DNA of 64,000 nucleotides from Thermoplasmatales archaeon E-plasma (GTDB lineage Archaea > Thermoplasmatota > Thermoplasmata > Thermoplasmatales > Thermoplasmataceae): assembly GCA_000496135.1 (NCBI GenBank), contig KI542674.1, positions 434,001 through 498,000 on the forward strand. The letters run 5' to 3'. A program made the position numbers and the translations under genes. Positions within the stretch are counted from its first letter, which is position 1; every line of letters starts with the position of its first letter. A model generated the notes under the pieces. That model was given only the letters and a program-made list of their open reading frames with translations, ran no database searches and was not told where the DNA came from. Shown piece by piece: positions 1 to 64,000 of the stretch.

Positions 1-1
1 T

Positions 2-220
2 GAGGATCTTTTCCATAGCTACTTATATGATTCATCTGTGCCTGACCCAGACCTTATTTTCAGAACAAGCGGAGAGGAACGAATTTCTAATTTTCTTCTT
101 TGGCAGGGGGCATATTCGGAACTTTACTTTTCAGATATCAACTGGCCTGATTTAAGGAAGATTGACTTCCTCAGAGCAGTATATACATATCAGGGAAGGA
201 AACGAAGGTTCGGGACATAG
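2..220 (+). CDS. uppS: Polyprenyl (cis-prenyl) diphosphate synthase, C-terminal end only
   Basis: This is the 3' end of a gene that starts upstream of the window; only about 72 residues are present. The segment [20 protein letters not shown] followed by a WQ..YSELYF..INWPD block is the conserved C-terminal signature of cis-prenyltransferases (UppS/DHDDS family), which condense isopentenyl diphosphate onto allylic diphosphates to make the long polyprenyl carrier lipid for glycan assembly. The R-SGE-R and WQ..Y elements bind the pyrophosphate of the homoallylic substrate in this family. The stop codon TAG is followed directly by the ATG of tiaS, so the two genes are probably cotranscribed. The family call is secure; product chain length cannot be told. 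Confidence 0.93.
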
Positions 221-1519
221 ATGTGGGTAGGCGTTGATGATACTGATTCCCGTGACGAAATGTGCACAACTTACATAGGACTGAGAATAGCCTCCTCAAC
301 AAAGAAACAAATTCTGGGCTATCCAAGACTTGTGAGATTAAATCCCAACATTCCATACAAAACAAGGGGAAATGGGGCCGTTTGTATGAATTTGGGGGAA
401 GCAAATGGGAAAGGTATTGTCATAGGTCGCTTCGGCGGAAATGATATCATTTCATATGATAAAGGGGTTGAATCATTTCTGGAAGAGGAAATGAAGAAAT
501 CCATTATATCAATAGTCAATCAATTGTATGTGCACAATAACCCCAATACAAATCCTGGAATCGTATTCATGAAGATTAGACCCGATTTCGACTTCTATAA
601 ACGCTGCCTGTGTGAGGACGTTCCAATTGATTCGGCAAGGGAGCTCATAGATGATTATGAAGGGGAACGAGTGGAAATCAATAATGGAAGAGGTATAATC
701 GGTGCAACTGCCTCTATAGCATGGAGACCGGGTTTCCACACATTCGAGCTTATATGCTATCAGGGAGAGAAGAAAATTAAGCTCTCAAAAGAACAGAAAA
801 TAGCCATTGCAAGATTATGTGATACCTGGAAAGGTACGTTCAACAATATGGATGAAGAAAACGGGACACCAAGCATATTCCCCAAAGAGAGGACACCTGT
901 TTTTTTCGGAATCAGGGCAGTAGACCCACTTATTCTTATGAAACTCTTTGAGGAAATTAAAACTAAATTTTCCGCTATACCAGAAGACTTTCTGATCTAC
1001 GAGACCAATCAGGGTACAGATGATCACATAAGATTTTCAAATGGAACAATCCGTGAAGGTATGGGCGTTAGGATAGTTGGAAGAATTGATGGAAAAGCTC
1101 AAAGATCCCGTGGTGGGCACTTAAAAGGAAATATAATGTGTGGAAAAGATCAAATAAAGTTCATCGTGTTTGAGCCTTCTAAAAAATTCAGGAACATCTT
1201 TGAAAATTTGTGGGATGGTGACAAAGTTGCCCTTTTTGGTTCAATTTCAAGAGGGGTTGTGAAAGTTGAGAAGCTTGAAGTTCTATCCACATCAGAATCC
1301 TTTAAACGGATTGTACCGGTCTGCCAGTTGTGTGGTGTTAAGGGTAAAAACAGGGGATCTGGAAATTATGTATGCCCTTCCTGTGGCGCTTCCATACTGC
1401 CTGAATATTCATTACTACCCCGTAAAGTGAGCGAGGGAAACTTTCAACCGCCAGTTTCTGCAAGAAGACATCTATCAATGCCATGGGAGATTAAAGATCA
1501 AATAGATGAGGTAAGATGA
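221..1519 (+). CDS. tiaS: tRNA(Ile2) 2-agmatinylcytidine synthetase TiaS
   Basis: TiaS uses ATP and agmatine to convert C34 of tRNA-Ile(CAU) to agmatidine, so that the tRNA reads AUA rather than AUG. The 432-residue product opens with MWVGVDDTDS, the family's N-terminal DDTD signature, has a central kinase-like region with HFTFE-like and D-rich segments, an OB-fold-like stretch around residues 285-355, and a C-terminal zinc ribbon (CQLCG...CPSCG) near residues 367-390. Length matches archaeal TiaS. The ATG sits directly after the stop of the cis-prenyltransferase gene, and the last bases overlap the next gene (ATGA), so this is a tight plus-strand operon. The function is essential and specific to archaea. 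Confidence 0.96.
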   Translation: MWVGVDDTDSRDEMCTTYIGLRIASSTKKQILGYPRLVRLNPNIPYKTRGNGAVCMNLGEANGKGIVIGRFGGNDIISYDKGVESFLEEEMKKSIISIVNQLYVHNNPNTNPGIVFMKIRPDFDFYKRCLCEDVPIDSARELIDDYEGERVEINNGRGIIGATASIAWRPGFHTFELICYQGEKKIKLSKEQKIAIARLCDTWKGTFNNMDEENGTPSIFPKERTPVFFGIRAVDPLILMKLFEEIKTKFSAIPEDFLIYETNQGTDDHIRFSNGTIREGMGVRIVGRIDGKAQRSRGGHLKGNIMCGKDQIKFIVFEPSKKFRNIFENLWDGDKVALFGSISRGVVKVEKLEVLSTSESFKRIVPVCQLCGVKGKNRGSGNYVCPSCGASILPEYSLLPRKVSEGNFQPPVSARRHLSMPWEIKDQIDEVR

Positions 1520-1968
1520 TATCCATCACTGGTGTTCCAGGATCAGGTAAAACATACCTTTCTTCAATGTTGAGAGAAAGGGGCTTTCAGGTCTCTGATC
1601 TCAATGAAATTGCCAGGGTTCACGGATGCCTTGTTGATGATACCGTGGATATTCAATGCATGAAGAGTGTTATTTCTTCACCAAACCCTCAGATTGCTGA
1701 AGCGCACTATTCTCATTTGCTCCCATGTAATGCAATAATTATATTGGTGGCTTCTGAGGATGTTCTCAGAGAAAGACTGGAGAAGAGAGGATATTCAGGT
1801 GTAAAAATAGAGGAAAATATTGATGCTATTCTTTCAGATTCCATTTTCTATGAATCCCTGGACAGATTGCCACGTAACAGGATAATGATTGTAAATACAA
1901 CAAATGGCCTGAGTGCCGAAGATATGGAAAAGATATCAGAATTTATAAAGAGATTTACCATAGGATAG
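1516..1968 (+). CDS. Adenylate kinase-like protein of the Fap7/AK6 family
   Basis: A 150-residue P-loop kinase with Walker A GVPGSGKT at residues 6-13 and a short LID-like stretch (RERLEKRGYSGVKIEENIDA). The small size and sequence style match the archaeal Fap7/AK6 (putative adenylate kinase) family, which assists late 30S/40S maturation and has NMP kinase activity. Adenylate kinase A of euryarchaea (AdkA) is a different, longer protein, so AK6 is preferred. The ATG overlaps the tiaS stop (ATGA), implying translational coupling. The next gene begins 2 bases after its stop. Confidence 0.85.
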   Translation: MISITGVPGSGKTYLSSMLRERGFQVSDLNEIARVHGCLVDDTVDIQCMKSVISSPNPQIAEAHYSHLLPCNAIIILVASEDVLRERLEKRGYSGVKIEENIDAILSDSIFYESLDRLPRNRIMIVNTTNGLSAEDMEKISEFIKRFTIG

Positions 1969-1970
1969 CC

Positions 1971-2582
1971 ATGGCACTTGACAGTTTGAGGCCAAGAGCA
2001 AATGGATTTTTAGAAATAATCGGGAAACCGTTCCTTAAAATTCCGCCAAATCTAATTTCCATACTGTCGTTTCTCTTCGCCATATTGACTGGTCTCTTCA
2101 TATATGAAGGCAGTTTCTATATTATTCTGGCATTCATATCCATACTTCTTTCCTCGCTGTTCGATGCCATGGACGGTTTTGTTGCAAGAAAAACAGGAAA
2201 GGCTTCTATGGCCGGGGACCTCCTGGATCATACCTTTGACAGGCTTTCCGATATTGCAATTCTGGCCGGATTTGCTTTTTCGTCCACCGGTTCCATTTAT
2301 TTAGGATTTTTTGCTGTAACTGGTGTACTCATGACAAGCTATATGGGTACACAGGCTCAGTCCGTAGGTCTCAAAAGAAATTACAGAGGCATCCTGGGAA
2401 GGGCGGATAGACTTCTTTACATTATGATCTTCATTATTATCCAGATCTTCTATCCTTATTCCTATTCATATTACATAACCTTTACACCATTTACAACACT
2501 GCTTCTCTGGTTTGCTGTTGCAGGTTATCTCACAATGGCATCAAGATTTGCAAGCTCATTTCGGGAACTTTCAAAAAAATGA
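1971..2582 (+). CDS. CDP-alcohol phosphatidyltransferase, probably archaetidylinositol phosphate synthase type
   Basis: An integral membrane enzyme of 203 residues with about six hydrophobic segments. The CDP-alcohol transferase motif D-x2-D-G-x2-A-R-x8-G-x3-D-x3-D is complete: D65, D68, G69, A72, R73, G82, D86 and D90. The family moves the CDP-activated archaeol lipid onto a polar alcohol (inositol phosphate, serine or glycerol phosphate). Archaea with inositol lipids carry a close relative of this size as archaetidylinositol phosphate synthase. The headgroup is inferred, not visible in the sequence. It ends 4 bases before the converging phosphohexomutase gene. Confidence 0.85.
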   Translation: MALDSLRPRANGFLEIIGKPFLKIPPNLISILSFLFAILTGLFIYEGSFYIILAFISILLSSLFDAMDGFVARKTGKASMAGDLLDHTFDRLSDIAILAGFAFSSTGSIYLGFFAVTGVLMTSYMGTQAQSVGLKRNYRGILGRADRLLYIMIFIIIQIFYPYSYSYYITFTPFTTLLLWFAVAGYLTMASRFASSFRELSKK

Positions 2583-2586
2583 TATC

Positions 2587-3933
2587 CTACTCCGACTGAA
2601 TAAGGCTTTTGATGTCATCTGCCAGTTCGAAAGCTCTTTCCATACTCTCTGATTGCCCAAAGATCCTTATGATTGGTTCAGTTCCGGAAGGTCTTACCAG
2701 AACCCAATCTTCATCACGAATTGCCTTTATCCCGTCGGTAAAATCAAATGTCCAGTTTTTTAGTTTATTTCTGATCTGATCCATTACCGAGTTCCAGTTT
2801 CCATTGTATTTCACACTCTCCCTGATTATATAGAATCTTGGAACTGAAGCAATTATTTCGCTTACCGGTTTTTCTTCCCTTGCCATGAGTTCCAGCATTA
2901 GGGCAACTGCCATTGCTCCGTCCCTGCAATATTGATGTCTGCTATATATGAATCCTCCGTTCTCCTCTCCCCCAATGAATGCATTGTTTTCAATCATGGC
3001 TCGGGAAACAATTGGAGCTCCAACCTTTGTTCTAACGACCTTTGCTCCATTTGCCCTGGCAACGATGTCAATTGCGTTTGAACTGCTTACAGGAGTAACA
3101 ACCACATCACCCTTCTTCAGAAATACCCTGGAAAATAGAGTAAGTGTTGTGTCGCCATCTATGAAATTACCTGTTTCATCTATGAAAACAACCCTGTCTG
3201 CATCTCCGTCATGGGCAATACCTATGTCATAATCTCCTGTTTTCATCAGCGTAACAAGTTTTTTCAGATTTTCAGGTTTAGGTTCTGACGGCCTTGAGGT
3301 GAAAAGTCCATCAGGATTTGCATTGAGTGTGGTAAGAGTGCATTTGAGCCTTGTTAAAATTTCCGGGGTGGTAAGGTAAGCTGCTCCATTTCCAGCGTCA
3401 AATGCCACTCTAAATCTCTTATCCTGAATCTTGATTCTGTCGACTTTAGATATAATAGCATTTGTATAAAGTTCAAATGCCGAGTTATCAAAGGTTTCAC
3501 GGCCGATATATTCCCATGATGAAACATGAAAGTCTCTGCTGAAATGAATCTTCTCTATCTCGATTTCCTTTCGCCTGGCCAGTTCTGTACCATCAGGATC
3601 TATGCATTTTATTCCATTGAACCTTGGAGGATTGTGTGATGCGGTTATCATAACCCCGAAAATGCTTCTTGATTTACAGTAAAATTGTGCACCGGGTGTT
3701 GGAAGAATGCCTATGTTGATCACGTCACAACCTGTAGCCAGAATTCCGGATTTAACCGCATTTAAAAGCATTGGACCCGATAGACGGTTATCCATGGAAA
3801 TGGCCACCTTATCTTTCACGAATGTTCCAATGGCCATACCAATTTCCATTGCAAATTCAGGTGTTAGATCCTCATTAGGAACACCTCTTATTCCATTTGT
3901 ACCAAAAAGCCTTGGTATGGTTTCTTCAGTCAT
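2587..3933 (-). CDS. Phosphohexomutase (phosphoglucosamine/phosphomannomutase family)
   Basis: A 448-residue alpha-D-phosphohexomutase. The phosphoserine loop TASHNP is at about residues 97-102, with S99 as the phosphate carrier. The metal loop DGDADR lies near residue 240, the sugar-binding GEENGG in the third domain, and the phosphate-binding RPSGTEP in the C-terminal domain. It begins with an RLFGTNGIRG motif typical of archaeal GlmM-type enzymes, which interconvert sugar 6- and 1-phosphates for nucleotide-sugar synthesis. Sugar specificity (glucosamine, mannose or glucose) cannot be read from sequence. It is the last gene of a minus-strand cluster that also has a glycosyltransferase, consistent with glycan precursor supply. 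Confidence 0.93.
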   Translation of the reverse strand: MTEETIPRLFGTNGIRGVPNEDLTPEFAMEIGMAIGTFVKDKVAISMDNRLSGPMLLNAVKSGILATGCDVINIGILPTPGAQFYCKSRSIFGVMITASHNPPRFNGIKCIDPDGTELARRKEIEIEKIHFSRDFHVSSWEYIGRETFDNSAFELYTNAIISKVDRIKIQDKRFRVAFDAGNGAAYLTTPEILTRLKCTLTTLNANPDGLFTSRPSEPKPENLKKLVTLMKTGDYDIGIAHDGDADRVVFIDETGNFIDGDTTLTLFSRVFLKKGDVVVTPVSSSNAIDIVARANGAKVVRTKVGAPIVSRAMIENNAFIGGEENGGFIYSRHQYCRDGAMAVALMLELMAREEKPVSEIIASVPRFYIIRESVKYNGNWNSVMDQIRNKLKNWTFDFTDGIKAIRDEDWVLVRPSGTEPIIRIFGQSESMERAFELADDIKSLIQSE

Positions 3934-3973
3934 CGATCTTGTGATTTTCTCGTATTATAATAATTATTGCGAT

Positions 3974-5053
3974 TCAGTTTCGAATCAGTTTATATGTGTT
4001 ACCGCGCCATGATATTTCGTCCTTGAATGATGCTGCTAATAGATTGTAAAGATAAAAGAAAGGGAGAATCAGGTATATTATATAGTATAAATAATCAGAC
4101 TCCTTAAGACGACCATTCATCTTGATCTCACCTAATAATGTTGGAATAAGGAATATTAATGAATATAAACCAAAAAACGGGATCAAAATGAAGGCCATAA
4201 TAAATACCCAAATCTGGGTAAAGTAAACTGCAATCCCAAGATAAAGAATGCGGGAATCTGAGGATATTGAAAGAGCAGTCTGCCTGACAGACCATTCATG
4301 AAATGTATCGAAATCATCCGGAGAATTGATTATGGGTTGAGCTCCCGGCACGTATTCAATGCGGTATCCGAAATCTTTACATATTTTGGTGAGTGCTGTG
4401 TCATCAGATACTCTTGATGAGAAATATTTCATAGAAGAATCATTTATTAATTCCTTTCTGAAAGCAAGAGAACCGCCCCATCCAAACCTCGTAATATCTG
4501 ATTCCATCATTCCCTGCCCAACAAATCCCCACAATGTTTTCACCTTTGACCAGATACCTCCCACAGGCTTGAAATATGGGAAAGTGGTAGTTACACCTAT
4601 GGATGGGATAACAAATGGAGAAACGAGCTTTGAAAGCCAGTCTTTTTTTGCGAGGATGTCTGAATCTGCTATTACATAGACAGAATAACCTGTAAATTTA
4701 GTCATAGCTGTTGAAAGCGCTCTCACCTTTCCGCTGCATCCATCGCATTCATAATTTGTGAAAATATATTTAATTCCGAGTTCGTTGATTATCGTGAAGG
4801 CTGGATCTTCCTTACTGTCAATAATTGCCATGAGATTGTAGTTAGGGTAGTCCTGGCTTTTTAATGATAAAAGGTTATCTTTCAAAGTAAAATCAACATT
4901 TTTACACGGTACCATTACAAGAACTTTACCTGTAAAATCGGGGTATACTTTTTCAGTTTTACTCCTGGGCAGATTAAGAAACAACTGGAAAATGAACAAC
5001 AATATGGTAAAAATTAGGATTAAATAAAGAGAAATAAGATAAAAAACGCTCAT
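3974..5053 (-). CDS. Membrane glycosyltransferase family 2 (ceramide-glucosyltransferase-like, GT21)
   Basis: The 359-residue product has an N-terminal membrane segment (residues 1-25), a GT-A catalytic domain and three or so C-terminal hydrophobic segments. The GT2 motifs are visible: VPCKN near residue 50, DSKEDP as the first acidic site, the metal-binding VIADSDI, VSDDTAL as the catalytic base region, and a RQTAL element in place of QxxRW. The layout resembles GT21 ceramide glucosyltransferases, suggesting transfer of a sugar from a nucleotide sugar to a membrane lipid on the cytoplasmic face. Substrate is unknown. It stands between aEF-1 beta and the phosphohexomutase on the same strand. 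Confidence 0.88.
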   Translation of the reverse strand: MSVFYLISLYLILIFTILLFIFQLFLNLPRSKTEKVYPDFTGKVLVMVPCKNVDFTLKDNLLSLKSQDYPNYNLMAIIDSKEDPAFTIINELGIKYIFTNYECDGCSGKVRALSTAMTKFTGYSVYVIADSDILAKKDWLSKLVSPFVIPSIGVTTTFPYFKPVGGIWSKVKTLWGFVGQGMMESDITRFGWGGSLAFRKELINDSSMKYFSSRVSDDTALTKICKDFGYRIEYVPGAQPIINSPDDFDTFHEWSVRQTALSISSDSRILYLGIAVYFTQIWVFIMAFILIPFFGLYSLIFLIPTLLGEIKMNGRLKESDYLYYIIYLILPFFYLYNLLAASFKDEISWRGNTYKLIRN

Positions 5054-5060
5054 ATGACAT

Positions 5061-5327
5061 TTAAAGAAGGCTCATATCTTCAGTGTCGACCTGCCCCACG
5101 CCTTCAATGCCTGTAATCGATGATTCAACTTTGTCGATTTCGCCCTCTGCATCCGGAATTATTACCTGAGCTTTTACTGCTTTGAGTCCAAAGGCGATTT
5201 CCTGAACTTCCATTTTTGCAACTTTGCAAATTTTATCAAGCTTGCTGTTAACTCTTTCCTTTAACTGGTTAATGTTAATAGCTGAATCCTCAGGTAGGAT
5301 TTTAATTGTAACAATGACTTCTCCCAT
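5061..5327 (-). CDS. ef1b: Elongation factor 1-beta (aEF-1B)
   Basis: An 88-residue protein with the EF-1 beta/delta guanine-exchange fold: an N-terminal MGEVIVTIKILPED strand, a central KEFAFGLKA-like block (here EIAFGLKAVKAQVIIP) and the C-terminal IEGVGQVDTEDMSLL. It exchanges GDP on aEF-1A during translation elongation. Length matches other archaeal aEF-1 beta. The ATG follows the stop of the small zinc-ribbon gene by only 4 bases, a gene pair that recurs in many archaea. Confidence 0.95.
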   Translation of the reverse strand: MGEVIVTIKILPEDSAININQLKERVNSKLDKICKVAKMEVQEIAFGLKAVKAQVIIPDAEGEIDKVESSITGIEGVGQVDTEDMSLL

Positions 5328-5331
5328 TTAA

Positions 5332-5499
5332 TCACGGTCCCTGAAATCCACATTTTTCGCATTTATAAACAGTTGAATGTTCCCTGCAATCCTTGCATCT
5401 TCCAATGAGATTTTCACCGCATTCCGGGCAATCAAATATGGCATATCCTTCCCCTACTAGACCAATTCCGCAGGAGCTGCATGTCTCTTTTCCACTCAT
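5332..5499 (-). CDS. Small zinc-ribbon protein (HVO_2753-like), partner of aEF-1 beta
   Basis: Translating the minus strand gives a 56-residue protein starting MSGKETCSSCG and ending YKCEKCGFQGP. It has four CxxC knuckles (CSSC, CPEC, CKDC, CEKC), enough for two zinc ions, with the pattern of the archaeal HVO_2753-type zinc-finger family. The ATG at 5499 has a GGTG element 6 bases upstream, and a TATA-like ATATATAA lies at about 5545-5557. Its TGA stop is followed within 4 bases by the aEF-1 beta ATG. The function is not established here; genome context suggests a role in translation. Confidence 0.88.
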   Translation of the reverse strand: MSGKETCSSCGIGLVGEGYAIFDCPECGENLIGRCKDCREHSTVYKCEKCGFQGP

Positions 5500-5691
5500 T
5501 TCTTACACCATGATATCTTCTGAATCTATCAGACATGAATCCGGGTTATATATGTATTTAGGAAAACTTTTTTTTAAAATGGGAATTCAAATAGCCATTT
5601 CTTAATATCAAAGTTAGAAGCATTGGCAGATGATATATATCTAATTTTAAAAAATAGAAATATATTAATATATCCATGCGAATATCATTAC

Positions 5692-6267
5692 ATGGACAAG
5701 GAACTTGGAAAGCTCTTAGGGATTGTTTTTGGAATAATAACCATAGTTTTGATAGCGGTGACGTTTTTTGTAAATCTCGGAACGGTGACGTTTAAGGGTA
5801 GCTACCTAGGATATACGATTTCGGTTACTACAAACACCACTTATTTCGGATCTACAAGCAGTGGACACTTTAGCTCGTGGAGCAATGTTACCAATGGAAT
5901 GACCGGATCAACGTTAAATAAAGCTAACACTGGTATTGATATGATATATGCATCAATTGGAACAATGATAGTTGCTCTCCTCTTTGCAATCATAGGCATA
6001 GTAGGAGTATTTGGGAAATCTTCAAAGATAATGAAGAATATGAGTTTCATAGCCCCAATTGTTTCAGCCATATTGATAATAGTAACTATTGTTCTTTATT
6101 ATGAAGGAGCGGTAACATTAGTCAACGCTAGCAGTTCATCCTCCCCCTACTCATCAATTCTAACTACAACTATATCGTTAGCGATTGGTGCCTATCTGGC
6201 CATAGTTGCTGTGATTGTAGAATTCCTGGCAGCAGGGTTTAATATTCTATCAGGAAGCAAAAATTAA
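5692..6267 (+). CDS. Small four-helix membrane protein of unknown function
   Basis: From the ATG at 5692 the product is 191 residues, beginning MDKELGKLLGIVFGII. It has an N-terminal hydrophobic helix (residues 8-28), a Ser/Thr/Tyr-rich external loop and three further hydrophobic segments (near 82-105, 115-135 and 160-185). The start at 5692 is chosen over an upstream in-frame TTG because a TATA-like TATATTAATA at 5660-5670 lies about 28 bp before it, as expected for a leaderless archaeal transcript. I do not recognise the family; it resembles small surface-exposed membrane proteins common in Thermoplasmatales. Confidence 0.7.
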   Translation: MDKELGKLLGIVFGIITIVLIAVTFFVNLGTVTFKGSYLGYTISVTTNTTYFGSTSSGHFSSWSNVTNGMTGSTLNKANTGIDMIYASIGTMIVALLFAIIGIVGVFGKSSKIMKNMSFIAPIVSAILIIVTIVLYYEGAVTLVNASSSSSPYSSILTTTISLAIGAYLAIVAVIVEFLAAGFNILSGSKN

Positions 6268-6312
6268 GATTTTGAAGAAGGTAGTCCACCTTCACCACTT
6301 TTATTTTTTAGG

Positions 6313-6506
6313 GTCATCGGACTTTCATGTGAGTATGAACTTTCAGGTCATATTGTTCTCTGCTGCTTGCGCTTTAATGAAACGGCTGTCTGCCTGTATG
6401 AATCGCCACTTGATTAAAAGTGTCGGGGAATTAATCGGATTGCTATAAATCATGACAGCTTTCAATAGAACAACCCACACAAAAGTGTGAAGAGCCATTT
6501 TTTATT
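6313..6506. mobile_element. MITE-like element, copy 1 (imperfect terminal inverted repeats)
   Basis: This gene-free stretch starts GTCATCGGACTTTCATGTG and ends with the near-complement of CACAAAAGTGTGAAGAGCCA followed by T-rich DNA, so the two ends form an imperfect inverted repeat. A second copy in opposite orientation lies at 32981-33176. The two copies share both ends strongly, while the middles have diverged. No open reading frame of note is inside. A non-autonomous inverted-repeat element is the simplest reading; a conserved structured RNA is the alternative. Confidence 0.55.
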
Positions 6507-6574
6507 GTTTCTTCAATACGAAAATATCATTTTAAAAACAAAAGCGTTATTATTTTTCAGAAAATAGCCTTGCG

Positions 6575-8137
6575 TTGAGTGATAGCAATGACCCTTTGAA
6601 GGGTATTAGATCTAGAGAGATTAGAATTTTCTTTCTGTTATACCCGGTTTTCAGAAAATACCTGAAAGACAGAAGATCTGCCAGGCGTGATGAAGAGAAG
6701 AGTTGGAGCTACGTAAGGGAAAGAAATGGGATCAAGGCTGTGGAGGCGTTCATAAGTCTCGGGCCTACTTTTGTTAAACTTGGTCAGGTTCTGTCAGCAA
6801 GGTCAGATCTTTTACCAAAGGAATATATCAGGTCCTTCGAAAGATTACAGGATGATGTTCCACCTGCCCCGTTTAATCTTGCAAAGATTATAATAGAAAG
6901 GAATATGGGAAAGATCGAAGAGGTTTTTGATTCTTTTGACAAGGATGCAGTATCAGGTGCATCACTTGGTCAGGTTTACACTGCATACTACAAAGGAAAA
7001 AAGGTTGCTGTAAAGGTGAACAGACCAAACGTTGAGGTCATCCTGAAAAGGGACATTATTATCCTTGAAAAGTTACTGAGATTCATTAAGGGAAGAGTGG
7101 AATTTTTCCTGTACTCTGGAATCAGCAATGTTCTTAAAGATTTCAGAAGGAGGGTTTTTGATGAAATGGATTATAGAAAAGAGGCTGCAAATGCAGAGCG
7201 GATTCGAGTTAATGTTTCCGGCAGAGAGAAATTACTCATACCCGGGATAATTGATGAGCTTTCCGGAAAGGAAGTCATGGTCATGGAGTTTGTTCAGGGA
7301 ACTAAGATAACTGATATAAAGACACTGCGAGAAAAGGGAATAGACCTTAAGGAACTTGCCTTCCGCCTTGACATAACCTTCCTGAGGATGCTTCTCAGAG
7401 ATGATATTTTCCACGCTGATCCCCACCCGGGTAACCTTTCTGTGCTGGATGATGGAACCCTCATAATGTATGATTTTGGAATGGTGGGAAGCCTAGATAA
7501 ACAGACCAGATTCTCCCTTCTTTCACTTTATGATGGTCTTACCAGATCAGATATAGATCAGATCATAGATTCTCTGCTTTCGCTTAAGGCATTATCTCCT
7601 GCTGCGAATCGCGGGGTTATAAGAAGAAGCATAGAGATTGCAATGAGTGGGCTTTCTGGAAAATCAGCAGAGGAAAGCGAGATCAGGGAACTTTTGGAAA
7701 TTGCAAATGGAGTTGTCTTTGAGTTTCCATTCAGACTGCCGAGATCTCTTGTCCTTTACATGAGAATGTCCTCACTTCTTGAAGGTATATGCCTTACGCT
7801 TGACCCTGAATTTAAGTTTGTAAAGGTCCTCAGAAAACTGTTCATTGATGAGGGTCTCTTAAACGAACTCTACAAGGGACAGATTGATGACTTCTTTAAA
7901 AAAGCCATAGTCAATATTGAGAATGGACTTGAAGTTCTACCTCTTCTGAAGAGAAAGCTTGAGGCAGAAGATGTTGAAACCAGAGAAAGGAAAGACCGAT
8001 CAATACCGCTGTCACTATTTTCAGGATTCCTCCTGATTGGTGGCATCTATATTTTTGAAAAAAATGAATTCTATGGCCTGTTAGCCATTGCCATATCATT
8101 TGTTTTGTTTGGAGTAAGCCTGAGAAATAAAAAATAG
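6575..8137 (+). CDS. ABC1/AarF/UbiB family atypical kinase
   Basis: A 520-residue member of the ABC1/ADCK/UbiB family. The family-specific KxGQ motif region reads FVKLGQVLSARSDLLP at about residues 67-82. VAVKVNRP contains the ATP-site lysine, HADPHPGNL is the catalytic loop, and MYDFGMVG is the metal-binding DFG. Two hydrophobic segments end the protein, anchoring it in the membrane. Family members act as atypical ATPases/kinases supporting quinone or isoprenoid-lipid metabolism; the archaeal target is unknown. No ATG is available at the conserved N-terminus, so TTG at 6575 is the likely start. The downstream Hsp20 gene converges on it. Confidence 0.88.
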   Translation: MSDSNDPLKGIRSREIRIFFLLYPVFRKYLKDRRSARRDEEKSWSYVRERNGIKAVEAFISLGPTFVKLGQVLSARSDLLPKEYIRSFERLQDDVPPAPFNLAKIIIERNMGKIEEVFDSFDKDAVSGASLGQVYTAYYKGKKVAVKVNRPNVEVILKRDIIILEKLLRFIKGRVEFFLYSGISNVLKDFRRRVFDEMDYRKEAANAERIRVNVSGREKLLIPGIIDELSGKEVMVMEFVQGTKITDIKTLREKGIDLKELAFRLDITFLRMLLRDDIFHADPHPGNLSVLDDGTLIMYDFGMVGSLDKQTRFSLLSLYDGLTRSDIDQIIDSLLSLKALSPAANRGVIRRSIEIAMSGLSGKSAEESEIRELLEIANGVVFEFPFRLPRSLVLYMRMSSLLEGICLTLDPEFKFVKVLRKLFIDEGLLNELYKGQIDDFFKKAIVNIENGLEVLPLLKRKLEAEDVETRERKDRSIPLSLFSGFLLIGGIYIFEKNEFYGLLAIAISFVLFGVSLRNKK

Positions 8138-8139
8138 TA

Positions 8140-8529
8140 TTACTCTATTTTGACAGATTTTATTCCCTTTGAAGGAACTCTTACCACAAGAACCCCGTTC
8201 TGGTATTTAGCAGAAAGCTGTGATGTTTCATCGATTTCTGTTGGAATATGAACGTGCTTGAGTATCTTCTGCGGTCTCTGATCCAGCAGAATGTGGTCAT
8301 GTTCCACCGCTTTCCTTGTGGCGCTGATTTCCACTGAGTGTTTGTGCGCTGAGACCTTTATGTCTTTTTTGTCGAATCCCGGGAGATCTGCCTCTATTAC
8401 AACTTCCCCGTCCTCTTCGTACATTGTTATTGCAGGATAGAGAAATGTAAGTATTTCTTTTGCCCTCTCGTTCGCATTTTTCATCATTTCATCTGTAAAG
8501 TATTTTACTGGTCCATACAACGATGCCAT
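8140..8529 (-). CDS. Small heat shock protein Hsp20/alpha-crystallin
   Basis: A 129-residue small heat shock protein with an alpha-crystallin domain at about residues 38-122. The domain opens with VVIEADLPGFDKKDIKVS and ends with the diagnostic NGVLVVRVP. A C-terminal VKI element matches the I-x-I motif used in oligomer assembly. It works as an ATP-independent holdase. A strong TATA box (rc of TTATATAAAG, 8549-8558) is about 25 bp before the ATG at 8529, so the message is probably leaderless. It is transcribed divergently from chorismate synthase. Confidence 0.94.
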   Translation of the reverse strand: MASLYGPVKYFTDEMMKNANERAKEILTFLYPAITMYEEDGEVVIEADLPGFDKKDIKVSAHKHSVEISATRKAVEHDHILLDQRPQKILKHVHIPTEIDETSQLSAKYQNGVLVVRVPSKGIKSVKIE

Positions 8530-8677
8530 ATTTTAATATTTTATCAGATTATATAAAGATGACTTAGCCGCATATGCTCCAAAATCAAATTCGCTTCCCT
8601 CAATGCAATTTCTCATTTTTGCATAAATTCGATCATTTTTATGAAAAAATCTATTTTCCACATCGATATTATAAATC

Positions 8678-9757
8678 ATGAGCTTTACCTTCAAGGATGC
8701 GCTATCGCTTTCAATCTTTGGTTCATCGCATGGGCCTTCCGTTGGTTTTACATTATCCGGAGTTCCAGCAGGAATTAAAATCAATCCTGAGGAGATTAAC
8801 CTCTGGATGTCCCGGAGGGCACCGGGCCAAAGCATTCTTACAACACAGAGAAAGGAAACCGATGAAGTTGAACTCATAAGTGGCATAAATGAAGGATTTA
8901 CAGATGGCGGCGCAATTACAGGAATTATAAAAAATCTTGATGTTATTTCAAAAACTTACTCTGAATTGAGAGACAGGCCAAGACCGGGTCACGGCGATAT
9001 TTCACTTTACTACAAATATGGGAGATTTAGAAATTACCAGGGGGGAGGATTTTTATCAGGCAGAATGACTGCATGTCTTGTTGCCGCCGGCTCCATTGTT
9101 CTTAGTGCCCTGAAAACCAGTGGGATCGATATCCTGTCGTATATTGACAGTATGGGAGATATTTCATTAGGGGTTGAAGGGAATATTACAGAAATGGATA
9201 TTTATTCCCGTGAGACAAGAATGCCGGATTCAGAAGCAAATAACAGGGCATCCTCGCTGATTATGGATCTCATAAAAAGTGGCGACAGCACCGGCGCCTC
9301 AATAAAAACAGTCATAAAAAATTGCCCGCCTGGGTTGGGAGAACCTTTCTTTGATTCCTTTGAGAGCGTTACTTCGCATCTCATGTTTTCTATTCCAGGA
9401 TTGAAGGGCATCGAATTTGGTTCCGGTTTTGGTTTTACCAGACTTAAAGGAACCCAGTCCAGAGACGAATTTTATATGGAACATGGGAAGATAAGAACAA
9501 GGGAAAATCATAATGGCGGAATTCTTGGAGGGATAACCAACGGAATGCCAGTGGAGTTTCGTGTGGCGATGAAACCAACGTCATCCATAAGAGATACTCA
9601 GAATACTGTAAATCTGGAAACTATGGAAAACGATCAGATTAATGTAAAAGGAAGACACGATCCCTGCATAGCTATTCGTGCTGTACCTGTGATCACATGC
9701 GTATCTGCAATTGCTGTATACGATTTAATCCTTAGATCTGGTACAGGCAAAATTTAG
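8678..9757 (+). CDS. aroC: Chorismate synthase
   Basis: A 359-residue AroC, converting 5-enolpyruvylshikimate 3-phosphate to chorismate with reduced FMN. Family signatures are present: SIFGSSHGPSVG at residues 12-23, RRAPGQS, RPRPGHGD, the FRNYQGGGFLSGRMTA block and a C-terminal KGRHDPCIAIRAVPV. Length and order match archaeal AroC. Its TAG overlaps the stop codon of the converging DUF2070 gene within the shared bases TTAG. It stands alone, without other shikimate-pathway genes in the window. Confidence 0.96.
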   Translation: MSFTFKDALSLSIFGSSHGPSVGFTLSGVPAGIKINPEEINLWMSRRAPGQSILTTQRKETDEVELISGINEGFTDGGAITGIIKNLDVISKTYSELRDRPRPGHGDISLYYKYGRFRNYQGGGFLSGRMTACLVAAGSIVLSALKTSGIDILSYIDSMGDISLGVEGNITEMDIYSRETRMPDSEANNRASSLIMDLIKSGDSTGASIKTVIKNCPPGLGEPFFDSFESVTSHLMFSIPGLKGIEFGSGFGFTRLKGTQSRDEFYMEHGKIRTRENHNGGILGGITNGMPVEFRVAMKPTSSIRDTQNTVNLETMENDQINVKGRHDPCIAIRAVPVITCVSAIAVYDLILRSGTGKI

Positions 9758-11499
9758 AGGAAAATGAGGTAAATAAGATAAGTTACTATGAGAGGAATAA
9801 AGAATGCCACAGGAATAATGATTCCCGCCAGCCTTTTTGAAACTTTCACCGATGAAAAAACGGTATCCAGAAGTTCCTGATAGCTCTCCTCAGAGCCCAT
9901 TTTTACGTTTACATCTGCGCTCCCCATTTCCGCGGTGCATTCTGATATGGATGCAATGCTCAATTCTGTAATGTTTCTGATTTTTTCTACCAGCTTAACA
10001 TTATCATCCTTTTCTCCAAGCGGATTCATATCCAGTGTGCTCCCGTTTACAACATGGTTATCCGTGGTATAAATTTCCACAACTTTACAGATATCTTTCA
10101 GGTTTTCCCTGATCTTAATCATCAGATAGGAGGTGATGTTGTTTGAATCTGTTAGGATCACTGCACTTATTGCAGAATCAATGTTGAATGTGAGTACCTG
10201 AATTCCCATTTCCCCCAGTGATTTTATGTTGTAACTGCCTCTTGCGTAACCTGCCATTATTGGATATTTTGCTTCCATTCGTTGAAATTCCCTTTGAAAT
10301 GGCCTGATCAGCGGTGAACAATCCATAAGTTCCAGAACTCCCGGTGTATAGTTGCTCTGTGCATCAATTACAGCGAAATCACTTGCTCCTGATTCTTTAA
10401 CCGCCTCTATTATCCTCTTCCCCTCCGGAAGCGAGACATCGTCAAATGGATCACGCTCAGGAAGGATAGCCCCAAAGCCAAAATCACCGAATTTGAATAT
10501 GGAAATTGCGTATTTGGAAGCGTTAACCCTCTTTGCTCTGGACATAAATTCGGCCTTTTCTCCGGATGACATAGCCCTTTTGATGCCTTCTGCTATTGCC
10601 CCTATATCTTCTTCACCTGAGCAGTTGTTATCATTGGTGGTTGTTGTGTGAAATACCATCAGATCGCATTTCAGATCATTCAATCTTTTTTGAAGCCTGA
10701 TTGGCAGATCGCTGGAGCCCACTGTTCCGAATGGCCCCGGATGGATATATGGAAAAACTAAAATCGTCTTCAGGCTCCCTGTCTTTTCCCTCAATGTGAT
10801 GGTTTTAACCGGCACTGTTCTGTTCTGATTATACATCCTCTTGAAAAATCTTTCACCTATCTGATTGTACTTTCGATCAAAACCATGTAGAAGAAAGAAT
10901 TTTATCAGGTCTGTAGGTTCCTCCTCGTAGCGTTCCTTGAATTTTTTCGTTGATTTTTCAACAAAAATTGCCGCGAGAATAGCTGAAAAGATTGAAAACA
11001 ATATAATTTCAAGGATCGGTCCAGAAAGGCCAAGATAGATGAATGTGGGTATGAGACTCAGGGAGAAATAGAGTGATGCAATCACATTAACATAGGGCTT
11101 CTTTGAAAAATATATATATAAAACGAGATATCTGAAAAAGGCAGTAAAACTAATGCCAAGAGGAATTGCCTGAAACTTCAGCCATGGAAATATGATAATG
11201 AGAATACCAGAAAATATTATGTAAAACCACAATGTAATGGCAACTGAAGTGATGTTTCTCCTTAACGGGAAAATTGTATTGGTTGATTTAAAAGTCAGTT
11301 GGTCAAGAGCCAGATTGAGTAGATAGGGGACAATAACAATGAGTGTGGCAAGATAAATATTCATTGTATAGATATAAACACCAAGGAACCCTAGGGCAAC
11401 TGCAAGCAGAATCCACGCGGGGTTTGGAGATTTTTTGATATATTTACTTAAATCTGCAAATGTCCTTTTTCGTCGCTCAGCCAATAAACAAGTAGTCAA
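9754..11499 (-). CDS. DUF2070 family archaeal membrane protein
   Basis: A 581-residue protein with about six membrane helices in the first 190 residues and a large soluble domain, plus one C-terminal helix. The soluble part contains VFPYIHPGPFGTVGSSDLP, HTTTTNDNN, and AQSNYTPG, which together mark DUF2070, a conserved euryarchaeal family of unknown role. The HPGPFG-SS and H/N-rich motifs look like a hydrolase or metal site, but no activity is proven. The apparent start is TTG at 11499. The 3' end overlaps aroC by 4 bases. Confidence 0.85.
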   Translation of the reverse strand: MTTCLLAERRKRTFADLSKYIKKSPNPAWILLAVALGFLGVYIYTMNIYLATLIVIVPYLLNLALDQLTFKSTNTIFPLRRNITSVAITLWFYIIFSGILIIIFPWLKFQAIPLGISFTAFFRYLVLYIYFSKKPYVNVIASLYFSLSLIPTFIYLGLSGPILEIILFSIFSAILAAIFVEKSTKKFKERYEEEPTDLIKFFLLHGFDRKYNQIGERFFKRMYNQNRTVPVKTITLREKTGSLKTILVFPYIHPGPFGTVGSSDLPIRLQKRLNDLKCDLMVFHTTTTNDNNCSGEEDIGAIAEGIKRAMSSGEKAEFMSRAKRVNASKYAISIFKFGDFGFGAILPERDPFDDVSLPEGKRIIEAVKESGASDFAVIDAQSNYTPGVLELMDCSPLIRPFQREFQRMEAKYPIMAGYARGSYNIKSLGEMGIQVLTFNIDSAISAVILTDSNNITSYLMIKIRENLKDICKVVEIYTTDNHVVNGSTLDMNPLGEKDDNVKLVEKIRNITELSIASISECTAEMGSADVNVKMGSEESYQELLDTVFSSVKVSKRLAGIIIPVAFFIPLIVTYLIYLIFL

Positions 11500-11526
11500 T
11501 CAAAGGTTTAACTTTTTTCTCTCTCA

Positions 11527-12603
11527 TTATGAAGAAAGGAGCTTCATAATTCTGAAGTCTGAATACCCGATAACCACACGGATATAATTTGAATGAAAAT
11601 ATTCAGAAAAACCCTCCATATCCACTCTGAGGGCTTTCAGATCATTTGCCTTCTGCTGTGATGATATTACGATCAGATCCTCTTTTTTCACAAATTTAAG
11701 AATATCCATGTTAATCTGCCTGTTCCCCCTTCCCAGTATATATCCCTGCCCGCCCGTTGGAGTGAGGATGAGCTTAACTCTACCTTCTGAATAATATTTT
11801 TTAAAATCTTCAGGGTAGATGTCGGATGCAATGAGTTTTTTGTCCTTAAGAAGATCAACACCAAGTGGATTGGTAAAAAATCCAAGTTTTTGAAGAATCA
11901 TCTTGCATGTTGTTCCTGTTCCCACAACATAGTAAGAATCGTCCATGGTATCCAGAACGTATTCTGCTATCATATCTGTATCCTGGGATGAATAGACATT
12001 TTTTGGGTCTCTCACAACTTCATCGGCAAGTGGAATGAAAGCTTCTGCGTACTTCTTTACATCCAGCGTGCCTTGCTGGAAGAGGTCCTCATTAAGATCA
12101 AGGACTTCTCCTTTCTGGATTTTCATATTTCCTGTTCTGTGAACCCTGTTAATAATTGATGCGCCTGACTCAGGGGTCGAAGCAAAAACTGAACTGTACA
12201 TCTTCATCCCAGCAGGAATTCCAATGATAGGTATGTCTTCAGTGTTTCCATTCACAATATCTCTGGCGGTTCCATCTCCGCCCACAAAAATGATTAGATC
12301 ACAAATTTCGGATGCTTTCTTTGCAAATTCAATAGTATCATCACGTGTAAAAGGAGGATGTGGATTTGTGATGACATCATAAACCATATTACCCCTTTCC
12401 TTTATTGCGTTCTCACCCATCTCACCTGATGGAACATAAAATCTTATTCCCTCTTCCAGATCAAGGAGAAATGATCGGGCCCGGTCAATGGAGTATGACG
12501 TGCTCACAGAAACATCTTTTATGGAATCAGAACCTTTCATTCTGTAATTTATTCCCAATCCTGCATAAGGATTGATTACAAACCCGAAAAGCATAGGATA
12601 CAA
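11527..12603 (-). CDS. ATP-NAD kinase-like (COG3199/AcoX-type) protein
   Basis: A 358-residue member of the NAD kinase/diacylglycerol kinase superfamily. FGFVINPYAGLG at residues 6-17 and FVGGDGTARDIVN near residue 100 are the nucleotide-binding GGDGT core; GIPAGMKMYSSVFA follows. This organisation with TGTTCK and TPTGGQGYILGRGN toward the C-terminus matches the COG3199 ATP-NAD kinase-like group, often of unknown substrate, rather than classical NadK. It follows the DUF2070 gene upstream on the same strand with a 27-bp gap. Confidence 0.83.
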   Translation of the reverse strand: MYPMLFGFVINPYAGLGINYRMKGSDSIKDVSVSTSYSIDRARSFLLDLEEGIRFYVPSGEMGENAIKERGNMVYDVITNPHPPFTRDDTIEFAKKASEICDLIIFVGGDGTARDIVNGNTEDIPIIGIPAGMKMYSSVFASTPESGASIINRVHRTGNMKIQKGEVLDLNEDLFQQGTLDVKKYAEAFIPLADEVVRDPKNVYSSQDTDMIAEYVLDTMDDSYYVVGTGTTCKMILQKLGFFTNPLGVDLLKDKKLIASDIYPEDFKKYYSEGRVKLILTPTGGQGYILGRGNRQINMDILKFVKKEDLIVISSQQKANDLKALRVDMEGFSEYFHSNYIRVVIGYSDFRIMKLLSS

Positions 12604-12680
12604 TATTTCAGTACAATATTAAAGTATGAGCCAGAGACATCTCTAAAAAGAAAAATATATGGTTAATTTGAGGTTCCGGT

Positions 12681-14390
12681 TCAGCTCCCTGTTTCAATAA
12701 AAGCTGCTGCCCCATACCATGTCTGATTTACCGCTATAACCTGAAAATAGCCGGTACCTTTCAAAGGCGTTATTACAACACTTTCCACACTACCTCCAGT
12801 TATCTGCGTTCCGCTTACTGTCAGGAGATAAGTACCCGTTTCCCTGGCATTACTTCCGTGAACACTGGCCATATATGACATATTGCTTGGCCCTATGAGA
12901 TAAATGGCAATACTCTGATTTTCCACGGAATAGAAGCCCAGATCTGCAGAACTGTTTCCATTGATGTTCAAAATGTAAGGATTGGTTGAATTGAAATTCA
13001 TTGTGTGAGAAAGTGCCAGTTTATAAATTTCAATGGAGGTTGATCTTGTAAACTGCCCTGTCGTTACAGAAACCTGATAGGTATTTATTCCAAGACTATT
13101 AACAGAATTGGAATCGATCGTTATGGAAAAAATTTCCTGAGCACCAGGGGAAAGTGTTGTTTCATATCCGGTTACATTGAATGGAGTGCTCGGGGTAATA
13201 GAAAATGCCGGTTCTATGGGGGTGGGTCCAGTGTTCCTGACAGCAAATGTAAAAGTAGCGGAACCTCCCATCGCTCTGTAAGAGGTATTATTAAGAATTA
13301 AACCGGAATTGTCAGGAACAGTCATTGTGAACGAGCTTTGTGTGGTATGAAATGGATATGGAACTATTCCTATGAACAGGATAAATATAACAGAAACGGC
13401 AAGTGCTTTTGAGTGAGCTCGAACAGCCTGAAGATGATTTAGTGACATCGGTGCGTTGACACCCATGAGAAGAATAAATACAGGAAGGATAAGCCATGAT
13501 GGAAAAGTTAAGGAAAAAGCAATCATTGCAAATAGAGAAATGTAAGAGATATCCCTCTTCAGTTTCTGGTTGTTGATCGCCATTATGACACCTCCATCCA
13601 AAAATCCGATTGGAAAAGCGTTGAAAGAGGTAAATATCATTCCCACCCATCCTGCATATGCCAGTGGATCAAGATTTCCCTGAATTGGCAGATATCTTAA
13701 TATGATAAACTGGAAAAGCAAAGGGGAAGATATTGTGTGAGCTGGAATATTTACAGATGTTATTACAGGTATTGCATAGGATATATCTTCAATGCCTGCA
13801 ATATAAAAAATCATAGCGGCGACAAAACCAAAAATCAATGAAAGGGAACTTGAAACAATCATATCGTTCCTGTTTTTGTATGGAACCTCCGGGGCATTTA
13901 TCAGACCCATTGTACCCATGGATATGGGGTTTGGAACAAAAATCGGGATTGAATAAGGAATTCCGGATCTTCTATGCACAATAACCTTTGGAATCTCCCT
14001 GATAAAGAATATTGTAAAAATTGGTATTGCAAAATAGATAATCGATGCAAAAAGGGCTTCGCTGGCTGTTGAACCGGAATAATAGGAGGATGAATATGTG
14101 AAACCCGCATATATTATACTTAGAATCGTAAGGATGAGGAGGAGGAGTTTTACATTATTATTTACCCGTTTATCCCTTCTCATTACGCCTATTTCGTTCT
14201 CCTCGTCCATGAAACATATATAGCCTGAGTTTTTTATAGAATCGTAAAACTTATCAAAAAAAAGTTCGTTGTTGATGTCTGGAGGTAGTATGAGGAAAAG
14301 GATGTCACCCTCTTCCTTAATGTCAATCTTTCCAAATATGCTCTCCGCTATGTGTTTGATCCTGTCCTTTTCCCTGCTGCTAATACTCAT
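12681..14390 (-). CDS. Site-2 protease (M50) relative lacking the zinc-binding HExxH, with extracellular C-terminal domain
   Basis: A 569-residue membrane protein with the layout of archaeal site-2 proteases: soluble N-terminal domain (1-80), several helices, the substrate-loop-like PYSIPIFVPNPISMGTMG, and the second active-site motif FNAFPIGFLDGG (D265 present). Where the family has HExxH, this protein reads R131-E132-I-P-K135, so both histidine ligands are gone. A 200-residue Ser/Thr-rich C-terminal region contains a NEW3/CARDB-like segment (NTGPTPIEPAFSITPSTPF). It is probably a pseudoprotease or binding/regulatory relative. The product is otherwise intact. Confidence 0.8.
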   Translation of the reverse strand: MSISSREKDRIKHIAESIFGKIDIKEEGDILFLILPPDINNELFFDKFYDSIKNSGYICFMDEENEIGVMRRDKRVNNNVKLLLLILTILSIIYAGFTYSSSYYSGSTASEALFASIIYFAIPIFTIFFIREIPKVIVHRRSGIPYSIPIFVPNPISMGTMGLINAPEVPYKNRNDMIVSSSLSLIFGFVAAMIFYIAGIEDISYAIPVITSVNIPAHTISSPLLFQFIILRYLPIQGNLDPLAYAGWVGMIFTSFNAFPIGFLDGGVIMAINNQKLKRDISYISLFAMIAFSLTFPSWLILPVFILLMGVNAPMSLNHLQAVRAHSKALAVSVIFILFIGIVPYPFHTTQSSFTMTVPDNSGLILNNTSYRAMGGSATFTFAVRNTGPTPIEPAFSITPSTPFNVTGYETTLSPGAQEIFSITIDSNSVNSLGINTYQVSVTTGQFTRSTSIEIYKLALSHTMNFNSTNPYILNINGNSSADLGFYSVENQSIAIYLIGPSNMSYMASVHGSNARETGTYLLTVSGTQITGGSVESVVITPLKGTGYFQVIAVNQTWYGAAAFIETGS

Positions 14391-14444
14391 TTACTGTTTC
14401 CAGAAAGCTGTATTTAAAATTATGTTTATTAACCTTTCATTATG

Positions 14445-17051
14445 CTATTTTAGAATTTTCAAAAATTCTGCAAACTGATCCCTGTTTAATTCAATCTTCG
14501 AAAATCTTGACGGTTTTACCTGCGATTCATGAGAAACGATATTCAGAAGTTCTTTCACCATTGATGGATCGCTTGAAATTACTGAGCAGGTTAAGGCTTC
14601 TTCATTCATTATGACAAAATTGCTGTTTTTACTCATAATATATTTTATGAGAAACTGATAAACCTCCTGTTCAATGTTTCCTTTTATTATGTTCCATCTG
14701 TGCTGACCAATTGTTGATTCCACTGATGATTCATACAAAGATTCAGCCTGTGTCTTGATATAAAGTTCAAGCTTCTTTCTCAGGTCTATATTTTCCTGAG
14801 CCAGTTTCTGAACCCCCTGTGAAATATCTTCAGAGGTGATCCTCGTAGCTTTCCTGATCTGATCCAGCTGCGAATAATTAGCCTGAATGTAGTCCAGAGC
14901 AGATTTTCCCGCACAGAATATTATCCTCTGAATACCTTCCTGAATGCTTTCCGCAGAAATTATTTTAATTATTCCTATTTCTCCAGTATTTGACAGGTGA
15001 GTTCCGCCACACCCCTCAATGTCAATGCCCTCAATTTCCACGACCCTTAGTTTAGAGCTTAAGGGAACGCCACCTTCAAAGAGCCTGAATCCATATTTTT
15101 CCGTGGCCTTATTCCAGTCCATAAATGACGCTTTGATTTTTCTGTTTTCCATAATTGCCTTTAGACAGCGCTTCTCAATTTCACTTATATCCTCGTCTGT
15201 AAGCTTTCTGTTATATGATATATCGATTCTTGAGCTTTCCACACCTTTCTGGGCACCCGCCTGCCATACCTGTTCTCCTAGATATTCACGCATTACACCA
15301 AGTATTAGATGCGTTGAACTATGATGAACCATTAATCTCCTTCTTCTTTCGATGTCGATGTGACCTATTATTCGGGAGCCCTTATCAACGGGTGACTCTA
15401 GAGTGTGCACTATGGCCTCCCCTTTCTTTTCTACATTTGTTACCTGCACATTCCTGCCCTTGTATACAAAATAGCCAAGATCATTGGGCTGTCCGCCACC
15501 TGTTGGATAGAAGGCGGTCTGATTTGGTATTATCTTATTTTTGCTTGAAAATAGAACAAGGGCATTGAAATCATAAATGTGGGTATCATCATAATACAGC
15601 GGTCTGGTCTTTATTTCGGGATATATTTCGATGTTGCCTTCACCTGATTTTTGCCCTATTTTGTGCCTTGCAGCGATAAGGGAATGAAAATCCTTTGGTA
15701 TTTCAACGGTAACATTCTGTGAACTTGCTATTTCTCTTACCAGATCCGGGGGCATGCCTGATGAATCGTAAAGCAGCTGAAGATCTTCGTTTTCAATGCC
15801 TTTCTTTTTCTTCAACAGTCTGAGAACTTCTGCCTTTCCCTCTACAATGTTTTTCTGGAACTTTTCCCTTTCTCCTGCTATAACATCCTCTGCGAATTGA
15901 TAAGGGAAATCTTCAATGATACCGGAGAGCGCCGCGATATGCATTTTCATGATATCCATAATATTGCCTGTGAAATTTATTATGTCAGCTGCTCTGAATA
16001 TTCTTCTCAGAAGCATCCTTTCCAGATAACCAACCTTCACATTGCTTGGGATGACATAATCCTTGAGAAGATGCACAAGTGATCTGGAGTGATCACTGAT
16101 AATATACGCATTCCTCAGATATCTTATGAGGTCATCTGATTCAGCTGACTGGGAAAGGTATGTTTCGCTTACTCCGCTAATTGTAACCTTTGCCATTTCT
16201 TCAGAGTCAGCAAAATTAACCCCTGAATGTTCTTTTACGAATTTTATCACATCCGGAAAAACCGCGTCATAAACTGTTGAACTGCCCATTGTAACCCATG
16301 CGATCCTTTCCAGTCCATAACCTGTATCGACTACTTCCAGAGGCATCTTTGAATATTTTTCTCCATCCACATCAAATTGACCCTCCGGATCAACCTTCAG
16401 ATCCATGAATACAAGCGTTGCTAATTCCAGCCCTTTAACAAAAACCTCCAGCGCTGCTCCAGCATTTCCTCCTCCGCTCCATGGCTTTTCTTTAAATGAT
16501 ATCAGTTTTCCGTCTATACCAATTGCCCTGGTGAAAAAATTGAAGCAGTATGATACAGTTTCATTTTTCCAGTAAACATGATTTCCGGAATAATTGAATG
16601 AATCGTGGCAAAGCATCTCAAATGAAGTAAGATGCCTGCCGGTAAAACCAACAGAATCAACGTCGTCCATCCTTATACATGGCTGTGACATTACCAGGGG
16701 ATTCCCTGGTGGCTTTACCAAACCGGAGGTAACATGAGGCTGGAAATCATATATGGATGCGTTAACCAGAAGTACATCTTCTCTCCATCTAGGAACTATT
16801 GGATATGGTTTTATTATCTTATGAGTATCTGAAAAGAAACCAAGGAAGCTTTCTCTCACCATATTAACATTCATTGATTTTTTTCCTGCAGGATTTCCAA
16901 TAAATGAATACACATCGCATGGCGGGTCCCCACAGGTCTTTCTTTCCCTGTCCTGAGACCAGTAATAAGAACCGCACTTTATGCACTTTCTTCTTTCGAA
17001 AGATTCATCCTTAAAAAACTGGAGATTGAAATCGCCCTCTTCTGATGGAAT
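14445..17051 (-). CDS. alaS: Alanyl-tRNA synthetase, apparently starting at ATT
   Basis: Charges tRNA-Ala with alanine. The reading frame covers about 868 residues with the archaeal N-terminal zinc knuckle (CIKCG..., CGDPPC), class II motif blocks (FLGFFSDTHK, HLTSFEM), and the editing domain with HHSSTHL and C/H zinc ligands (CGGTH). The first ATG of this frame (16913) would cut off the conserved knuckle. The only open extension runs back to an in-frame TAA at 17052-17054, with no ATG, GTG or TTG in between. ATT at 17051, 6 bases after a GGTG element, is therefore the best start. A +1 shift at a TTTTTTA run from an out-of-frame ATG is an alternative. Confidence 0.88.
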   Translation of the reverse strand: MPSEEGDFNLQFFKDESFERRKCIKCGSYYWSQDRERKTCGDPPCDVYSFIGNPAGKKSMNVNMVRESFLGFFSDTHKIIKPYPIVPRWREDVLLVNASIYDFQPHVTSGLVKPPGNPLVMSQPCIRMDDVDSVGFTGRHLTSFEMLCHDSFNYSGNHVYWKNETVSYCFNFFTRAIGIDGKLISFKEKPWSGGGNAGAALEVFVKGLELATLVFMDLKVDPEGQFDVDGEKYSKMPLEVVDTGYGLERIAWVTMGSSTVYDAVFPDVIKFVKEHSGVNFADSEEMAKVTISGVSETYLSQSAESDDLIRYLRNAYIISDHSRSLVHLLKDYVIPSNVKVGYLERMLLRRIFRAADIINFTGNIMDIMKMHIAALSGIIEDFPYQFAEDVIAGEREKFQKNIVEGKAEVLRLLKKKKGIENEDLQLLYDSSGMPPDLVREIASSQNVTVEIPKDFHSLIAARHKIGQKSGEGNIEIYPEIKTRPLYYDDTHIYDFNALVLFSSKNKIIPNQTAFYPTGGGQPNDLGYFVYKGRNVQVTNVEKKGEAIVHTLESPVDKGSRIIGHIDIERRRRLMVHHSSTHLILGVMREYLGEQVWQAGAQKGVESSRIDISYNRKLTDEDISEIEKRCLKAIMENRKIKASFMDWNKATEKYGFRLFEGGVPLSSKLRVVEIEGIDIEGCGGTHLSNTGEIGIIKIISAESIQEGIQRIIFCAGKSALDYIQANYSQLDQIRKATRITSEDISQGVQKLAQENIDLRKKLELYIKTQAESLYESSVESTIGQHRWNIIKGNIEQEVYQFLIKYIMSKNSNFVIMNEEALTCSVISSDPSMVKELLNIVSHESQVKPSRFSKIELNRDQFAEFLKILK

Positions 17052-17197
17052 TTATAACACCCATTCTCCAAATAATAAAGATATTATTTAACATATGCAA
17101 CTTTTCCTGATCGATTACTAGTTTCCTCCTGACGGATTTAACTGGTGTAATGGTCTTTGCCGCGATTACTTTTCATCCTGACTTGATTTCAAAGATG

Positions 17198-17866
17198 TCA
17201 TTTCCTTTCAAGGAGAATCATATAATGGCTCTTATGAACCGGAGAGAGATCAATCTTCTTTCTAATGAAGAAATCGCTTAACCCTTCCAGTGCATCATCC
17301 AGTGTTTCTGACAGATCTGCCCTTGAGCTTATGGACCTAAGTTTAAGGACTATGATAGCCTGTTCCCAATCCTGAAAAGTATCAAGATTTCTTTTGAATA
17401 TTTCCAGCTGATCTCTCTGGGAAACGTCCTGGTATATCAGATCAATCTTCCGGTCTATGAAAAAACTGTATCTTTCCGGTGATCGTGAATCTTCAAGTAT
17501 GGGAAAAATGTTTGTCCTCTGCTCGGAGAGTGACAGTAATTTCTGGAACGGCTCGGGAGCAAATTCAACTGCAAATATTGAGCCATCTGTAACAATGTCA
17601 GAAATATGACTTACAGTAGTTCCCGTAGACGCCCCCAGATAAAGCACATTCCAGTCACGTTCTATTTTCAGGGGAAAATTTCCCTTAGAAAGTGCGGAAC
17701 CCAGCTTGCTTCTTCTTGGAACCCATTGCCTGAGATACTTACCATCAAATGTTAAAATTTTCTCTCCGTAAACCCCTTTTCCATACGTGGAAACTGTGAA
17801 TAATGAGCCCTTCTTGCGAATCACGGCTGGAGGAAGTTTTTCTGTTTCAGTTTTCTTGTTTTTCAA
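17198..17866 (-). CDS. flpA: Fibrillarin-like rRNA/tRNA 2'-O-methyltransferase
   Basis: A 222-residue FlpA, the SAM-dependent methyltransferase of the archaeal C/D box sRNP. It shows the family start GKGVYGEKI, LRQWVPRRSKLGSAL, then the SAM motif VLYLGASTGTTVSHISDIV near residues 70-90, VFAVEFAP-like acidic loop, and DLIYQDVSQRDQ with the catalytic Asp region. The usual partner gene for Nop5/Nop56 is not next to it here. Instead a 139-residue unknown gene overlaps its 5' end by 20 bases. Length matches the family. Confidence 0.93.
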   Translation of the reverse strand: MKNKKTETEKLPPAVIRKKGSLFTVSTYGKGVYGEKILTFDGKYLRQWVPRRSKLGSALSKGNFPLKIERDWNVLYLGASTGTTVSHISDIVTDGSIFAVEFAPEPFQKLLSLSEQRTNIFPILEDSRSPERYSFFIDRKIDLIYQDVSQRDQLEIFKRNLDTFQDWEQAIIVLKLRSISSRADLSETLDDALEGLSDFFIRKKIDLSPVHKSHYMILLERK

Positions 17867-18266
17867 ATTCCTTTACCTTTTCTTCGAACTCAGTCTTGTC
17901 ACTAGTTACGAAAAATATGGTATTTTCCCCTACTTCAATCCTGTATTTTACCTTTAGATCGAACACCATATCCTGACCTGGAAAGGAGAGCCTGACAAAA
18001 CCTTCTTCCATAATCTCTTCCCATTGAAATGGTGATGGTTTCATCAGTATACCCATATATGGTGGTTCAATGGAAGCTATGAAGGCTTTGAACGTAGATT
18101 GACTTTTGTCATGATTCTCTGATCTTATATGATGGACTTTAACTTGCATTATACCCTTATTCACACGGGCAATAAATATTTGAGTCTGATAGTTTTTCTC
18201 AATAAGTATTGGTAGGGGCTTATCAATATAAAATGAAATGCTGAAGTGATGTGAAATTGTGACCAT
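17847..18266 (-). CDS. Unknown 139-residue protein overlapping flpA
   Basis: The product is 139 residues, beta-rich in the middle (FKAFIASIEPPYMGILMKPS, VRLSFPGQDMVFDLKVKY) and ends with a charged helix rich in Glu and Lys. Its end overlaps the flpA start by 20 bases, so the two are likely cotranscribed and coupled. The pattern of a strand-rich core is reminiscent of PilZ-like folds but no diagnostic motif is present, so I leave it unnamed. The ATG at 18266 is used; an internal ATG (MQVKVHHIRSE) would give about 100 residues and cannot be excluded. Confidence 0.6.
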   Translation of the reverse strand: MVTISHHFSISFYIDKPLPILIEKNYQTQIFIARVNKGIMQVKVHHIRSENHDKSQSTFKAFIASIEPPYMGILMKPSPFQWEEIMEEGFVRLSFPGQDMVFDLKVKYRIEVGENTIFFVTSDKTEFEEKVKEFEKQEN

Positions 18267-18427
18267 GTATCAGTATAATTCAAAATGTCTTTAATCGAAA
18301 AAACCTTTTTTGGAAAAGACGAGGTGCAAAGCTGTTCGAATGTGAACGTTTTGATAGATAAGTTTTAAGAATTATTGCCTAGAGTGCTCGGTGAATTTAG
18401 TGAAATTTAAAATCTGCAGTTATAAAA

Positions 18428-19390
18428 TCACAATAGAGCAACATGTTCAGAATGCGTAAAGAGAAAGCTATCTGAAATTTTATTTATTCTTTCTATCAAT
18501 TTACTTACCCCATCATAAATTTGGAGATAGGCACAACTTTGAGAATCATCTAACTTTTCAATATACCTTTTTTTCAATTCCTCCTGGTGTTTGAAAAGTA
18601 AAAAAAGCTCTCTGCAATCAAGGCAATCTGGATATTTGCAGGGAAGTATTTTAATGGGGTCGATGGATTCATACCGAACATATCTCGTCGATTGGTCTTT
18701 AACATCAATCCTCGTCGATTGATCTTTAACATCAACCCAGTACGCTGCCCATATTTTTATATATAGTTCAAAAGTTCTAAATTCATATCCTGCAGAAAAG
18801 GTAACATTTTTATTGTTATGGGGCAGATTTAAAATTGTACTGTTGTTTTCCCTGATAATTCCTGAAATAATATCTTCATCATTGTTCTTGTCAGGTGAAA
18901 CAAAGTTATCATTTGCTTGAACCGCAGCCCAAATTATCTTTGCGATATTTAATGGAGGATTATAATTGCCAACCCCGTCCTGATGCCACTGTTCTACCGC
19001 CCCGCCATTCATAATTTCTTGATGGCATACCAATTGAATATCATCCTGGGCTTCTAATAAGATTTCAGGGATTCCACCGAATTTCCCAAATGCTGGCCAA
19101 GTTTTGGGTATATCAGAAATTTTGGTATCTACATTTAACTTCACTTCAATATTATTATAAATTTTAACATCATTGTTTTGAATTCTTGATCTCCATCTGG
19201 GGAAATACGTAATACTGAGCCTGTCATTAATTTCATTAGAATCGTATAGAATATACGGTGTTGTGAATATGTATTTTTTGGATGAAACGTTGGGTGTTGT
19301 ACCGCTTTTTTTGTTAAATTTGATTAAAGTATCAAAATTATGTGATATTTTGGAGTCTGGCTTTATTAAACTGTATCTGTATAACTCCAT
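18428..19390 (-). CDS. Orphan 320-residue protein with an internal tandem duplication
   Basis: I do not recognise this 320-residue protein. It is soluble, rich in Asn, Asp and Ile, with a Trp-containing segment (IMNGGAVEQWHQDGVG), a CKYPDCLDC cysteine group near residue 252, and a helical C-terminus. It carries two adjacent copies of DVKDQSTR, coded by a roughly 27-bp direct DNA repeat at about 18685-18740, a recent in-frame duplication. The gene is preceded by a TATA-like stretch (TATATAAGC rc near 19415). It begins an accessory region with orphan and broken genes, so acquisition by transfer is plausible. Confidence 0.6.
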   Translation of the reverse strand: MELYRYSLIKPDSKISHNFDTLIKFNKKSGTTPNVSSKKYIFTTPYILYDSNEINDRLSITYFPRWRSRIQNNDVKIYNNIEVKLNVDTKISDIPKTWPAFGKFGGIPEILLEAQDDIQLVCHQEIMNGGAVEQWHQDGVGNYNPPLNIAKIIWAAVQANDNFVSPDKNNDEDIISGIIRENNSTILNLPHNNKNVTFSAGYEFRTFELYIKIWAAYWVDVKDQSTRIDVKDQSTRYVRYESIDPIKILPCKYPDCLDCRELFLLFKHQEELKKRYIEKLDDSQSCAYLQIYDGVSKLIERINKISDSFLFTHSEHVALL

Positions 19391-19534
19391 TTATATGGAT
19401 ACTTGAGATTTGCTTATATATTTTTCTGAGTATTTATAAGTTAAATTGTGGAAACAGGTGAATTCAAACAAAAGCGGAAAGTATCCTAAGTACCTCGAGC
19501 TCTTCCAAAAAACTCATGGCCAAGGAACTGTACC

Positions 19535-20360
19535 TTAAGAATATTCCAGAGCTTTGGTAAAATTTCCCGTTGCGTTTGTGATCGATGAAAAGTTTCCATG
19601 ATTTTCTTCCATGTATTGATAAGAATAGCTATTAAGTGATTTTGGTTCAATAATGTATAGATTAAGGATCCATGTTCCAGAAACCCCGGTTATCACCATA
19701 ACTGTGTTTATTTTGTCATTGGGTGGATGAAGATAAGCTGAAGGACTGTTCATTCCTTCAATATGATCAACAGTGGTTATGTTGATAATAATGTTAACAG
19801 CTGATTTAGGAAAAGGGGAAGTCTTTAGCTATGAAATTCCTGTTGATACGAGTTGATTCTGAGGTATTGGAATTCCCCCTGTCAGATCACTAAAACCTGC
19901 CGCTCTTCTGTTCAGGTATAAGTTATAAAGGTAATATGAATAAAAATCAATTGCCTTAGGGGGGTTATCACCAAATGATATGTTGCTCTTGAAAAGAAGA
20001 CCGGGAATTGCTCCATTCTGGATATTCACATTGTGTGCAAGAACATATGGAGTCGTGTTTATAAAGCCTGAAAAGTAATCATAAATAAACCAGGAATCTG
20101 ATGCGCCTATAGGACACCTATACCATGAGGAAAGATATATATCAACCTGTTCCGGAGGAGCGTAATCTTCGTTAGAAATCTGATAAAACTGATCTGAAAG
20201 TATTGTAAGATTGGCTGAGGAAGATGCTGTGGTGTGTGAATGAAACAAATCCCAGTCCATAAGGTATGTCTAATCCGGAACCAACAATGATCACTGCAAT
20301 GATCACCATAGAGAATCCGAGGCAACAAGGCAAACTATTCAGATAAACCCAAAAAATCAA
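19535..20360 (-). pseudogene. Broken gene for a secreted protein (frameshift near the N-terminus, in-frame TAG)
   Basis: Three pieces line up on the minus strand. An N-terminal hydrophobic signal-like segment (FSMVIIAVIIVGSGL, from 20360) runs in one frame; the main 143-residue part (from 20260) in another; and a TAG at 19829-19831 interrupts it. The same frame continues without a stop into the piece ending at 19535 (ending TGNFTKALEYS). Together they would give about 260 residues of Tyr/Ser/Asn-rich extracellular protein with a signal peptide. Two disabling changes make a functional gene unlikely. No family was recognised. Confidence 0.62.
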
Positions 20361-20412
20361 TCTTCAGAGTCTGTCTTTATTTGAACGCAGCCTAAATTTT
20401 GAAATAATATCT

Positions 20413-20910
20413 TCACCAGTAATTCTGATTGATTAAATCATCATAGATTCTGACAAGATTTGTTTTCTTCTTTAATTCATTCATGGAGAGACTCATGAGC
20501 ATCCCCTTTATTTCTGGATCATCATAATCCTGAGATGATATCTCCAGTATCTTATGAAGATCATCACATGTTTTCACTGCCCATTGAAGAATATCTTTAA
20601 GGTTGTTCGGATCGATATTGCCATAATCTGTCTGTATAAGGTGATCCAGGGCTTCATAATCGTTTTTCTTTATCTTCTTAATATCCTGCTTTGACAAATA
20701 TGTTGTTTCTGCGTTTTTCAATAGTTCTATGTCTACCTTCTCTTGCATAATAAGCTGCTCAAGAAATAACCTTACGTTTGATAATGAAGAATAATAGAGA
20801 AGTAAGTCGTATTTTCTGATTATCCGGAGCTTTAATTTCACAAGATTGTTGAGTAAATTTTCCTTCAGGGTATCTATTTCCTGTTGCTCCTGCTGTTCCT
20901 CGTCACCCAT
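20413..20910 (-). CDS. All-helical ferritin/rubrerythrin-like protein, metal ligands apparently lost
   Basis: A 165-residue helical protein with an acidic Gln/Glu N-terminus. Two repeats resemble ferritin-like helices: FLEQLIMQEKVDIELLKNAE, where rubrerythrins have ExxH, and SMNELKKKTNLVRIYDD, where a second ExxH is expected. In both places the histidine is replaced, so iron binding is doubtful. The fold assignment is by pattern only. The gene has its own start and lies upstream of the broken secreted gene. A structural or scaffold role is possible; function is unknown. Confidence 0.5.
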   Translation of the reverse strand: MGDEEQQEQQEIDTLKENLLNNLVKLKLRIIRKYDLLLYYSSLSNVRLFLEQLIMQEKVDIELLKNAETTYLSKQDIKKIKKNDYEALDHLIQTDYGNIDPNNLKDILQWAVKTCDDLHKILEISSQDYDDPEIKGMLMSLSMNELKKKTNLVRIYDDLINQNYW

Positions 20911-21027
20911 GTTTGTTCATCGTATATTCGGTATTTATAGGTTTCCTTTAGTAAATCCTATTTAAGTGCGAATATCTGCATATTCTCAATAAATAAAGAA
21001 AATGAGTTTGTGTTTTAGCACAGATAA

Positions 21028-23916
21028 TCAAACTTGCGTTACCAGGAAATTCTCATAAAGGGTAGATATTGAATACAATGGTATTCCATTGATTGCTGTA
21101 TCGTTAGTAGTCATTCCAAAGAATAGTTTATCATTGCTTAAGGTTACCCTGAAAAAGTTAAATTTATTGACTGTCACGTTGAAATTGGTGCTGCTCCCCT
21201 TATCGTGCGGAAGCTGAGTGTAAAATGAATCTTCCCAATATTTAGCAAAATCGCTTGTCAATGTATAATTAAAACTATTTAGGGTTATATTAACTACTTT
21301 GACCAGCTCAGTTTGAGTTCCTACACCGAAATAGTAACTGTTGCCAACCGTATAATTTAAGGCTGAACGGTTTGCCAGAGACATGGTTAATATTGTACTC
21401 CCATCGCCGGAAATACTTGTAGGTATTCCGTTAATAGCATCAATATTATAAATATAGCTGCTGAAGGCAAGGCTAGTGGGATTGACGTTATTTCCAGGAG
21501 CACCAGTAAACTGTATTGGCAACGGATTTACAGTAGCGTAAGTGACTCCCCCTGAAGCTTCCAATGAAGCCCCGTCCTGAATGGCAAATACAGCCTGATA
21601 GGTGAATTGCGTGAATCCATTAGATAGAATTTCCCCAGAAGCGTTGTAATTTAAAGTTATATTCCTTGTTTGTCTAAAATTAGACACCGATAAATTATAA
21701 TATCCAACCTGAAACATGAAAACCTGATTAGTTACTGGAGTTACGAGCCTACTGCTGAAACTAGTAATATGCGATGTCTTGTTTTCATTAAGCTGACTCG
21801 TCAGAAGATTTGATGCGTCTGTTACAAGATAATTATCGAAGCCTCCTGACGTGGAAAATCCCCAGTCTATTACGTTATTTGAACCTCCTTCTCCTGACAC
21901 AACTACTTTCCATGGGCCCACGCCAAGTCTATAGGTTTTTCCGAAAAATATTTGTGTCCAACCTGTGTCCTGAATGTTAAATGATTTGGAAAATTCTGTT
22001 CCATTTACTTCGGATTCAACACTAACTTTGATAGTTGAATTATAGGCACCTGATTTATAAGATGAAGGTGGTGTAGTAAAATTAAACAGATATAATGAAA
22101 CATAATTGAATATAGTGTCCGGCTTTGTAACCGTAAACGCCTGACAAGCCTCTCTCGTTATTCCATAGTATGCTGGAGTAGTACCTCTTGGCTTAGAGAA
22201 AGTTACGTTCATGACATTTTTTTGAGGATAGAGACTTGTGACATTTATGATCCCTATTGAAGGACTCCCTAATTCAGTATTGCTGGAATTAACAGAAAAC
22301 TGATATACTCCTACTGGTAGTTTAAAAATAATAGTCTTCCCTCCAATGCTTGTATTCGAAATCCCGTTGATGGAGACATTCCATTGCTGCGTAGAGTTTA
22401 GACTTGTCTGATTAAAGTAAAAAGTATATGGAGTTTTAGCGGATAAACTATACCCGACCACGAAAACGTATGGATTACCTGTACTTGTTGATATATAATC
22501 ATGAACAATAGAGAAGTTATCATAATAGTAACCTCCCCCATAATAAAATCCCTGTTCCCAGTAATATGCTGTAAAACTCTGTGAACTCCCAACTCCTACC
22601 GAAAATTCAGAGTTTGTCGTTTCGATCGTGCCAATTAATTCTGTAGGTCCGTATCCCCATTGCCCACTCTGCGTGTTGATTGTATTACCATTGTTTGTCA
22701 ACTGGGTTAATATATAGTTATTTGGATTTGGATTTTGCGCTGGTGGAATATTTACCTCTTCAAAGAAATTTATATAATAGGTTTTACCCGCAGAAAGAGT
22801 AAAAGATTTTGATGGCGCTATGCTTGAAAGATTGACCTTATAGTATCCATTAACTAGTGCTGACCCACTTTGTTCAACTATTGGTGTAATGTTTGTATTC
22901 AATATATTTGGGCCTAATGGCACTGAACTGATATAACTATAAACATTCCAAGACCCTACGTAATATTGATCGATGTAATTATCGCTTTTCATTAGATAAT
23001 AAATATAATAAGTCAATGGAGTTGTTTGATATACGCTAAATGCTTGTGAGCCCAAAGCATATGCATCCGGATTGGCGGAACTGTTAACATCAGTAAGTGG
23101 AAGTGTTCCATTTAGCCAGTAATTTACAACGCCATTTCCGGGATTTATAAACCTTCCGGTACTATCAGGAATAGTATTTTGAGAGTTTGTTGGCGTTAAA
23201 TCTCCTGTAGTCCCATTATTTTCAGCAATAATGCCTGAAAGAGATGAGGCACTATAAAATTCCACATTAACAACGGCATTGGAATCGTTCACAACAACTG
23301 ACCCGTCCCTTGAACTGAGCAATTGCGTAGTAGAACCGGAAATCTTGTACCCATATGTTCCCTGCGCCATAGAGAAACTTATGAGCGTTGAAGATGAGCT
23401 CTTTGTTCGTCCGCCCATGCTAACACTCCAGTAACCATTTGGAGATAACCCGTTTTCGATAAAGCTTACCGAATACGCAAACTGATTGTCAGCATAGATA
23501 TTATTATAAATGTTTGAATTTGTCGCGTTGGCATTTGCAACATCTGTATTATTTACATAAGTGATCCTGTTATAATAGTTCAATGAATAATTTTCCTTCA
23601 TTGAAGCTGAAAAATTATTAGAATAACACAAACTGGAATCGGTAGGTGAGGAAAATGGTGGAGCACCGCTTACCCCCAGCGGGAAGCTCTGTGAAACTGC
23701 ACTTCCCGGAGCAAGACTTGGTGAGAGTATTTTTGAGTCAAGTGTTGTAAAAGCACTTTGTGTTGCTGATTGGTAACCCTGATCATTGGTCATTCCCGTA
23801 GAAGGAACATACCATAAAATGAAACCTGTAAGTACGGTGGTTCCTATTGCAAAAAGCAATAATGCCCCTATAATTTCACTTACAGCAGAATCTTCATTAT
23901 CTCTAACTGGTTTCAT
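21028..23916 (-). CDS. Giant pilin-like surface protein (archaeal pilin N-terminus, 962 residues)
   Basis: The N-terminus (RDNEDSAVSEIIGALLLFAI) is the archaeal type IV pilin/Pilin_N signature: a charged leader, a short SEIIG motif and one long hydrophobic helix (residues 15-38). The rest, about 920 residues, is extracellular, with many Asn/Ser/Thr/Tyr residues and NxS/T sites. Two segments (FIENGLSPNGYWSVSMGG near residue 150 and SLNSTQQWNVSINGISN near 510) are thermopsin-type ENGLxxGxxWxVxxxG modules, common in Thermoplasmatales surface proteins. It probably anchors in the membrane by the pilin helix and may be part of a pseudopilus or adhesive layer. Known archaeal pilins are far shorter, so a filament role is uncertain. 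Confidence 0.72.
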   Translation of the reverse strand: MKPVRDNEDSAVSEIIGALLLFAIGTTVLTGFILWYVPSTGMTNDQGYQSATQSAFTTLDSKILSPSLAPGSAVSQSFPLGVSGAPPFSSPTDSSLCYSNNFSASMKENYSLNYYNRITYVNNTDVANANATNSNIYNNIYADNQFAYSVSFIENGLSPNGYWSVSMGGRTKSSSSTLISFSMAQGTYGYKISGSTTQLLSSRDGSVVVNDSNAVVNVEFYSASSLSGIIAENNGTTGDLTPTNSQNTIPDSTGRFINPGNGVVNYWLNGTLPLTDVNSSANPDAYALGSQAFSVYQTTPLTYYIYYLMKSDNYIDQYYVGSWNVYSYISSVPLGPNILNTNITPIVEQSGSALVNGYYKVNLSSIAPSKSFTLSAGKTYYINFFEEVNIPPAQNPNPNNYILTQLTNNGNTINTQSGQWGYGPTELIGTIETTNSEFSVGVGSSQSFTAYYWEQGFYYGGGYYYDNFSIVHDYISTSTGNPYVFVVGYSLSAKTPYTFYFNQTSLNSTQQWNVSINGISNTSIGGKTIIFKLPVGVYQFSVNSSNTELGSPSIGIINVTSLYPQKNVMNVTFSKPRGTTPAYYGITREACQAFTVTKPDTIFNYVSLYLFNFTTPPSSYKSGAYNSTIKVSVESEVNGTEFSKSFNIQDTGWTQIFFGKTYRLGVGPWKVVVSGEGGSNNVIDWGFSTSGGFDNYLVTDASNLLTSQLNENKTSHITSFSSRLVTPVTNQVFMFQVGYYNLSVSNFRQTRNITLNYNASGEILSNGFTQFTYQAVFAIQDGASLEASGGVTYATVNPLPIQFTGAPGNNVNPTSLAFSSYIYNIDAINGIPTSISGDGSTILTMSLANRSALNYTVGNSYYFGVGTQTELVKVVNITLNSFNYTLTSDFAKYWEDSFYTQLPHDKGSSTNFNVTVNKFNFFRVTLSNDKLFFGMTTNDTAINGIPLYSISTLYENFLVTQV

Positions 23917-24180
23917 GTATTAATCTTTAGCAAAAATAAGGATATAATCTTTTCATTGCTTATTTGCATGTGTTGTTTCACTGGAAACGCGGAATATTAT
24001 GGAGAATATTGCATGAATATGTATTTTCAAGTACCTTTTACTATGAAAATGAATTTCTAATGTTTGCAGATATTGAAAAAATGTCAATTACTGTGATTTT
24101 GAATCTCTCCGAAGTGGGAAACTATTTACAATTGCCCTCATCAAAATCTATATTATAAACGCAGATGTAATAGAAACATG

Positions 24181-24470
24181 AAGGTTTGATCCATCTTCAA
24201 AAACATGCTCGAAATGCGGAAACATAAAGCATGATCTGAAACTTTCAGATAGAATATACCCCTGCAACGAATGTTCTCTCAATTAATAGAGACCTGCCCG
24301 CAGCAATAAACTTATGCAATATTGGTATGATAAAAGTAAGTCAGTGCTCTCCCGAATTCACGCCTGTGGAAAGTGCTACAGCGGCGGAACTCCCAAAAGG
24401 AGATCTACTAGTTGCCACTCTATGAATCAGAAACCTCCAAACCTTCAGGCAGGAGAGGATGTCAGCGTCA
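24181..24470 (+). pseudogene. tnpB relic (IS200/IS605 family), C-terminal end
   Basis: Plus-strand codons give RFDPSSKTCSKCGNIKHDLK, the zinc-ribbon of TnpB, ending in a stop at about 24285. A shifted frame continues with DLPAAINLCNIGMIKV, the last RuvC block, and stops near 24424. The end of the relic carries AGGAGAGGATGTCA (24451-24465), which matches the right ends at 26236 and 41279. The gene is decayed and cannot encode a working nuclease. Confidence 0.8.
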
Positions 24471-24950
24471 ACTACCAACGGCTGAAGCACGTTGGTTTGC
24501 TACTGGGTGGATCGAATGATCAAAAATAGCACCCGCTACAATAGGCTGGTTGACAGCAGCCCTGTTCCTGATGTTGATGGAAGCGATGAGATCCGCTTCT
24601 CCCTCAAGGCCACAGGAAATGCATCTAAACCGGGATCGTTCAGGCCTGTTCTTTCCAGTTATGGCATGGCAATTTGGGCATTCCCTGCTGGTGTTGTGTG
24701 GATCGATCACGATGACGGGAATGCCTGCTTCCCTTGCCTTGTATTCTATGAACGACCTGAGCTGGTGGAAAGACCACGAATTGTGGATGTACATGTCTCC
24801 TTTCCTAACAGTTGTCCTCATCCTGATTCCACTGAGGTCTTCAATGGCAATTGCGGAGGAGGTGCCTTTGGCTTCATGCACGATCTCACTGGATATTATA
24901 TGTTTGGTATTCCCTGCGACTGATCGTGAATTCAAATCTTCTTTTACCAA
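24468..24950 (-). pseudogene. tnpB/OrfB (IS200/IS605) fragment, C-terminal 160 residues
   Basis: The open frame encodes the C-terminal half of a TnpB-type RuvC nuclease. It shows IAIEDLSGIR (the RuvC-II glutamate), WSFHQLRSFIEYKAREAGIP, IDPHNTSRECPNCH with the CxxC zinc ribbon (paired with CISCG), and EADLIASINI (the RuvC-III aspartate). The N-terminal half, including the first RuvC aspartate, is missing, so it is truncated relative to the usual 370-430 residues. It belongs to a different TnpB lineage from the neighbouring plus-strand relic, and the two lie tail to tail. Confidence 0.8.
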
Positions 24951-25009
24951 TGAACATTAGTATTCATTACTAATGAAAAGATTTATGCATTGTATGGTAA
25001 TGATATGTT

Positions 25010-26215
25010 ATGATATTGAAAGAAACCCTAAGGAAGATAGTTGTAGACCAAAAAACTGATCTTGAATTCTTTGAATATGGCACGGAGCGTGAAGGTCTTG
25101 GCAGTATACCACTGGAATTACCCCATGCTGTGATAATATCTGGTATAAGAAGATCGGGCAAAAGTACGCTGTTGCATCAGATTCTAAAGAAACTACCGAA
25201 TTATTATTATCTTAATTTTGAGGATACCAGGCTTATTAATTTTGAATCGGGTGATTTTGAAAAACTTGATGAAGTGTTTCACACAGAGTATGGACCTTCT
25301 GAGTTCTATCTTCTGGACGAAATACAGAATGTGAAGGGCTGGGAAATCTTTGTACGATCTAGATTGGATAGACATAAACATCTATTCATCACCGGATCAA
25401 ATGCTTCAATGCTAAGCAAGGAACTTGGCACAAGATTGACAGGCCGACATATAAATGTTGAACTGTTTCCCTTCTCCTTTGGTGAAGCATTACTTTTCAG
25501 GAAAGAAATTGCATCTCCTGATTCTTTTGAGTGGTACTTCAAACAAGGAGGTTTTCCTGACTTCATAAAATATGGAAGGCCGGAAATATTGAGGGAATTA
25601 TTTACCGATATTCTTCAAAGAGGCATAATTTCCAGGCATAAGATACGAGAAACGAAAGCTCTTCATGAATTGGCACTGTACTTATTGTCCAATGTTGGAA
25701 AAGAGTTTTCATATAATTCCCTTAAGAAGATGTTCCAGTTCGGTTCAGTCAATACCCCAATATCCTTTGTTTCATATCTGGAGGATAGCTATCTTCTTTT
25801 CACCATACCAAAATTCGATTACTCATTGAAGAAACAGATGATCAATGAGAAGAAGGTATATTCCATAGATAATGGCCTGTCAAATGCCAACTCTGTCTCA
25901 TTTTCTTCCAATAAGGGCAGGATGCTGGAAAATTTTGTCTTCATAACACTCCGTAGATCCCACAAAAACATCTATTATTTCAGGGAGAATGGAGAATGTG
26001 ATTTCCTTATAAAAGAAGACAGTAGAATAATAATTGCGATACAGGTTGCTTACGAATTGAATGAGGATAACAAAAAAAGGGAAATTGAAGGATTGTTGGA
26101 AGCCATGAGGAAATTTGAATTGAGGGAGGGATTCATATTGACTTATAACCAGGAAGATGAGATTGACATTGAAGACAAAAGAATTATAATCAAGCCCGTC
26201 TGGAGGTGGATATGA
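25010..26215 (+). CDS. AAA-type ATPase with C-terminal DUF4143 domain
   Basis: A 401-residue ATPase of the AAA_14/DUF4143 family. Walker A is GIRRSGKST at residues 45-53 (K51) and Walker B is FYLLDEIQN near residues 97-105, with the sensor FITGSNA following. The C-terminal half (VYSIDNGL, MLENFVFITLRR and the nuclease-like ECDFLIKEDSRIIIAIQVAYEL) is the DUF4143 restriction-endonuclease-fold region. These are common accessory ATPases in archaea; the target is unknown. It is flanked by tnpB relics on both sides and an IS3/IS481-type fragment downstream, so it probably arrived with mobile DNA. Confidence 0.85.
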   Translation: MILKETLRKIVVDQKTDLEFFEYGTEREGLGSIPLELPHAVIISGIRRSGKSTLLHQILKKLPNYYYLNFEDTRLINFESGDFEKLDEVFHTEYGPSEFYLLDEIQNVKGWEIFVRSRLDRHKHLFITGSNASMLSKELGTRLTGRHINVELFPFSFGEALLFRKEIASPDSFEWYFKQGGFPDFIKYGRPEILRELFTDILQRGIISRHKIRETKALHELALYLLSNVGKEFSYNSLKKMFQFGSVNTPISFVSYLEDSYLLFTIPKFDYSLKKQMINEKKVYSIDNGLSNANSVSFSSNKGRMLENFVFITLRRSHKNIYYFRENGECDFLIKEDSRIIIAIQVAYELNEDNKKREIEGLLEAMRKFELREGFILTYNQEDEIDIEDKRIIIKPVWRWI

Positions 26216-26229
26216 GTATTCAGGATAAT

Positions 26230-26650
26230 GATGTGACATCCTCCCCCTACTAACGCAGAGGCTTCCCGTTTCAGCGACAGGAGTTACCATTGCTGGTAGA
26301 GCTCCAATCTTCACGGGCGTCAATTCGGGAGTGCCCCTCCCTACCTTTATCATTCCCATGTTGGGAATGTTTATTGAGGAATTCATGTCCCGATCGATGA
26401 TCAGGCCGCAGAGCTGCAGTGGTATATGCGTTCTGATAGTTTCAGATCGCCTTTGATGCTGCCGCATTTCGAGCATTTCTGTGACGTGTGCATCGGATTG
26501 ATCGATACAACAACAGCACCGGCACTTTCAGCGTTGTACGTTGTGTATTGTACGATCCTGTTCCATGATGCATCCCCTATGCTCTTTGCAAGATGGCGGT
26601 TCCTTACCATTCCTGTATTGTTTCACACAGTTCTGGACAATTCACGAAAA
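26230..26650 (-). pseudogene. tnpB relic (IS200/IS605), C-terminal end with right end
   Basis: The minus strand reads MVRNRHLAKSIGDASWNRIV, then PMHTSQKCSKCGSIKGDLKL (zinc ribbon), and after a frame change LIIDRDMNSSINIPNMGMIK (RuvC-III) and TPVKIGALPAMVTPVAE. It ends at the GACATCCTCCCCCTACTAAC block at 26235-26254 (plus strand), which recurs almost identically at 41279-41299. The frame is broken and the N-terminus is absent. Confidence 0.8.
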
Positions 26651-26689
26651 GAATTATGATACGGTTCCTGCCGTTTCACCTCCCTTTCG

Positions 26690-26890
26690 TTCTTTCATAT
26701 TTCTTTCCCTCCTTAGTATTCCTGCCTTCTCAATCTTTGATTCCCTTATCCTGAGAAGTTCCTCAGGATTACATCAGTAATATTGTATGGGTGTGAGAAA
26801 GTTCAGTGATGAATGTCTCCGGTTACCGTTGTAGTATTCAATGATTCTGGATATTTCACATATTCCCTGTTTGTAAAAGACCGAATATAA
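26690..26890 (-). pseudogene. IS3/IS481-type transposase (integrase core) C-terminal remnant
   Basis: On the minus strand, just downstream of the ABC transporter ATPase gene, the frame reads ISRIIEYYNGNRRHSSLNFL then TPIQYY, the typical end of rve-type (DDE) transposases, where the glutamate side of the catalytic domain meets a YN..R.H..L...TP motif. After a TGA the same frame continues with EELLRIRESKIEKAG. No catalytic core survives upstream. It is a decayed fragment. Confidence 0.72.
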
Positions 26891-26899
26891 GACTCCAGT

Positions 26900-27850
26900 T
26901 CATTTCAATTTCATCTTTTCGCCAAAGCGTATTCCCACATTTATATTCTTTCCTCCAATAATTTTCTCAGGGGTGCTTCCCGTCCATATACAAATTTTTT
27001 GTCCATCGATCAGTTCAGCGTCCAGCCGATATCCTGAACCTTCAAATCCGTATCCTAAAATTTTGCCGGTTATTTCTGAGTTTTCAACGATCTCTATTTC
27101 TTCCGGCCTAACAGCTACCTTTTCCCCTTTAACTTTGATTATATTAAACCCCAGGAATCTTGCAAGTTTTTCACTCTCCGGATTATTCCATATTTCCTCA
27201 GGTGATCCTTTCCTGACAACTTCACCGTCCCCAATATAAACTATGGAATCGCCAAGAAATAATCCTTCTTTAACATCATGCGTTACATATATCATGGTCT
27301 GATCCAGCTTTCTTGAAATTGATTTAATCTCGACCATGATATCATTTCTTAATCCGGGGTCAAGTGAACTCATGGGTTCATCCATGAGCAAAAGATCCGG
27401 TTCCATCACCAGTGATCGGGCCATGGCAACCCGTTGTTTTTCACCGCCTGATATGTTTCCCGGAAATTTTTCAAGGAGTGAAGATATCCTGAGAGTTTCA
27501 GAAATATTACTTACCATCTGCTCGATGCTGCTCTCTTTATATCGGAGTGATCTCAAACCATATGCTATGTTATCATAGGCAGTCATGTGTGGAAAAAGTG
27601 CAAGATCCTGAAAGACCATGCCAACATTTCTTTTCCCTGGCCTTATTTCAGTAATGTCTCTTCCAGATATTAATACTTTACCTGAGTCAGGAAAGTCCAA
27701 ACCTGAAATTATTCGCAAAATTGATGTTTTTCCTGACCCGCTTTCACCCATAAGTGTGAGTATTTTTCCCTTTTCCAGCTCCAGCGATATATTCCTGAGG
27801 GAGAAATCAGAATATCTCTTTGATACGTTTTTTATCTCAACGAATGCCAA
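26900..27850 (-). CDS. Thiamine-type ABC transporter ATP-binding protein
   Basis: Third gene of the thiamine operon. The 316-residue ATPase has Walker A MGESGSGKTS, Q-loop VFQDLALFP, signature ISGGEKQRVAMARSL, Walker B LLLMDEPMSSLDP and the H-loop histidine in VTHD. A TOBE-like regulatory tail follows (VRPEEIEIVENSEITGKILG). The TTG at 27850 is taken as start because AGGTGA lies 8 bases before it and conserved ABC sequence (FVEIKNVSKRY) follows at once; upstream in-frame sequence overlaps the permease end. It resembles ThiQ/FbpC/PotA importers. The thiamine link comes from the upstream riboswitch and binding protein. Confidence 0.9.
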   Translation of the reverse strand: MAFVEIKNVSKRYSDFSLRNISLELEKGKILTLMGESGSGKTSILRIISGLDFPDSGKVLISGRDITEIRPGKRNVGMVFQDLALFPHMTAYDNIAYGLRSLRYKESSIEQMVSNISETLRISSLLEKFPGNISGGEKQRVAMARSLVMEPDLLLMDEPMSSLDPGLRNDIMVEIKSISRKLDQTMIYVTHDVKEGLFLGDSIVYIGDGEVVRKGSPEEIWNNPESEKLARFLGFNIIKVKGEKVAVRPEEIEIVENSEITGKILGYGFEGSGYRLDAELIDGQKICIWTGSTPEKIIGGKNINVGIRFGEKMKLK

Positions 27851-29462
27851 TGAATCTGTCACCTGCCTTTTGAATTGCGAAGAAAAACACAAAACTCATG
27901 ATCATCAGAATTGAGGCAGCAGCATAGGATGCAGCTGCCAGTCTGAGTGATTGCAGTGAATATATTTCCACGCTCAGTGGCATAAATGTGTTAGTAGAAA
28001 GGAAATTTGTTGCAGTGAATTCCCCCAGACTTAAGGCGAATCCGAACATCAATGCAGTGGCAAGAGCAGATCCGGCCAGAGGCAGTTCCACCTCGAACAG
28101 CGGAGATCCGCCTAATATCCTTGAACTGTCCGTCAAGGATGAGGGTATTTCTGAAAAACCGCCTGAAATAACCCTTAGTACAACAGGAATGGAAACAGCA
28201 CTCTGCACACCTATTATGAGTACCCACAGAAATGATGGGGAAATGATGTATTCATAGAGTAATGATACAGAAAGAGCCATCATGATTGATGGAATAATAA
28301 AAGAGAGATATTGCATAAAATCCCATATTGAATCGTTCTTTGAATTTAACCTTCTCTTACCGGTAATCCACAATATTCCAAGTGAAGTAACTATTATTGA
28401 TGTTGCAACACCGTAGAAGATTGTGTTAATGAAAGGAAGATATGCAGGTATATCAAGTGAAGAGGAAACTCTCCCGAAGAGATCAGTATATGCATTGGCA
28501 TTTATACTGGAATTCCAGCCAATATCAATTGATGATATTATTATTGAAGCAAAGACCGCCAGTTCAAAAACTATGAAAAGAGTTACATAGATGCTTCCCA
28601 GTGTGAAACTCAATTTATGCCTGTTTTTTTTCCTTTCGCTTCTGTAATAGGTCAGATCATCAACAGGCCTCTGCTTTGAAATTATATACAGATATATAAC
28701 TAAGGGAATTATCAGAAAGAGTGATTGCAATAACCCGAATATTACCCCTATCTGCACCAAACTTTCCTCTTTTACCACAAAATATATCCATGTTTCAACG
28801 GTAAAATTTGAAGGCCCGCCAATGATCAAAGGCGCAGCGAATCCCGAGAATGAATATAGAAATGAGAGAATTGTTCCACCCGCAGCTCCCTTAATTCCGT
28901 TCCTGCCCCAAATATTCACAAACCGGTTGAAACTTCCAGCTCCAAGTAATATTGATGCCTCTTCTATCCCATGATGTGATCTCTCAATATTTGTTGATGT
29001 GAGAAAGGCAACAAGGGGGGCGTTGAAGAACGCATTTATTGCAATAATGCCGGTAAATCCAGAGGAAAGATGATGCAATAATGGTATTGTTTCAACAAGA
29101 GGTGAACTCTTTCCAAATAGAGAGAGGAATGCAAGAACAACGACTATAGAAGGCATGAAGAATGGAAGGATAATGAATGATTTCAATACCCTGGTATACC
29201 TGAGTGCATACCTTCCAATGAATAATCCCAGAGGAAATCCGATTATTAATGACAGGAGAGCACTGTCAATACCCTGGGTAAATGAATTTATGAACGCCTG
29301 TCGTGAAAGCATAGCCAGAGTACCTGTGCCAGAGAATGATGAGATTTCCTTAAGAGAGAAGAAATTTATTACAACATAAATAAATGGTATTCCAATAACA
29401 AGTAAGAGGAATATGGATGGAGCAAAAAGGAAAGCCCACCATTTAATATTTTTATTTATCAT
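27837..29462 (-). CDS. Thiamine-type ABC transporter permease, two fused permease domains
   Basis: A 541-residue protein with about twelve membrane helices and two permease domains in one chain, like ThiP or FbpB. Each half has an EAA-type loop for ATPase contact (EEASILLGAGSFNRFVNIWG in the first, DSSRILGGSPLFEVELPLAG in the second). The ATG at 29462 has GGAG 6 bases upstream and comes 2 bases after the binding protein's stop. Its stop lies inside the ATPase gene's start region, so the operon is tightly coupled. The substrate is inferred from context. Confidence 0.9.
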   Translation of the reverse strand: MINKNIKWWAFLFAPSIFLLLVIGIPFIYVVINFFSLKEISSFSGTGTLAMLSRQAFINSFTQGIDSALLSLIIGFPLGLFIGRYALRYTRVLKSFIILPFFMPSIVVVLAFLSLFGKSSPLVETIPLLHHLSSGFTGIIAINAFFNAPLVAFLTSTNIERSHHGIEEASILLGAGSFNRFVNIWGRNGIKGAAGGTILSFLYSFSGFAAPLIIGGPSNFTVETWIYFVVKEESLVQIGVIFGLLQSLFLIIPLVIYLYIISKQRPVDDLTYYRSERKKNRHKLSFTLGSIYVTLFIVFELAVFASIIISSIDIGWNSSINANAYTDLFGRVSSSLDIPAYLPFINTIFYGVATSIIVTSLGILWITGKRRLNSKNDSIWDFMQYLSFIIPSIMMALSVSLLYEYIISPSFLWVLIIGVQSAVSIPVVLRVISGGFSEIPSSLTDSSRILGGSPLFEVELPLAGSALATALMFGFALSLGEFTATNFLSTNTFMPLSVEIYSLQSLRLAAASYAAASILMIMSFVFFFAIQKAGDRFIGIR

Positions 29463-29464
29463 GC

Positions 29465-30601
29465 CTACTCCATTATGCTCTGCCATTGAAGTATCCAGCT
29501 TTCAGAGTTGTTATATATCTCCTGTGCAGAGATATAGTTATTCAGAGGTATTATTGAACTCTGGTTCATTGTTGCTGAATAGGAAGGTGGCATCACGATT
29601 GTACTGTTTGCCGGATACATCCATTCGTTTGTGGGAATCTCGTTTTGCACAGTTGGACTCAGGAAATAATTTACAAATTCCTTCTCAAGGGAAAGATTTC
29701 CGCTTCCATTTACTATTCCTATATTGTATATTGTTCTCCAGCCATATTCTTTCCCGTTGTATTGTGTGACCGTTGAATTCACATCGTTTCCATAACCGAA
29801 ATATACATTATATGCAGGATCGGTTAGATAACTCACCAAAAGAGTTTGTGGAGATGATGATTCAAATTGTGTAAATGCTGAGCTCCATGAATCATAGATA
29901 TTATTTCCGTCAAACTGCTTTATGGATGACCAGAATGTCGTCCAGTTCTGGTGAAGGACATTTTCATAATAAGAAATTTCCCATAATAAAAATCCTTCTC
30001 CTGTATCGCTTGTTGTTGGGTTCTCCATAAGAAGATTTGAAGCATTCTGTTTTGTCAAAAGGTTGTTGAATGTGGGATTGAATTGCCCCGATGCCTGACC
30101 TGTCTTATTGTAATCTATGCCGAGATATGAATATTCATATGGCGTTAGATATGATGAGGCTGAACCCATTTCCTGCATGAGGGTATTATTTACAAAATTC
30201 TCCGGTGCAGTGTATTTGACCAGAAGTCCATCTGAAGCTGCCTTGATCCCGTTGAGATTGGTCAGCCCTATGACTATGTTTGCAATTTCATTGTTCTTTC
30301 TGGATTCAAGCGCAGGCAGGCATCCTGTGGATGGCGTTACTATCTTTATGTTTACACCATACTCCTTTTCAAATGTCCCAAAAACCGTGCTATATGTCTG
30401 GTTCTTATTTGACCCATATGAGAGAAGACCCCCATAGGTGCATATAACAAGTGTTTTTCCAGACGGGCTTCTATTTTCAATGGTATAGAATATTGCAAAG
30501 CCCGCTGTTATGACTATAAGCGCAATTACAATTCCCAGAAGCTTCTTCTCAAAAGGTTTAAGCTTCTTTATTCCTCTTTCTTCTTTATCCGCAGGATTCA
30601 T
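29465..30601 (-). CDS. Thiamine (TbpA-like) ABC transporter substrate-binding protein
   Basis: A 378-residue extracytoplasmic binding protein, held by one N-terminal membrane helix (GIVIALIVITAGFAIFYTI, about residues 25-43). It shows features of the TbpA/ThiB family: TLVICTYGGL, a NPTTSDTGEGFLLW loop, SSPQTLLVSYLTDPAYNVYF, and NEWMYPANSTIVMPPSY near the end. The ATG at 30601 (MNPADKEERG) is used because the region before it is the TPP riboswitch, with GGAG about 8 bases upstream. First gene of the operon. Confidence 0.9.
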   Translation of the reverse strand: MNPADKEERGIKKLKPFEKKLLGIVIALIVITAGFAIFYTIENRSPSGKTLVICTYGGLLSYGSNKNQTYSTVFGTFEKEYGVNIKIVTPSTGCLPALESRKNNEIANIVIGLTNLNGIKAASDGLLVKYTAPENFVNNTLMQEMGSASSYLTPYEYSYLGIDYNKTGQASGQFNPTFNNLLTKQNASNLLMENPTTSDTGEGFLLWEISYYENVLHQNWTTFWSSIKQFDGNNIYDSWSSAFTQFESSSPQTLLVSYLTDPAYNVYFGYGNDVNSTVTQYNGKEYGWRTIYNIGIVNGSGNLSLEKEFVNYFLSPTVQNEIPTNEWMYPANSTIVMPPSYSATMNQSSIIPLNNYISAQEIYNNSESWILQWQSIME

Positions 30602-30635
30602 TTCAGTTATCTCCTGCCAGAAAAGCGATTTTCGC

Positions 30636-30730
30636 CAGATGCTTTCCTTCGCCGGTATTACCCGGATCAGGTTCAAGGGTCGGCAGATATTCCTGCCCTC
30701 TCAGCACTTGTCGCTCCCCTAGCTGTAACT
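30636..30730 (-). promoter_or_regulatory. TPP riboswitch (THI box)
   Basis: On the minus strand the stretch holds the two strictly conserved TPP aptamer blocks: GTGCTGAGAGGGCAGG (CUGAGA loop) and GACCCTTGAACCTGATCCGG with GTAATACCGGCGAAGGAA. It starts GGGGAGCGACAAG and lies directly before the thiamine transporter binding-protein gene. A short hairpin, GGCGAAAATCGCTTTT, follows between the aptamer and the Shine-Dalgarno GGAG and could serve as expression platform. When TPP is bound, transporter synthesis is expected to fall. Aptamer identity is clear; whether control is on transcription or translation is inferred. Confidence 0.96.
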
Positions 30731-30860
30731 TTATCTTAAATCAATTAAAAAGACTTTCGTAGCATTGCTTTGAAATGATTTATGAAAAAGCACCAGAAAA
30801 CGAAACCCAGACTTTCATTTGCACAAAATTATATTATATTACATGTCCTATATCATAATC

Positions 30861-31835
30861 ATGCGATGGTCCGAAATAGACGATGTGATATCATCTCGAT
30901 GCATCATATCTATTTCAGGAGATTCTCCTCTACTTGAATATTCTGGCAGGCATGAAATATATGCCCCCATAATTGCACGTAAGGTTGGAGACTCTATGAC
31001 CCTTATCGTGTCTATGAAGAAGAATGAAAATGTGGATAAGTTCACTGCACTTTTTCCACGTATATTCCACGCTGAGGATAAGGGCAATTCATGGCTCATC
31101 AAGTCTCCTCTGAAATTGTTTCCTGAGATTTCTATCATTGATGACCTTATCAAAATCCCTTCTGTTATTATGCAGCATCTGTACATGAAAAATGGAAAAT
31201 TATTCATTGATATAAGATTTCATGAATCCAGAACCAAAGAGATTTCCAACTTTATCGTAGATCATCTGGCAGATGACGGGAAAATTGTTTTGGAATCTTT
31301 AATCCCACGATCTAGTGTCATATCATTCCTCACTGAGATGAATTCAATGGTTCCGATCACCTTTATCAGTTACTCGGTCCCTTTGTTCAATGCAGATCCC
31401 ATTGAAAGGATGCTATCGTCCGGTAACAGCATTGCAGAGATAGAAAAAAAACCCGGTCCCAATTACTGGGCATTGATTTTTTCAAAATCTCCCATAACCA
31501 GGCAGGATGATTTTATAACCATATCCAAGGAAGATAATTTATACGAAACATGGGGGAATAATCCCATCTTACAAGAAATAAGGAACATGGGCAACGATAA
31601 CTCCATATTCCGATTGGTTCACTTTCTTGAGGTCAACGAAGGCAGACTGATAGTTTCGACTTTTATCCCCACGTTTCAAACTATGGAGTTTATCCGGTTA
31701 ATTTCCAAAATTGGTTTTAATGGGGAAAAACATCCTGTAAAGTTGCGTAGTTTCAGATCCTATGGTGAGGATCTCATTAACGGATCTGCTCTGGAAAAGT
31801 ACCCATTCAGGGGAGGGGGGATAGCACTGAAATGA
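30861..31835 (+). CDS. Unknown protein, first of a tandem paralogous pair
   Basis: From the ATG at 30861 (MRWSEIDDVISS) the product is 324 residues, soluble and without signal or membrane segment. A central block KLFIDIRFHESRTKEISNFI is clearly shared with the downstream gene (NVYVSIEFHESQSQKVSDRI), marking them as paralogues. The start is set by an AT-rich TATA (30827-30840) about 28 bp upstream; two further in-frame ATG/alternative starts lie within it. The stop overlaps the next ATG (ATGA). No family is recognised. A sensor or regulatory role is only a guess from the paired FHES domain. Confidence 0.7.
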   Translation: MRWSEIDDVISSRCIISISGDSPLLEYSGRHEIYAPIIARKVGDSMTLIVSMKKNENVDKFTALFPRIFHAEDKGNSWLIKSPLKLFPEISIIDDLIKIPSVIMQHLYMKNGKLFIDIRFHESRTKEISNFIVDHLADDGKIVLESLIPRSSVISFLTEMNSMVPITFISYSVPLFNADPIERMLSSGNSIAEIEKKPGPNYWALIFSKSPITRQDDFITISKEDNLYETWGNNPILQEIRNMGNDNSIFRLVHFLEVNEGRLIVSTFIPTFQTMEFIRLISKIGFNGEKHPVKLRSFRSYGEDLINGSALEKYPFRGGGIALK

Positions 31836-32809
31836 TTCTTCGAAACTGCGCAGTATTGGAACTTCATGCGGTTCAACCAAAATTTCTGAAAATAGGTGAA
31901 ATAAGAATGGGAGAGCGGGATCATTTCCATGTCATCGGAAGAGAGGGAGGGAAATGGTTCTTCTACAGGAGGCTTATGCAGCAATTGACCGACGAGGAAA
32001 AGAATCTGCTTATGGAGCGGAGTAGTTCTCTAAAAATGACGTTTGACCCATACTCTCCCTCTAATATAATTAGAATGTCCGTCCCGGATTTCCAGGGGCA
32101 GTTTTATGATGATATCAACGACATACCAGGATGCAGGGTCTCGCCCATTACGCTTCAGAATGCTGGAAATGTTTATGTTAGCATTGAATTTCATGAGAGT
32201 CAATCCCAGAAGGTCAGCGACCGGATCCTGGATTTTATAATGAAAGATGCGCCCTATGAAAGGAACATTGTTCACTATGGCTTGAATCCGAATAATCTTC
32301 CATATTTATTGAATTTGTACCTGTCTCTGGGGAATTCCCCGAACAACCTGGCTCTGGTTAAAACCAGATGGATTATCGATAAGGGGATAATTGCCTCAGA
32401 GAATCAAGGCGTTTTTCAGAACAGTGGAATTTTTATTCCCAAGCAATTTGCGGACGATGAATCCGATGAGTTAATCTGGCGAATGGATCAGCCTGGAATC
32501 AAGGGGGATGCTCTCCATACGGTTGTTGACGAATCGGAGCATTTAGTAGATATGAATGTAAAATCAAGATTCTTTTCTGATTTCTATGCAAATGAAATCA
32601 GGGGTTATTGCGGAGCTATCTTCTTTGGTCTTAAGTGCGAAGAAAACGTGCTCACCGACTATTTTATCGTTGAAAGGCATGCACTGGAACGCTTTCTGGA
32701 GGGATTGAACAGACATTGGAATCTACCAGCAAGAAGGCATCATTCCAACTATCTGGTGGAGGTGGCTGATCTGGTTGATTATAATGCCCTATCTGACTTT
32801 CCATTCTGA
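31832..32809 (+). CDS. Unknown protein, second of the tandem paralogous pair
   Basis: A 325-residue soluble protein, translationally coupled to the upstream gene by an ATGA overlap. It repeats the FHES block and then the pattern of a segment with two long helices. The C-terminal part (AEHLVDMNVKS-like, RFFSDFYANEIRGYCGAIFF) has no match I can name. No enzyme motifs were seen. Together the pair may form a heterodimer. About 60 bp after the stop the region becomes AT-rich and gene-free up to the MITE-like element. Confidence 0.7.
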   Translation: MILRNCAVLELHAVQPKFLKIGEIRMGERDHFHVIGREGGKWFFYRRLMQQLTDEEKNLLMERSSSLKMTFDPYSPSNIIRMSVPDFQGQFYDDINDIPGCRVSPITLQNAGNVYVSIEFHESQSQKVSDRILDFIMKDAPYERNIVHYGLNPNNLPYLLNLYLSLGNSPNNLALVKTRWIIDKGIIASENQGVFQNSGIFIPKQFADDESDELIWRMDQPGIKGDALHTVVDESEHLVDMNVKSRFFSDFYANEIRGYCGAIFFGLKCEENVLTDYFIVERHALERFLEGLNRHWNLPARRHHSNYLVEVADLVDYNALSDFPF

Positions 32810-32980
32810 TTTATCCATTCTGCTCTGATCTTCACGTCGAATATTGGAACTTCCGGTACATGAATTAGTCTTTATGTACAAGATCGTAAAATGGCCTCGA
32901 TCTGAAACCCACGAATTAATTCGTTAGATCCAAACCTGTTCTTTAGACCATAGATTTTAGAAATGGAAATGACAATTTAA

Positions 32981-33176
32981 ATAAAAAAATGGCTCTTCGG
33001 ACTTTTGTGCGGGTTCTTATTTGAAAGTTTAACTGGAATTATATAGATTTTACTGAATCTATGCCAATTCCGATCAAGTGCTAACCAATTCAGACTGATA
33101 ACCCTTAAGGGAAAGCCCATTTTATAGTGGAATAATACAAACGTCAAGTTCTTCCCACATGAAAGCCCGATGAACC
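32981..33176. mobile_element. MITE-like element, copy 2 (opposite orientation)
   Basis: The left end ATGGCTCTTCGGACTTTTGTG and the reverse complement of the right end share the consensus TCwTCGGrCTTTyrTGyGGG with only a few differences (17 of 23 positions across the fuller repeat). The same ends occur in copy 1 at 6313-6506. The region between the tandem paralogues and the lipase-like gene holds no other gene. Confidence 0.58.
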
Positions 33177-33213
33177 AAAGAAATTAAAAAATAATTGGTG
33201 GATATTTTAAAGT

Positions 33214-34146
33214 TCAGTAACTGCCTGCAAAGTTATTTAGAATTGTATTTGCAACTGACTGATCCTGGAAATAGCTGATACCTGACCACGTAAAATCATC
33301 CAGCGATGCTGTGTGAATATCACTGGAGAATTTATACAGATGATCATAACCAAAATATGTGGCAGAGTGTACTGATACAACCCCATCGTTTGCTCCGTTG
33401 AAGAGAACATATCCCCACCATGGATCATATGTTCCAGCATAGACTGTCCAGATCGTGGTGCCATAATAAGAGTTGACATTGCCCAGAGAACTTGCCAGAT
33501 TATTGAGGAAATTCGATCCCTGAGTCATTTCATTCACCTGAGTTCCTGTATATCCTGACAGGCCAAGACATTGCGCAAGCCCTGCAAGCGGAGAGCCGTC
33601 AAATGGAGATGCCATAAAGATAACGTTTTTCAGATTTATGTTTGTCATGTCAAAGTGTTCAAGCATATACATTGTAACGAGACCCCCCATGCTATATCCA
33701 ATCATGTTAACGTTAAAATGACTACCTCCAAATATTGTTTCAAGAGCAGTTCCCAGTTCATTCCCAATTGAACTTATGGGTGTGTTTGATGTTCCTGTGA
33801 ATGAGGAATCGTAGAAAGTATATCCATTACTGAACTGGATTTGGAATTCCCCATAGTATTGAACACTTCCCACAAGATATCCTGCATTAACAAGCTGTTG
33901 GTATATGTTAACGCCTGAATGCCATGTGCCTGTGGATGGTGCTCCAGATGTATCTCCCGGATCAAATCCGTGGACCAGAATCACAACTGTCTGAGAATTG
34001 CTTATGAGTGAGGAGTCTGTGACTTCCGGTTGCACACTGTTTCTTTCGTTGATGCCTGTTCCTGGTATTCCCTGTTCAAGAATAATGGAAAAGCTGAACA
34101 GCATCACCATTATTATTGCTATTGCGCTTATTTTTTTTAACCGCAT
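33214..34146 (-). CDS. Secreted alpha/beta hydrolase (lipase/esterase-like)
   Basis: A 310-residue exported hydrolase. The N-terminal hydrophobic stretch (IAIIMVMLFSFSIIL) acts as signal peptide or anchor. The oxyanion motif HGFDPGDTSG begins near residue 59 and the nucleophile elbow GYSMGG places S152. Candidates for the acid/His pair are the DGVVSVHS region and the DHLYKFSSDIHTASLD stretch with a late histidine. It resembles bacterial lipases with the GHSMGG elbow. An AT-rich promoter-like stretch precedes the ATG. Likely acts outside the cell on esters. Confidence 0.82.
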   Translation of the reverse strand: MRLKKISAIAIIMVMLFSFSIILEQGIPGTGINERNSVQPEVTDSSLISNSQTVVILVHGFDPGDTSGAPSTGTWHSGVNIYQQLVNAGYLVGSVQYYGEFQIQFSNGYTFYDSSFTGTSNTPISSIGNELGTALETIFGGSHFNVNMIGYSMGGLVTMYMLEHFDMTNINLKNVIFMASPFDGSPLAGLAQCLGLSGYTGTQVNEMTQGSNFLNNLASSLGNVNSYYGTTIWTVYAGTYDPWWGYVLFNGANDGVVSVHSATYFGYDHLYKFSSDIHTASLDDFTWSGISYFQDQSVANTILNNFAGSY

Positions 34147-34275
34147 AATAAATATACAACTTTGATGTATTTATAATTTCTCCAACAAATATATATAGAA
34201 TAATATAGTTTTTAGAGGCGTTTGCACATAATATTTGTTCCATAGAACTCCGGCTTAAAAACCCTATTAATCCTG

Positions 34276-34701
34276 TTAGCGGAGTGGATTCTTAAGCTTG
34301 ATGCCCGGGATCCTTATAAAATCCTTTTCGTTTTCAGTTATTATCTGGTTTATTCCATTTTCTTTCATTGTTTCTGCTATGAGCGAGTCTAAAAAAGGAG
34401 CTCTAAATGCCTTTGAAATTTCCAAAGCTGCTTTGACGGTCATGTAACTGTAACTAACTTTTCGCCAGTTTTCTGAAGCTATGAAAGAGTCGACTATCAC
34501 CCTTGCCGTGTCTGGGTCCACGCCAAGTTTACGCGTTAGAGCGTTATGTAATTCCACAAGGATCTGGTTAGAAATTACACCTTTAGCATAACCCAAGAAA
34601 ACTTTGCTTACCAATGATTTGCAATTTTTTCTCTTTTCCGGCTCGGAAAGATCATAAGCATAATAAAGCACATTTGTGTCGTAGAAAATTTCATCTTCCA
34701 T
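34276..34701 (-). CDS. vapC: VapC-type PIN domain toxin
   Basis: A 141-residue PIN domain ribonuclease. The acidic metal site is present: D8 (FYDTNVL), E50 (ILVELHNAL), D104 (FLDSLIAE) and acidic residues at 123-127 (TENEKDF). PIN toxins cut RNA, often tRNA or rRNA, when released from the antitoxin. Its start overlaps the antitoxin's end by 11 bases, the usual order antitoxin then toxin. Confidence 0.9.
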   Translation of the reverse strand: MEDEIFYDTNVLYYAYDLSEPEKRKNCKSLVSKVFLGYAKGVISNQILVELHNALTRKLGVDPDTARVIVDSFIASENWRKVSYSYMTVKAALEISKAFRAPFLDSLIAETMKENGINQIITENEKDFIRIPGIKLKNPLR

Positions 34702-34927
34702 GCAAATCTTCTCTATTGAATTCCCATTTCTTCATCTCTATTCCACTTTCCAGAAGTTTCAAATTTTCTTTGAGCGTATCATTGTTATGACTCTTAAGCC
34801 ATTCTTCAAGGGCTTCGTTCATTGCCTTTGCAAGGGATCCTTTCTTCTTCCCATATTTTAGCCTCGCCTTTTCTTTGAATTCTTTTTCTATTGCTTCATC
34901 GAGATTTACTGTTATTGTTTTTCCCAT
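34691..34927 (-). CDS. vapB: VapB-type ribbon-helix-helix antitoxin
   Basis: A 78-residue antitoxin. It starts with GKTITVNLDEAIEKEFKEKA, the beta strand and first helix of a ribbon-helix-helix DNA-binding fold, followed by AMNEALEEWLKS, and a C-terminal acidic tail for toxin binding. Together with VapC it would repress its own promoter; a palindrome upstream at 34954-34973 is a good candidate site. Confidence 0.87.
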   Translation of the reverse strand: MGKTITVNLDEAIEKEFKEKARLKYGKKKGSLAKAMNEALEEWLKSHNNDTLKENLKLLESGIEMKKWEFNREDLHGR

Positions 34928-34953
34928 AGTATAGCAATGACTTTACATATTTT

Positions 34954-34973
34954 AAACATTTACATAAATGTTT
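34954..34973. promoter_or_regulatory. Palindromic operator upstream of vapB
   Basis: AAACATTTA-CA-TAAATGTTT is a perfect inverted repeat (9-bp arms, 2-bp centre) located 27-46 bp before the vapB start, overlapping the AT-rich promoter element TTAAAATATG. It matches the expectation for a VapBC autoregulatory binding site. Confidence 0.62.
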
Positions 34974-35378
34974 TTTAGCTTTACATTCAACGGTTCAAGA
35001 TTACCACTTATATATTCAAGAAAATGGTCTTGCCTATATTATTATCTATTCAAAAGACCCTGACCCGGAATTTCTTTTCCTCTTTTTTTCCGAATCAGCA
35101 TTACAGGTTTGAATCAAAAGGTTTGTGCGGAGCATTTCTGAAACTTCATAAATAATATACAGTCCTGGGAGATGCAAAATTAATTGGACAAATCCCATAG
35201 TAACATATAAATAATGCAGTTGTTACCAGATGTAACGGGTTTCACTAAATTCCAGTATTATTTCCTGATTTCAGCATCCATAATTAAACATATTTCGATG
35301 TAAGATTTCCGCTATTCCCGAGGATAGGAAATGGTGCTTGCCCATATCCAAAAACTCCTGCTTATGAATAATTCTTCA
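34974..35378. other. Gene-free intergenic region of about 400 bp
   Basis: No convincing reading frame on either strand. A short hairpin, GTTAC-CAGAT-GTAAC, sits near 35222-35236 next to AT-rich sequence (ACATATAAATAATGC), and T-rich tracts are found near 35075-35090. The region separates vapBC from the DagK-like gene stop; terminators of the lipid-cluster operon may lie here, but nothing is certain. Confidence 0.3.
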
Positions 35379-36275
35379 TTAACTGGCTTCCAGATCCTTT
35401 TCAAGTATTCCAAGAACCTTCAACGCTTTTGGTTTAATTGAAAAATTTGAGGGAAGATTTCCATAATCCTCCCCGTCTATCTCGACTAGTGCATTGCCAT
35501 CTAATTGTAATTTCTTTGTTTGAAAACTTATAACCTCTCTGTCGTGTATATAAGAACCATTTTTTAATTTGCGCAGATTCATCAGAAGTTTGGCACGTCC
35601 TGCACCTCTGATGATATGAACTGTTAGAAAACCGTCATTCATGGATGCATCGGGCGCAGCCTTTATTCCACCCCCAAAGTACAGACCATTTGCAATGATG
35701 ATCTCAGAAGCGTCTAAAGTTTCCTCATATTCTTCTGATTTTATGGAACAGGAAAATTTTTTGAAATTATACAGCTCCATCAGTATGGTTGATGTGAAGG
35801 AACTGCCTCCTCTCTTCTTTTTGTGAGAATTCATCCGCTTCATTACCTCTGCTCCAAAACCAGCCTCTGCAATATTGGCAAAGTATCTCTTACCAGGTGT
35901 TGATTCAACCACGCCCAGGTCTACATTGACAGAGATGTTTCTGTCTATCATATCCTGTATTGAACCCTCCCGGTTTATGCTGAAGTTTCTCACAAAATCT
36001 GAGCCTGTTCCTGCTGAAACCGGTATGATGATTATTTCCTTTCCTGCACATGGTTGCACTACCTCATTGAGCGTTCCGTCACCGCCAACCACGGCAATGA
36101 ACTCATTACCATCGGCTATGGCCTTTTCTGCAAATGCCTGGGCATCTCCATGTTTTTCAGTTATTGAATATGTCAGGTCATATTTTGAAAGCAGATTCTT
36201 TACCTGCGGCCAGACATTGGACGCATAACCGCCTCCTGCGTTTGGATTAACTATTGCATGTATTCTTGCAGTCAT
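35379..36275 (-). CDS. Diacylglycerol/lipid kinase family protein (DagK/YegS-like)
   Basis: A 298-residue kinase of the DAGK catalytic superfamily. It has AIVNPNAGGG at the N-terminus, FIAVVGGDGTLNEVV near residue 60, and VSAGTGSDFVRN next, the nucleotide-binding core, then the second domain with GLYFGGGIKAAPDASMNDG and an EIDGEDYG element. It likely phosphorylates a lipid alcohol. Its first ATG overlaps the stop of the upstream gene for FAD glycerol-3-phosphate dehydrogenase (ATGA), so all three genes of this cluster appear to be one operon. The true acceptor, for example an alkyl glycerol or archaeol-type lipid, is unknown. Confidence 0.88.
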   Translation of the reverse strand: MTARIHAIVNPNAGGGYASNVWPQVKNLLSKYDLTYSITEKHGDAQAFAEKAIADGNEFIAVVGGDGTLNEVVQPCAGKEIIIIPVSAGTGSDFVRNFSINREGSIQDMIDRNISVNVDLGVVESTPGKRYFANIAEAGFGAEVMKRMNSHKKKRGGSSFTSTILMELYNFKKFSCSIKSEEYEETLDASEIIIANGLYFGGGIKAAPDASMNDGFLTVHIIRGAGRAKLLMNLRKLKNGSYIHDREVISFQTKKLQLDGNALVEIDGEDYGNLPSNFSIKPKALKVLGILEKDLEAS

Positions 36276-37612
36276 TTCCTTATCTCCCTGAACGCTGCAT
36301 TAACAGCTTTCTCTTCAGATTTGCCCAGGTCTTCCCTGTAGATCCTGAAAGCCTCTCTTCTTCTCATTATATCTTCCGGAAATACTGCACACTCATACCT
36401 TATTTCATTAACAAATCTGTCTGCTGTTTCAGGTCTCTGGTAAGAAATTTCCGGTTCCCCCTTTATGTGAAACTTCATGCCAAATTTCATGGAAACGATC
36501 CTGGCGACCTTTCTAGATGCAGCCCTGTAATTTGTCAGCTTACCCCCAAATACGTTTATAATATAGCCATCAGTTTTAATTACAAAGTCTCTTGGTATCT
36601 TACCGGGGTCATCAGAATCCCCTATGAGGGGCCTGATCCCTGCATAGGATGTGAGAACATCCTTCTGATCAAGATCAGGTATAACCTGCTTTGCGCTCCT
36701 GATAATATAATCAATATCATCACCTGACGGGTTGAAATCTTCAGGGTCATTAACAAGATTGTCTGTTGTACCGATGACGAGAACCTCACCGGCAGGGATG
36801 ATGAATATCTGCCTTCTGTCTATTTTCGACATAAAAGCTATGCCCGAATCCATGGGAAATCTACTTCTGCTCACCGTTATATGAACCCCCTTGCTGAGCT
36901 TGAATGGCAGAGATGGATTGGTATCTGTCATTTGTGCTATCTTCTCTGCCCATGGCCCTGCACAGTTGATTATCATCCTTGACGTTACCCTTAATGATCT
37001 TTTGCCTATTGAATCGTATATTGTTGAGAGGTAGTGTTCTCCAGTTTTTTCCACTGACCTGAATTCACAATAATTCAGACATACTGCACCATTCTCATGC
37101 GCACTTACCACATTGTATATTACGAGTCTTGAGTCGTCGCACCATCCGTCTTCGTATTCAAAGTAACCTGTAAATTCAGATGGATATTTTCCCCTGTTTT
37201 CATGGAATCGCGGTATCTTCAGTTTCCCGCCAAGGAGGTTATACAGAAAGAGACCTGTCCTGATAGTTGACTTTTTCCATGTGGAATCTCCAATGAGAAT
37301 GTTGAACTTTATTTTTTTTGAATCTCTAACATTTGAAAGGATATAGTTTCGCTCTTTCAGTAATTCTCTTACCAGCCTGAATTCACGTTCCTGAAGATAT
37401 CTGAGCCCTCCATGGATCAGCTTGGATGAGCCCTGGCTTGTTCCGGATCCGAAGTCAGATTTCTCAACCAGAATTGCAGAAATGCCGTTCTTTGAAAGTA
37501 TATTTGCAATGCCTGCGCCTGTGATCCCGCCGCCTATTATGAGAACGTCATAGAAGCCTCCGCTGGCTTGCTCCATGTCCTTCTCCCTGGTAATGTATGA
37601 AAATTCCTTCAT
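36272..37612 (-). CDS. FAD-dependent glycerol-3-phosphate dehydrogenase (GlpA/GlpD type)
   Basis: A 446-residue flavoprotein. FAD-binding GGGITGAGIANILS lies near residues 27-40 and the GTSQGSSKLIHGGLRYLQ signature of GlpD follows, then SKGVHITVSRSRFP and TGIRPLIGD-like motifs (ASYAGIRPLIGDS). It oxidises sn-glycerol 3-phosphate to DHAP and passes electrons to the membrane or a partner. The C-terminal region is somewhat short compared with bacterial GlpD. Archaeal lipids use sn-glycerol 1-phosphate, so an enzyme for the other stereoisomer beside an AGPS-like gene is notable. Confidence 0.9.
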   Translation of the reverse strand: MKEFSYITREKDMEQASGGFYDVLIIGGGITGAGIANILSKNGISAILVEKSDFGSGTSQGSSKLIHGGLRYLQEREFRLVRELLKERNYILSNVRDSKKIKFNILIGDSTWKKSTIRTGLFLYNLLGGKLKIPRFHENRGKYPSEFTGYFEYEDGWCDDSRLVIYNVVSAHENGAVCLNYCEFRSVEKTGEHYLSTIYDSIGKRSLRVTSRMIINCAGPWAEKIAQMTDTNPSLPFKLSKGVHITVSRSRFPMDSGIAFMSKIDRRQIFIIPAGEVLVIGTTDNLVNDPEDFNPSGDDIDYIIRSAKQVIPDLDQKDVLTSYAGIRPLIGDSDDPGKIPRDFVIKTDGYIINVFGGKLTNYRAASRKVARIVSMKFGMKFHIKGEPEISYQRPETADRFVNEIRYECAVFPEDIMRRREAFRIYREDLGKSEEKAVNAAFREIRK

Positions 37613-37616
37613 CTGC

Positions 37617-39125
37617 TCAATCCTCTGAGAACAGCGGATCGTATATCCTTTTCCTAATTGGTGTTATCTTTTCATCAAGATATCTCTCCAGATATCTTCC
37701 CGGACCATGGTGATGACTCACTGCACATCCATTTTCTATGAATTCACGCATTATTGCATCGCGAACACTTTCAAGAAGTTTCATCTGCTCTTCCTCCCTC
37801 CAGATAACAAACGTAAAATAGATACACGCACCGGATGAATAAATATGAGATATGTGCGACATTATGATCCCCTTAGCCTGTTCTTCCTCTATCTGATCGG
37901 TGAATCTCTGCCGGACTGCCCTGTGAACATTATACAGATTGCTCCATGTTGTGGATGTTTCAAGTGTATCTGGAATCATACCTTTTTTCCAGAGGATATT
38001 TCCAAGAGCAGGTCTTGAATACCTGCCTTCAATCCATTGCTTTGCCGGATATTTCCCTGCGTTTATTACTTTTCGGGGTATTTCAGGAGGTGGCAGATTA
38101 TTGTTGATCATTATGAGCATTGATCCGTTCCTTGCTCCTGTAATTTTCAGATATCCTTCATAGAGTTTTTTTAGTGGTGTGTTAAATTCAGCGTCCAGTG
38201 AAATAGAAGTTTCAATTTCGTCTGAGAGTCTTAATACGCTTGGATAAAATTTCATCTTTGATATCTGTTTAATCCCTTCCTCGTAATTCCTGAAAAAGTA
38301 TGAATTGAAGAATCTCCTGGTTGGTGTTTTATGAAGTTTAAGGGCAACATCTGTTATTAATCCGGTTTTGCCCTCGCCACCAAGAGCAAGTGCTTTCAGA
38401 TCCATGCCTTCAGAATTCCTGGGAACATACTCCTCCCTGAAAAATCCTTCCGATCCTATCATTTTTACTCCTATGATGATATTTTCCATACCGCCATACT
38501 GGTTTGATTCCTGTCCTATAGCCTTTGTTGCAACCCATCCACCTATGGTTGAATATTCGAATGACTCGGGAAAATTTCCAATGGTGAATCCATATTCATG
38601 CAGGATATTTTCTGCTTCCAGACCAGTATGCCCTGATCCAAGGATAACATAGTTCTCCCTGAAATCAACTCTTTTAAAATTCTTTGTACTGAGGGCAATT
38701 TTGACTTTCCCCTTTGAATATGACAGATCACCGGTAACATTTGATGCTCCCCCAACCGGTATGAGCTGGTATTTTTTTGGATCAAGCTCCTTTATTAATT
38801 TTTCAATTGTTCCATAATCCGGGGATACAACTGCCTCCACAGGTTCTGTAGTTTTTCCAAGTCTTGCTGCAAGTATCTCTATTGATGATTTTCCAAATGA
38901 ATATGATATCCTGTCCTCATCTGAGAAGCTGTACTGATCAGGTGGTAAAATGGAAGAGAGAAGTTTACGAAGCTTTTCATTCTTTGATAATTCTCTTACC
39001 CTGAATGAACCATCCCATTCTCCGTTTCCGTTGAACATTAGGAGCTTCTCAATTGAGTGGGCTTTAAACATGTATCTGGATTCCAATTTTCCTGAACCGT
39101 ATAAAGCTGGAATCTGTGAGACCAT
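37617..39125 (-). CDS. FAD-linked oxidase of the alkyl-DHAP synthase (AGPS) type
   Basis: A 502-residue FAD-binding protein of the vanillyl-alcohol-oxidase superfamily. The FAD core (LIPVGGASNVTGDL) is near residue 140, then the AGPS-like GFTIGNFPESFEYSTIGGWV and NQYGGMENIIIGVKMI block, and near the end the GCAVSHHHGPGRYL motif, the active-site HHH of alkylglycerone-phosphate synthases. These enzymes exchange the acyl of acyl-DHAP for a fatty alcohol to make ether bonds. Related D-lactate/glycolate oxidases are an alternative, but the HHH motif favours AGPS. The stop is 4 bases before the glycerol-3-phosphate dehydrogenase start. Confidence 0.82.
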   Translation of the reverse strand: MVSQIPALYGSGKLESRYMFKAHSIEKLLMFNGNGEWDGSFRVRELSKNEKLRKLLSSILPPDQYSFSDEDRISYSFGKSSIEILAARLGKTTEPVEAVVSPDYGTIEKLIKELDPKKYQLIPVGGASNVTGDLSYSKGKVKIALSTKNFKRVDFRENYVILGSGHTGLEAENILHEYGFTIGNFPESFEYSTIGGWVATKAIGQESNQYGGMENIIIGVKMIGSEGFFREEYVPRNSEGMDLKALALGGEGKTGLITDVALKLHKTPTRRFFNSYFFRNYEEGIKQISKMKFYPSVLRLSDEIETSISLDAEFNTPLKKLYEGYLKITGARNGSMLIMINNNLPPPEIPRKVINAGKYPAKQWIEGRYSRPALGNILWKKGMIPDTLETSTTWSNLYNVHRAVRQRFTDQIEEEQAKGIIMSHISHIYSSGACIYFTFVIWREEEQMKLLESVRDAIMREFIENGCAVSHHHGPGRYLERYLDEKITPIRKRIYDPLFSED

Positions 39126-39208
39126 GGGGTTGAATGCGTAATGGAAATAATAGAATGATCATTCATTGATGTGGAAAGTGTTATATCCATTTCAGATGTT
39201 AAACGAAA

Positions 39209-40054
39209 ATGAAGAAGATTGCTCTGGTACTGGCAATTCTCATGGTTGTTACAGTTTTTGGCACATATAATTCCTCAGCTACAGTTCCATCTGTCACAAC
39301 AGAAACTCCAATAACCCATGTTGTTGAGATAATGATGGAAAATCATGCCTTTGACAACATATTTGGGAAATATCCATGCGATTCCAATACTTCCTCAAAC
39401 CAGACTCTGATCAACTCCCTGGAAAAACCAGTTAATCTCCTTACAAGCCCTCCTGACCCATATATTATGAATCAGCTCAAGGCAATTCCCAATGGTACTT
39501 ACAGTACCGCTGATCCAGTGGAGGGATACTCTGCATATCATCTTGACTGGAATAACGGCAGGATGAATGGTTTTTACAATAATTCTGGACCGCAATCAAT
39601 GACATATTATACTGCTTCACAGGTTGCTCCTTTGTGGAACCTTGCAGAGGAGTATTCCCTTGGAGACATGTATTTTGCAAGCATGCTTTCTGAAACGTCT
39701 CCTAACAGACTCTATAATATGGCCGGTTTTTCACCCGTGATAAACGATTATGGCCCCCCGCCTTATATCCCATTCTCAGAGACTATATTCGGAGAGCTCC
39801 AGTCACATGGAATAACGAGGGGATATTACACAAAGGCAGTCAACAGCGATATGAATGTTCTTGGATATATTTCTGGAATAACAGAAAAAACACCGGAACT
39901 TGGCAGCTGGCAGGAATTTCTTTCTGAACTGAAAAATAAATCCATTCCCAGCGTTACCTACGTTATGCCAATTGGTGGCCATGCAGTGGATTATTCCAGC
40001 GGACCGCCACACAGCATGCTTAAAGGTGAACTTCTGGTTAATTTACATGATTGA
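39209..40054 (+). pseudogene. Secreted phosphoesterase/acid-phosphatase family protein, N-terminal part (frameshifted)
   Basis: A 281-residue frame with a signal peptide (MKKIALVLAILMVVTVFG) and the start of the phosphoesterase (PF04185) family: ITHVVEIMMENHAFDNIFGK and SETSPNRLYNMAGFSP, with a GHAVDYSSGPPHSML segment. It stops at 40054. The next frame picks up in the middle of the same domain (YMIDAIMQSPEWNSTAIFLT), shifted by +1 near 40045, in a TTTA stretch. One extra T would explain it. Acid phosphatases and phospholipases C belong to the family. Joined, the protein would be about 490 residues. Confidence 0.85.
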
Positions 40055-40682
40055 TGCCATAATGCAGAGCCCCGAATGGAATAGTACAGCCATTTTCCTC
40101 ACGTTCGATGAAGGTGGAGGATTTTATGATCAGGTTGCGCCGCCATACGTTGGAGGACACATGCTTGGCCAGAGGATTCCATTTATTCTCATTTCTCCTT
40201 ATTCAAAGGAGAATTATGTTTCTTCTACGGTTCTCAATCATGCATCTATTCTTGGATTTATAGATTATAACTGGAAACTGCCTGCGCTGAACAGATTTGT
40301 TTCTCTGAGCAATATCCCGCTGGATATGTTCAATTTCAATACCCCGTACCAATCCGGCAATATTCGAAGAACTCCCATGCCTGTTTTGACAAACAAAGAG
40401 TTTCAACTGCCATCTTCCCCTGTATTTTCTCTTGAAATAAATCCTCCTTCCCTGTCGTCCATGTTTCCGCTGCCCCTGCAGATTCCAATTCATAAATTGC
40501 CCTACAGCAGAAGTGGAAGCAGTACATTCAACCTTTCTCAGGTAAGTTCCAGTTTGTATGTCGAATCTGATCAATCATATGTACCCTGGTACGTAACAGA
40601 CCAATTTATGATTGCCAGTTCCGCGCTTTCCATATTCATAGCTGCTATTGCAGGTATTCGGATGAGGAGGAGAATCAAATGA
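39972..40682 (+). pseudogene. Secreted phosphoesterase/acid-phosphatase family protein, C-terminal part (frameshifted)
   Basis: This frame gives the catalytic C-terminal half: LTFDEGGGFYDQVAPPYVG contains the metal/active-site aspartate motif of PF04185, followed by GQRIPFILISPYSK and a Pro/Ser-rich stretch. The protein ends with a single membrane helix and basic tail (IASSALSIFIAAIAGIRMRR), so the enzyme is anchored outside the cell. The first 25 or so residues of the frame as written are not homologous; the true sequence joins from the N-terminal part near 40045. The ATG of the next gene overlaps its TGA. Confidence 0.83.
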
Positions 40683-41257
40683 GGATTCCGCCTAAATATC
40701 TGTTTCTTTTCGCGCTTGCTTTTGTTAATACATCTCTCGCCGGGTTGATTCTGTATATAAGCCCTGTCTTGTCATATGTGGGTTCTGTTGATCAGATACC
40801 CATAATTATTGAGGGCCTATTGACAGGTGCATTATTCTCTTCTATGGCGGGTTTTTTCCTGTCTCTCGTTTCAAAGGTGCAAAAGATAAATTTAATACTT
40901 TCAATAATAATCTCTGTTCTTTCCTTTTCCATAATAATGATAATTTATTTCATTGATACCCCGCTTCCTAATTCTTCAGTTTTCCTTGGATCTTTTGCAT
41001 CAGAATCATTTATCATGATCTTCATTGAGATGTATTATGGCTCTACTGGATATACCAGTGCAAAAAAGCGTTTCTTTTCATCCATTCTGATGCTTATATT
41101 CAACATTCTTGTTTTTATCATTATAGCTTTCATATATCTGGATTTTGGGGAGTCCGATTTTCCATATATTCTGGAGGCAGTCATTGTTGTTTCTATTGTT
41201 TCCATGATACCATTCTCAGGATTGCAGAATATCTTCACATACCCTTCGAAGAAATGA
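40679..41257 (+). CDS. Multi-span membrane protein of unknown function
   Basis: A 192-residue hydrophobic protein with about six membrane helices and few charged residues. It begins ATGA with the stop of the phosphoesterase gene, implying coupling. The helices are Phe/Ile/Ser-rich and no transporter motif was recognised. It may be a small accessory membrane protein for the anchored phosphoesterase; that is inference from position only. Confidence 0.65.
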   Translation: MRIPPKYLFLFALAFVNTSLAGLILYISPVLSYVGSVDQIPIIIEGLLTGALFSSMAGFFLSLVSKVQKINLILSIIISVLSFSIIMIIYFIDTPLPNSSVFLGSFASESFIMIFIEMYYGSTGYTSAKKRFFSSILMLIFNILVFIIIAFIYLDFGESDFPYILEAVIVVSIVSMIPFSGLQNIFTYPSKK

Positions 41258-41277
41258 GGTTGGAATATCCATAGATG

Positions 41278-41380
41278 CTGTCACATCCTCCCCCAAGCTA
41301 ACACAGGGGACTTCCCACCTCGGCGACTGGGGGTGTTATTACTGGTAGAGTTCCAATCTCCATGGACTTAAAAGATGGTA
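41278..41380 (-). mobile_element. IS200/IS605 right-end relic (end of tnpB)
   Basis: The plus-strand block CACATCCTCCCCCAAGCTAA at 41281-41300 is near-identical to the end of the tnpB relic at 26236. Read on the minus strand the segment translates to SFKSMEIGTLPVITPPVAEV, matching the VKIGALPAMVTPVAE tail of that relic. The rest of the element is gone. Confidence 0.7.
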
Positions 41381-41558
41381 CTTTTCCTGCTCTCAACAAG
41401 GAGTAATCCCCTCGTTATATCTGTCTGGTACATTTTTTTAGAAGTCGTTGTTTGAAAGTAGTTGAGATCGATATTGAAAAGATGTATACTTAACCAAAAT
41501 TCATATGGTGAAGAAATGGCGGATTCCAGGTTTTCAAAATTTGCTAAAGTGTATTTGA

Positions 41559-41586
41559 GTCTATATATCGATACCTATATATAGAC
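41559..41586. promoter_or_regulatory. Perfect inverted repeat, candidate PadR operator
   Basis: GTCTATATAT at 41559-41568 and ATATATAGAC at 41577-41586 form a perfect 10-bp inverted repeat with an 8-bp spacer. It overlaps an AT-rich promoter region 30-57 bp before the small Cys-rich gene at 41616 and ahead of the PadR gene, as expected of a PadR autoregulatory site. Confidence 0.6.
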
Positions 41587-41615
41587 AGTAGACATATACA
41601 GATGAGGTAATGCAA

Positions 41616-41795
41616 ATGGAAAGAATGCATGAAGGAAGATGTGGTTGTGCTGGTAACAAGATGGGTATGAGAAGACACATGAGCGAAGACTTCGAGGATC
41701 TGGAAGACTACAAGGAAGAACTTGAAGAACAGATCATGGTTCTTCAAAAAAGGCTTTCAAGGATCAACAGCAAAGAAAAAAGCAAAGTTGAGTAA
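41616..41795 (+). CDS. Small Cys-rich coiled-coil protein (DUF5320-like) upstream of PadR
   Basis: A 59-residue protein (MERMHEGRCGCAGNKMGMRR) with a Gly/Cys/Met/His N-terminal part and a C-terminal coiled-coil (DYKEELEEQIMVLQKRLSRI). This pattern, a metal-binding-like N-terminus followed by a heptad helix, is that of the small DUF5320-like proteins. The ATG at 41616 is preferred to that at 41610 because GAGGT lies about 6 bases before it. The PadR gene follows 145 bp downstream on the same strand, and its protein begins with a similar Cys cluster (RCNCRCG), so the two may share a metal-responsive task. Confidence 0.7.
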   Translation: MERMHEGRCGCAGNKMGMRRHMSEDFEDLEDYKEELEEQIMVLQKRLSRINSKEKSKVE

Positions 41796-41940
41796 TCGAA
41801 AGTACCTGAACCATAACAGGTTGGATTTCGATTGGGAATGTCAGTTCATCTCTTAATGAGACTGGAATTCACATTTCCAGAGATCTAACTTAAATTTTTT
41901 TTCCAAAAGAAATTAATGTAAAGAGAGATTGCGAGTAAAT

Positions 41941-42297
41941 ATGAGAGATAGATGCAACTGCAGATGTGGCCCCTTTAGTATTAATATGATACCGCCGGGA
42001 ATACTCAAACCTTTAATTTTAAAAATACTGGAGCAGAGAAATATGCATGGATATGAAATCATGCATGAGATTTCAATTCGCACGAAAGGCTTATGGAGAC
42101 CAACTCCTGGATCAATATATCCCGCTCTGAGTTCACTGGTAGAGGAAGGATATGTTCAGAGGGAAGAGCAGAAGCAGGGAGACAGACAGAAATTTGTTTA
42201 CACACTTACAGAATCTGGTATGAACGCTATCAGTGATCTGGGCAAATTCAAAGAAGAGTGGAAAAGCGCTCTGGATTCTCTCGTAAATATATGGTAA
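41941..42297 (+). CDS. PadR family transcriptional regulator with N-terminal cysteine cluster
   Basis: A 118-residue winged-helix regulator. ILKPLILKILEQRNMHGYEI, then RPTPGSIYPALSSLVEEGYV and VYTLTESG form the PadR wHTH. It starts MRDRCNCRCGPFSINM with three Cys residues, so a metal- or redox-responsive site is possible. Ribosome binding is weak, and the message may be leaderless or shared with the upstream small gene. PadR regulators often control membrane exporters; a membrane gene lies on the opposite strand just downstream. Confidence 0.9.
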   Translation: MRDRCNCRCGPFSINMIPPGILKPLILKILEQRNMHGYEIMHEISIRTKGLWRPTPGSIYPALSSLVEEGYVQREEQKQGDRQKFVYTLTESGMNAISDLGKFKEEWKSALDSLVNIW

Positions 42298-42304
42298 GTT
42301 AGTT

Positions 42305-43729
42305 CTATTCAAAATAAGAATCTTCAATCATCCTCAAATAAACATAAATAAGAGATAGCAGAGATATTATGGAACCCGCCATTACTATTATGTAGTCGTA
42401 CCCGGTTATATATTGAGCAAGGGCAGCTGGCATTATCATGAGATGATTCATTGTTTCGATTATGAGCATTGAATACTGGAAAGGGTTGAAATATTGAATT
42501 GATGCCATAATAGAATTTATTGCGCTTACAGAACTGGAAAACACATTCTTCGAACCATCAAATATGATCTCCATAATTGTGAATGCTGTTACCCATGCGA
42601 TTTCAATAATGGTGGCTAATACCATAATTAAGTTTCTTGATTTTTCGGGATTTTTTGAAAGAGATCCAATGGAATAAATGACTGCCATGAAAACTGTGAG
42701 GAAGAATGCTGAAGCAATGATGGATATGGGATAAGCTGCAAAAGGTTCTGTATGAGTGTAGAAAGAATATGCTATGATTGATCCTATACCAATTATGAGG
42801 CCGGTGCCGACTGGTATAATGGAGTGTATTATGGGTTCTTTCAGCGAAACCATGCTTTCTTTTGCCGAGGATGGTTCACCTTTTTTTGTCTTAATTTTGG
42901 GTGGCGTGAAAAATATCCCTGAAAGGATGATTATGGGTATTATGAAAGAAACCTGAAATATGTCATTCCATATTATTTGATTGTAATTCTTCTGCAAATC
43001 AGTGAGATTTGTGACTTCACTGCTGTTAATGTAATAATATTTCGTGAATATTCCACCTGTAGTGAACTGATAGTTTTCGTCTGTTTTAAGATATTTTGAA
43101 ATTGGTATAACTATATTTGTAAAATTCTGGTATGTCCCCAGAAGTTTTTCCTGTGGATTGGATCCGTATTGGATTGTGTGATTGCTCTTATAGCAGCTCA
43201 ATGTAACGCAGGAGACATAATTTCCAATAGATGATCCAGGTATAAGATAATAATGAACCATTATTGCTGGTTCGTTTGGATCAGATGGTGATTGCACCAT
43301 AGCAGAAAAGTAATCAGCTTCGCCACCTAAACTATAATAATCATTAGAAATACTATTAAAATTGTGCGTTCCAAAGATTGTAGTGTATGATAATTTAGAT
43401 GCATTGAATGAATTACCGGGAGGTTGGGAACACTCGCTGCAATAGCGTAGTACATTGATAATAGCGCACCCATTTTGGTTAGTTACATTTAGACGCGTTC
43501 CCGAATAAAGAATCCCTAATCCTTTTACTGGCTCTCCAAACTGATTATATACATAAATTGGAACTCTGTAATATGAATTTGTAGACCTAAGAAAAGGCAA
43601 TATGGCGACATTTATTTTTGTTGTATCTGTATGCTCTTCTTGAAAAGTATAGAGGGAAAAAATGGATGCTGAAAGAGCAAAGACAAGAACTATTGCAACA
43701 ATCTTTCCTGCCTTAGGAGATTCAAACAT
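42305..43729 (-). CDS. Membrane protein with large extracytoplasmic domain, paired with the G1/Hint gene
   Basis: From the ATG at 43729 the product is 474 residues: one N-terminal helix (IVAIVLVFALSASIFSLY), a 230-residue external domain with several Cys (YCSECSQPPG and CVTLSCYKSN), and about six C-terminal helices. A TATA-like TTATATTTTTAAA lies about 27 bp upstream, supporting a leaderless start. The arrangement looks like the permease half of an ABC-2-type exporter or a membrane tethering protein, but there is no ATPase next to it. It follows the G1/Hint gene on the same strand, with similar external Cys usage. Confidence 0.68.
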   Translation of the reverse strand: MFESPKAGKIVAIVLVFALSASIFSLYTFQEEHTDTTKINVAILPFLRSTNSYYRVPIYVYNQFGEPVKGLGILYSGTRLNVTNQNGCAIINVLRYCSECSQPPGNSFNASKLSYTTIFGTHNFNSISNDYYSLGGEADYFSAMVQSPSDPNEPAIMVHYYLIPGSSIGNYVSCVTLSCYKSNHTIQYGSNPQEKLLGTYQNFTNIVIPISKYLKTDENYQFTTGGIFTKYYYINSSEVTNLTDLQKNYNQIIWNDIFQVSFIIPIIILSGIFFTPPKIKTKKGEPSSAKESMVSLKEPIIHSIIPVGTGLIIGIGSIIAYSFYTHTEPFAAYPISIIASAFFLTVFMAVIYSIGSLSKNPEKSRNLIMVLATIIEIAWVTAFTIMEIIFDGSKNVFSSSVSAINSIMASIQYFNPFQYSMLIIETMNHLMIMPAALAQYITGYDYIIVMAGSIISLLSLIYVYLRMIEDSYFE

Positions 43730-43770
43730 TGTAATGATAAACGAGTGTGGTTTAAAAATATAACTCACAC

Positions 43771-44094
43771 TCAAACCGTAGGATTTGATATTTTCATGTC
43801 AAGTAAAACTCCATGATCGATGAAATTATTGAAAAGACTTGTTATGACATCGTATACCTCTATTTTCTTTTCCACGATCTTTATGCTGTATATCGTTATG
43901 AGCATGTGATTCATAGGATCGAACATATAGTCTCCCACCTTTAGGTGATCAGGGTTGATGACCCACCCTTCGAACGATGAATTTACTATATAAATCGGTT
44001 GATTTGTTAATGTAACCCTTAAGAATCCATTGTTGATCGATATTGTAGCATTGTCGAAAGTGCTATTTTTGTAAAGGAGTCTTCCCAACGACAT
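43771..44094 (-). pseudogene. C-terminal part of a Hint (intein/hedgehog-type) domain, out of frame with the upstream gene
   Basis: This frame, which is open from about 44170, reads PIQSIKIGTEVYEYNYTSGK, then LRVTLTNQPIYI (block B; the usual His of TxxH is Gln here), GWVINPDHLKVGDYM, and IEVYDVITSLFNNFIDHGVLLD, the typical C-terminal Hint motif. The first Cys and block A (CVAKGSMILTAK) are at the end of the upstream gene in another frame. A single extra A in the AAA before 44165 would explain the break. Together they make a complete domain of about 142 residues. Confidence 0.75.
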
Positions 44095-44155
44095 CTTTCC
44101 AGAAGTGTAGTTGTATTCGTATACCTCTGTTCCTATCTTAATTGACTGTATGGGT

Positions 44156-45505
44156 CTATATCGCTTTGGCCGTAAGAATCATTGAACCTTTTGCGACACA
44201 ACCTCCTCCTATGCACGGTCCACCGTTTACATATCCATAGTTGTAATAACTGTTTATGTAGGTTGCTGTCCAGGTATTTGTTTGCACATTCATATCATTA
44301 CCAATATTTTGATCCCCATAATATTGCGATAAATAATAATAATCATACTGCCCTTGTTCATAAAAAGTTGTCACAAAATTAAGAGGAATTTGACCACTCC
44401 AATAATACATATCTGAAAATTGTATTGATGAAAATTTAGCGACCTGAGATATAATTTTATCCGTTTCAGGTGCTTCTACTATATATTGGACGTAGTGAGG
44501 CGTAAAGGAATGTGCGCAATCAGTGGTAGACCAAGATATTCCATTTGATAGATCAGCGACGCAAAAATAAAATCCGTTACTAACGTGGTATACACCAGCC
44601 GCAATTGTATTTCCGTTCTGTATCCCATCACTGCAAGACTGGCCCGGGTATAAACAGGAAGCCTGAGCATTATATATTTCGTAGAAAGCACAAGGATGGT
44701 GGTTATAATCTATCGATTCCCATTGATAGCCAGTTTGAGCCAAACAGTTTGTTCCCCCAGAACCGCCTGAAAGTCCGACCCAAGCACTAATTGCAGGATA
44801 TGATGGGCATGCAACATAATAGGATGGAATTTCAAACCCTGGAGCAGTGATATCTGCGCAGGCACTTGATATACAATTTTGGGAGTACTGATTTTGATAC
44901 CCATCCCAATTAAAACTACTCTGTGACTGGGACATAGAAGTACTTGTATTTGATGCTATAGACAAAGTTGTCAAATTAGCCACTCCGACAGTAAACTGAA
45001 TATTCATCGGAGCACTGATTTCCTTATGATTATTTATGCCAAACCCTATTAGGTTCCTGTAACTCTGAAGATAGCTGTAGTTGTTTCTCTTTATAAGAGA
45101 ACCTGAGAGGGGTTCGGCATAGATATATAATTGAACTTTTCCAGTATTCTGATCAAATGAAGTTCCAACCCTTACTTGTGACATATTGACATTCTGGCTC
45201 TCAAAATAATTTGCAATCCTTGTCATATTATTTTCAGAATTTAAGAGAATGACGTCATTTTTTAACCCTGCCGAGAACGATTTATGATGATTGTGGTTAA
45301 GGGATTCGTTTACATAATGTGTTACCAATTGATTAATACCCGAAATTGAAACAGAATTTTGATTTTCCATCAATTGATATTGCTGTTCTGGAGAGACAGA
45401 TAACGAAGAAGTTCCCTGGTTAAGGGCACTTTGTACTGATAAACCTATTACCAGAACCAAAACAGATACTACTATCATTGCTAATGCTTTATTCCTTTTG
45501 TTCAT
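44156..45505 (-). CDS. Secreted G1 (glutamic/eqolisin-type) peptidase-like protein with C-terminal Hint start
   Basis: From ATG 45505 (GAGG 5 bases upstream) the product is 449 residues with a signal/anchor helix (residues 9-27). Residues 238-350 match the peptidase G1 core: AISAWVGLSGGSGG, LAQTG (Q257), then HYVQYIVEAPET (E344), the Gln/Glu catalytic pair of eqolisins with a normal spacing of 87. Eight or more Cys suggest disulfides. These acid proteases fit an organism living at low pH. The protein ends at CVAKGSMILTAKAI, the first block of a Hint domain (Cys codon at 44198-44200) that continues in another frame. Confidence 0.75.
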   Translation of the reverse strand: MNKRNKALAMIVVSVLVLVIGLSVQSALNQGTSSLSVSPEQQYQLMENQNSVSISGINQLVTHYVNESLNHNHHKSFSAGLKNDVILLNSENNMTRIANYFESQNVNMSQVRVGTSFDQNTGKVQLYIYAEPLSGSLIKRNNYSYLQSYRNLIGFGINNHKEISAPMNIQFTVGVANLTTLSIASNTSTSMSQSQSSFNWDGYQNQYSQNCISSACADITAPGFEIPSYYVACPSYPAISAWVGLSGGSGGTNCLAQTGYQWESIDYNHHPCAFYEIYNAQASCLYPGQSCSDGIQNGNTIAAGVYHVSNGFYFCVADLSNGISWSTTDCAHSFTPHYVQYIVEAPETDKIISQVAKFSSIQFSDMYYWSGQIPLNFVTTFYEQGQYDYYYLSQYYGDQNIGNDMNVQTNTWTATYINSYYNYGYVNGGPCIGGGCVAKGSMILTAKAI

Positions 45506-45766
45506 CAAAACCTCAACCCCTCCCCCCGATATAAATATTTCGTGATAAATATTGTCACTTCCACTGCAATGGTATTCCGAAGACACAATTGTATTTGCAA
45601 CAATAATTTTCCATGACTATTCATTAAGATATTCGGTTTTCTGAAATCTTTTTATTCAAGTAATTCCAGTAATATTTCAGAATGAAAGAATAAATAGGGA
45701 CCCATGCCAAAGAAATTCCATAGCATATGGTGAAAACTTTATTTATCCATAGGACTTTAATTGAGT

Positions 45767-46171
45767 ATGTATAAATTTCCGTCAGAAGAGTGGGCAAATA
45801 CATATTTTGAAAAGCTAAATGCAAACACGGATTACAGGGATTCAGCTAGGGATTGGGAAGGGGACATAACACTAATAATTAACGCAGATGAAACCATGAA
45901 AGAAGATGCATATCTATATCTTGATCTTTATCACGGAATTTGCAGAAAATACATATTCACAACAGATCTGAATAAAATTCCAAAATCCGAGTTTACATAT
46001 GCTGGAAAATTCGGAAACTGGAAGAAACTAATCAACGGGGAAGTTGATCCAATAAAAGGTATCCTGACCGGGAAGTTCAAGCTCAAGGGGTCCATGGCAA
46101 AAATCATGAGATATACAAAAGCGGCAAAGCTAATGGTCAACACCGCATCTCAAGTCCCCTCGGTGTTCTGA
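45767..46171 (+). CDS. SCP2 sterol-binding-domain protein
   Basis: A 134-residue small lipid-binding protein starting MYKFPSEEWANTYFEKLNAN. The middle shows an SCP-2 pattern, with KSEFTYAGKFGNWKKLINGE, then DPIKGILTGKFKLKGSMAKI, as in the conserved end of SCP2 domains. It probably binds or presents hydrophobic substrates. The ATG at 45767 has a TATA-like CTTTATTTATCC about 27 bp upstream. It begins an operon with Fe-alcohol dehydrogenase and aldehyde dehydrogenase. Confidence 0.85.
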   Translation: MYKFPSEEWANTYFEKLNANTDYRDSARDWEGDITLIINADETMKEDAYLYLDLYHGICRKYIFTTDLNKIPKSEFTYAGKFGNWKKLINGEVDPIKGILTGKFKLKGSMAKIMRYTKAAKLMVNTASQVPSVF

Positions 46172-47296
46172 ATGTGGTTCTTTCGAAGCCCGTCAATAAT
46201 ATATGGAGAAGATTCCATTTCTTACCTGAATGATATTCCGCAGAAGAGAATAACAATATTAACTGATGGAAATATCGTCAGGGCCGGACTGCTCCAGAAG
46301 GTCAAAAGCCAACTCCCCGCGGAGGCGAATGTTCTCGTAATAGATGATGTGCCGGTAGAACCAACCCTGTCATATGTTTCCTCTATTAAGGGAAAAATAG
46401 CCGGATTCAAACCAGACCTCATAATAGGTCTTGGAGGCGGCTCCTGCATGGATTGCGCAAAGGCTGCTTTTGTTACCTATGAGAGACCTGAACTTGATAT
46501 GCACGATATTACTCCGCTCATAAATCTTGATCTCAGAAAAAAGTCAAGAATAATCCTCATACCAACAACAAGTGGAACAGGATCCGAATGCTCCTGGGCA
46601 GCGGTAATCAGTGAAGATGATCATCAAAGAAAGAATGAATTTGCCTCGCCTGAGATCATTGCAGATTTTGCAATACTGGATCCGATCATGGTAAGTTCCC
46701 TTCCTGATATGGTTAGAAAGAGCACTGCAATAGATGCCCTGACACATGCCATTGAGGCAAGAAGCAGTGCATGGAAGAATCCATACTCTGATATATTTGC
46801 TGATAAGGCTGTTGAACTTATTACAGCAAATCTCATGGATGCATTAAACGATCATGAAAATATGGAAGCGATTACAAATGTCCATGTGGGTGCCTCAATG
46901 GCAGGTCTTGCTTTCTCTAATTCACAGATAACACTGGCTCATTCACTTGGGCACTCTCTTGGAGCACACTTCAACGTTCCCCATGGTATATCCGTGGGTA
47001 TATTCCTGCCGCACGTTATCCGCTTCAATTATTCTCAGGCAAAGGAAGAATATTCAGCTATAAATAGAAAATTCCCTCCTGCTCTGAGAAAAAAATATCT
47101 GTATCTTACAGTTGAAAATTTCCTGAAACAGCTTTCAATGCCTGCTACTGTAGCTGATCTGAAAATTGATAAGAATGAATATGAAAAAAAGATGGATTCT
47201 ATGGCGAGCCTTGCCCTTGAGTCCACAGGGACGGTATTGAATCCACGAGACGCTGGAAGAAGTGAACTTGAGATGCTTCTCAGGGAGATTGAATGA
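46172..47296 (+). CDS. Iron-containing alcohol dehydrogenase
   Basis: A 374-residue Fe-ADH family enzyme beginning MWFFRSPSIIYGEDSISYL, one base after the SCP2 stop. NAD-binding GLGGGSCMDCAKA is near residue 90; PTTSGTGSE follows. Metal ligands are visible as DALTH and AHSLGHSLGAHFNVPHG (Asp and three His). It oxidises an alcohol or reduces an aldehyde with NAD(P). The coupled aldehyde dehydrogenase suggests stepwise oxidation of an alcohol to acid. Substrate unknown. Confidence 0.94.
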   Translation: MWFFRSPSIIYGEDSISYLNDIPQKRITILTDGNIVRAGLLQKVKSQLPAEANVLVIDDVPVEPTLSYVSSIKGKIAGFKPDLIIGLGGGSCMDCAKAAFVTYERPELDMHDITPLINLDLRKKSRIILIPTTSGTGSECSWAAVISEDDHQRKNEFASPEIIADFAILDPIMVSSLPDMVRKSTAIDALTHAIEARSSAWKNPYSDIFADKAVELITANLMDALNDHENMEAITNVHVGASMAGLAFSNSQITLAHSLGHSLGAHFNVPHGISVGIFLPHVIRFNYSQAKEEYSAINRKFPPALRKKYLYLTVENFLKQLSMPATVADLKIDKNEYEKKMDSMASLALESTGTVLNPRDAGRSELEMLLREIE

Positions 47297-47297
47297 A

Positions 47298-48782
47298 ATG
47301 AAGAGATATGGAAATTTAATCAATGGAATTATGGATAATGAGGGTACAGAATATGATGTCATATCACCAATAGATGGTTCAATATATGCAAAGGCAGTTA
47401 AAGCCAGTGAAGAAAAAACAAAAGAAGCCATAGATATTGCCTGCGAAGCAAGAGAAAAGTGGGAGAATATTCCGCTTTCGGGGAGGAAGAAGATATTCGC
47501 CAGAATGGTTTCAATTTTTGAGGAAAAACTTGATGACTATGCAAGAATAGAAGCTGAAAATACTGGTAGAACACTTCGCCAGAGCGTGTTTATGGATACC
47601 AACATTGCCCTTGAGCACATGAGATATTTTTCAACAACAAATGAATTCAGGAGCAGCAGAAAAATAAAGCATCCAGAATATCCGCAAAGCTATGGCATTG
47701 TGCAGAACAGACCAATCGGTGTTGTTGGCGCAATAACACCATGGAATGTACCTCTTCTAATGGCTGTATGGAAAATATTCCCTGCGCTTCTTACCGGGAA
47801 TACCATGGTTCTGAAGCCGAGCCACTACACCCCGGCAACAACATTTGAACTTGCACTGGATCTGAAAAGGGCAGGACTTCCAGATGGCGTTCTAAACGTT
47901 GTTACAGGTGAAGGGTCCATAATTGGTAAGGCTCTTGCAAAGAGTGAAAAGGTTAGAGGGCTTTCATTTACTGGAAGCACAGAAACTGGAAGAAACGTAA
48001 CAAGAAATGCCGCTGGAACCATTAAGAAGATTGTTATGGAACTTGGAGGTAAATCCCCCAATATTGTTCTTGAAGACGCCGATCTGGAAAGAGCCGCAAA
48101 GGGAGTCCTGTTCGGAATATTTCTGCATTCCGGCCAGCTGTGCGAGAGTGGAAGCCGGCTTCTGGTTCAGTCCTCAATCAAGGAAAAATTCCTGCGTATT
48201 CTTGGTTCCTATGCGGAGAGAATGAAGAGTGGTGATCCACTGGATATGAATACGGATATTGGGGCAATAACAACTGCAGAACAATATGAGAAGATAAAAA
48301 ATATGATCCGCAGGGCACAGGATGATGGTGCCAGCATATTCTACAGAAAAACAATTGAAGGGAGCGTTCCCAGGGGAGGTTTCTATATCGGCCCGACCAT
48401 AATGGATAATTTAACCTCTGGAATGGAGATAGCAAGTGAGGAAGTTTTTGGACCGGTGCTTTCGGTTCTTGAATTTGATAAGGTCAGTGAGGCCGTGGAG
48501 ATTGCAAACCAGAGCAATTATGGTCTTGCATGCGGTATATGGTCTAAAGACACACAAAAAGCGATAAAAGTTGGTAACATGATTAACGCCGGGACCGTTT
48601 GGATTAATGATTATCATCTAATATCTGCAGCTGCACCAAGAGGAGGATTTGGCAACAGCGGAATCGGAAGAGAACTTGGAAGAGAGGGAATCTATGAATT
48701 CACAGAATCAAGGCACTTCTTTGTAAGCGATGAAAATAATGAACTGGTTGATCTCTCGTTTGGGTTGATCGTTTCAGATTAG
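47298..48782 (+). CDS. Aldehyde dehydrogenase (NAD(P)-dependent)
   Basis: From ATG 47298 the product is 494 residues. It has the ALDH signatures: GAITPWNVPLL, FTGSTETGRN, the general base in MELGGKSPNIVLEDAD, and the catalytic cysteine in FLHSGQLCESGSRLL, then EEVFGPVLSV and WINDYH near the end. The start is 1 base after the alcohol dehydrogenase stop, so both are one operon. It oxidises an aldehyde to the acid. Confidence 0.95.
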   Translation: MKRYGNLINGIMDNEGTEYDVISPIDGSIYAKAVKASEEKTKEAIDIACEAREKWENIPLSGRKKIFARMVSIFEEKLDDYARIEAENTGRTLRQSVFMDTNIALEHMRYFSTTNEFRSSRKIKHPEYPQSYGIVQNRPIGVVGAITPWNVPLLMAVWKIFPALLTGNTMVLKPSHYTPATTFELALDLKRAGLPDGVLNVVTGEGSIIGKALAKSEKVRGLSFTGSTETGRNVTRNAAGTIKKIVMELGGKSPNIVLEDADLERAAKGVLFGIFLHSGQLCESGSRLLVQSSIKEKFLRILGSYAERMKSGDPLDMNTDIGAITTAEQYEKIKNMIRRAQDDGASIFYRKTIEGSVPRGGFYIGPTIMDNLTSGMEIASEEVFGPVLSVLEFDKVSEAVEIANQSNYGLACGIWSKDTQKAIKVGNMINAGTVWINDYHLISAAAPRGGFGNSGIGRELGREGIYEFTESRHFFVSDENNELVDLSFGLIVSD

Positions 48783-49357
48783 GCGATATATGAAGTTGCT
48801 GAAGAATCAAACTTCATGATGAATTTTAATTTATCGCCTTTTCCTCCTTTAAGTTCCCTGATTTGCGGATATATTTGCCACAGATCACCCCTGCTTATTA
48901 TTGAAGCTGGATGTTCCGGTCCAAAGGTAAAATTGGCCACAATAGATGTCATCAGTCGCGTTCTCCTCTCATCAATATATCCGAGAGAATGAATATATTC
49001 ATGTGTAAGAAGCATAAAGACAACAGAATTGAATTCCCTGTCTGATTTTGTCAAATGTTTCATCACATTGATGAGTTCCTCATTCATCACGATATAATTG
49101 CCCCAGATTTCCCATAGTGCTCCTACATTCCATGGTAGATTTGAAAATGCCAGACCAAGACCGGAGCGCTCCTCATTGAGAGTTTCCCTGACAGCTCTCT
49201 TAACCACAGTGAAGATAGCATCAACGTCCATTTTCCCATCGATTGAAAAGGCTTCCTTATCTTCTTTTTCCAGATACTGAAGGTGAAGCTCATTTTTTGT
49301 TCCTCTTCTTACCGGAAGACCTCTGGGTTCATATGGAGTAAGATTTCTGTGATCCAT
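48779..49357 (-). CDS. HExxH metalloprotease-like protein, conserved archaeal type
   Basis: A 192-residue soluble protein with the zinc motif HEYIHSLGYIDE (H119, E120, H123; a downstream Glu or Asp is a possible third ligand). It lacks a signal peptide. This size with a single HExxH and a helical N-terminus resembles the conserved archaeal zincin-like families of unknown substrate. It converges with the aldehyde dehydrogenase gene, overlapping by 4 bases. Confidence 0.75.
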   Translation of the reverse strand: MDHRNLTPYEPRGLPVRRGTKNELHLQYLEKEDKEAFSIDGKMDVDAIFTVVKRAVRETLNEERSGLGLAFSNLPWNVGALWEIWGNYIVMNEELINVMKHLTKSDREFNSVVFMLLTHEYIHSLGYIDERRTRLMTSIVANFTFGPEHPASIISRGDLWQIYPQIRELKGGKGDKLKFIMKFDSSATSYIA

Positions 49358-49493
49358 ACTCCACGATGACCATCATAATATTAACCTTTTTATTAATTAA
49401 TTGTTTATTTCTTTATGGAAAGAAAATGATGAATTTCCAGAGAAGGTGAATTCTGATGAAACATACTTTATGTAGAAATGCATAATATGTTCC

Positions 49494-49859
49494 ATGGCAA
49501 AGAAAGCGATCAATTTGAAGGATGATTTAAAAAATAGAATTTTTTCAGATTCCATAATGGATGGGAATGTTATGTATATATCCGGACAGGTTGGAACTGT
49601 TGAAGGGGATGATAATTCCTTTGAGAAGCAATTCAGGAGAGTTATGGAAAAGTTGAGTTTAATCCTTAAAAAAGCGGACATGTCTCTTGAAAATGTTCTT
49701 CGCCTTGGTGTTTATCTGAAGGAAAGAACTGACTTCCAAAAAATGAACCAGCTTTTCACTGAATTTTTTCCAGAGAACCCTCCTGCAAGATCCACCATAG
49801 TTACTAACCTGGTCAATGAAATTATGCTCGTGGAAATAGATGCAATAGCGTCCAGATAA
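49494..49859 (+). CDS. RidA/YjgF/UK114 family deaminase
   Basis: A 121-residue RidA-family protein. The conserved core is ISGQVG, then VLRLGVYLKER with PPARSTI (active-site Arg) and VEIDAIA at the end. RidA hydrolyses reactive enamine/imine intermediates from PLP enzymes. It is short and complete. Divergent from the HExxH gene. Confidence 0.93.
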   Translation: MAKKAINLKDDLKNRIFSDSIMDGNVMYISGQVGTVEGDDNSFEKQFRRVMEKLSLILKKADMSLENVLRLGVYLKERTDFQKMNQLFTEFFPENPPARSTIVTNLVNEIMLVEIDAIASR

Positions 49860-49888
49860 TTTATTTTTACTGTAAAAACCTCATTGCT

Positions 49889-51172
49889 TCATAATGGCAA
49901 CAGCAGGCTCAGGAGTGTTATTGTAAGAACTGGAAAACCGATGATAAAGCCTGTCTTCATATAGTAAAGAGGTTTTATATCGATTCCCCTCTTTTTCTGG
50001 AGAGTATAGAGCCAAAGAAGCGTTGCCAGAGAACCTATTGGCGTGAATTTTGGACCGATGTCATTGGCAATTACACTTGCATAAGCCAGCGTCAATCCAT
50101 TGTGAATCTGTCCGATGGCGAGACTTGCCAGAAGCGTGGATGGCATATTATTCATTGTAGCTGCTATGGCAGCGAAGAGGTAACCTGAAAGCAGCAGATG
50201 TATGGGATATGGCAGGAACATTGTTGCCTGAATCAGATAAACCATTATTGATGTGAAGCCATTGGAACCAAAGGCATAAACAACCATATACATACCAAGT
50301 GAGAAAATTACAATCTGCCATGGGGCCTCTTTGACGGCTTTCTTTACATCCACTTTTCCCTTAAGTTTTGAAATGATTGCAAGGGCTGCTACCAGCGGAA
50401 CAGAAATGAATGCAACCGGAATATCATAAATGCCACCAATGGAATTTCCCACGATGAGAAGAAAAATGACAGGAATAAATAATTTGAATACCAGAGGATC
50501 CTTAATCGCATCTTCCGGATTGCTTAAATTTTCAGTATCATAACTCTCCTGGATATCTTTTCTGAAATAGATGTATAGGAAGAATATACTTGCGCCTATA
50601 CTCACAAGGTCAGGAAAAATCATGGCCTCTGCGTAGGAAAGAAAAGATATGTGAAAATAACTTGATGTTACAATATTTACCAGATTGCTGATGACAAGAG
50701 GAATGCTCGACGAATCTGCAATAAAACCGGTGGCAATTATGAATGGGATCATTGCCTTTCCGCTTATCCTGGTCCTTACAAGAAGTGAAACTACTATTGG
50801 CGTCAGGATCAGTGCAGTTCCATCATTTGCAAAAAACGCAGATATGATGGCTCCAAGAAGTATGAGATATACAAACATCCTTTTCCCATTGCCTTTGGCA
50901 AACCTGGCAAATTTGATTGCCGCATATTCGAAGACGCCTGCCTCATCAAATATTATGGATGATATTATTATTGCAACGAATGTAAATGTCGCATTCCATA
51001 CAATATTCCATACTATCTCTACCCCATGAAGACTCAAGATCCCAAAGACAAGGGCCAATAGTGCGCCAAGTAGTGCGGAATAGCCAATTGGAATGTTCTT
51101 CGGTTTCACTATTACCATGAAAAGTGTGAATAGAAATATTCCCAGAGATATAACGAATTGAATATAATTCAT
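49889..51172 (-). CDS. arsB: ArsB/NhaD-type arsenite efflux permease
   Basis: A 427-residue membrane protein with about eleven helices and the ion-transporter superfamily pattern, for example SAFFANDGTALILTPIVVSL near residue 112, then STLLASLAIG and NDIGPKFTPIGSLATLLW. It exports arsenite, probably with proton exchange. It follows arsC on the same strand, with a 46-bp gap, giving an arsenic-resistance operon. Confidence 0.9.
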   Translation of the reverse strand: MNYIQFVISLGIFLFTLFMVIVKPKNIPIGYSALLGALLALVFGILSLHGVEIVWNIVWNATFTFVAIIISSIIFDEAGVFEYAAIKFARFAKGNGKRMFVYLILLGAIISAFFANDGTALILTPIVVSLLVRTRISGKAMIPFIIATGFIADSSSIPLVISNLVNIVTSSYFHISFLSYAEAMIFPDLVSIGASIFFLYIYFRKDIQESYDTENLSNPEDAIKDPLVFKLFIPVIFLLIVGNSIGGIYDIPVAFISVPLVAALAIISKLKGKVDVKKAVKEAPWQIVIFSLGMYMVVYAFGSNGFTSIMVYLIQATMFLPYPIHLLLSGYLFAAIAATMNNMPSTLLASLAIGQIHNGLTLAYASVIANDIGPKFTPIGSLATLLWLYTLQKKRGIDIKPLYYMKTGFIIGFPVLTITLLSLLLPL

Positions 51173-51218
51173 AGGATTACCGAACTTTCAGAAGATTATT
51201 CATAATTGTAATGCAGTA

Positions 51219-51614
51219 TTATTTGTTATGGTTCCTGAGTGCTCTGACCCTTGCCTGAATCTCGTCTCTGATCTTCCTAACCTCTTCTATGGGCTTTCCC
51301 TTTGGGTCTTCCAGATTCCAGTCCTCAGATTTCTTTTTCATTTTTCCAAGAAGCACTGCGGGACATACACTTTCAACGGAACACCCCATGAGAATTATTC
51401 TGTCTGCCTCATCTATCATCTGTGCATCAAGGTACTTTGGTTTTGATTGTGAAATTTCAATGCCAACTTCCTCCATTACCTTTACAACAGTTGGATTTAC
51501 CTCACTGGCAGGAACTGTTCCTGCACTTGAAGCGTTCAGACCAATGGATCGGGCAAATGCTTCTGCCATTTTGCTTCTTCCTGCATTTTCAATGCATACA
51601 AAGAGAAACTTCAT
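51219..51614 (-). CDS. arsC: Arsenate reductase of the low-molecular-weight phosphatase type
   Basis: A 131-residue arsenate reductase. The phosphatase-like P-loop is FVCIENAGRSKM (catalytic C7, R13). Further Cys at GCSVESVC (near residues 79-84) fit the thiol relay of the thioredoxin-type ArsC. DLEDPKGKP near the end is the acid-loop motif. The promoter has a TATA (rc of TATTATAAA) about 30 bp upstream. Confidence 0.92.
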   Translation of the reverse strand: MKFLFVCIENAGRSKMAEAFARSIGLNASSAGTVPASEVNPTVVKVMEEVGIEISQSKPKYLDAQMIDEADRIILMGCSVESVCPAVLLGKMKKKSEDWNLEDPKGKPIEEVRKIRDEIQARVRALRNHNK

Positions 51615-51656
51615 TCCTATCCCTTAGTAATGTGCTTTGAATTAATATATTATAAA

Positions 51657-51672
51657 CTACAAAATATTGTAG
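51657..51672. promoter_or_regulatory. Palindrome between arsC and the HxlR gene
   Basis: CTACAA-AATA-TTGTAG is a perfect 6-bp inverted repeat with a 4-bp centre in the divergent arsC/HxlR promoter region, next to the TATA boxes of both. It is a reasonable operator candidate for the HxlR-type protein. Confidence 0.5.
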
Positions 51673-51714
51673 CGATCATGATAAATTCATTAGTTTGTTT
51701 ATCCTCCATAGTGT

Positions 51715-52080
51715 ATGGAAGAAACTGAAACTTGCCTGTGCCATGCAGAGGAGATATTTGCAATACTGGGTAAAAAATGGGTTATACCAATAATTAATAT
51801 AATGGGCAATTCTACGAAAGTATCATTTAACGAAATAGCAAAAAAATTACCAGATACATCCCCTTCATTGATTTCCAAAACGATTAGAGCACTTTTATTT
51901 TATAAGATTGCAAAAAAGACCTCGGCTGGAAAATCCCCATCCAGGGTTCTATATGAATTGACACCGGAGGGAAATCAACTGAGGAGAATCATTGTATCTA
52001 TGGAGATCTGGATCGTGGATGGCAAAATAGATGCAAAAGCAAAGGAATGTAACGATGAGCTTATGATTTTTAACGTTTAA
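51715..52080 (+). CDS. HxlR family transcriptional regulator with CxCH motif
   Basis: A 121-residue winged-helix protein of the HxlR (DUF24) group. It starts MEETETCLCHAEEIFAILGKKWVIPI, where the conserved HxlR CP-x-LG-KW motif is replaced by a CLCH cluster. Then SPSLISKTIRALLF and VLYELTPEGNQLRR form the wing. The Cys and His could sense arsenite or redox change. It is divergent to arsC-arsB, so it may control them. No ArsR is present nearby. Confidence 0.85.
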   Translation: MEETETCLCHAEEIFAILGKKWVIPIINIMGNSTKVSFNEIAKKLPDTSPSLISKTIRALLFYKIAKKTSAGKSPSRVLYELTPEGNQLRRIIVSMEIWIVDGKIDAKAKECNDELMIFNV

Positions 52081-52084
52081 GTTC

Positions 52085-52121
52085 TCATGCAAAAAAATAA
52101 TTTTTCATGAACCATGAAAAA
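52085..52121 (-). terminator. Hairpin/T-tract terminator after tRNA-Ser(GGA)
   Basis: TTTTTCATG-AAC-CATGAAAAA is a perfect 9-bp inverted repeat with a 3-base loop between the end of the HxlR gene and the tRNA 3' end. On the tRNA's strand it supplies T5 just after the tRNA and TTATTTTTTT after the hairpin, suitable for archaeal termination; it could serve both converging genes. Confidence 0.65.
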
Positions 52122-52122
52122 G

Positions 52123-52205
52123 CGCTGGGAGGGAGATTCGAACTCCCGAGCTACGAGAGCACAGGCTTTCCAGACCTGCGCCTTACCAGGCTAGGCTATC
52201 CCAGC
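52123..52205 (-). tRNA. tRNA-Ser (GGA anticodon)
   Basis: Minus strand, 83 nt. Acceptor GCTGGGA pairs with TCCCAGC, with discriminator G. The anticodon stem CAGGT/GCCTG closes loop CTGGAAA, anticodon GGA. A long variable arm and GGGAG-TTCGAAT-CTCCC T-arm are typical of tRNA-Ser. CCA is not encoded. The gene has no intron. Confidence 0.93.
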
Positions 52206-52324
52206 TTAACTTGGGCAGATTGTGTGTTGATATATAATTTTTTGACATTTATGCACAATAAATCCCATATGTTTTGCGGGTATGATAATGCGGATATCAA
52301 AGATCTTGAAAAAGACAACCATTA

Positions 52325-52408
52325 CGCCCGGGGGGGAGATTCGAACTCCCGAGCTACGAGAGCAACAGATCTCGAATCTGCCGCCTTACCAGGCTGGGCT
52401 ACCCCGAC
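52325..52408 (-). tRNA. tRNA-Ser (CGA anticodon), with an extra base in the acceptor stem
   Basis: Minus strand, about 84 nt. The anticodon stem GCAGA/TCTGT closes loop TTCGAGA, anticodon CGA. D-arm, long variable arm and T-arm match the other tRNA-Ser. The acceptor 5' strand GTCGGGG expects a 3' strand CCCCGGC plus G73, but the sequence is CCCCGGGCG, one G too many. Either a bulge, a mismatched terminal pair or a base-calling error in the G/C run. Otherwise intact, no intron, no CCA. Confidence 0.85.
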
Positions 52409-52620
52409 ATGTCAGGTAAATTTCAACCACTTTAAATTAACTTGCCTTTCCTTGCACTCAACAACCCTGATTATATTAAATAAATTAATTGATCAAAAGG
52501 CTGTTTCCTGTTCTTTCCATATTTATCAGACACGCTTCTGGTTGGGAACAGTAACACACCACCCGTTGCTTCTGAACTTAATTTCCAACTGGTCCAATGA
52601 TTGCACAGCCAGTTATATAA

Positions 52621-53037
52621 TTACAGTTTCAGTTTCCTGTGCTCCACCATTATGCATTTATCCATAACTACTGTCATACCGCTATCCGATGCTTTCTTCC
52701 CTGCCTCTTCATTTATAACTCCTAGCTGCATCCATATGGCTTTAGGTTTTACTTTTATTGATTCCTCAACTATTTCCCCAACAGCTTCCGGTTTTCTGAA
52801 AATATCCACTATATCCAGTCTGGTGTTCTTTGGAATGCTTGAAAGATTGGGATAGCTTTTAATTCCCTGCCAGTTTTCAAGTGATGGATTTACAGGTATA
52901 ACATTGTATCCCTTTGATACCAGATATTTTGCAACTCCAAAGCTATCTCTCTCCTGCTTATCGGATATGCCAACAACAGCAATATTTTTGGAATTCTTCA
53001 ATAATACTTTGATATCTTCATCCCTGTTTATTATCAT
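52621..53037 (-). CDS. CoA-binding (YccU-like) Rossmann protein
   Basis: A 138-residue CoA-binding domain protein. It shows NIAVVGISDKQERDSFGVAK, then GYNVIPVNPSLENWQGIKSY, VDIFRKPEAV, IWMQLGVINEEAGKKASD and a late CIMVEHRKL, as in the YccU family. Such proteins may bind CoA or related nucleotides; the physiological role is not known. It is divergent from the TFS gene. Confidence 0.92.
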   Translation of the reverse strand: MIINRDEDIKVLLKNSKNIAVVGISDKQERDSFGVAKYLVSKGYNVIPVNPSLENWQGIKSYPNLSSIPKNTRLDIVDIFRKPEAVGEIVEESIKVKPKAIWMQLGVINEEAGKKASDSGMTVVMDKCIMVEHRKLKL

Positions 53038-53137
53038 AAATTGAGAATACGTGCCCTTTTATGAGTTTATTGGTATGGTAAGGGTTTTTTTAAATTTGGA
53101 AATGCTAATAAGGTATCTGGTAATTCCATACCTTATT

Positions 53138-53446
53138 ATGTTCTGTGCAAAGTGCGGTACACTGATGGTTATGTCAAAGGAAAAAGGCGTTTGTCCAAGT
53201 TGTGGATATGAAGAAAAGAGAACTGCAGCAAAGGCGGCCGGAAAGATTCTGACCAAAAGTACAAAAAAGGAAGTTATAATGATCAGGGAAGAGAAAAACA
53301 CTGAACCGCTGGATTCTGATGCAGTTTGTCCAAAATGCAAAAACACCGGTGCTTATTATCTTCTGAAGCAGACGAGATCAGCAGATGAACCGGAAACAAA
53401 GTTTTACACCTGTGCATCCTGTGGTCACAGGTGGAGAGAATATTGA
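53138..53446 (+). CDS. tfs: Transcription factor S (TFIIS/RPB9-type)
   Basis: A 102-residue protein with two zinc ribbons: N-terminal MFCAKCGTLM/GVCPSCGYE, and C-terminal AVCPKCKNTGAYYLL/FYTCASCGHRWREY. The acidic DE dipeptide of the C-ribbon loop (RSADEPETK) enters the RNA polymerase active site to stimulate transcript cleavage. The start at 53138 matches the family length, and a TATA-like TTTTTTTAAATT sits upstream near 53090. Next gene SRP54 is 59 bp downstream. Confidence 0.95.
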   Translation: MFCAKCGTLMVMSKEKGVCPSCGYEEKRTAAKAAGKILTKSTKKEVIMIREEKNTEPLDSDAVCPKCKNTGAYYLLKQTRSADEPETKFYTCASCGHRWREY

Positions 53447-53505
53447 GATTCTGGATTATTGGCAAGGGAAAACGATAAATTGAAGAATAGAGATGTGAGT
53501 CTCAT

Positions 53506-54867
53506 ATGGTGCTGGAAAGTTTATCAAATTCATTGAAGGAAACCTTTAGAAAAATCTCAGGTGCCAGCTACATAAGCCCTGAATTGATCAAAGAAACAGT
53601 TAAAGATATCCAGAGGGCACTCCTTAAATCAGATGTGAATGTGAAACTTGCTTTGTCCCTCTCAAAAAAGGTTGAACAGAGATCACTTGAAGAAAAACCT
53701 CCTCAGGGCATGCCTCCGCAGGATTTTATCCTGAAAATTATTTATGAGGAACTCCTGTCAATTCTTGGAGAAGAATCAAAACTTAAACTTCAAAACCAGA
53801 CTATAATGCTTGTGGGTTTATACGGTCAGGGAAAAACCACCCATGCAGGAAAACTGTCAAGATTTTTCATAAGAAAAGGTCTTTCATGCGGACTTATTGC
53901 ATGCGATGTCCACCGTCCTGCAGCGTTTGAGCAGTTACAGCAGATAGCAAAGCAGACAGGAGCAAAATTCTTTGGAATTCCCGGAGAGAAAAATCCAGTA
54001 AAGATTTACAGAGCTAGCGTACCTGAGATGAAAGAAATTGCAGTTAAGATCGTTGATACCAGTGGCCGTGATTCCCTGGATGAAGAACTGCTTAAGGAGC
54101 TTGCTTACCTGAAGAAGGAAGTAAACCCCGATGAAATATTACTTGTTATTGATGCAACAATAGGACAGCAGGCTGGAATTCAGGCAAGGGCACTTCAGGA
54201 TACTGTGGGGATAACCGGAGTTATAATCACCAAGATGGATGGAACCGGAAAAGGAGGCGGAGCCCTAAGCGCAGTTGCAGAAACAGGTGCGCCTGTTTAC
54301 CTTATTGGAACGGGCGAGCATATTGAGGACATGGAAATATTCAATCCAAAAAAGTTCCTTCAGAGGCTTCTGGGAATGGGTGATATTGAAGCAATAATGG
54401 AAATAGCTCAGGAAACGGACATAACTGAAGAAAAAGCGGAGGAAACTCTGTCGAAGATGATGTCCGGGAAATTTAACCTCAAGGACATGTATGAGATATG
54501 GGAAAAGTTTTCGAAACCTTCAATTTTAAAAAGGCTTTTTGAGTCGCTGCCCCTGGCTAAAATACCGGGCGCTGCTAAAACCGGAGAATTAGATCTGGAT
54601 CAGGCTGAAAACCGCCTTTCGAAATACAGAGTTATGCTTGATTCAATGACATATTATGAACTTGAAAATCCGGATGAAATAAATGCAAAGCGGATCAAGA
54701 GAGTCGCAAGGGGATCAGGAAGCACCGAAGCTGATGTCAGGCACATGCTGAAGGAATTCAAGTCCATGAAGGAAAATGTAAAAATGATGAAAGGGAACAG
54801 GGGATTCAGAAAGATGCTAAAGGCACAAATGAAAAGTGGTTCCGCCTTTAATCTTGATGAGGAATGA
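53506..54867 (+). CDS. srp54: Signal recognition particle 54 kDa protein
   Basis: A 453-residue SRP54/Ffh GTPase. Motifs in order are G1 GLYGQGKTT near residue 104, CDVHRPAA, the G3 DTSGRD, G4 TKMDG with GKGGGAL, and a Met-rich M domain that binds signal peptides and SRP RNA (TKRIKRVARGSGSTEADV-like segment). It targets secretory proteins to the membrane. Typical length. The many secreted proteins in this window depend on it. Confidence 0.96.
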   Translation: MVLESLSNSLKETFRKISGASYISPELIKETVKDIQRALLKSDVNVKLALSLSKKVEQRSLEEKPPQGMPPQDFILKIIYEELLSILGEESKLKLQNQTIMLVGLYGQGKTTHAGKLSRFFIRKGLSCGLIACDVHRPAAFEQLQQIAKQTGAKFFGIPGEKNPVKIYRASVPEMKEIAVKIVDTSGRDSLDEELLKELAYLKKEVNPDEILLVIDATIGQQAGIQARALQDTVGITGVIITKMDGTGKGGGALSAVAETGAPVYLIGTGEHIEDMEIFNPKKFLQRLLGMGDIEAIMEIAQETDITEEKAEETLSKMMSGKFNLKDMYEIWEKFSKPSILKRLFESLPLAKIPGAAKTGELDLDQAENRLSKYRVMLDSMTYYELENPDEINAKRIKRVARGSGSTEADVRHMLKEFKSMKENVKMMKGNRGFRKMLKAQMKSGSAFNLDEE

Positions 54868-54870
54868 TTT

Positions 54871-55869
54871 CTATCTTTTCCTGAAGAAGGTTACTATTTT
54901 TTCTATTTCACTTATTTCTCCGTTGAGAATCTTGTCTCGCGATGGAGTTGAGTTAATCCTTTCCTTGATTCTGTTTATCTCTGAGACATATTTTTCATAT
55001 TCCGCATCGCCGGTAATTTGCTTCTCGATAAACCCGGCTGCTATTGCAGAACTTTCAAGTGCCATATCTATTCCGAAACCGGTGGATTCTCCAAACAGTC
55101 CAGCACTTTCCCCTACCGGAAAAACATTCTGTCCCATTCTGGGAACACAGGTATGAAATTTCTTTTCGTAGTTTATGACAGCGCTTGGTTTTATTGATCC
55201 TTCATCTCTCTTCTGAGAATCAAAGTGATCGGATTTCGTTATTATTGCTTCCTCCCAGAATCTTTGATTCCTGCTTCGCAAAATCATTGAATTTTCATCT
55301 ATTTTCAGTTCAAGACTGCCTTCCATATCACCGGTAAAAAAGCCCCTGCTCAGGATTCCTTTAAAACAGGCATTCCTGCACTCATCGCTGTGCAATGCGT
55401 TTACTATGGGCTGACCACCTGTTGCCACGATCAGATATTTTGCAGTAATGTTTTTATCTTTACCCTCTGTTTTTAATCCAGCATGGATTTCATTATTTTC
55501 CTCTCTATATGAAGTAAGTTCCGATCTTATGAGGATATCTGCCCCTACGTTTCCAGCAGATACCAGTATATTGCGATCCAGTTTTTCTCTGCTGAATTGC
55601 ATTATTCCCCTGTTTTCTTTTAAATTTAATGTAAAATTCTCTGAGAAAGCTTCAATCTCCATTTCACGATGAACTGCCAACGATTTTCCAAGCCAGTTTC
55701 CCAGATACTTTTTTGCCGGATTCTCTCCTATGAGACACATACCTGATGGAGGAGAGCCCGCGTCTATTCTCTTTTCTGCGACTATCACTCGAAGCCCGGA
55801 ACCGGCCAGTAGAAATGCTGCATAAGCACCGGAAGTTCCACCACCGGCAATCAATACATCATAATCCAT
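54871..55869 (-). CDS. Geranylgeranyl reductase-like FAD protein
   Basis: A 332-residue FAD-binding oxidoreductase. The N-terminal DVLIAGGGTSGAYAAFLLAG is the dinucleotide-binding motif; VAEKR and PPSGMCLIGENPAKKYLG follow; the GGR-type C-terminal motif VFPVGESAGLFGESTGFGID binds FAD. Archaeal GGRs reduce the isoprenoid double bonds of ether lipids, but related oxidoreductases have other substrates, and this one is shorter than characterised lipid GGRs (about 400). It converges on srp54. Confidence 0.82.
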   Translation of the reverse strand: MDYDVLIAGGGTSGAYAAFLLAGSGLRVIVAEKRIDAGSPPSGMCLIGENPAKKYLGNWLGKSLAVHREMEIEAFSENFTLNLKENRGIMQFSREKLDRNILVSAGNVGADILIRSELTSYREENNEIHAGLKTEGKDKNITAKYLIVATGGQPIVNALHSDECRNACFKGILSRGFFTGDMEGSLELKIDENSMILRSRNQRFWEEAIITKSDHFDSQKRDEGSIKPSAVINYEKKFHTCVPRMGQNVFPVGESAGLFGESTGFGIDMALESSAIAAGFIEKQITGDAEYEKYVSEINRIKERINSTPSRDKILNGEISEIEKIVTFFRKR

Positions 55870-56127
55870 TCATTGCCATATGTCGCCTTTAGATTAAAAG
55901 CTGAGTTCTTTTGTTGAATTACCGGATACTTTTATTGGATAAAGTTCCAGGTATAAAATGGAAATTATATTTCAAATCCCTCACTGAAAAAGCCTTTTTA
56001 TGTGATATTGCAATTTGCAACTATATTTGTCATACGCATATTATCAGTTAGAAAAACTCAAAATCCTTCATATTAAGCAATGTTCTTTATTAATGAGATA
56101 CTCACATTTCTGGAGACATAGTCGGAA

Positions 56128-56778
56128 ATGAAAAAGTTTAATGAGCAGGATATAAGGTTAATGATTACAAAGATAAAGGAGCAAACCCCTGAACATTATT
56201 TTGAATTCAAAGACCCATTCTGGATCATGATAACAACAATTTTATCTCACAGAACAAAGGATGAAGTGTCAAATTTAGCTGGAAGAAATCTCTATGAAAA
56301 ATATCAAACTGCTCTTAACCTCTCAAAAGCCGACGAGGAGGAGGTGTCAAAACTCATCTCAAAGGTTGGATTTGCCAATGTTAAAGCGAAGAGGGTTATA
56401 GGGGCGGCCGAAATTGTTATTAATGATTTTGGAGGCAACGTGCCAAACGATATTGATCTTCTTATGAAAATTCCAGGTATTGGAAGGAAAACTGCAAATG
56501 TAATACTTTCTGATGCTTTCTCGATTCCTTCCATAGCAGTTGATACCCACGTTCACCGAATTTCAAACAGAATCGGGTTTTGTAATACCAGCAAACCTGA
56601 TGACACCGAAGAATGCCTGAGGAAACAGATTCCTCATGATTTGTGGCTGGGGTTTAACCCAGTGCTTGTGGAATTTGGAAAAACCATATGCAAGCCAATC
56701 ACGCCGAAATGCAACGTTTGCTCCATAACTGAATATTGCAATTATTTCAAAAAAATCCAAAGCAAAAACAGAAAATAA
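56128..56778 (+). CDS. nth: Endonuclease III (DNA N-glycosylase/AP lyase)
   Basis: A 216-residue base-excision-repair enzyme. The helix-hairpin-helix LMKIPGIGRKTANVILSDAF includes the catalytic Lys, and the Asp lies in AVDTHVHRISNR. A C-terminal 4Fe-4S site has the family spacing C-x6-C-x2-C-x5-C (CKPITPKCNVCSITEYC). It removes oxidised pyrimidines. A TATA-like TTTATTAA is about 35 bp before the ATG. Confidence 0.95.
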   Translation: MKKFNEQDIRLMITKIKEQTPEHYFEFKDPFWIMITTILSHRTKDEVSNLAGRNLYEKYQTALNLSKADEEEVSKLISKVGFANVKAKRVIGAAEIVINDFGGNVPNDIDLLMKIPGIGRKTANVILSDAFSIPSIAVDTHVHRISNRIGFCNTSKPDDTEECLRKQIPHDLWLGFNPVLVEFGKTICKPITPKCNVCSITEYCNYFKKIQSKNRK

Positions 56779-56807
56779 CTTTTCCCTTTATAAATATTAC
56801 AAATCTC

Positions 56808-57872
56808 TCAATTTCCTGATTCAACATGATATCTGAGAAATGCGCAGATACCTCCAAGACCCTGAACTATTTTCCCATATTCCGTTTCATCGCTGAAAAT
56901 AGTTACCTTTATTCCATAGGAAGAGGCTTTTTCAAGAAGCTTAATGGTTCTTTCATTTCTAAATTCTGTTTCTGTTATCATGATCTCTTCGATGGCTCCC
57001 GTATTCATTGTTTCTAAAACATTATCATAACCGTAGGTAACATTTCCGTTCCTGGAAATTTCCTTTAGAAGTCTCTCTGTTTTCTCCTTTTCCATTTTCA
57101 ATCTTGAAACATTTCCTATGGAAGCGAGCGACGGATCAGTCAGAACTTCATAAATTGCATTTTCATCACTTCTTGTAGCAGGTATCGTTGTAACTTTCAC
57201 TTTAGAAAATTTTCCTGATCCTGTTAGATATTCAAAGAGCTTTTCCCTTTCAAATCCGGGGCCGGCAATAACAATAATCTTTATTGCAGAAAATGAATTT
57301 ATGGCCCTTTCTATTTCTGAATAATATGTGGATGCGGATTTCTGCTGCTCATAACCCTTTCCACTCTTTCCTGAGAATATTCTTCCATGGGATTCAATAC
57401 CATATGCTTTTATTGTAAAAATGTCGCACTGTTCATCATCAAGAACAATGAACAGGATATCGTTTCCAACCCATTTCAGCTGTGCCTCGCCTATGAGATC
57501 CTCTGAAGCTTCCGACCAGTTTTCCTTGAATATTTCAACTTCATCCTGTGGTGACACATTTATTGACTGGTAGTTCCCCTTAATTTCAGAACTGCTCTCC
57601 ACTATCTGTCCGCTGATCCTTAACCGCCCTGTAAACGGTTGAAAAAATGTCTCTTCCACGTTAACCGTAACCTTTGTGGGCGTTCTTTTCTGTTCCTTGT
57701 TTCTTTCCATATCCCCTTTTTTTTCTTCTCTCCTTAAAACAGTGGCTCTGACAAGATCTCCTCTGGAAATTATACTCCTCAGGTACCACAGATCATCATC
57801 GTTTTCTATGAGAACTTCCTTCCAGCCTGGTTCCTCCGGTAAGTTTCTTGCCTTCAAGTATAAACCCCGCAT
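56808..57872 (-). CDS. pelA: Pelota (aPelota/Dom34), ribosome rescue factor
   Basis: A 354-residue pelota protein. The N-terminal Sm-like domain starts with LYLKARNLPEEPGWKEVLIE and contains RGDLVRATV; the middle domain IIVIAGPGFEREKLFEYL and C-terminal domain AIYEVLTDPSLASIGNVSRL with GAIEEIMITE follow. It acts with the aEF-1A/ABCE1 system to split stalled ribosomes. Its 5' end overlaps the Mut7-C gene's end by 19 bases. Confidence 0.95.
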   Translation of the reverse strand: MRGLYLKARNLPEEPGWKEVLIENDDDLWYLRSIISRGDLVRATVLRREEKKGDMERNKEQKRTPTKVTVNVEETFFQPFTGRLRISGQIVESSSEIKGNYQSINVSPQDEVEIFKENWSEASEDLIGEAQLKWVGNDILFIVLDDEQCDIFTIKAYGIESHGRIFSGKSGKGYEQQKSASTYYSEIERAINSFSAIKIIVIAGPGFEREKLFEYLTGSGKFSKVKVTTIPATRSDENAIYEVLTDPSLASIGNVSRLKMEKEKTERLLKEISRNGNVTYGYDNVLETMNTGAIEEIMITETEFRNERTIKLLEKASSYGIKVTIFSDETEYGKIVQGLGGICAFLRYHVESGN

Positions 57873-58327
57873 TCCTTGAGAATTTTCAACATGTTGTCTG
57901 TGTGTGAACCTTCCCAGAAAATTCTACCACATTTTGGGCAGGTTTGAAGCCGCTTCCCTATGACATCTTCATGGATTAATCCATTATCTGTTTGTTCATA
58001 TGCTATCAGCAATAAATTGCAAATGACGCACCTGGTAAGGAAATCATCCCTCTTCACAGGAATTTGCAAATTGATTTCCTTTATCTGCTCACGGATATCC
58101 GTGCTTCTGATAAGTATTGAATTTTTCTGTACTGCTGAAAATTCTATATCTCTTGTGACAAGAATCCTTTGATTTTCATTACAGTATAAACCCAGCATGT
58201 TATCATCAAAGCCAGGCATCGCATTTTCAGTGTCTATTCCCATTATCCTCATCCATTTACCGAGCCTTAAAAGCATATGATCCACTAGATATTTATTGCT
58301 CCTCCTTCCACCTCCGTATAATGGCAT
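57854..58327 (-). CDS. Mut7-C RNase-domain protein (DUF82)
   Basis: A 157-residue protein with the PIN-like Mut7-C domain: KYLVDHMLLRLGKWMRIMGI with the catalytic Asp, RILVTRDIEF (second acidic site), then a C-terminal zinc ribbon CVICN...CPKCGRIFW. These are probable single-strand RNases. The ATG at 58327 (MPLYGGGRRSN) keeps the conserved LVD segment and overlaps the UbiX end by 35 bases; a GTG (VDHML) within the motif is a less likely start. Confidence 0.85.
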   Translation of the reverse strand: MPLYGGGRRSNKYLVDHMLLRLGKWMRIMGIDTENAMPGFDDNMLGLYCNENQRILVTRDIEFSAVQKNSILIRSTDIREQIKEINLQIPVKRDDFLTRCVICNLLLIAYEQTDNGLIHEDVIGKRLQTCPKCGRIFWEGSHTDNMLKILKECGVYT

Positions 58328-58853
58328 TTTCCAAACCGGATAAATCAAGAATCCTTGACACCACAAAATCGGCCATATCATCCACACTTTTTGGAAGTGT
58401 GTAAAAAGCAGGCATTGAAGGAGCAATTATGGCTCCTGCCCTTGTTAATCTCAGCATGTTTTCCAGTGCGATTTCACTTAATGGCATTTCTCTTGGCACG
58501 AGAATAAGCCTTCTGCGCTCCTTTAAGCATACAGATGCAGCTCTGGTTATGAGAGAATCTGATATTCCCGCAGCTATCTTTGCAAGAGTATTCATGGAGC
58601 AGGGCATAACTACCATCACATCGAAAATAAAGCTTCCCGAACTGACCCTTGCGGCAAGATCATGATCATCATAGGAGTAACTTGCCATCTTTTCAAAATC
58701 TATAGACGATTTCCCCATCTCATAATTTATAACCTGATCTGAATTTTTTGAAATTATCAGGTGAATCTCGTTTCCCATTGCTGCCTTCATATATTTCCAG
58801 GCAAGAATGCTGCCAGATGCACCAGTTATTCCAAGTACAATTCTTTTTTTCAT
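58293..58853 (-). CDS. ubiX: UbiX family flavin prenyltransferase
   Basis: A 186-residue UbiX. KRIVLGITGASGSILAWKYM at the start, then SSGSFIFDVMVVMPCSMNTL, RRRLILVPREMPLSEIALEN and GAIIAPSMPAFY are typical. It makes prenylated FMN from FMN and dimethylallyl phosphate, the cofactor for UbiD-type decarboxylases. No UbiD gene is in the window. First gene of a minus-strand set with Mut7-C and pelota. Confidence 0.93.
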   Translation of the reverse strand: MKKRIVLGITGASGSILAWKYMKAAMGNEIHLIISKNSDQVINYEMGKSSIDFEKMASYSYDDHDLAARVSSGSFIFDVMVVMPCSMNTLAKIAAGISDSLITRAASVCLKERRRLILVPREMPLSEIALENMLRLTRAGAIIAPSMPAFYTLPKSVDDMADFVVSRILDLSGLENAIIRRWKEEQ

Positions 58854-59008
58854 TATACGGATAATCTGTCAATGAATTAATTTATTCCTCTTTCCATAAA
58901 GAGATCCGCATTATTCAAAAAATAACTGAACAAAATATAAGATCATCATGCGTTGTTTCTAAAGTTTGTACCAAAAATATCATTAGTGCATGTGAGGTAT
59001 TATGGATT

Positions 59009-59527
59009 ATGATATCAAAGAAGATTATAGCGGGAGTGATCATAGTAGTGGTAATAGCAACCGGTTTGCTTTACTATGAATATGGATACAACACAGGAGG
59101 GAAGCTGAATATTTCAGTTGCAGATTCAGCAGGGCCTGGAGTGTCAGCAGTTTTTATAACGTTCAGTGGAGTGGAGGTTCATTCAACGGGGGGAAATAAC
59201 AGCAGTGGATGGCAGAGCTATAGTATGACCTCCACAACCATTAACATATATGATGTTACCACAACAAACCCTTCATTTCTTAAGGCATTAAATCTTTCAG
59301 CAGGAAAGTACACCCAGATAAGACTGGAACTTCCCAGCGTCGTTGCAACTATAAATGGTGTTAACGCAACATTGACACTTGCGTCTCAGTATGCTCTGGT
59401 GATTCATCCTTTCACAATCTCGTCTCATGCGACAACAAACATGGTCATCGATTTCACTCTGAATCCGGCTTCAATGATAACAAGCGGTGTGTTTACACCA
59501 GTAATTGGCTCTGTCCAGGTATCCTGA
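59009..59527 (+). CDS. Secreted DUF4382 family protein
   Basis: A 172-residue exported protein with an N-terminal signal/anchor helix (IIAGVIIVVVIATGLLYY) and a beta-rich DUF4382 domain: LNISVADSAGPGVSAVFITF, VEVHSTGG, then LSAGKYTQIRLEL and VIHPFTISSH. The family is widespread in archaeal and bacterial cell surfaces and has no assigned activity. The start ATG at 59009 follows a TGAGGT some 14 bases upstream. Confidence 0.85.
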   Translation: MISKKIIAGVIIVVVIATGLLYYEYGYNTGGKLNISVADSAGPGVSAVFITFSGVEVHSTGGNNSSGWQSYSMTSTTINIYDVTTTNPSFLKALNLSAGKYTQIRLELPSVVATINGVNATLTLASQYALVIHPFTISSHATTNMVIDFTLNPASMITSGVFTPVIGSVQVS

Positions 59528-59654
59528 TCTCTATGAATTGCTATGGGTCACATTCTTTCCATTGATAATTTAAACATGATAAGGGTAACCTATCATGTCT
59601 GTGATATCGGAAAATTGTTATATTCCAATTCATATTTACCCCAAGATACCAAAA

Positions 59655-60215
59655 ATGATCATTAAAAGGAAAGCTGTTGTGTTCCCAATAATTGCTGTGC
59701 TATTTTTAGTCATGATACCTTTCGGGTCCAATGCAAGCACCCCGAATATTTCTCCGCCGCCAGCTTCATTGCCTGTCCAGCTCTATTATACAAATACAAC
59801 GCACTATACCATAAATGCGTATGACTGGAATCAGATAATCAGCACTGTGCTGGACAATACCAGCCTGGTGTCATATCCATGGGCAAATAATCTAACGCAG
59901 GCACTGGTATTTTTCGATATATCATATACTGGAATGAATCCTTTTGGACTCGAATTCATAGTTGCGCTTTCCAAGGAAGGGGGCTCTCCAACAACACAGA
60001 ATGCCACCATTGCATTCAAATCAATAGAAAATATGCCTTCAAAAGTTTCAGGCTATACGAATATTCAGGCACTGGATGCAGGAGCTTATCCAGGTTTCTC
60101 CTGGTCAAAACCCGTAGATAAACCGGGAATTCTGGAAGAGGAGTATTACATAGTTCTGATTGCAATTGTTGCCTCTGTATTCGTGATGTATTTTGTATTC
60201 AACAGAAGAAGCTAA
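59655..60215 (+). CDS. Secreted protein with signal peptide and C-terminal membrane anchor, unknown
   Basis: From the ATG at 59655 (MIIKRKAVVFPIIAVLFLVM) the product is 186 residues, with a cleavable-type signal peptide, an Asn/Tyr/Thr-rich external domain and a C-terminal membrane helix (YIVLIAIVASVFVMYFVF) with a basic end. The in-frame codon at 59595 is less likely, because the signal pattern starts at 59655. No family recognised. Confidence 0.65.
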   Translation: MIIKRKAVVFPIIAVLFLVMIPFGSNASTPNISPPPASLPVQLYYTNTTHYTINAYDWNQIISTVLDNTSLVSYPWANNLTQALVFFDISYTGMNPFGLEFIVALSKEGGSPTTQNATIAFKSIENMPSKVSGYTNIQALDAGAYPGFSWSKPVDKPGILEEEYYIVLIAIVASVFVMYFVFNRRS

Positions 60216-60230
60216 TTGCTGAAAAATAAA

Positions 60231-63200
60231 CTACTGCTTCTTCATTACAAATTTTTTGCCATCGAGATCAAGACCATACTTTAACGTACCGTTTGAAACC
60301 TTTTCCTTTATAACCTTCCCAACTGATTTAAATGATAGATTGAGCTCTCTGCAATGTTTTCTTAAATCTCCAAGCGAAATATGTTCTACGCCATTTAAAA
60401 ACAACTCTATTTTATCCTTATTTCTGGTTCTTTTCAATATTCTCACAGTGAAAAATGCACCTATGGTAACTATGGGGATCATGATTGGCAGATTTGTTAT
60501 ACTGATTGTACTGTACGAATTAATTATGGTCTGATTTCCGAACTGTATATGAACTGTAATGAAATCATAACCCAGCGGGAGTGTACCATTCAGGCGAATT
60601 CCACTGCCGGCTTCCCTGTCATTTACGAACCATGTTATACTAACTTTGGAAAGCCCGTAACCTCTTAAATTCACTGTAAGGGAAGGATACTTTCCAATAA
60701 CAAAACCGGTTATGCTGCTTGATGTAACATCTGGAAAATACTCGTCCATAATTTTTAATTTGAGCGATATATTTTGATTGCCGCAAGCATCCATGGCGTA
60801 AATGGAAATATTGAATAAACCGTCCCCTGGTGGTGAAATGTCAATGAAATTGCCGGATAGTTGAATTTTATTTTTCCCCATTATAAAATATTTCTCTATT
60901 ATTGGCGTCCTGTCAGTTATTGAAAAGTTTAATGCTATAGACTTATTTTTAAGGACAATGGAATAATTATTGGTTTCTATTAATATGATTGGTTTTGATG
61001 TGTAGTAATATATCAGTATATTTTTTGTTGCGTAGTTCAATGAATTACTCACCACAGTAATTCTTCCCATATATGTGCCTGTACGGTTAATCTGAATTGA
61101 ACCGTTGGTGAATGAAATTCCTCGCTGAACAGATGTTAATTTGGCTTTTAAACCATCAGGTATGTTTAATGCGATGGCAGAATAGTTTACAAAATATGTA
61201 GTTTTCAAATTGAGAGATGGAATGGTGTTGTTCACAGCAAAGGATGCGTTAAAATATGAAACTGTACCGGACAAGGATATTATTTTCATGTTCATGAAAT
61301 AAAGACCATTCTGCAAAAACTGGGCTGAGGATGAGTTTAACGAAAAGTTCACAAAATTGCCATATATTCCATATAACACTTCTTTTCCATTCTCACCGGT
61401 TATATTCAGATGAATAACAGATGATATGTTTGAATAGAGCAGGAGGTTGAGAGAGTTGTTCACTGAATTTCCTGTGAACGAGTAATATGTATCGTTTGTA
61501 AATGAGTATGAAATGCCGGGGTTAAACGAAATCACCGAAAAGTTTGCTGTCTGCAATACAACTACATTTCCCGCCGAATAACGGCCCTCAATAATCATAG
61601 AGAATCTACCGTTGCCTATATTTTCAATATTAACCATGTTTTTCTCAGTGGTTTCATTGAAAATTGTACTGTTATGTCTGTTGATTTTAATAATGTAATA
61701 TGAAACATTCCCGAGACTGGAAAATGTAAGATTAAAGCTATCTTGCTTAAAGTATGCGCCACTCATTATGGATGAAGAAAAGAGAGAATGGTTCTCCTTA
61801 ATGTAATGATAAAATATTGAATAGTTAAACTCAAGCCCTAGATAGTCGAAAACTGTATAATTGAAGAATATAAAATTGCCTTCATAATTTTTAGGGACAG
61901 TGATTTCAATTGCGTTTCCAGACGTTTCACTGACCGTATGGTTAAAACCAAATTCTATTTTTGCAATTCCCACTGGATCATTAACTGTAAGATTCAATAA
62001 CTCTCCAGGGAAAACCGTTGAATTTTCCTGAATTGACAGGTCTGATAATGGTTTGGCGTTATCGATAGTAATGTCCCCTGACATATTTGTAGAAAACCCG
62101 TTCTCTGCTTTTACCCTCAATTCATACGGGAAGTATCCATTCTGAAAACTGTAAGTGTTTATTCTGAAATTTGAACCGTTAATCGCTCTAATATTTTTCC
62201 CAAGTATATTCAAAGTTGAAGTGTATGAAAAAGAACTGTTTATGGAGAAATTAAGGTAAGTAATTCCTGTTAGAATAGGATGTTTTGGAGCTGAAATTGT
62301 TGGTGAATGCCCCACATATATTCCGGCCCCGGAAAGATTGCTCACAGTAATTTCTGAACTGTTCATTCCTATTAGGATTGAATATGAATCAAAATAGGAA
62401 AAAGACGATGTTCCCATAAAATCACCTGATATTTCCAGTGACCCGGATGAATTTGATAAAATTACTGACCCGTTTGACATATACCATAGATTCTCATGTG
62501 TAAACCACAGGAAAGTACCATTTGGAAAAATTAGATTTTGATTGAACCATAAGACCCCTGGAGGAGTCTTCTGCTCACTTATTGAAGAATCAATAATTCC
62601 ATTTTCCTCTGACCATATGTGGATATTTGGTTTGCCATAAAGTGTAAAATTCGAAACAGAATTTGAAGTAATTTCAAGATCAGATGATACTGTGTAAGAT
62701 GCTAAGACATTATCAGTCTGGTTATATATATCAAATTTAGTGTTGTTCCATGTCGGCTCAGAATATATGACACTGCCGGATTCCATACCTGGAGTAAGTA
62801 AGGTCCATAGCCCTGTATTGGGTGAAAGACTTTCCATCGTCCCGTTTTCTTCAATGATAAGTAGATGATCACCTGCACGCGTGAATGATCCATTGCCGCA
62901 ATTCAAAGTTGATGAATAGTTGAAAATTGATAAAGTGGACAAATTCAGAGAAATAATACAGCACCGGGATTCGTTTCTGTAAAGTGTGTAGAGATTTTCA
63001 CCAATATTTATCCAGCTGACGGGGTGCCCAAATCTCACTGTTAAATTGTCGTGCCATGTTGAACCGTTGACAACATTCATGAAGTTTATTGAATGCGCAG
63101 AATCAAAAATAACCGTATTCATGATCCTGTCAAAGTACGGTCTTATGGCGATTAAAGCATCTAATGATTCTGAAATGGTGAACGCCCTGGAATACGGATC

Positions 63201-63365
63201 TATCCTGGCAGGCGAATTAAGAACAGGAAATGACCCGTTCACAGATTTCAGAGAGTATAATGTAAGATTATAATAATTACCTCCGAACTCCATGTAGTTG
63301 TCTGCGGTGCTGCTGTATAAGGAAGAAGTGCTAAATATGTATGGGACGTGAATTGAATTCTCCAC
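60231..63365 (-). CDS. Giant extracytoplasmic protein with one membrane helix and a cytoplasmic winged-helix-like tail (main part)
   Basis: A 1044-residue frame of mostly beta-rich extracellular sequence with very many NxS/T sites. Near the C-terminus a single helix (LPIMIPIVTIGAFFTVRILK) precedes a basic RTRNK stop-transfer. It ends with about 60 cytoplasmic residues: LGDLRKHCRELNLSFKSVGK then VIKEKVSNGTLKYGLD, which looks like a winged-helix/PCI-type HTH. The upstream part with the signal peptide is in another frame at 63248-63889; the junction is at a TA-repeat near 63380. Possible role: one-component sensor-regulator that reads an external signal. No ligand domain is recognisable. Confidence 0.7.
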   Translation of the reverse strand: MENSIHVPYIFSTSSLYSSTADNYMEFGGNYYNLTLYSLKSVNGSFPVLNSPARIDPYSRAFTISESLDALIAIRPYFDRIMNTVIFDSAHSINFMNVVNGSTWHDNLTVRFGHPVSWINIGENLYTLYRNESRCCIISLNLSTLSIFNYSSTLNCGNGSFTRAGDHLLIIEENGTMESLSPNTGLWTLLTPGMESGSVIYSEPTWNNTKFDIYNQTDNVLASYTVSSDLEITSNSVSNFTLYGKPNIHIWSEENGIIDSSISEQKTPPGVLWFNQNLIFPNGTFLWFTHENLWYMSNGSVILSNSSGSLEISGDFMGTSSFSYFDSYSILIGMNSSEITVSNLSGAGIYVGHSPTISAPKHPILTGITYLNFSINSSFSYTSTLNILGKNIRAINGSNFRINTYSFQNGYFPYELRVKAENGFSTNMSGDITIDNAKPLSDLSIQENSTVFPGELLNLTVNDPVGIAKIEFGFNHTVSETSGNAIEITVPKNYEGNFIFFNYTVFDYLGLEFNYSIFYHYIKENHSLFSSSIMSGAYFKQDSFNLTFSSLGNVSYYIIKINRHNSTIFNETTEKNMVNIENIGNGRFSMIIEGRYSAGNVVVLQTANFSVISFNPGISYSFTNDTYYSFTGNSVNNSLNLLLYSNISSVIHLNITGENGKEVLYGIYGNFVNFSLNSSSAQFLQNGLYFMNMKIISLSGTVSYFNASFAVNNTIPSLNLKTTYFVNYSAIALNIPDGLKAKLTSVQRGISFTNGSIQINRTGTYMGRITVVSNSLNYATKNILIYYYTSKPIILIETNNYSIVLKNKSIALNFSITDRTPIIEKYFIMGKNKIQLSGNFIDISPPGDGLFNISIYAMDACGNQNISLKLKIMDEYFPDVTSSSITGFVIGKYPSLTVNLRGYGLSKVSITWFVNDREAGSGIRLNGTLPLGYDFITVHIQFGNQTIINSYSTISITNLPIMIPIVTIGAFFTVRILKRTRNKDKIELFLNGVEHISLGDLRKHCRELNLSFKSVGKVIKEKVSNGTLKYGLDLDGKKFVMKKQ

Positions 63366-63889
63366 GCTACTTCCAAGAGATATATATACGCCATGTTCAA
63401 CGTCCGGGAAAACCCTATTTGAAGTTCATATTCCTTATTCTGAAGTATACTTTCATTAATGAATTCGATACCATTGCCGTAGTTTAACCTCAGGATATTT
63501 CTATTATTTACACCAAATGATATACAGAACATCCTGAGATTTCCCTCATTGAAAATTATTTTTACATTGGAAAGTGAATAACTCATGTTAAAATTCCATG
63601 AGAATTTCAATTCATATGCCCAGCTGGGGCTCTCTTTTAGATTGGCCCGCAGAAAAGATTCATTATAGAAATCCCCCGCACGTACATTCATTGGAAGGTT
63701 TCCGTAATCAGAGGTAAGGCTGAACTGGCATGCTGTAGAATTTACGGGACAGTAAGTTATGTTATTGTTTGTCAAAAGAGCGCTGTTCACTGTACCTCCA
63801 TAGTTTGGTTTATATTCATTAATTACAGGAATTGAACTGGTAAAAAGTATAATTATTATAATTATGCCAATTATTGCACTAATTTTCAC
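63248..63889 (-). CDS. Signal-peptide-bearing N-terminal part of the same giant protein (frameshifted)
   Basis: This 213-residue frame begins with MKISAIIGIIIIIILFTSSI, a signal peptide, then a LamG-like beta-rich stretch (YELKFSWNFNMSYSLSNVKI). After NMAYIYL it continues in a wrong frame. The other frame (60231-63365) reads ISLGSSVENSIHVPYIFSTS from the same point. A change in the TATATATAT run (about 63380-63392) would join them into about 1190 residues. It is either a real frameshift, phase variation or an assembly error. Confidence 0.65.
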   Translation of the reverse strand: MKISAIIGIIIIIILFTSSIPVINEYKPNYGGTVNSALLTNNNITYCPVNSTACQFSLTSDYGNLPMNVRAGDFYNESFLRANLKESPSWAYELKFSWNFNMSYSLSNVKIIFNEGNLRMFCISFGVNNRNILRLNYGNGIEFINESILQNKEYELQIGFSRTLNMAYIYLLEVAWRIQFTSHTYLALLPYTAAPQTTTWSSEVIIIILHYTL

Positions 63890-64000
63890 CTCCGGTCATT
63901 ACTGTATTAACATTAATTTTACGCAATTTCCTTCCAAAACCCTTTGCAGATATGAATTAATTTTTAATTAAAGGAAAATTAAATTATCCCGCTTCGCTTT

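Follow-up and report, generated by a model that had tools for sequence, protein, structure and literature searches.

The window, as we call the whole 64,000-nucleotide stretch of DNA analyzed, carries on its minus strand a gene for a predicted secreted glutamic peptidase of family G1 whose C-terminus runs, across a single frame change, into a Hint domain. This tail is one of a class of Hint domains, here termed Q-Hints, in which glutamine stands at the position of the block B histidine and of which we find no description in the literature. We are evenly divided over the reading that an exported G1 peptidase had a Q-Hint added at its natural C-terminus, and that this kind of tail, self-acting in intact members of the class, has been severed here. 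The G1-Hint fusion is a single and probably broken case, and its interest lies in the tail class that it revealed.

The peptidase and its interrupted Hint domain

The 449-residue open reading frame of the original prediction is present at 45505-44156 (ORF 1, P0001; minus strand, as are all features of the gene) and comprises the G1 peptidase, a linker and Hint block A. Its start was placed at ATG 45505 rather than GTG 45586 because GAGGT lies just 5′ of the ATG, and it ends at TAG 44158-44156, a stop that arises from the frame change. Inspection of the sequence shows an N-terminal hydrophobic segment (residues 1-27; 45425-45505), either a signal peptide or an anchor, which together with 11 cysteines at positions 211-436, the Cys-rich region noted originally, is compatible with an exported protein. 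A Pfam search of the ORF matched PF01828 (Peptidase_A4, equivalent to family G1) over residues 199-370 (44396-44911) with an E value of 3.1e-11 and a score of 43.5 bits (cut-off 22.3). The two residues originally proposed as catalytic, Gln257 in LAQTG (44735-44737) and Glu344 in YIVEAP (VQYIVEAP; 44474-44476), are invariant across six aligned G1 rows and, by way of L014, a paralogue elsewhere in the same genome (E 3.8e-27), correspond to the catalytic dyad of aspergilloglutamic peptidase (AGP): the LIQTG Gln and WIxE Glu of L014 fall on the known dyad of AGP structure 1Y43. The assignment as a secreted G1 peptidase is thus upheld as a prediction from sequence. An AlphaFold2 model of the peptidase, built from an alignment of five rows only, reached a pLDDT of 34, too low to judge the double seven-stranded beta-sandwich fold of the family, and a direct look-up of the peptidase in the genome contigs found no relative.

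The boundary between peptidase and tail is marked by comparison with L034, a G1 relative of 413 residues without a Hint that is 30% identical over the G1 part. L034 ends in NSYYDYSYVNG; the window protein reads NSYYNYGYVNG and continues with GPCIGGG-CVAKGS. Because L034 stops exactly where the linker (GPCIGGG, residues 429-435; 44201-44221) begins, we infer that a complete peptidase gained linker and Hint. Block A follows in the first frame as Cys436 (Cys1 of the Hint) and VAKGSMILT (44159-44200; alignments A2 and A3), and the remaining Hint occupies the second frame as P0002 (43774-44163, 130 codons; stop at 43773-43771); once joined, it was recognized by the PT-HINT profile, AlphaFold2 modeling and fold matches in the PDB. 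On its own, the joined Hint scores an E value of 1.9e-5 and 25.3 bits with PT-HINT, slightly below the 27.7-bit cut-off, and the joined C-terminal part matches the solved BIL domain 2LWY (E 0.0019). Modeled from an alignment of 24 relatives, it reaches a pLDDT of 87.2 and a pTM of 0.81, and a Foldseek search with this model returned 51 PDB matches at E ≤ 0.001, with BIL domains and inteins on top: the best was BIL2 of Tetrahymena thermophila (E 4.8e-10, TM 0.76), C. thermocellum BIL 2LWY also matched (E 4.5e-8, TM 0.76, 2.2 Å), and others included DnaB and DnaE inteins and the hedgehog Hint 1AT0. Judged by profile and model, then, the C-terminal domain across the frame change is a Hint fold, as originally proposed from the block A motif CVAKGSMILT and its continuation in the next frame. 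An NCBIfam match to histidine racemase, with an E value of about 2e-4 and 21 bits where the cut-off is 400, was rejected as spurious. A PT-HINT search of the genome itself gave no match, because the frame change splits the domain.

Cys436 supplies the Cys, Ser or Thr required at position 1 of block A, and the block F Asp is kept (VYDVI; 43849-43851). The block B His of other Hints is Gln here. At the C-terminus (LLDMKISNPTV) there is neither a terminal His-Asn, whose position is taken by Leu-Asp, nor a C-extein, and the chain stops about 10 residues or fewer past the Hint without a sterol- or lipid-binding extension.

The original prediction had located one frameshift between 44100 and 44220, and a single frame change is what we find. 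Since the second frame is bounded by TGA 44181-44179 and the first by TAG 44158-44156, both are open together only between these stops, and the one-base (+1) change must fall within 44178-44159. The joined reading (P0003) takes GCCA as A at this point, which is not within a long homopolymer; beyond it, the second frame is open and Hint-like up to its stop. As it stands, the gene would yield the peptidase with a 14-residue Hint stub, a product resembling its Hint-less relatives. It is hardly credible that two unrelated adjacent ORFs simply lie side by side here, unfused. They do occupy different frames, and other G1 peptidases have no Hint, but block A and the GGGC junction are in the first frame with the remaining Hint in the second, and the joined halves can be aligned over their whole length with intact tails of the form GGGCVA(K/W/F)G, each encoded in one frame. 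A programmed +1 frameshift that yields the peptidase both with its Hint and without it is very improbable; although both products would be sensible proteins and the frames overlap briefly, the site has no recognized slippery motif, and L081, L082 and L084, which are intact relatives, do without a shift.

Genomes of the same genus bear on how the frame change arose. In G032, whose flanks are about 83% identical, window positions 43837-45730 are replaced by about 100 bp, and the remnant at the site, the last 26 Hint codons only (69% identity), shows that the tail was already present in the ancestor and that the genus is in the course of losing the gene. The Hint-less relative L003 is intact in G032. 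In G031, the gap between the flanks (85% and 76% identity) measures about 220 bp, and no part of the gene was found in it. Q-Hint genes are broken elsewhere as well, by stops in G036, G380 and G034 and by a frame change in G361, whose G376 counterpart is intact. From the loss in same-genus genomes and these other broken genes, we consider the window copy to be probably decaying. The main alternative is an assembly or sequencing error in an organism whose G1-Hint gene is intact, which we regard as a real possibility even if not the one we favor: but for this one change, the second frame reads open and Hint-like to its end, and in the comparison with the same genus no other gene among the flanking ones compared is broken. 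Against an error stand the deletion of the gene in same-genus genomes, the broken Q-Hint genes of the four other genomes and the lack of a long homopolymer. The gene 3′ of the peptidase encodes a 489-residue membrane protein (42305-43774, minus strand) and is kept at the corresponding position in G032 and G031, where the peptidase is absent; it is probably outside the system. Elsewhere, the window holds a TPP riboswitch (30627-30730, minus strand; 63.3 bits) and two adjacent tRNA-Ser genes with anticodons GGA and CGA (52122-52408, minus strand).

A class of glutamine-bearing Hint tails

Searches with the window tail, combined with fetched neighborhoods, gave a set of 25 Q-Hint tails from 20 Thermoplasmata genomes (alignment A3). 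Gln occupies the block B His position in all but one of the 25, and that one has Glu; the Glu-bearing subgroup (L089 and L090 of G009) is the only one with Glu for Gln. Such constancy makes Gln a trait of the class rather than a product of decay of the window gene, so that the block B His-to-Gln replacement originally seen (CAA, 44001-43999) holds true, but not as a local defect. Cys1 is present in 21/24 members, with Ser in two and Tyr in one, and the block F Asp in 20/24; these two and the Gln are among the better conserved columns. No terminal His-Asn occurs in the class, the members share a location at the extreme C-terminus of the protein, and 16 of the 25 have a GGG linker ahead of Cys1. 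When Q-Hints were aligned with a canonical Hint of the same phylum by hhalign, the Gln fell onto the His and the final Asp onto the penultimate His, and the class profile matched 2LWY with an E value of 8.3e-13. When a tree was built together with canonical Hints from elsewhere in the phylum, the Q-Hints grouped in a single branch (support 99/96); the window tail, 41-48% identical to five Hint tails in other Thermoplasmata genomes, falls in a group of seven rows (98/88) with tails from other families of the order and class. Among the members scanned, the class is not captured above cut-off by any Pfam or NCBIfam model, and Q-Hints were not found in viral contigs. Domain-wide depletion of His was considered and rejected, because its content is only slightly lower in Q-Hints than in canonical Hints (2.0% vs 2.7% over the whole domain) and only the catalytic positions differ.

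In the intact members examined, the tail closes exported proteins of varied kinds. One host (L080, G361) is a sedolisin (Pro-kumamolisin, E 2e-22), an acid protease unrelated to G1; others are surface proteins with CarboxypepD_reg and DUF2341 domains and proteins without known domains. By contrast with this breadth, the pairing with a G1 peptidase is singular. PF01828 is present in 23/77 genomes of the family and 27/390 of the phylum, yet the window gene is the only PF01828 locus that coincides with a Hint match from the searches with the tail, and the same fusion was found in none of the other genomes in these two sets. Read across the frame change, the combination singled out in the original prediction is there, but it was seen only in this genome. 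To judge from the sequences compared, G1 peptidase and Hint do not form a conserved pair, and tails of this class end other exported proteins. We found no paper that brings Hint domains together with either Thermoplasmatales or archaeal peptidases.

Within 8 kb, G361 (L080/L127) has the sedolisin-Q-Hint gene, another Q-Hint gene that is interrupted by a frame change and has an intact G376 counterpart (L082), and a Hint-less G1-like peptidase that reached 35 bits with PF01828 in one search and for which hmmscan lists no family. A Micrarchaeota bin (L148:2132-4414) has a Q-Hint preceded by a pilin-like N-terminus, a Big_1 domain and a stretch rich in Ser/Thr, and a Thermoplasmata bin from that sample series also has a Q-Hint tail. 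Transposase genes adjoin Q-Hint genes at L128:5702-10223 (G414, DDE_3) and, by reading, in L143 and L110, and may help the tail to spread. A DUF929 gene stands before or after a Q-Hint gene in three genomes (L038, E 1.2e-42; L037 and L040 by resemblance). In G169, nine tandem Hints, mostly with the canonical His, come after the rhodanese, thioredoxin and subtilase domains of a 2927-residue ORF (L092:150-8930), and two further ORFs (L093 and L112) have three and up to six Hints.

Possible chemistry of the tail

Hint domains convert the bond before Cys1 to a thioester, normally with the assistance of the block B His (PMC7765530, PMC6333167). In intact Q-Hint members, we propose that the Hint would act once, outside the cell: Cys1 would attack the carbonyl of the preceding Gly, turning the peptide bond into a thioester, and water or another nucleophile would then resolve it, so that the host protein would either shed its tail or become linked to an acceptor. 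Among known Hints, Hog domains hand the thioester to cholesterol (PMC5874633) and BIL2 forms isopeptide bonds (PMC8616854). Only the N-terminal step would take place; because the terminal His-Asn and the C-extein are missing, neither C-terminal cleavage nor splicing is expected.

Several observations weigh against a self-acting tail. The block B His is usually essential in well-studied inteins (PMC6333167, PMC7765530), Cys1 is Tyr once and Ser twice, so some copies may be inert, and the Hint has no sterol- or lipid-binding extension behind it. The competing explanation is that the Q-Hint is a catalytically dead fold serving as a structural cap or as a binding or sorting domain, with no cleavage at all. 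Besides the loss of the block B His and the block G His-Asn and the three members of 24 with Ser or Tyr for Cys1, its recruitment by many unrelated exported proteins is what a sorting or binding domain would show. We nevertheless think a dead fold somewhat unlikely, since a scaffold need not keep Cys1, Gln and the block F Asp among its better conserved columns, and reactive inteins without the block B His exist (PMC7765530, PMC6333167).

If the tail is self-acting, the class-wide Gln may be an adaptation to acid surroundings, a more tentative suggestion, made on the ground that His would remain protonated at low pH. The idea rests on the presumed habitats of the lineages, taken at group level; Thermoplasmata and Micrarchaeota have been reported together from acidic sites (PMC6627985). 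The most far-reaching version is that Q-Hints are acid-adapted domains without the catalytic histidines that use a Gln-based site to form a thioester at the C-terminus of proteins exported by archaea, two unrelated acid proteases among them, for release or covalent fixation to the envelope, and so are an archaeal counterpart of hedgehog processing; taken as a whole, we judge this unlikely.

Little is known of how Thermoplasmata, which lack a wall and dwell in acid, retain the enzymes they export or let them go, and a self-acting C-terminal tail common to proteases and other surface proteins would, if true, provide a simple answer. A natural Hint class with Gln for His would likewise show how the N-S acyl shift can proceed without the block B His, and Q-Hints working in acid would be possible protein-ligation tools for strong acid.

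Relation to known systems

The peptidase shares the Pfam domain, the Gln/Glu dyad and an export signal with the MEROPS G1 family, which includes aspergilloglutamic and scytalidoglutamic peptidases and bacterial pepG1 (PMC3009609) and of which archaeal members were previously reported from Picrophilus, Acidilobus and Caldivirga. It differs from them in an extra N-terminal region of about 170 residues, in being Cys-rich and in the Hint tail. The tail is not an intein, given that it has neither the terminal His-Asn nor the C-extein nucleophile. Inteins without the block B His, such as Tko CDC21-1 with its compensating Lys (PMC7765530; see also PMC6333167), are a precedent for a Hint that works without that residue; they splice, whereas Q-Hints have no C-extein and bear Gln class-wide.

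The top structural and profile matches of the Q-Hints are BIL domains (2LWY; Tetrahymena BUBL1 BIL2, 6TMM/6Y75), which have the same fold, likewise occur on varied, nonconserved hosts and have the block A Cys and the block F Asp. Q-Hints are set apart by Gln for the block B His, the absence of a terminal His-Asn, their position at the protein terminus and their archaeal origin. Leu-Asp in place of the terminal His-Asn excludes the window tail from BIL type A, and the missing block B His excludes it from type B, which keeps all intein motifs but the C-terminal one. In architecture, Q-Hint proteins are like eukaryotic Hedgehog/Hog and Hog-only genes (PMC2362128), where a variable secreted N-terminal part is followed by a C-terminal Hint that has no block G Asn and for which the N-terminal reaction alone is expected. 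Hog domains keep the block B His and have a sterol-recognition region after the Hint, both of which Q-Hints lack; with no such region, the window tail does not belong to the Hedgehog/Hog group.
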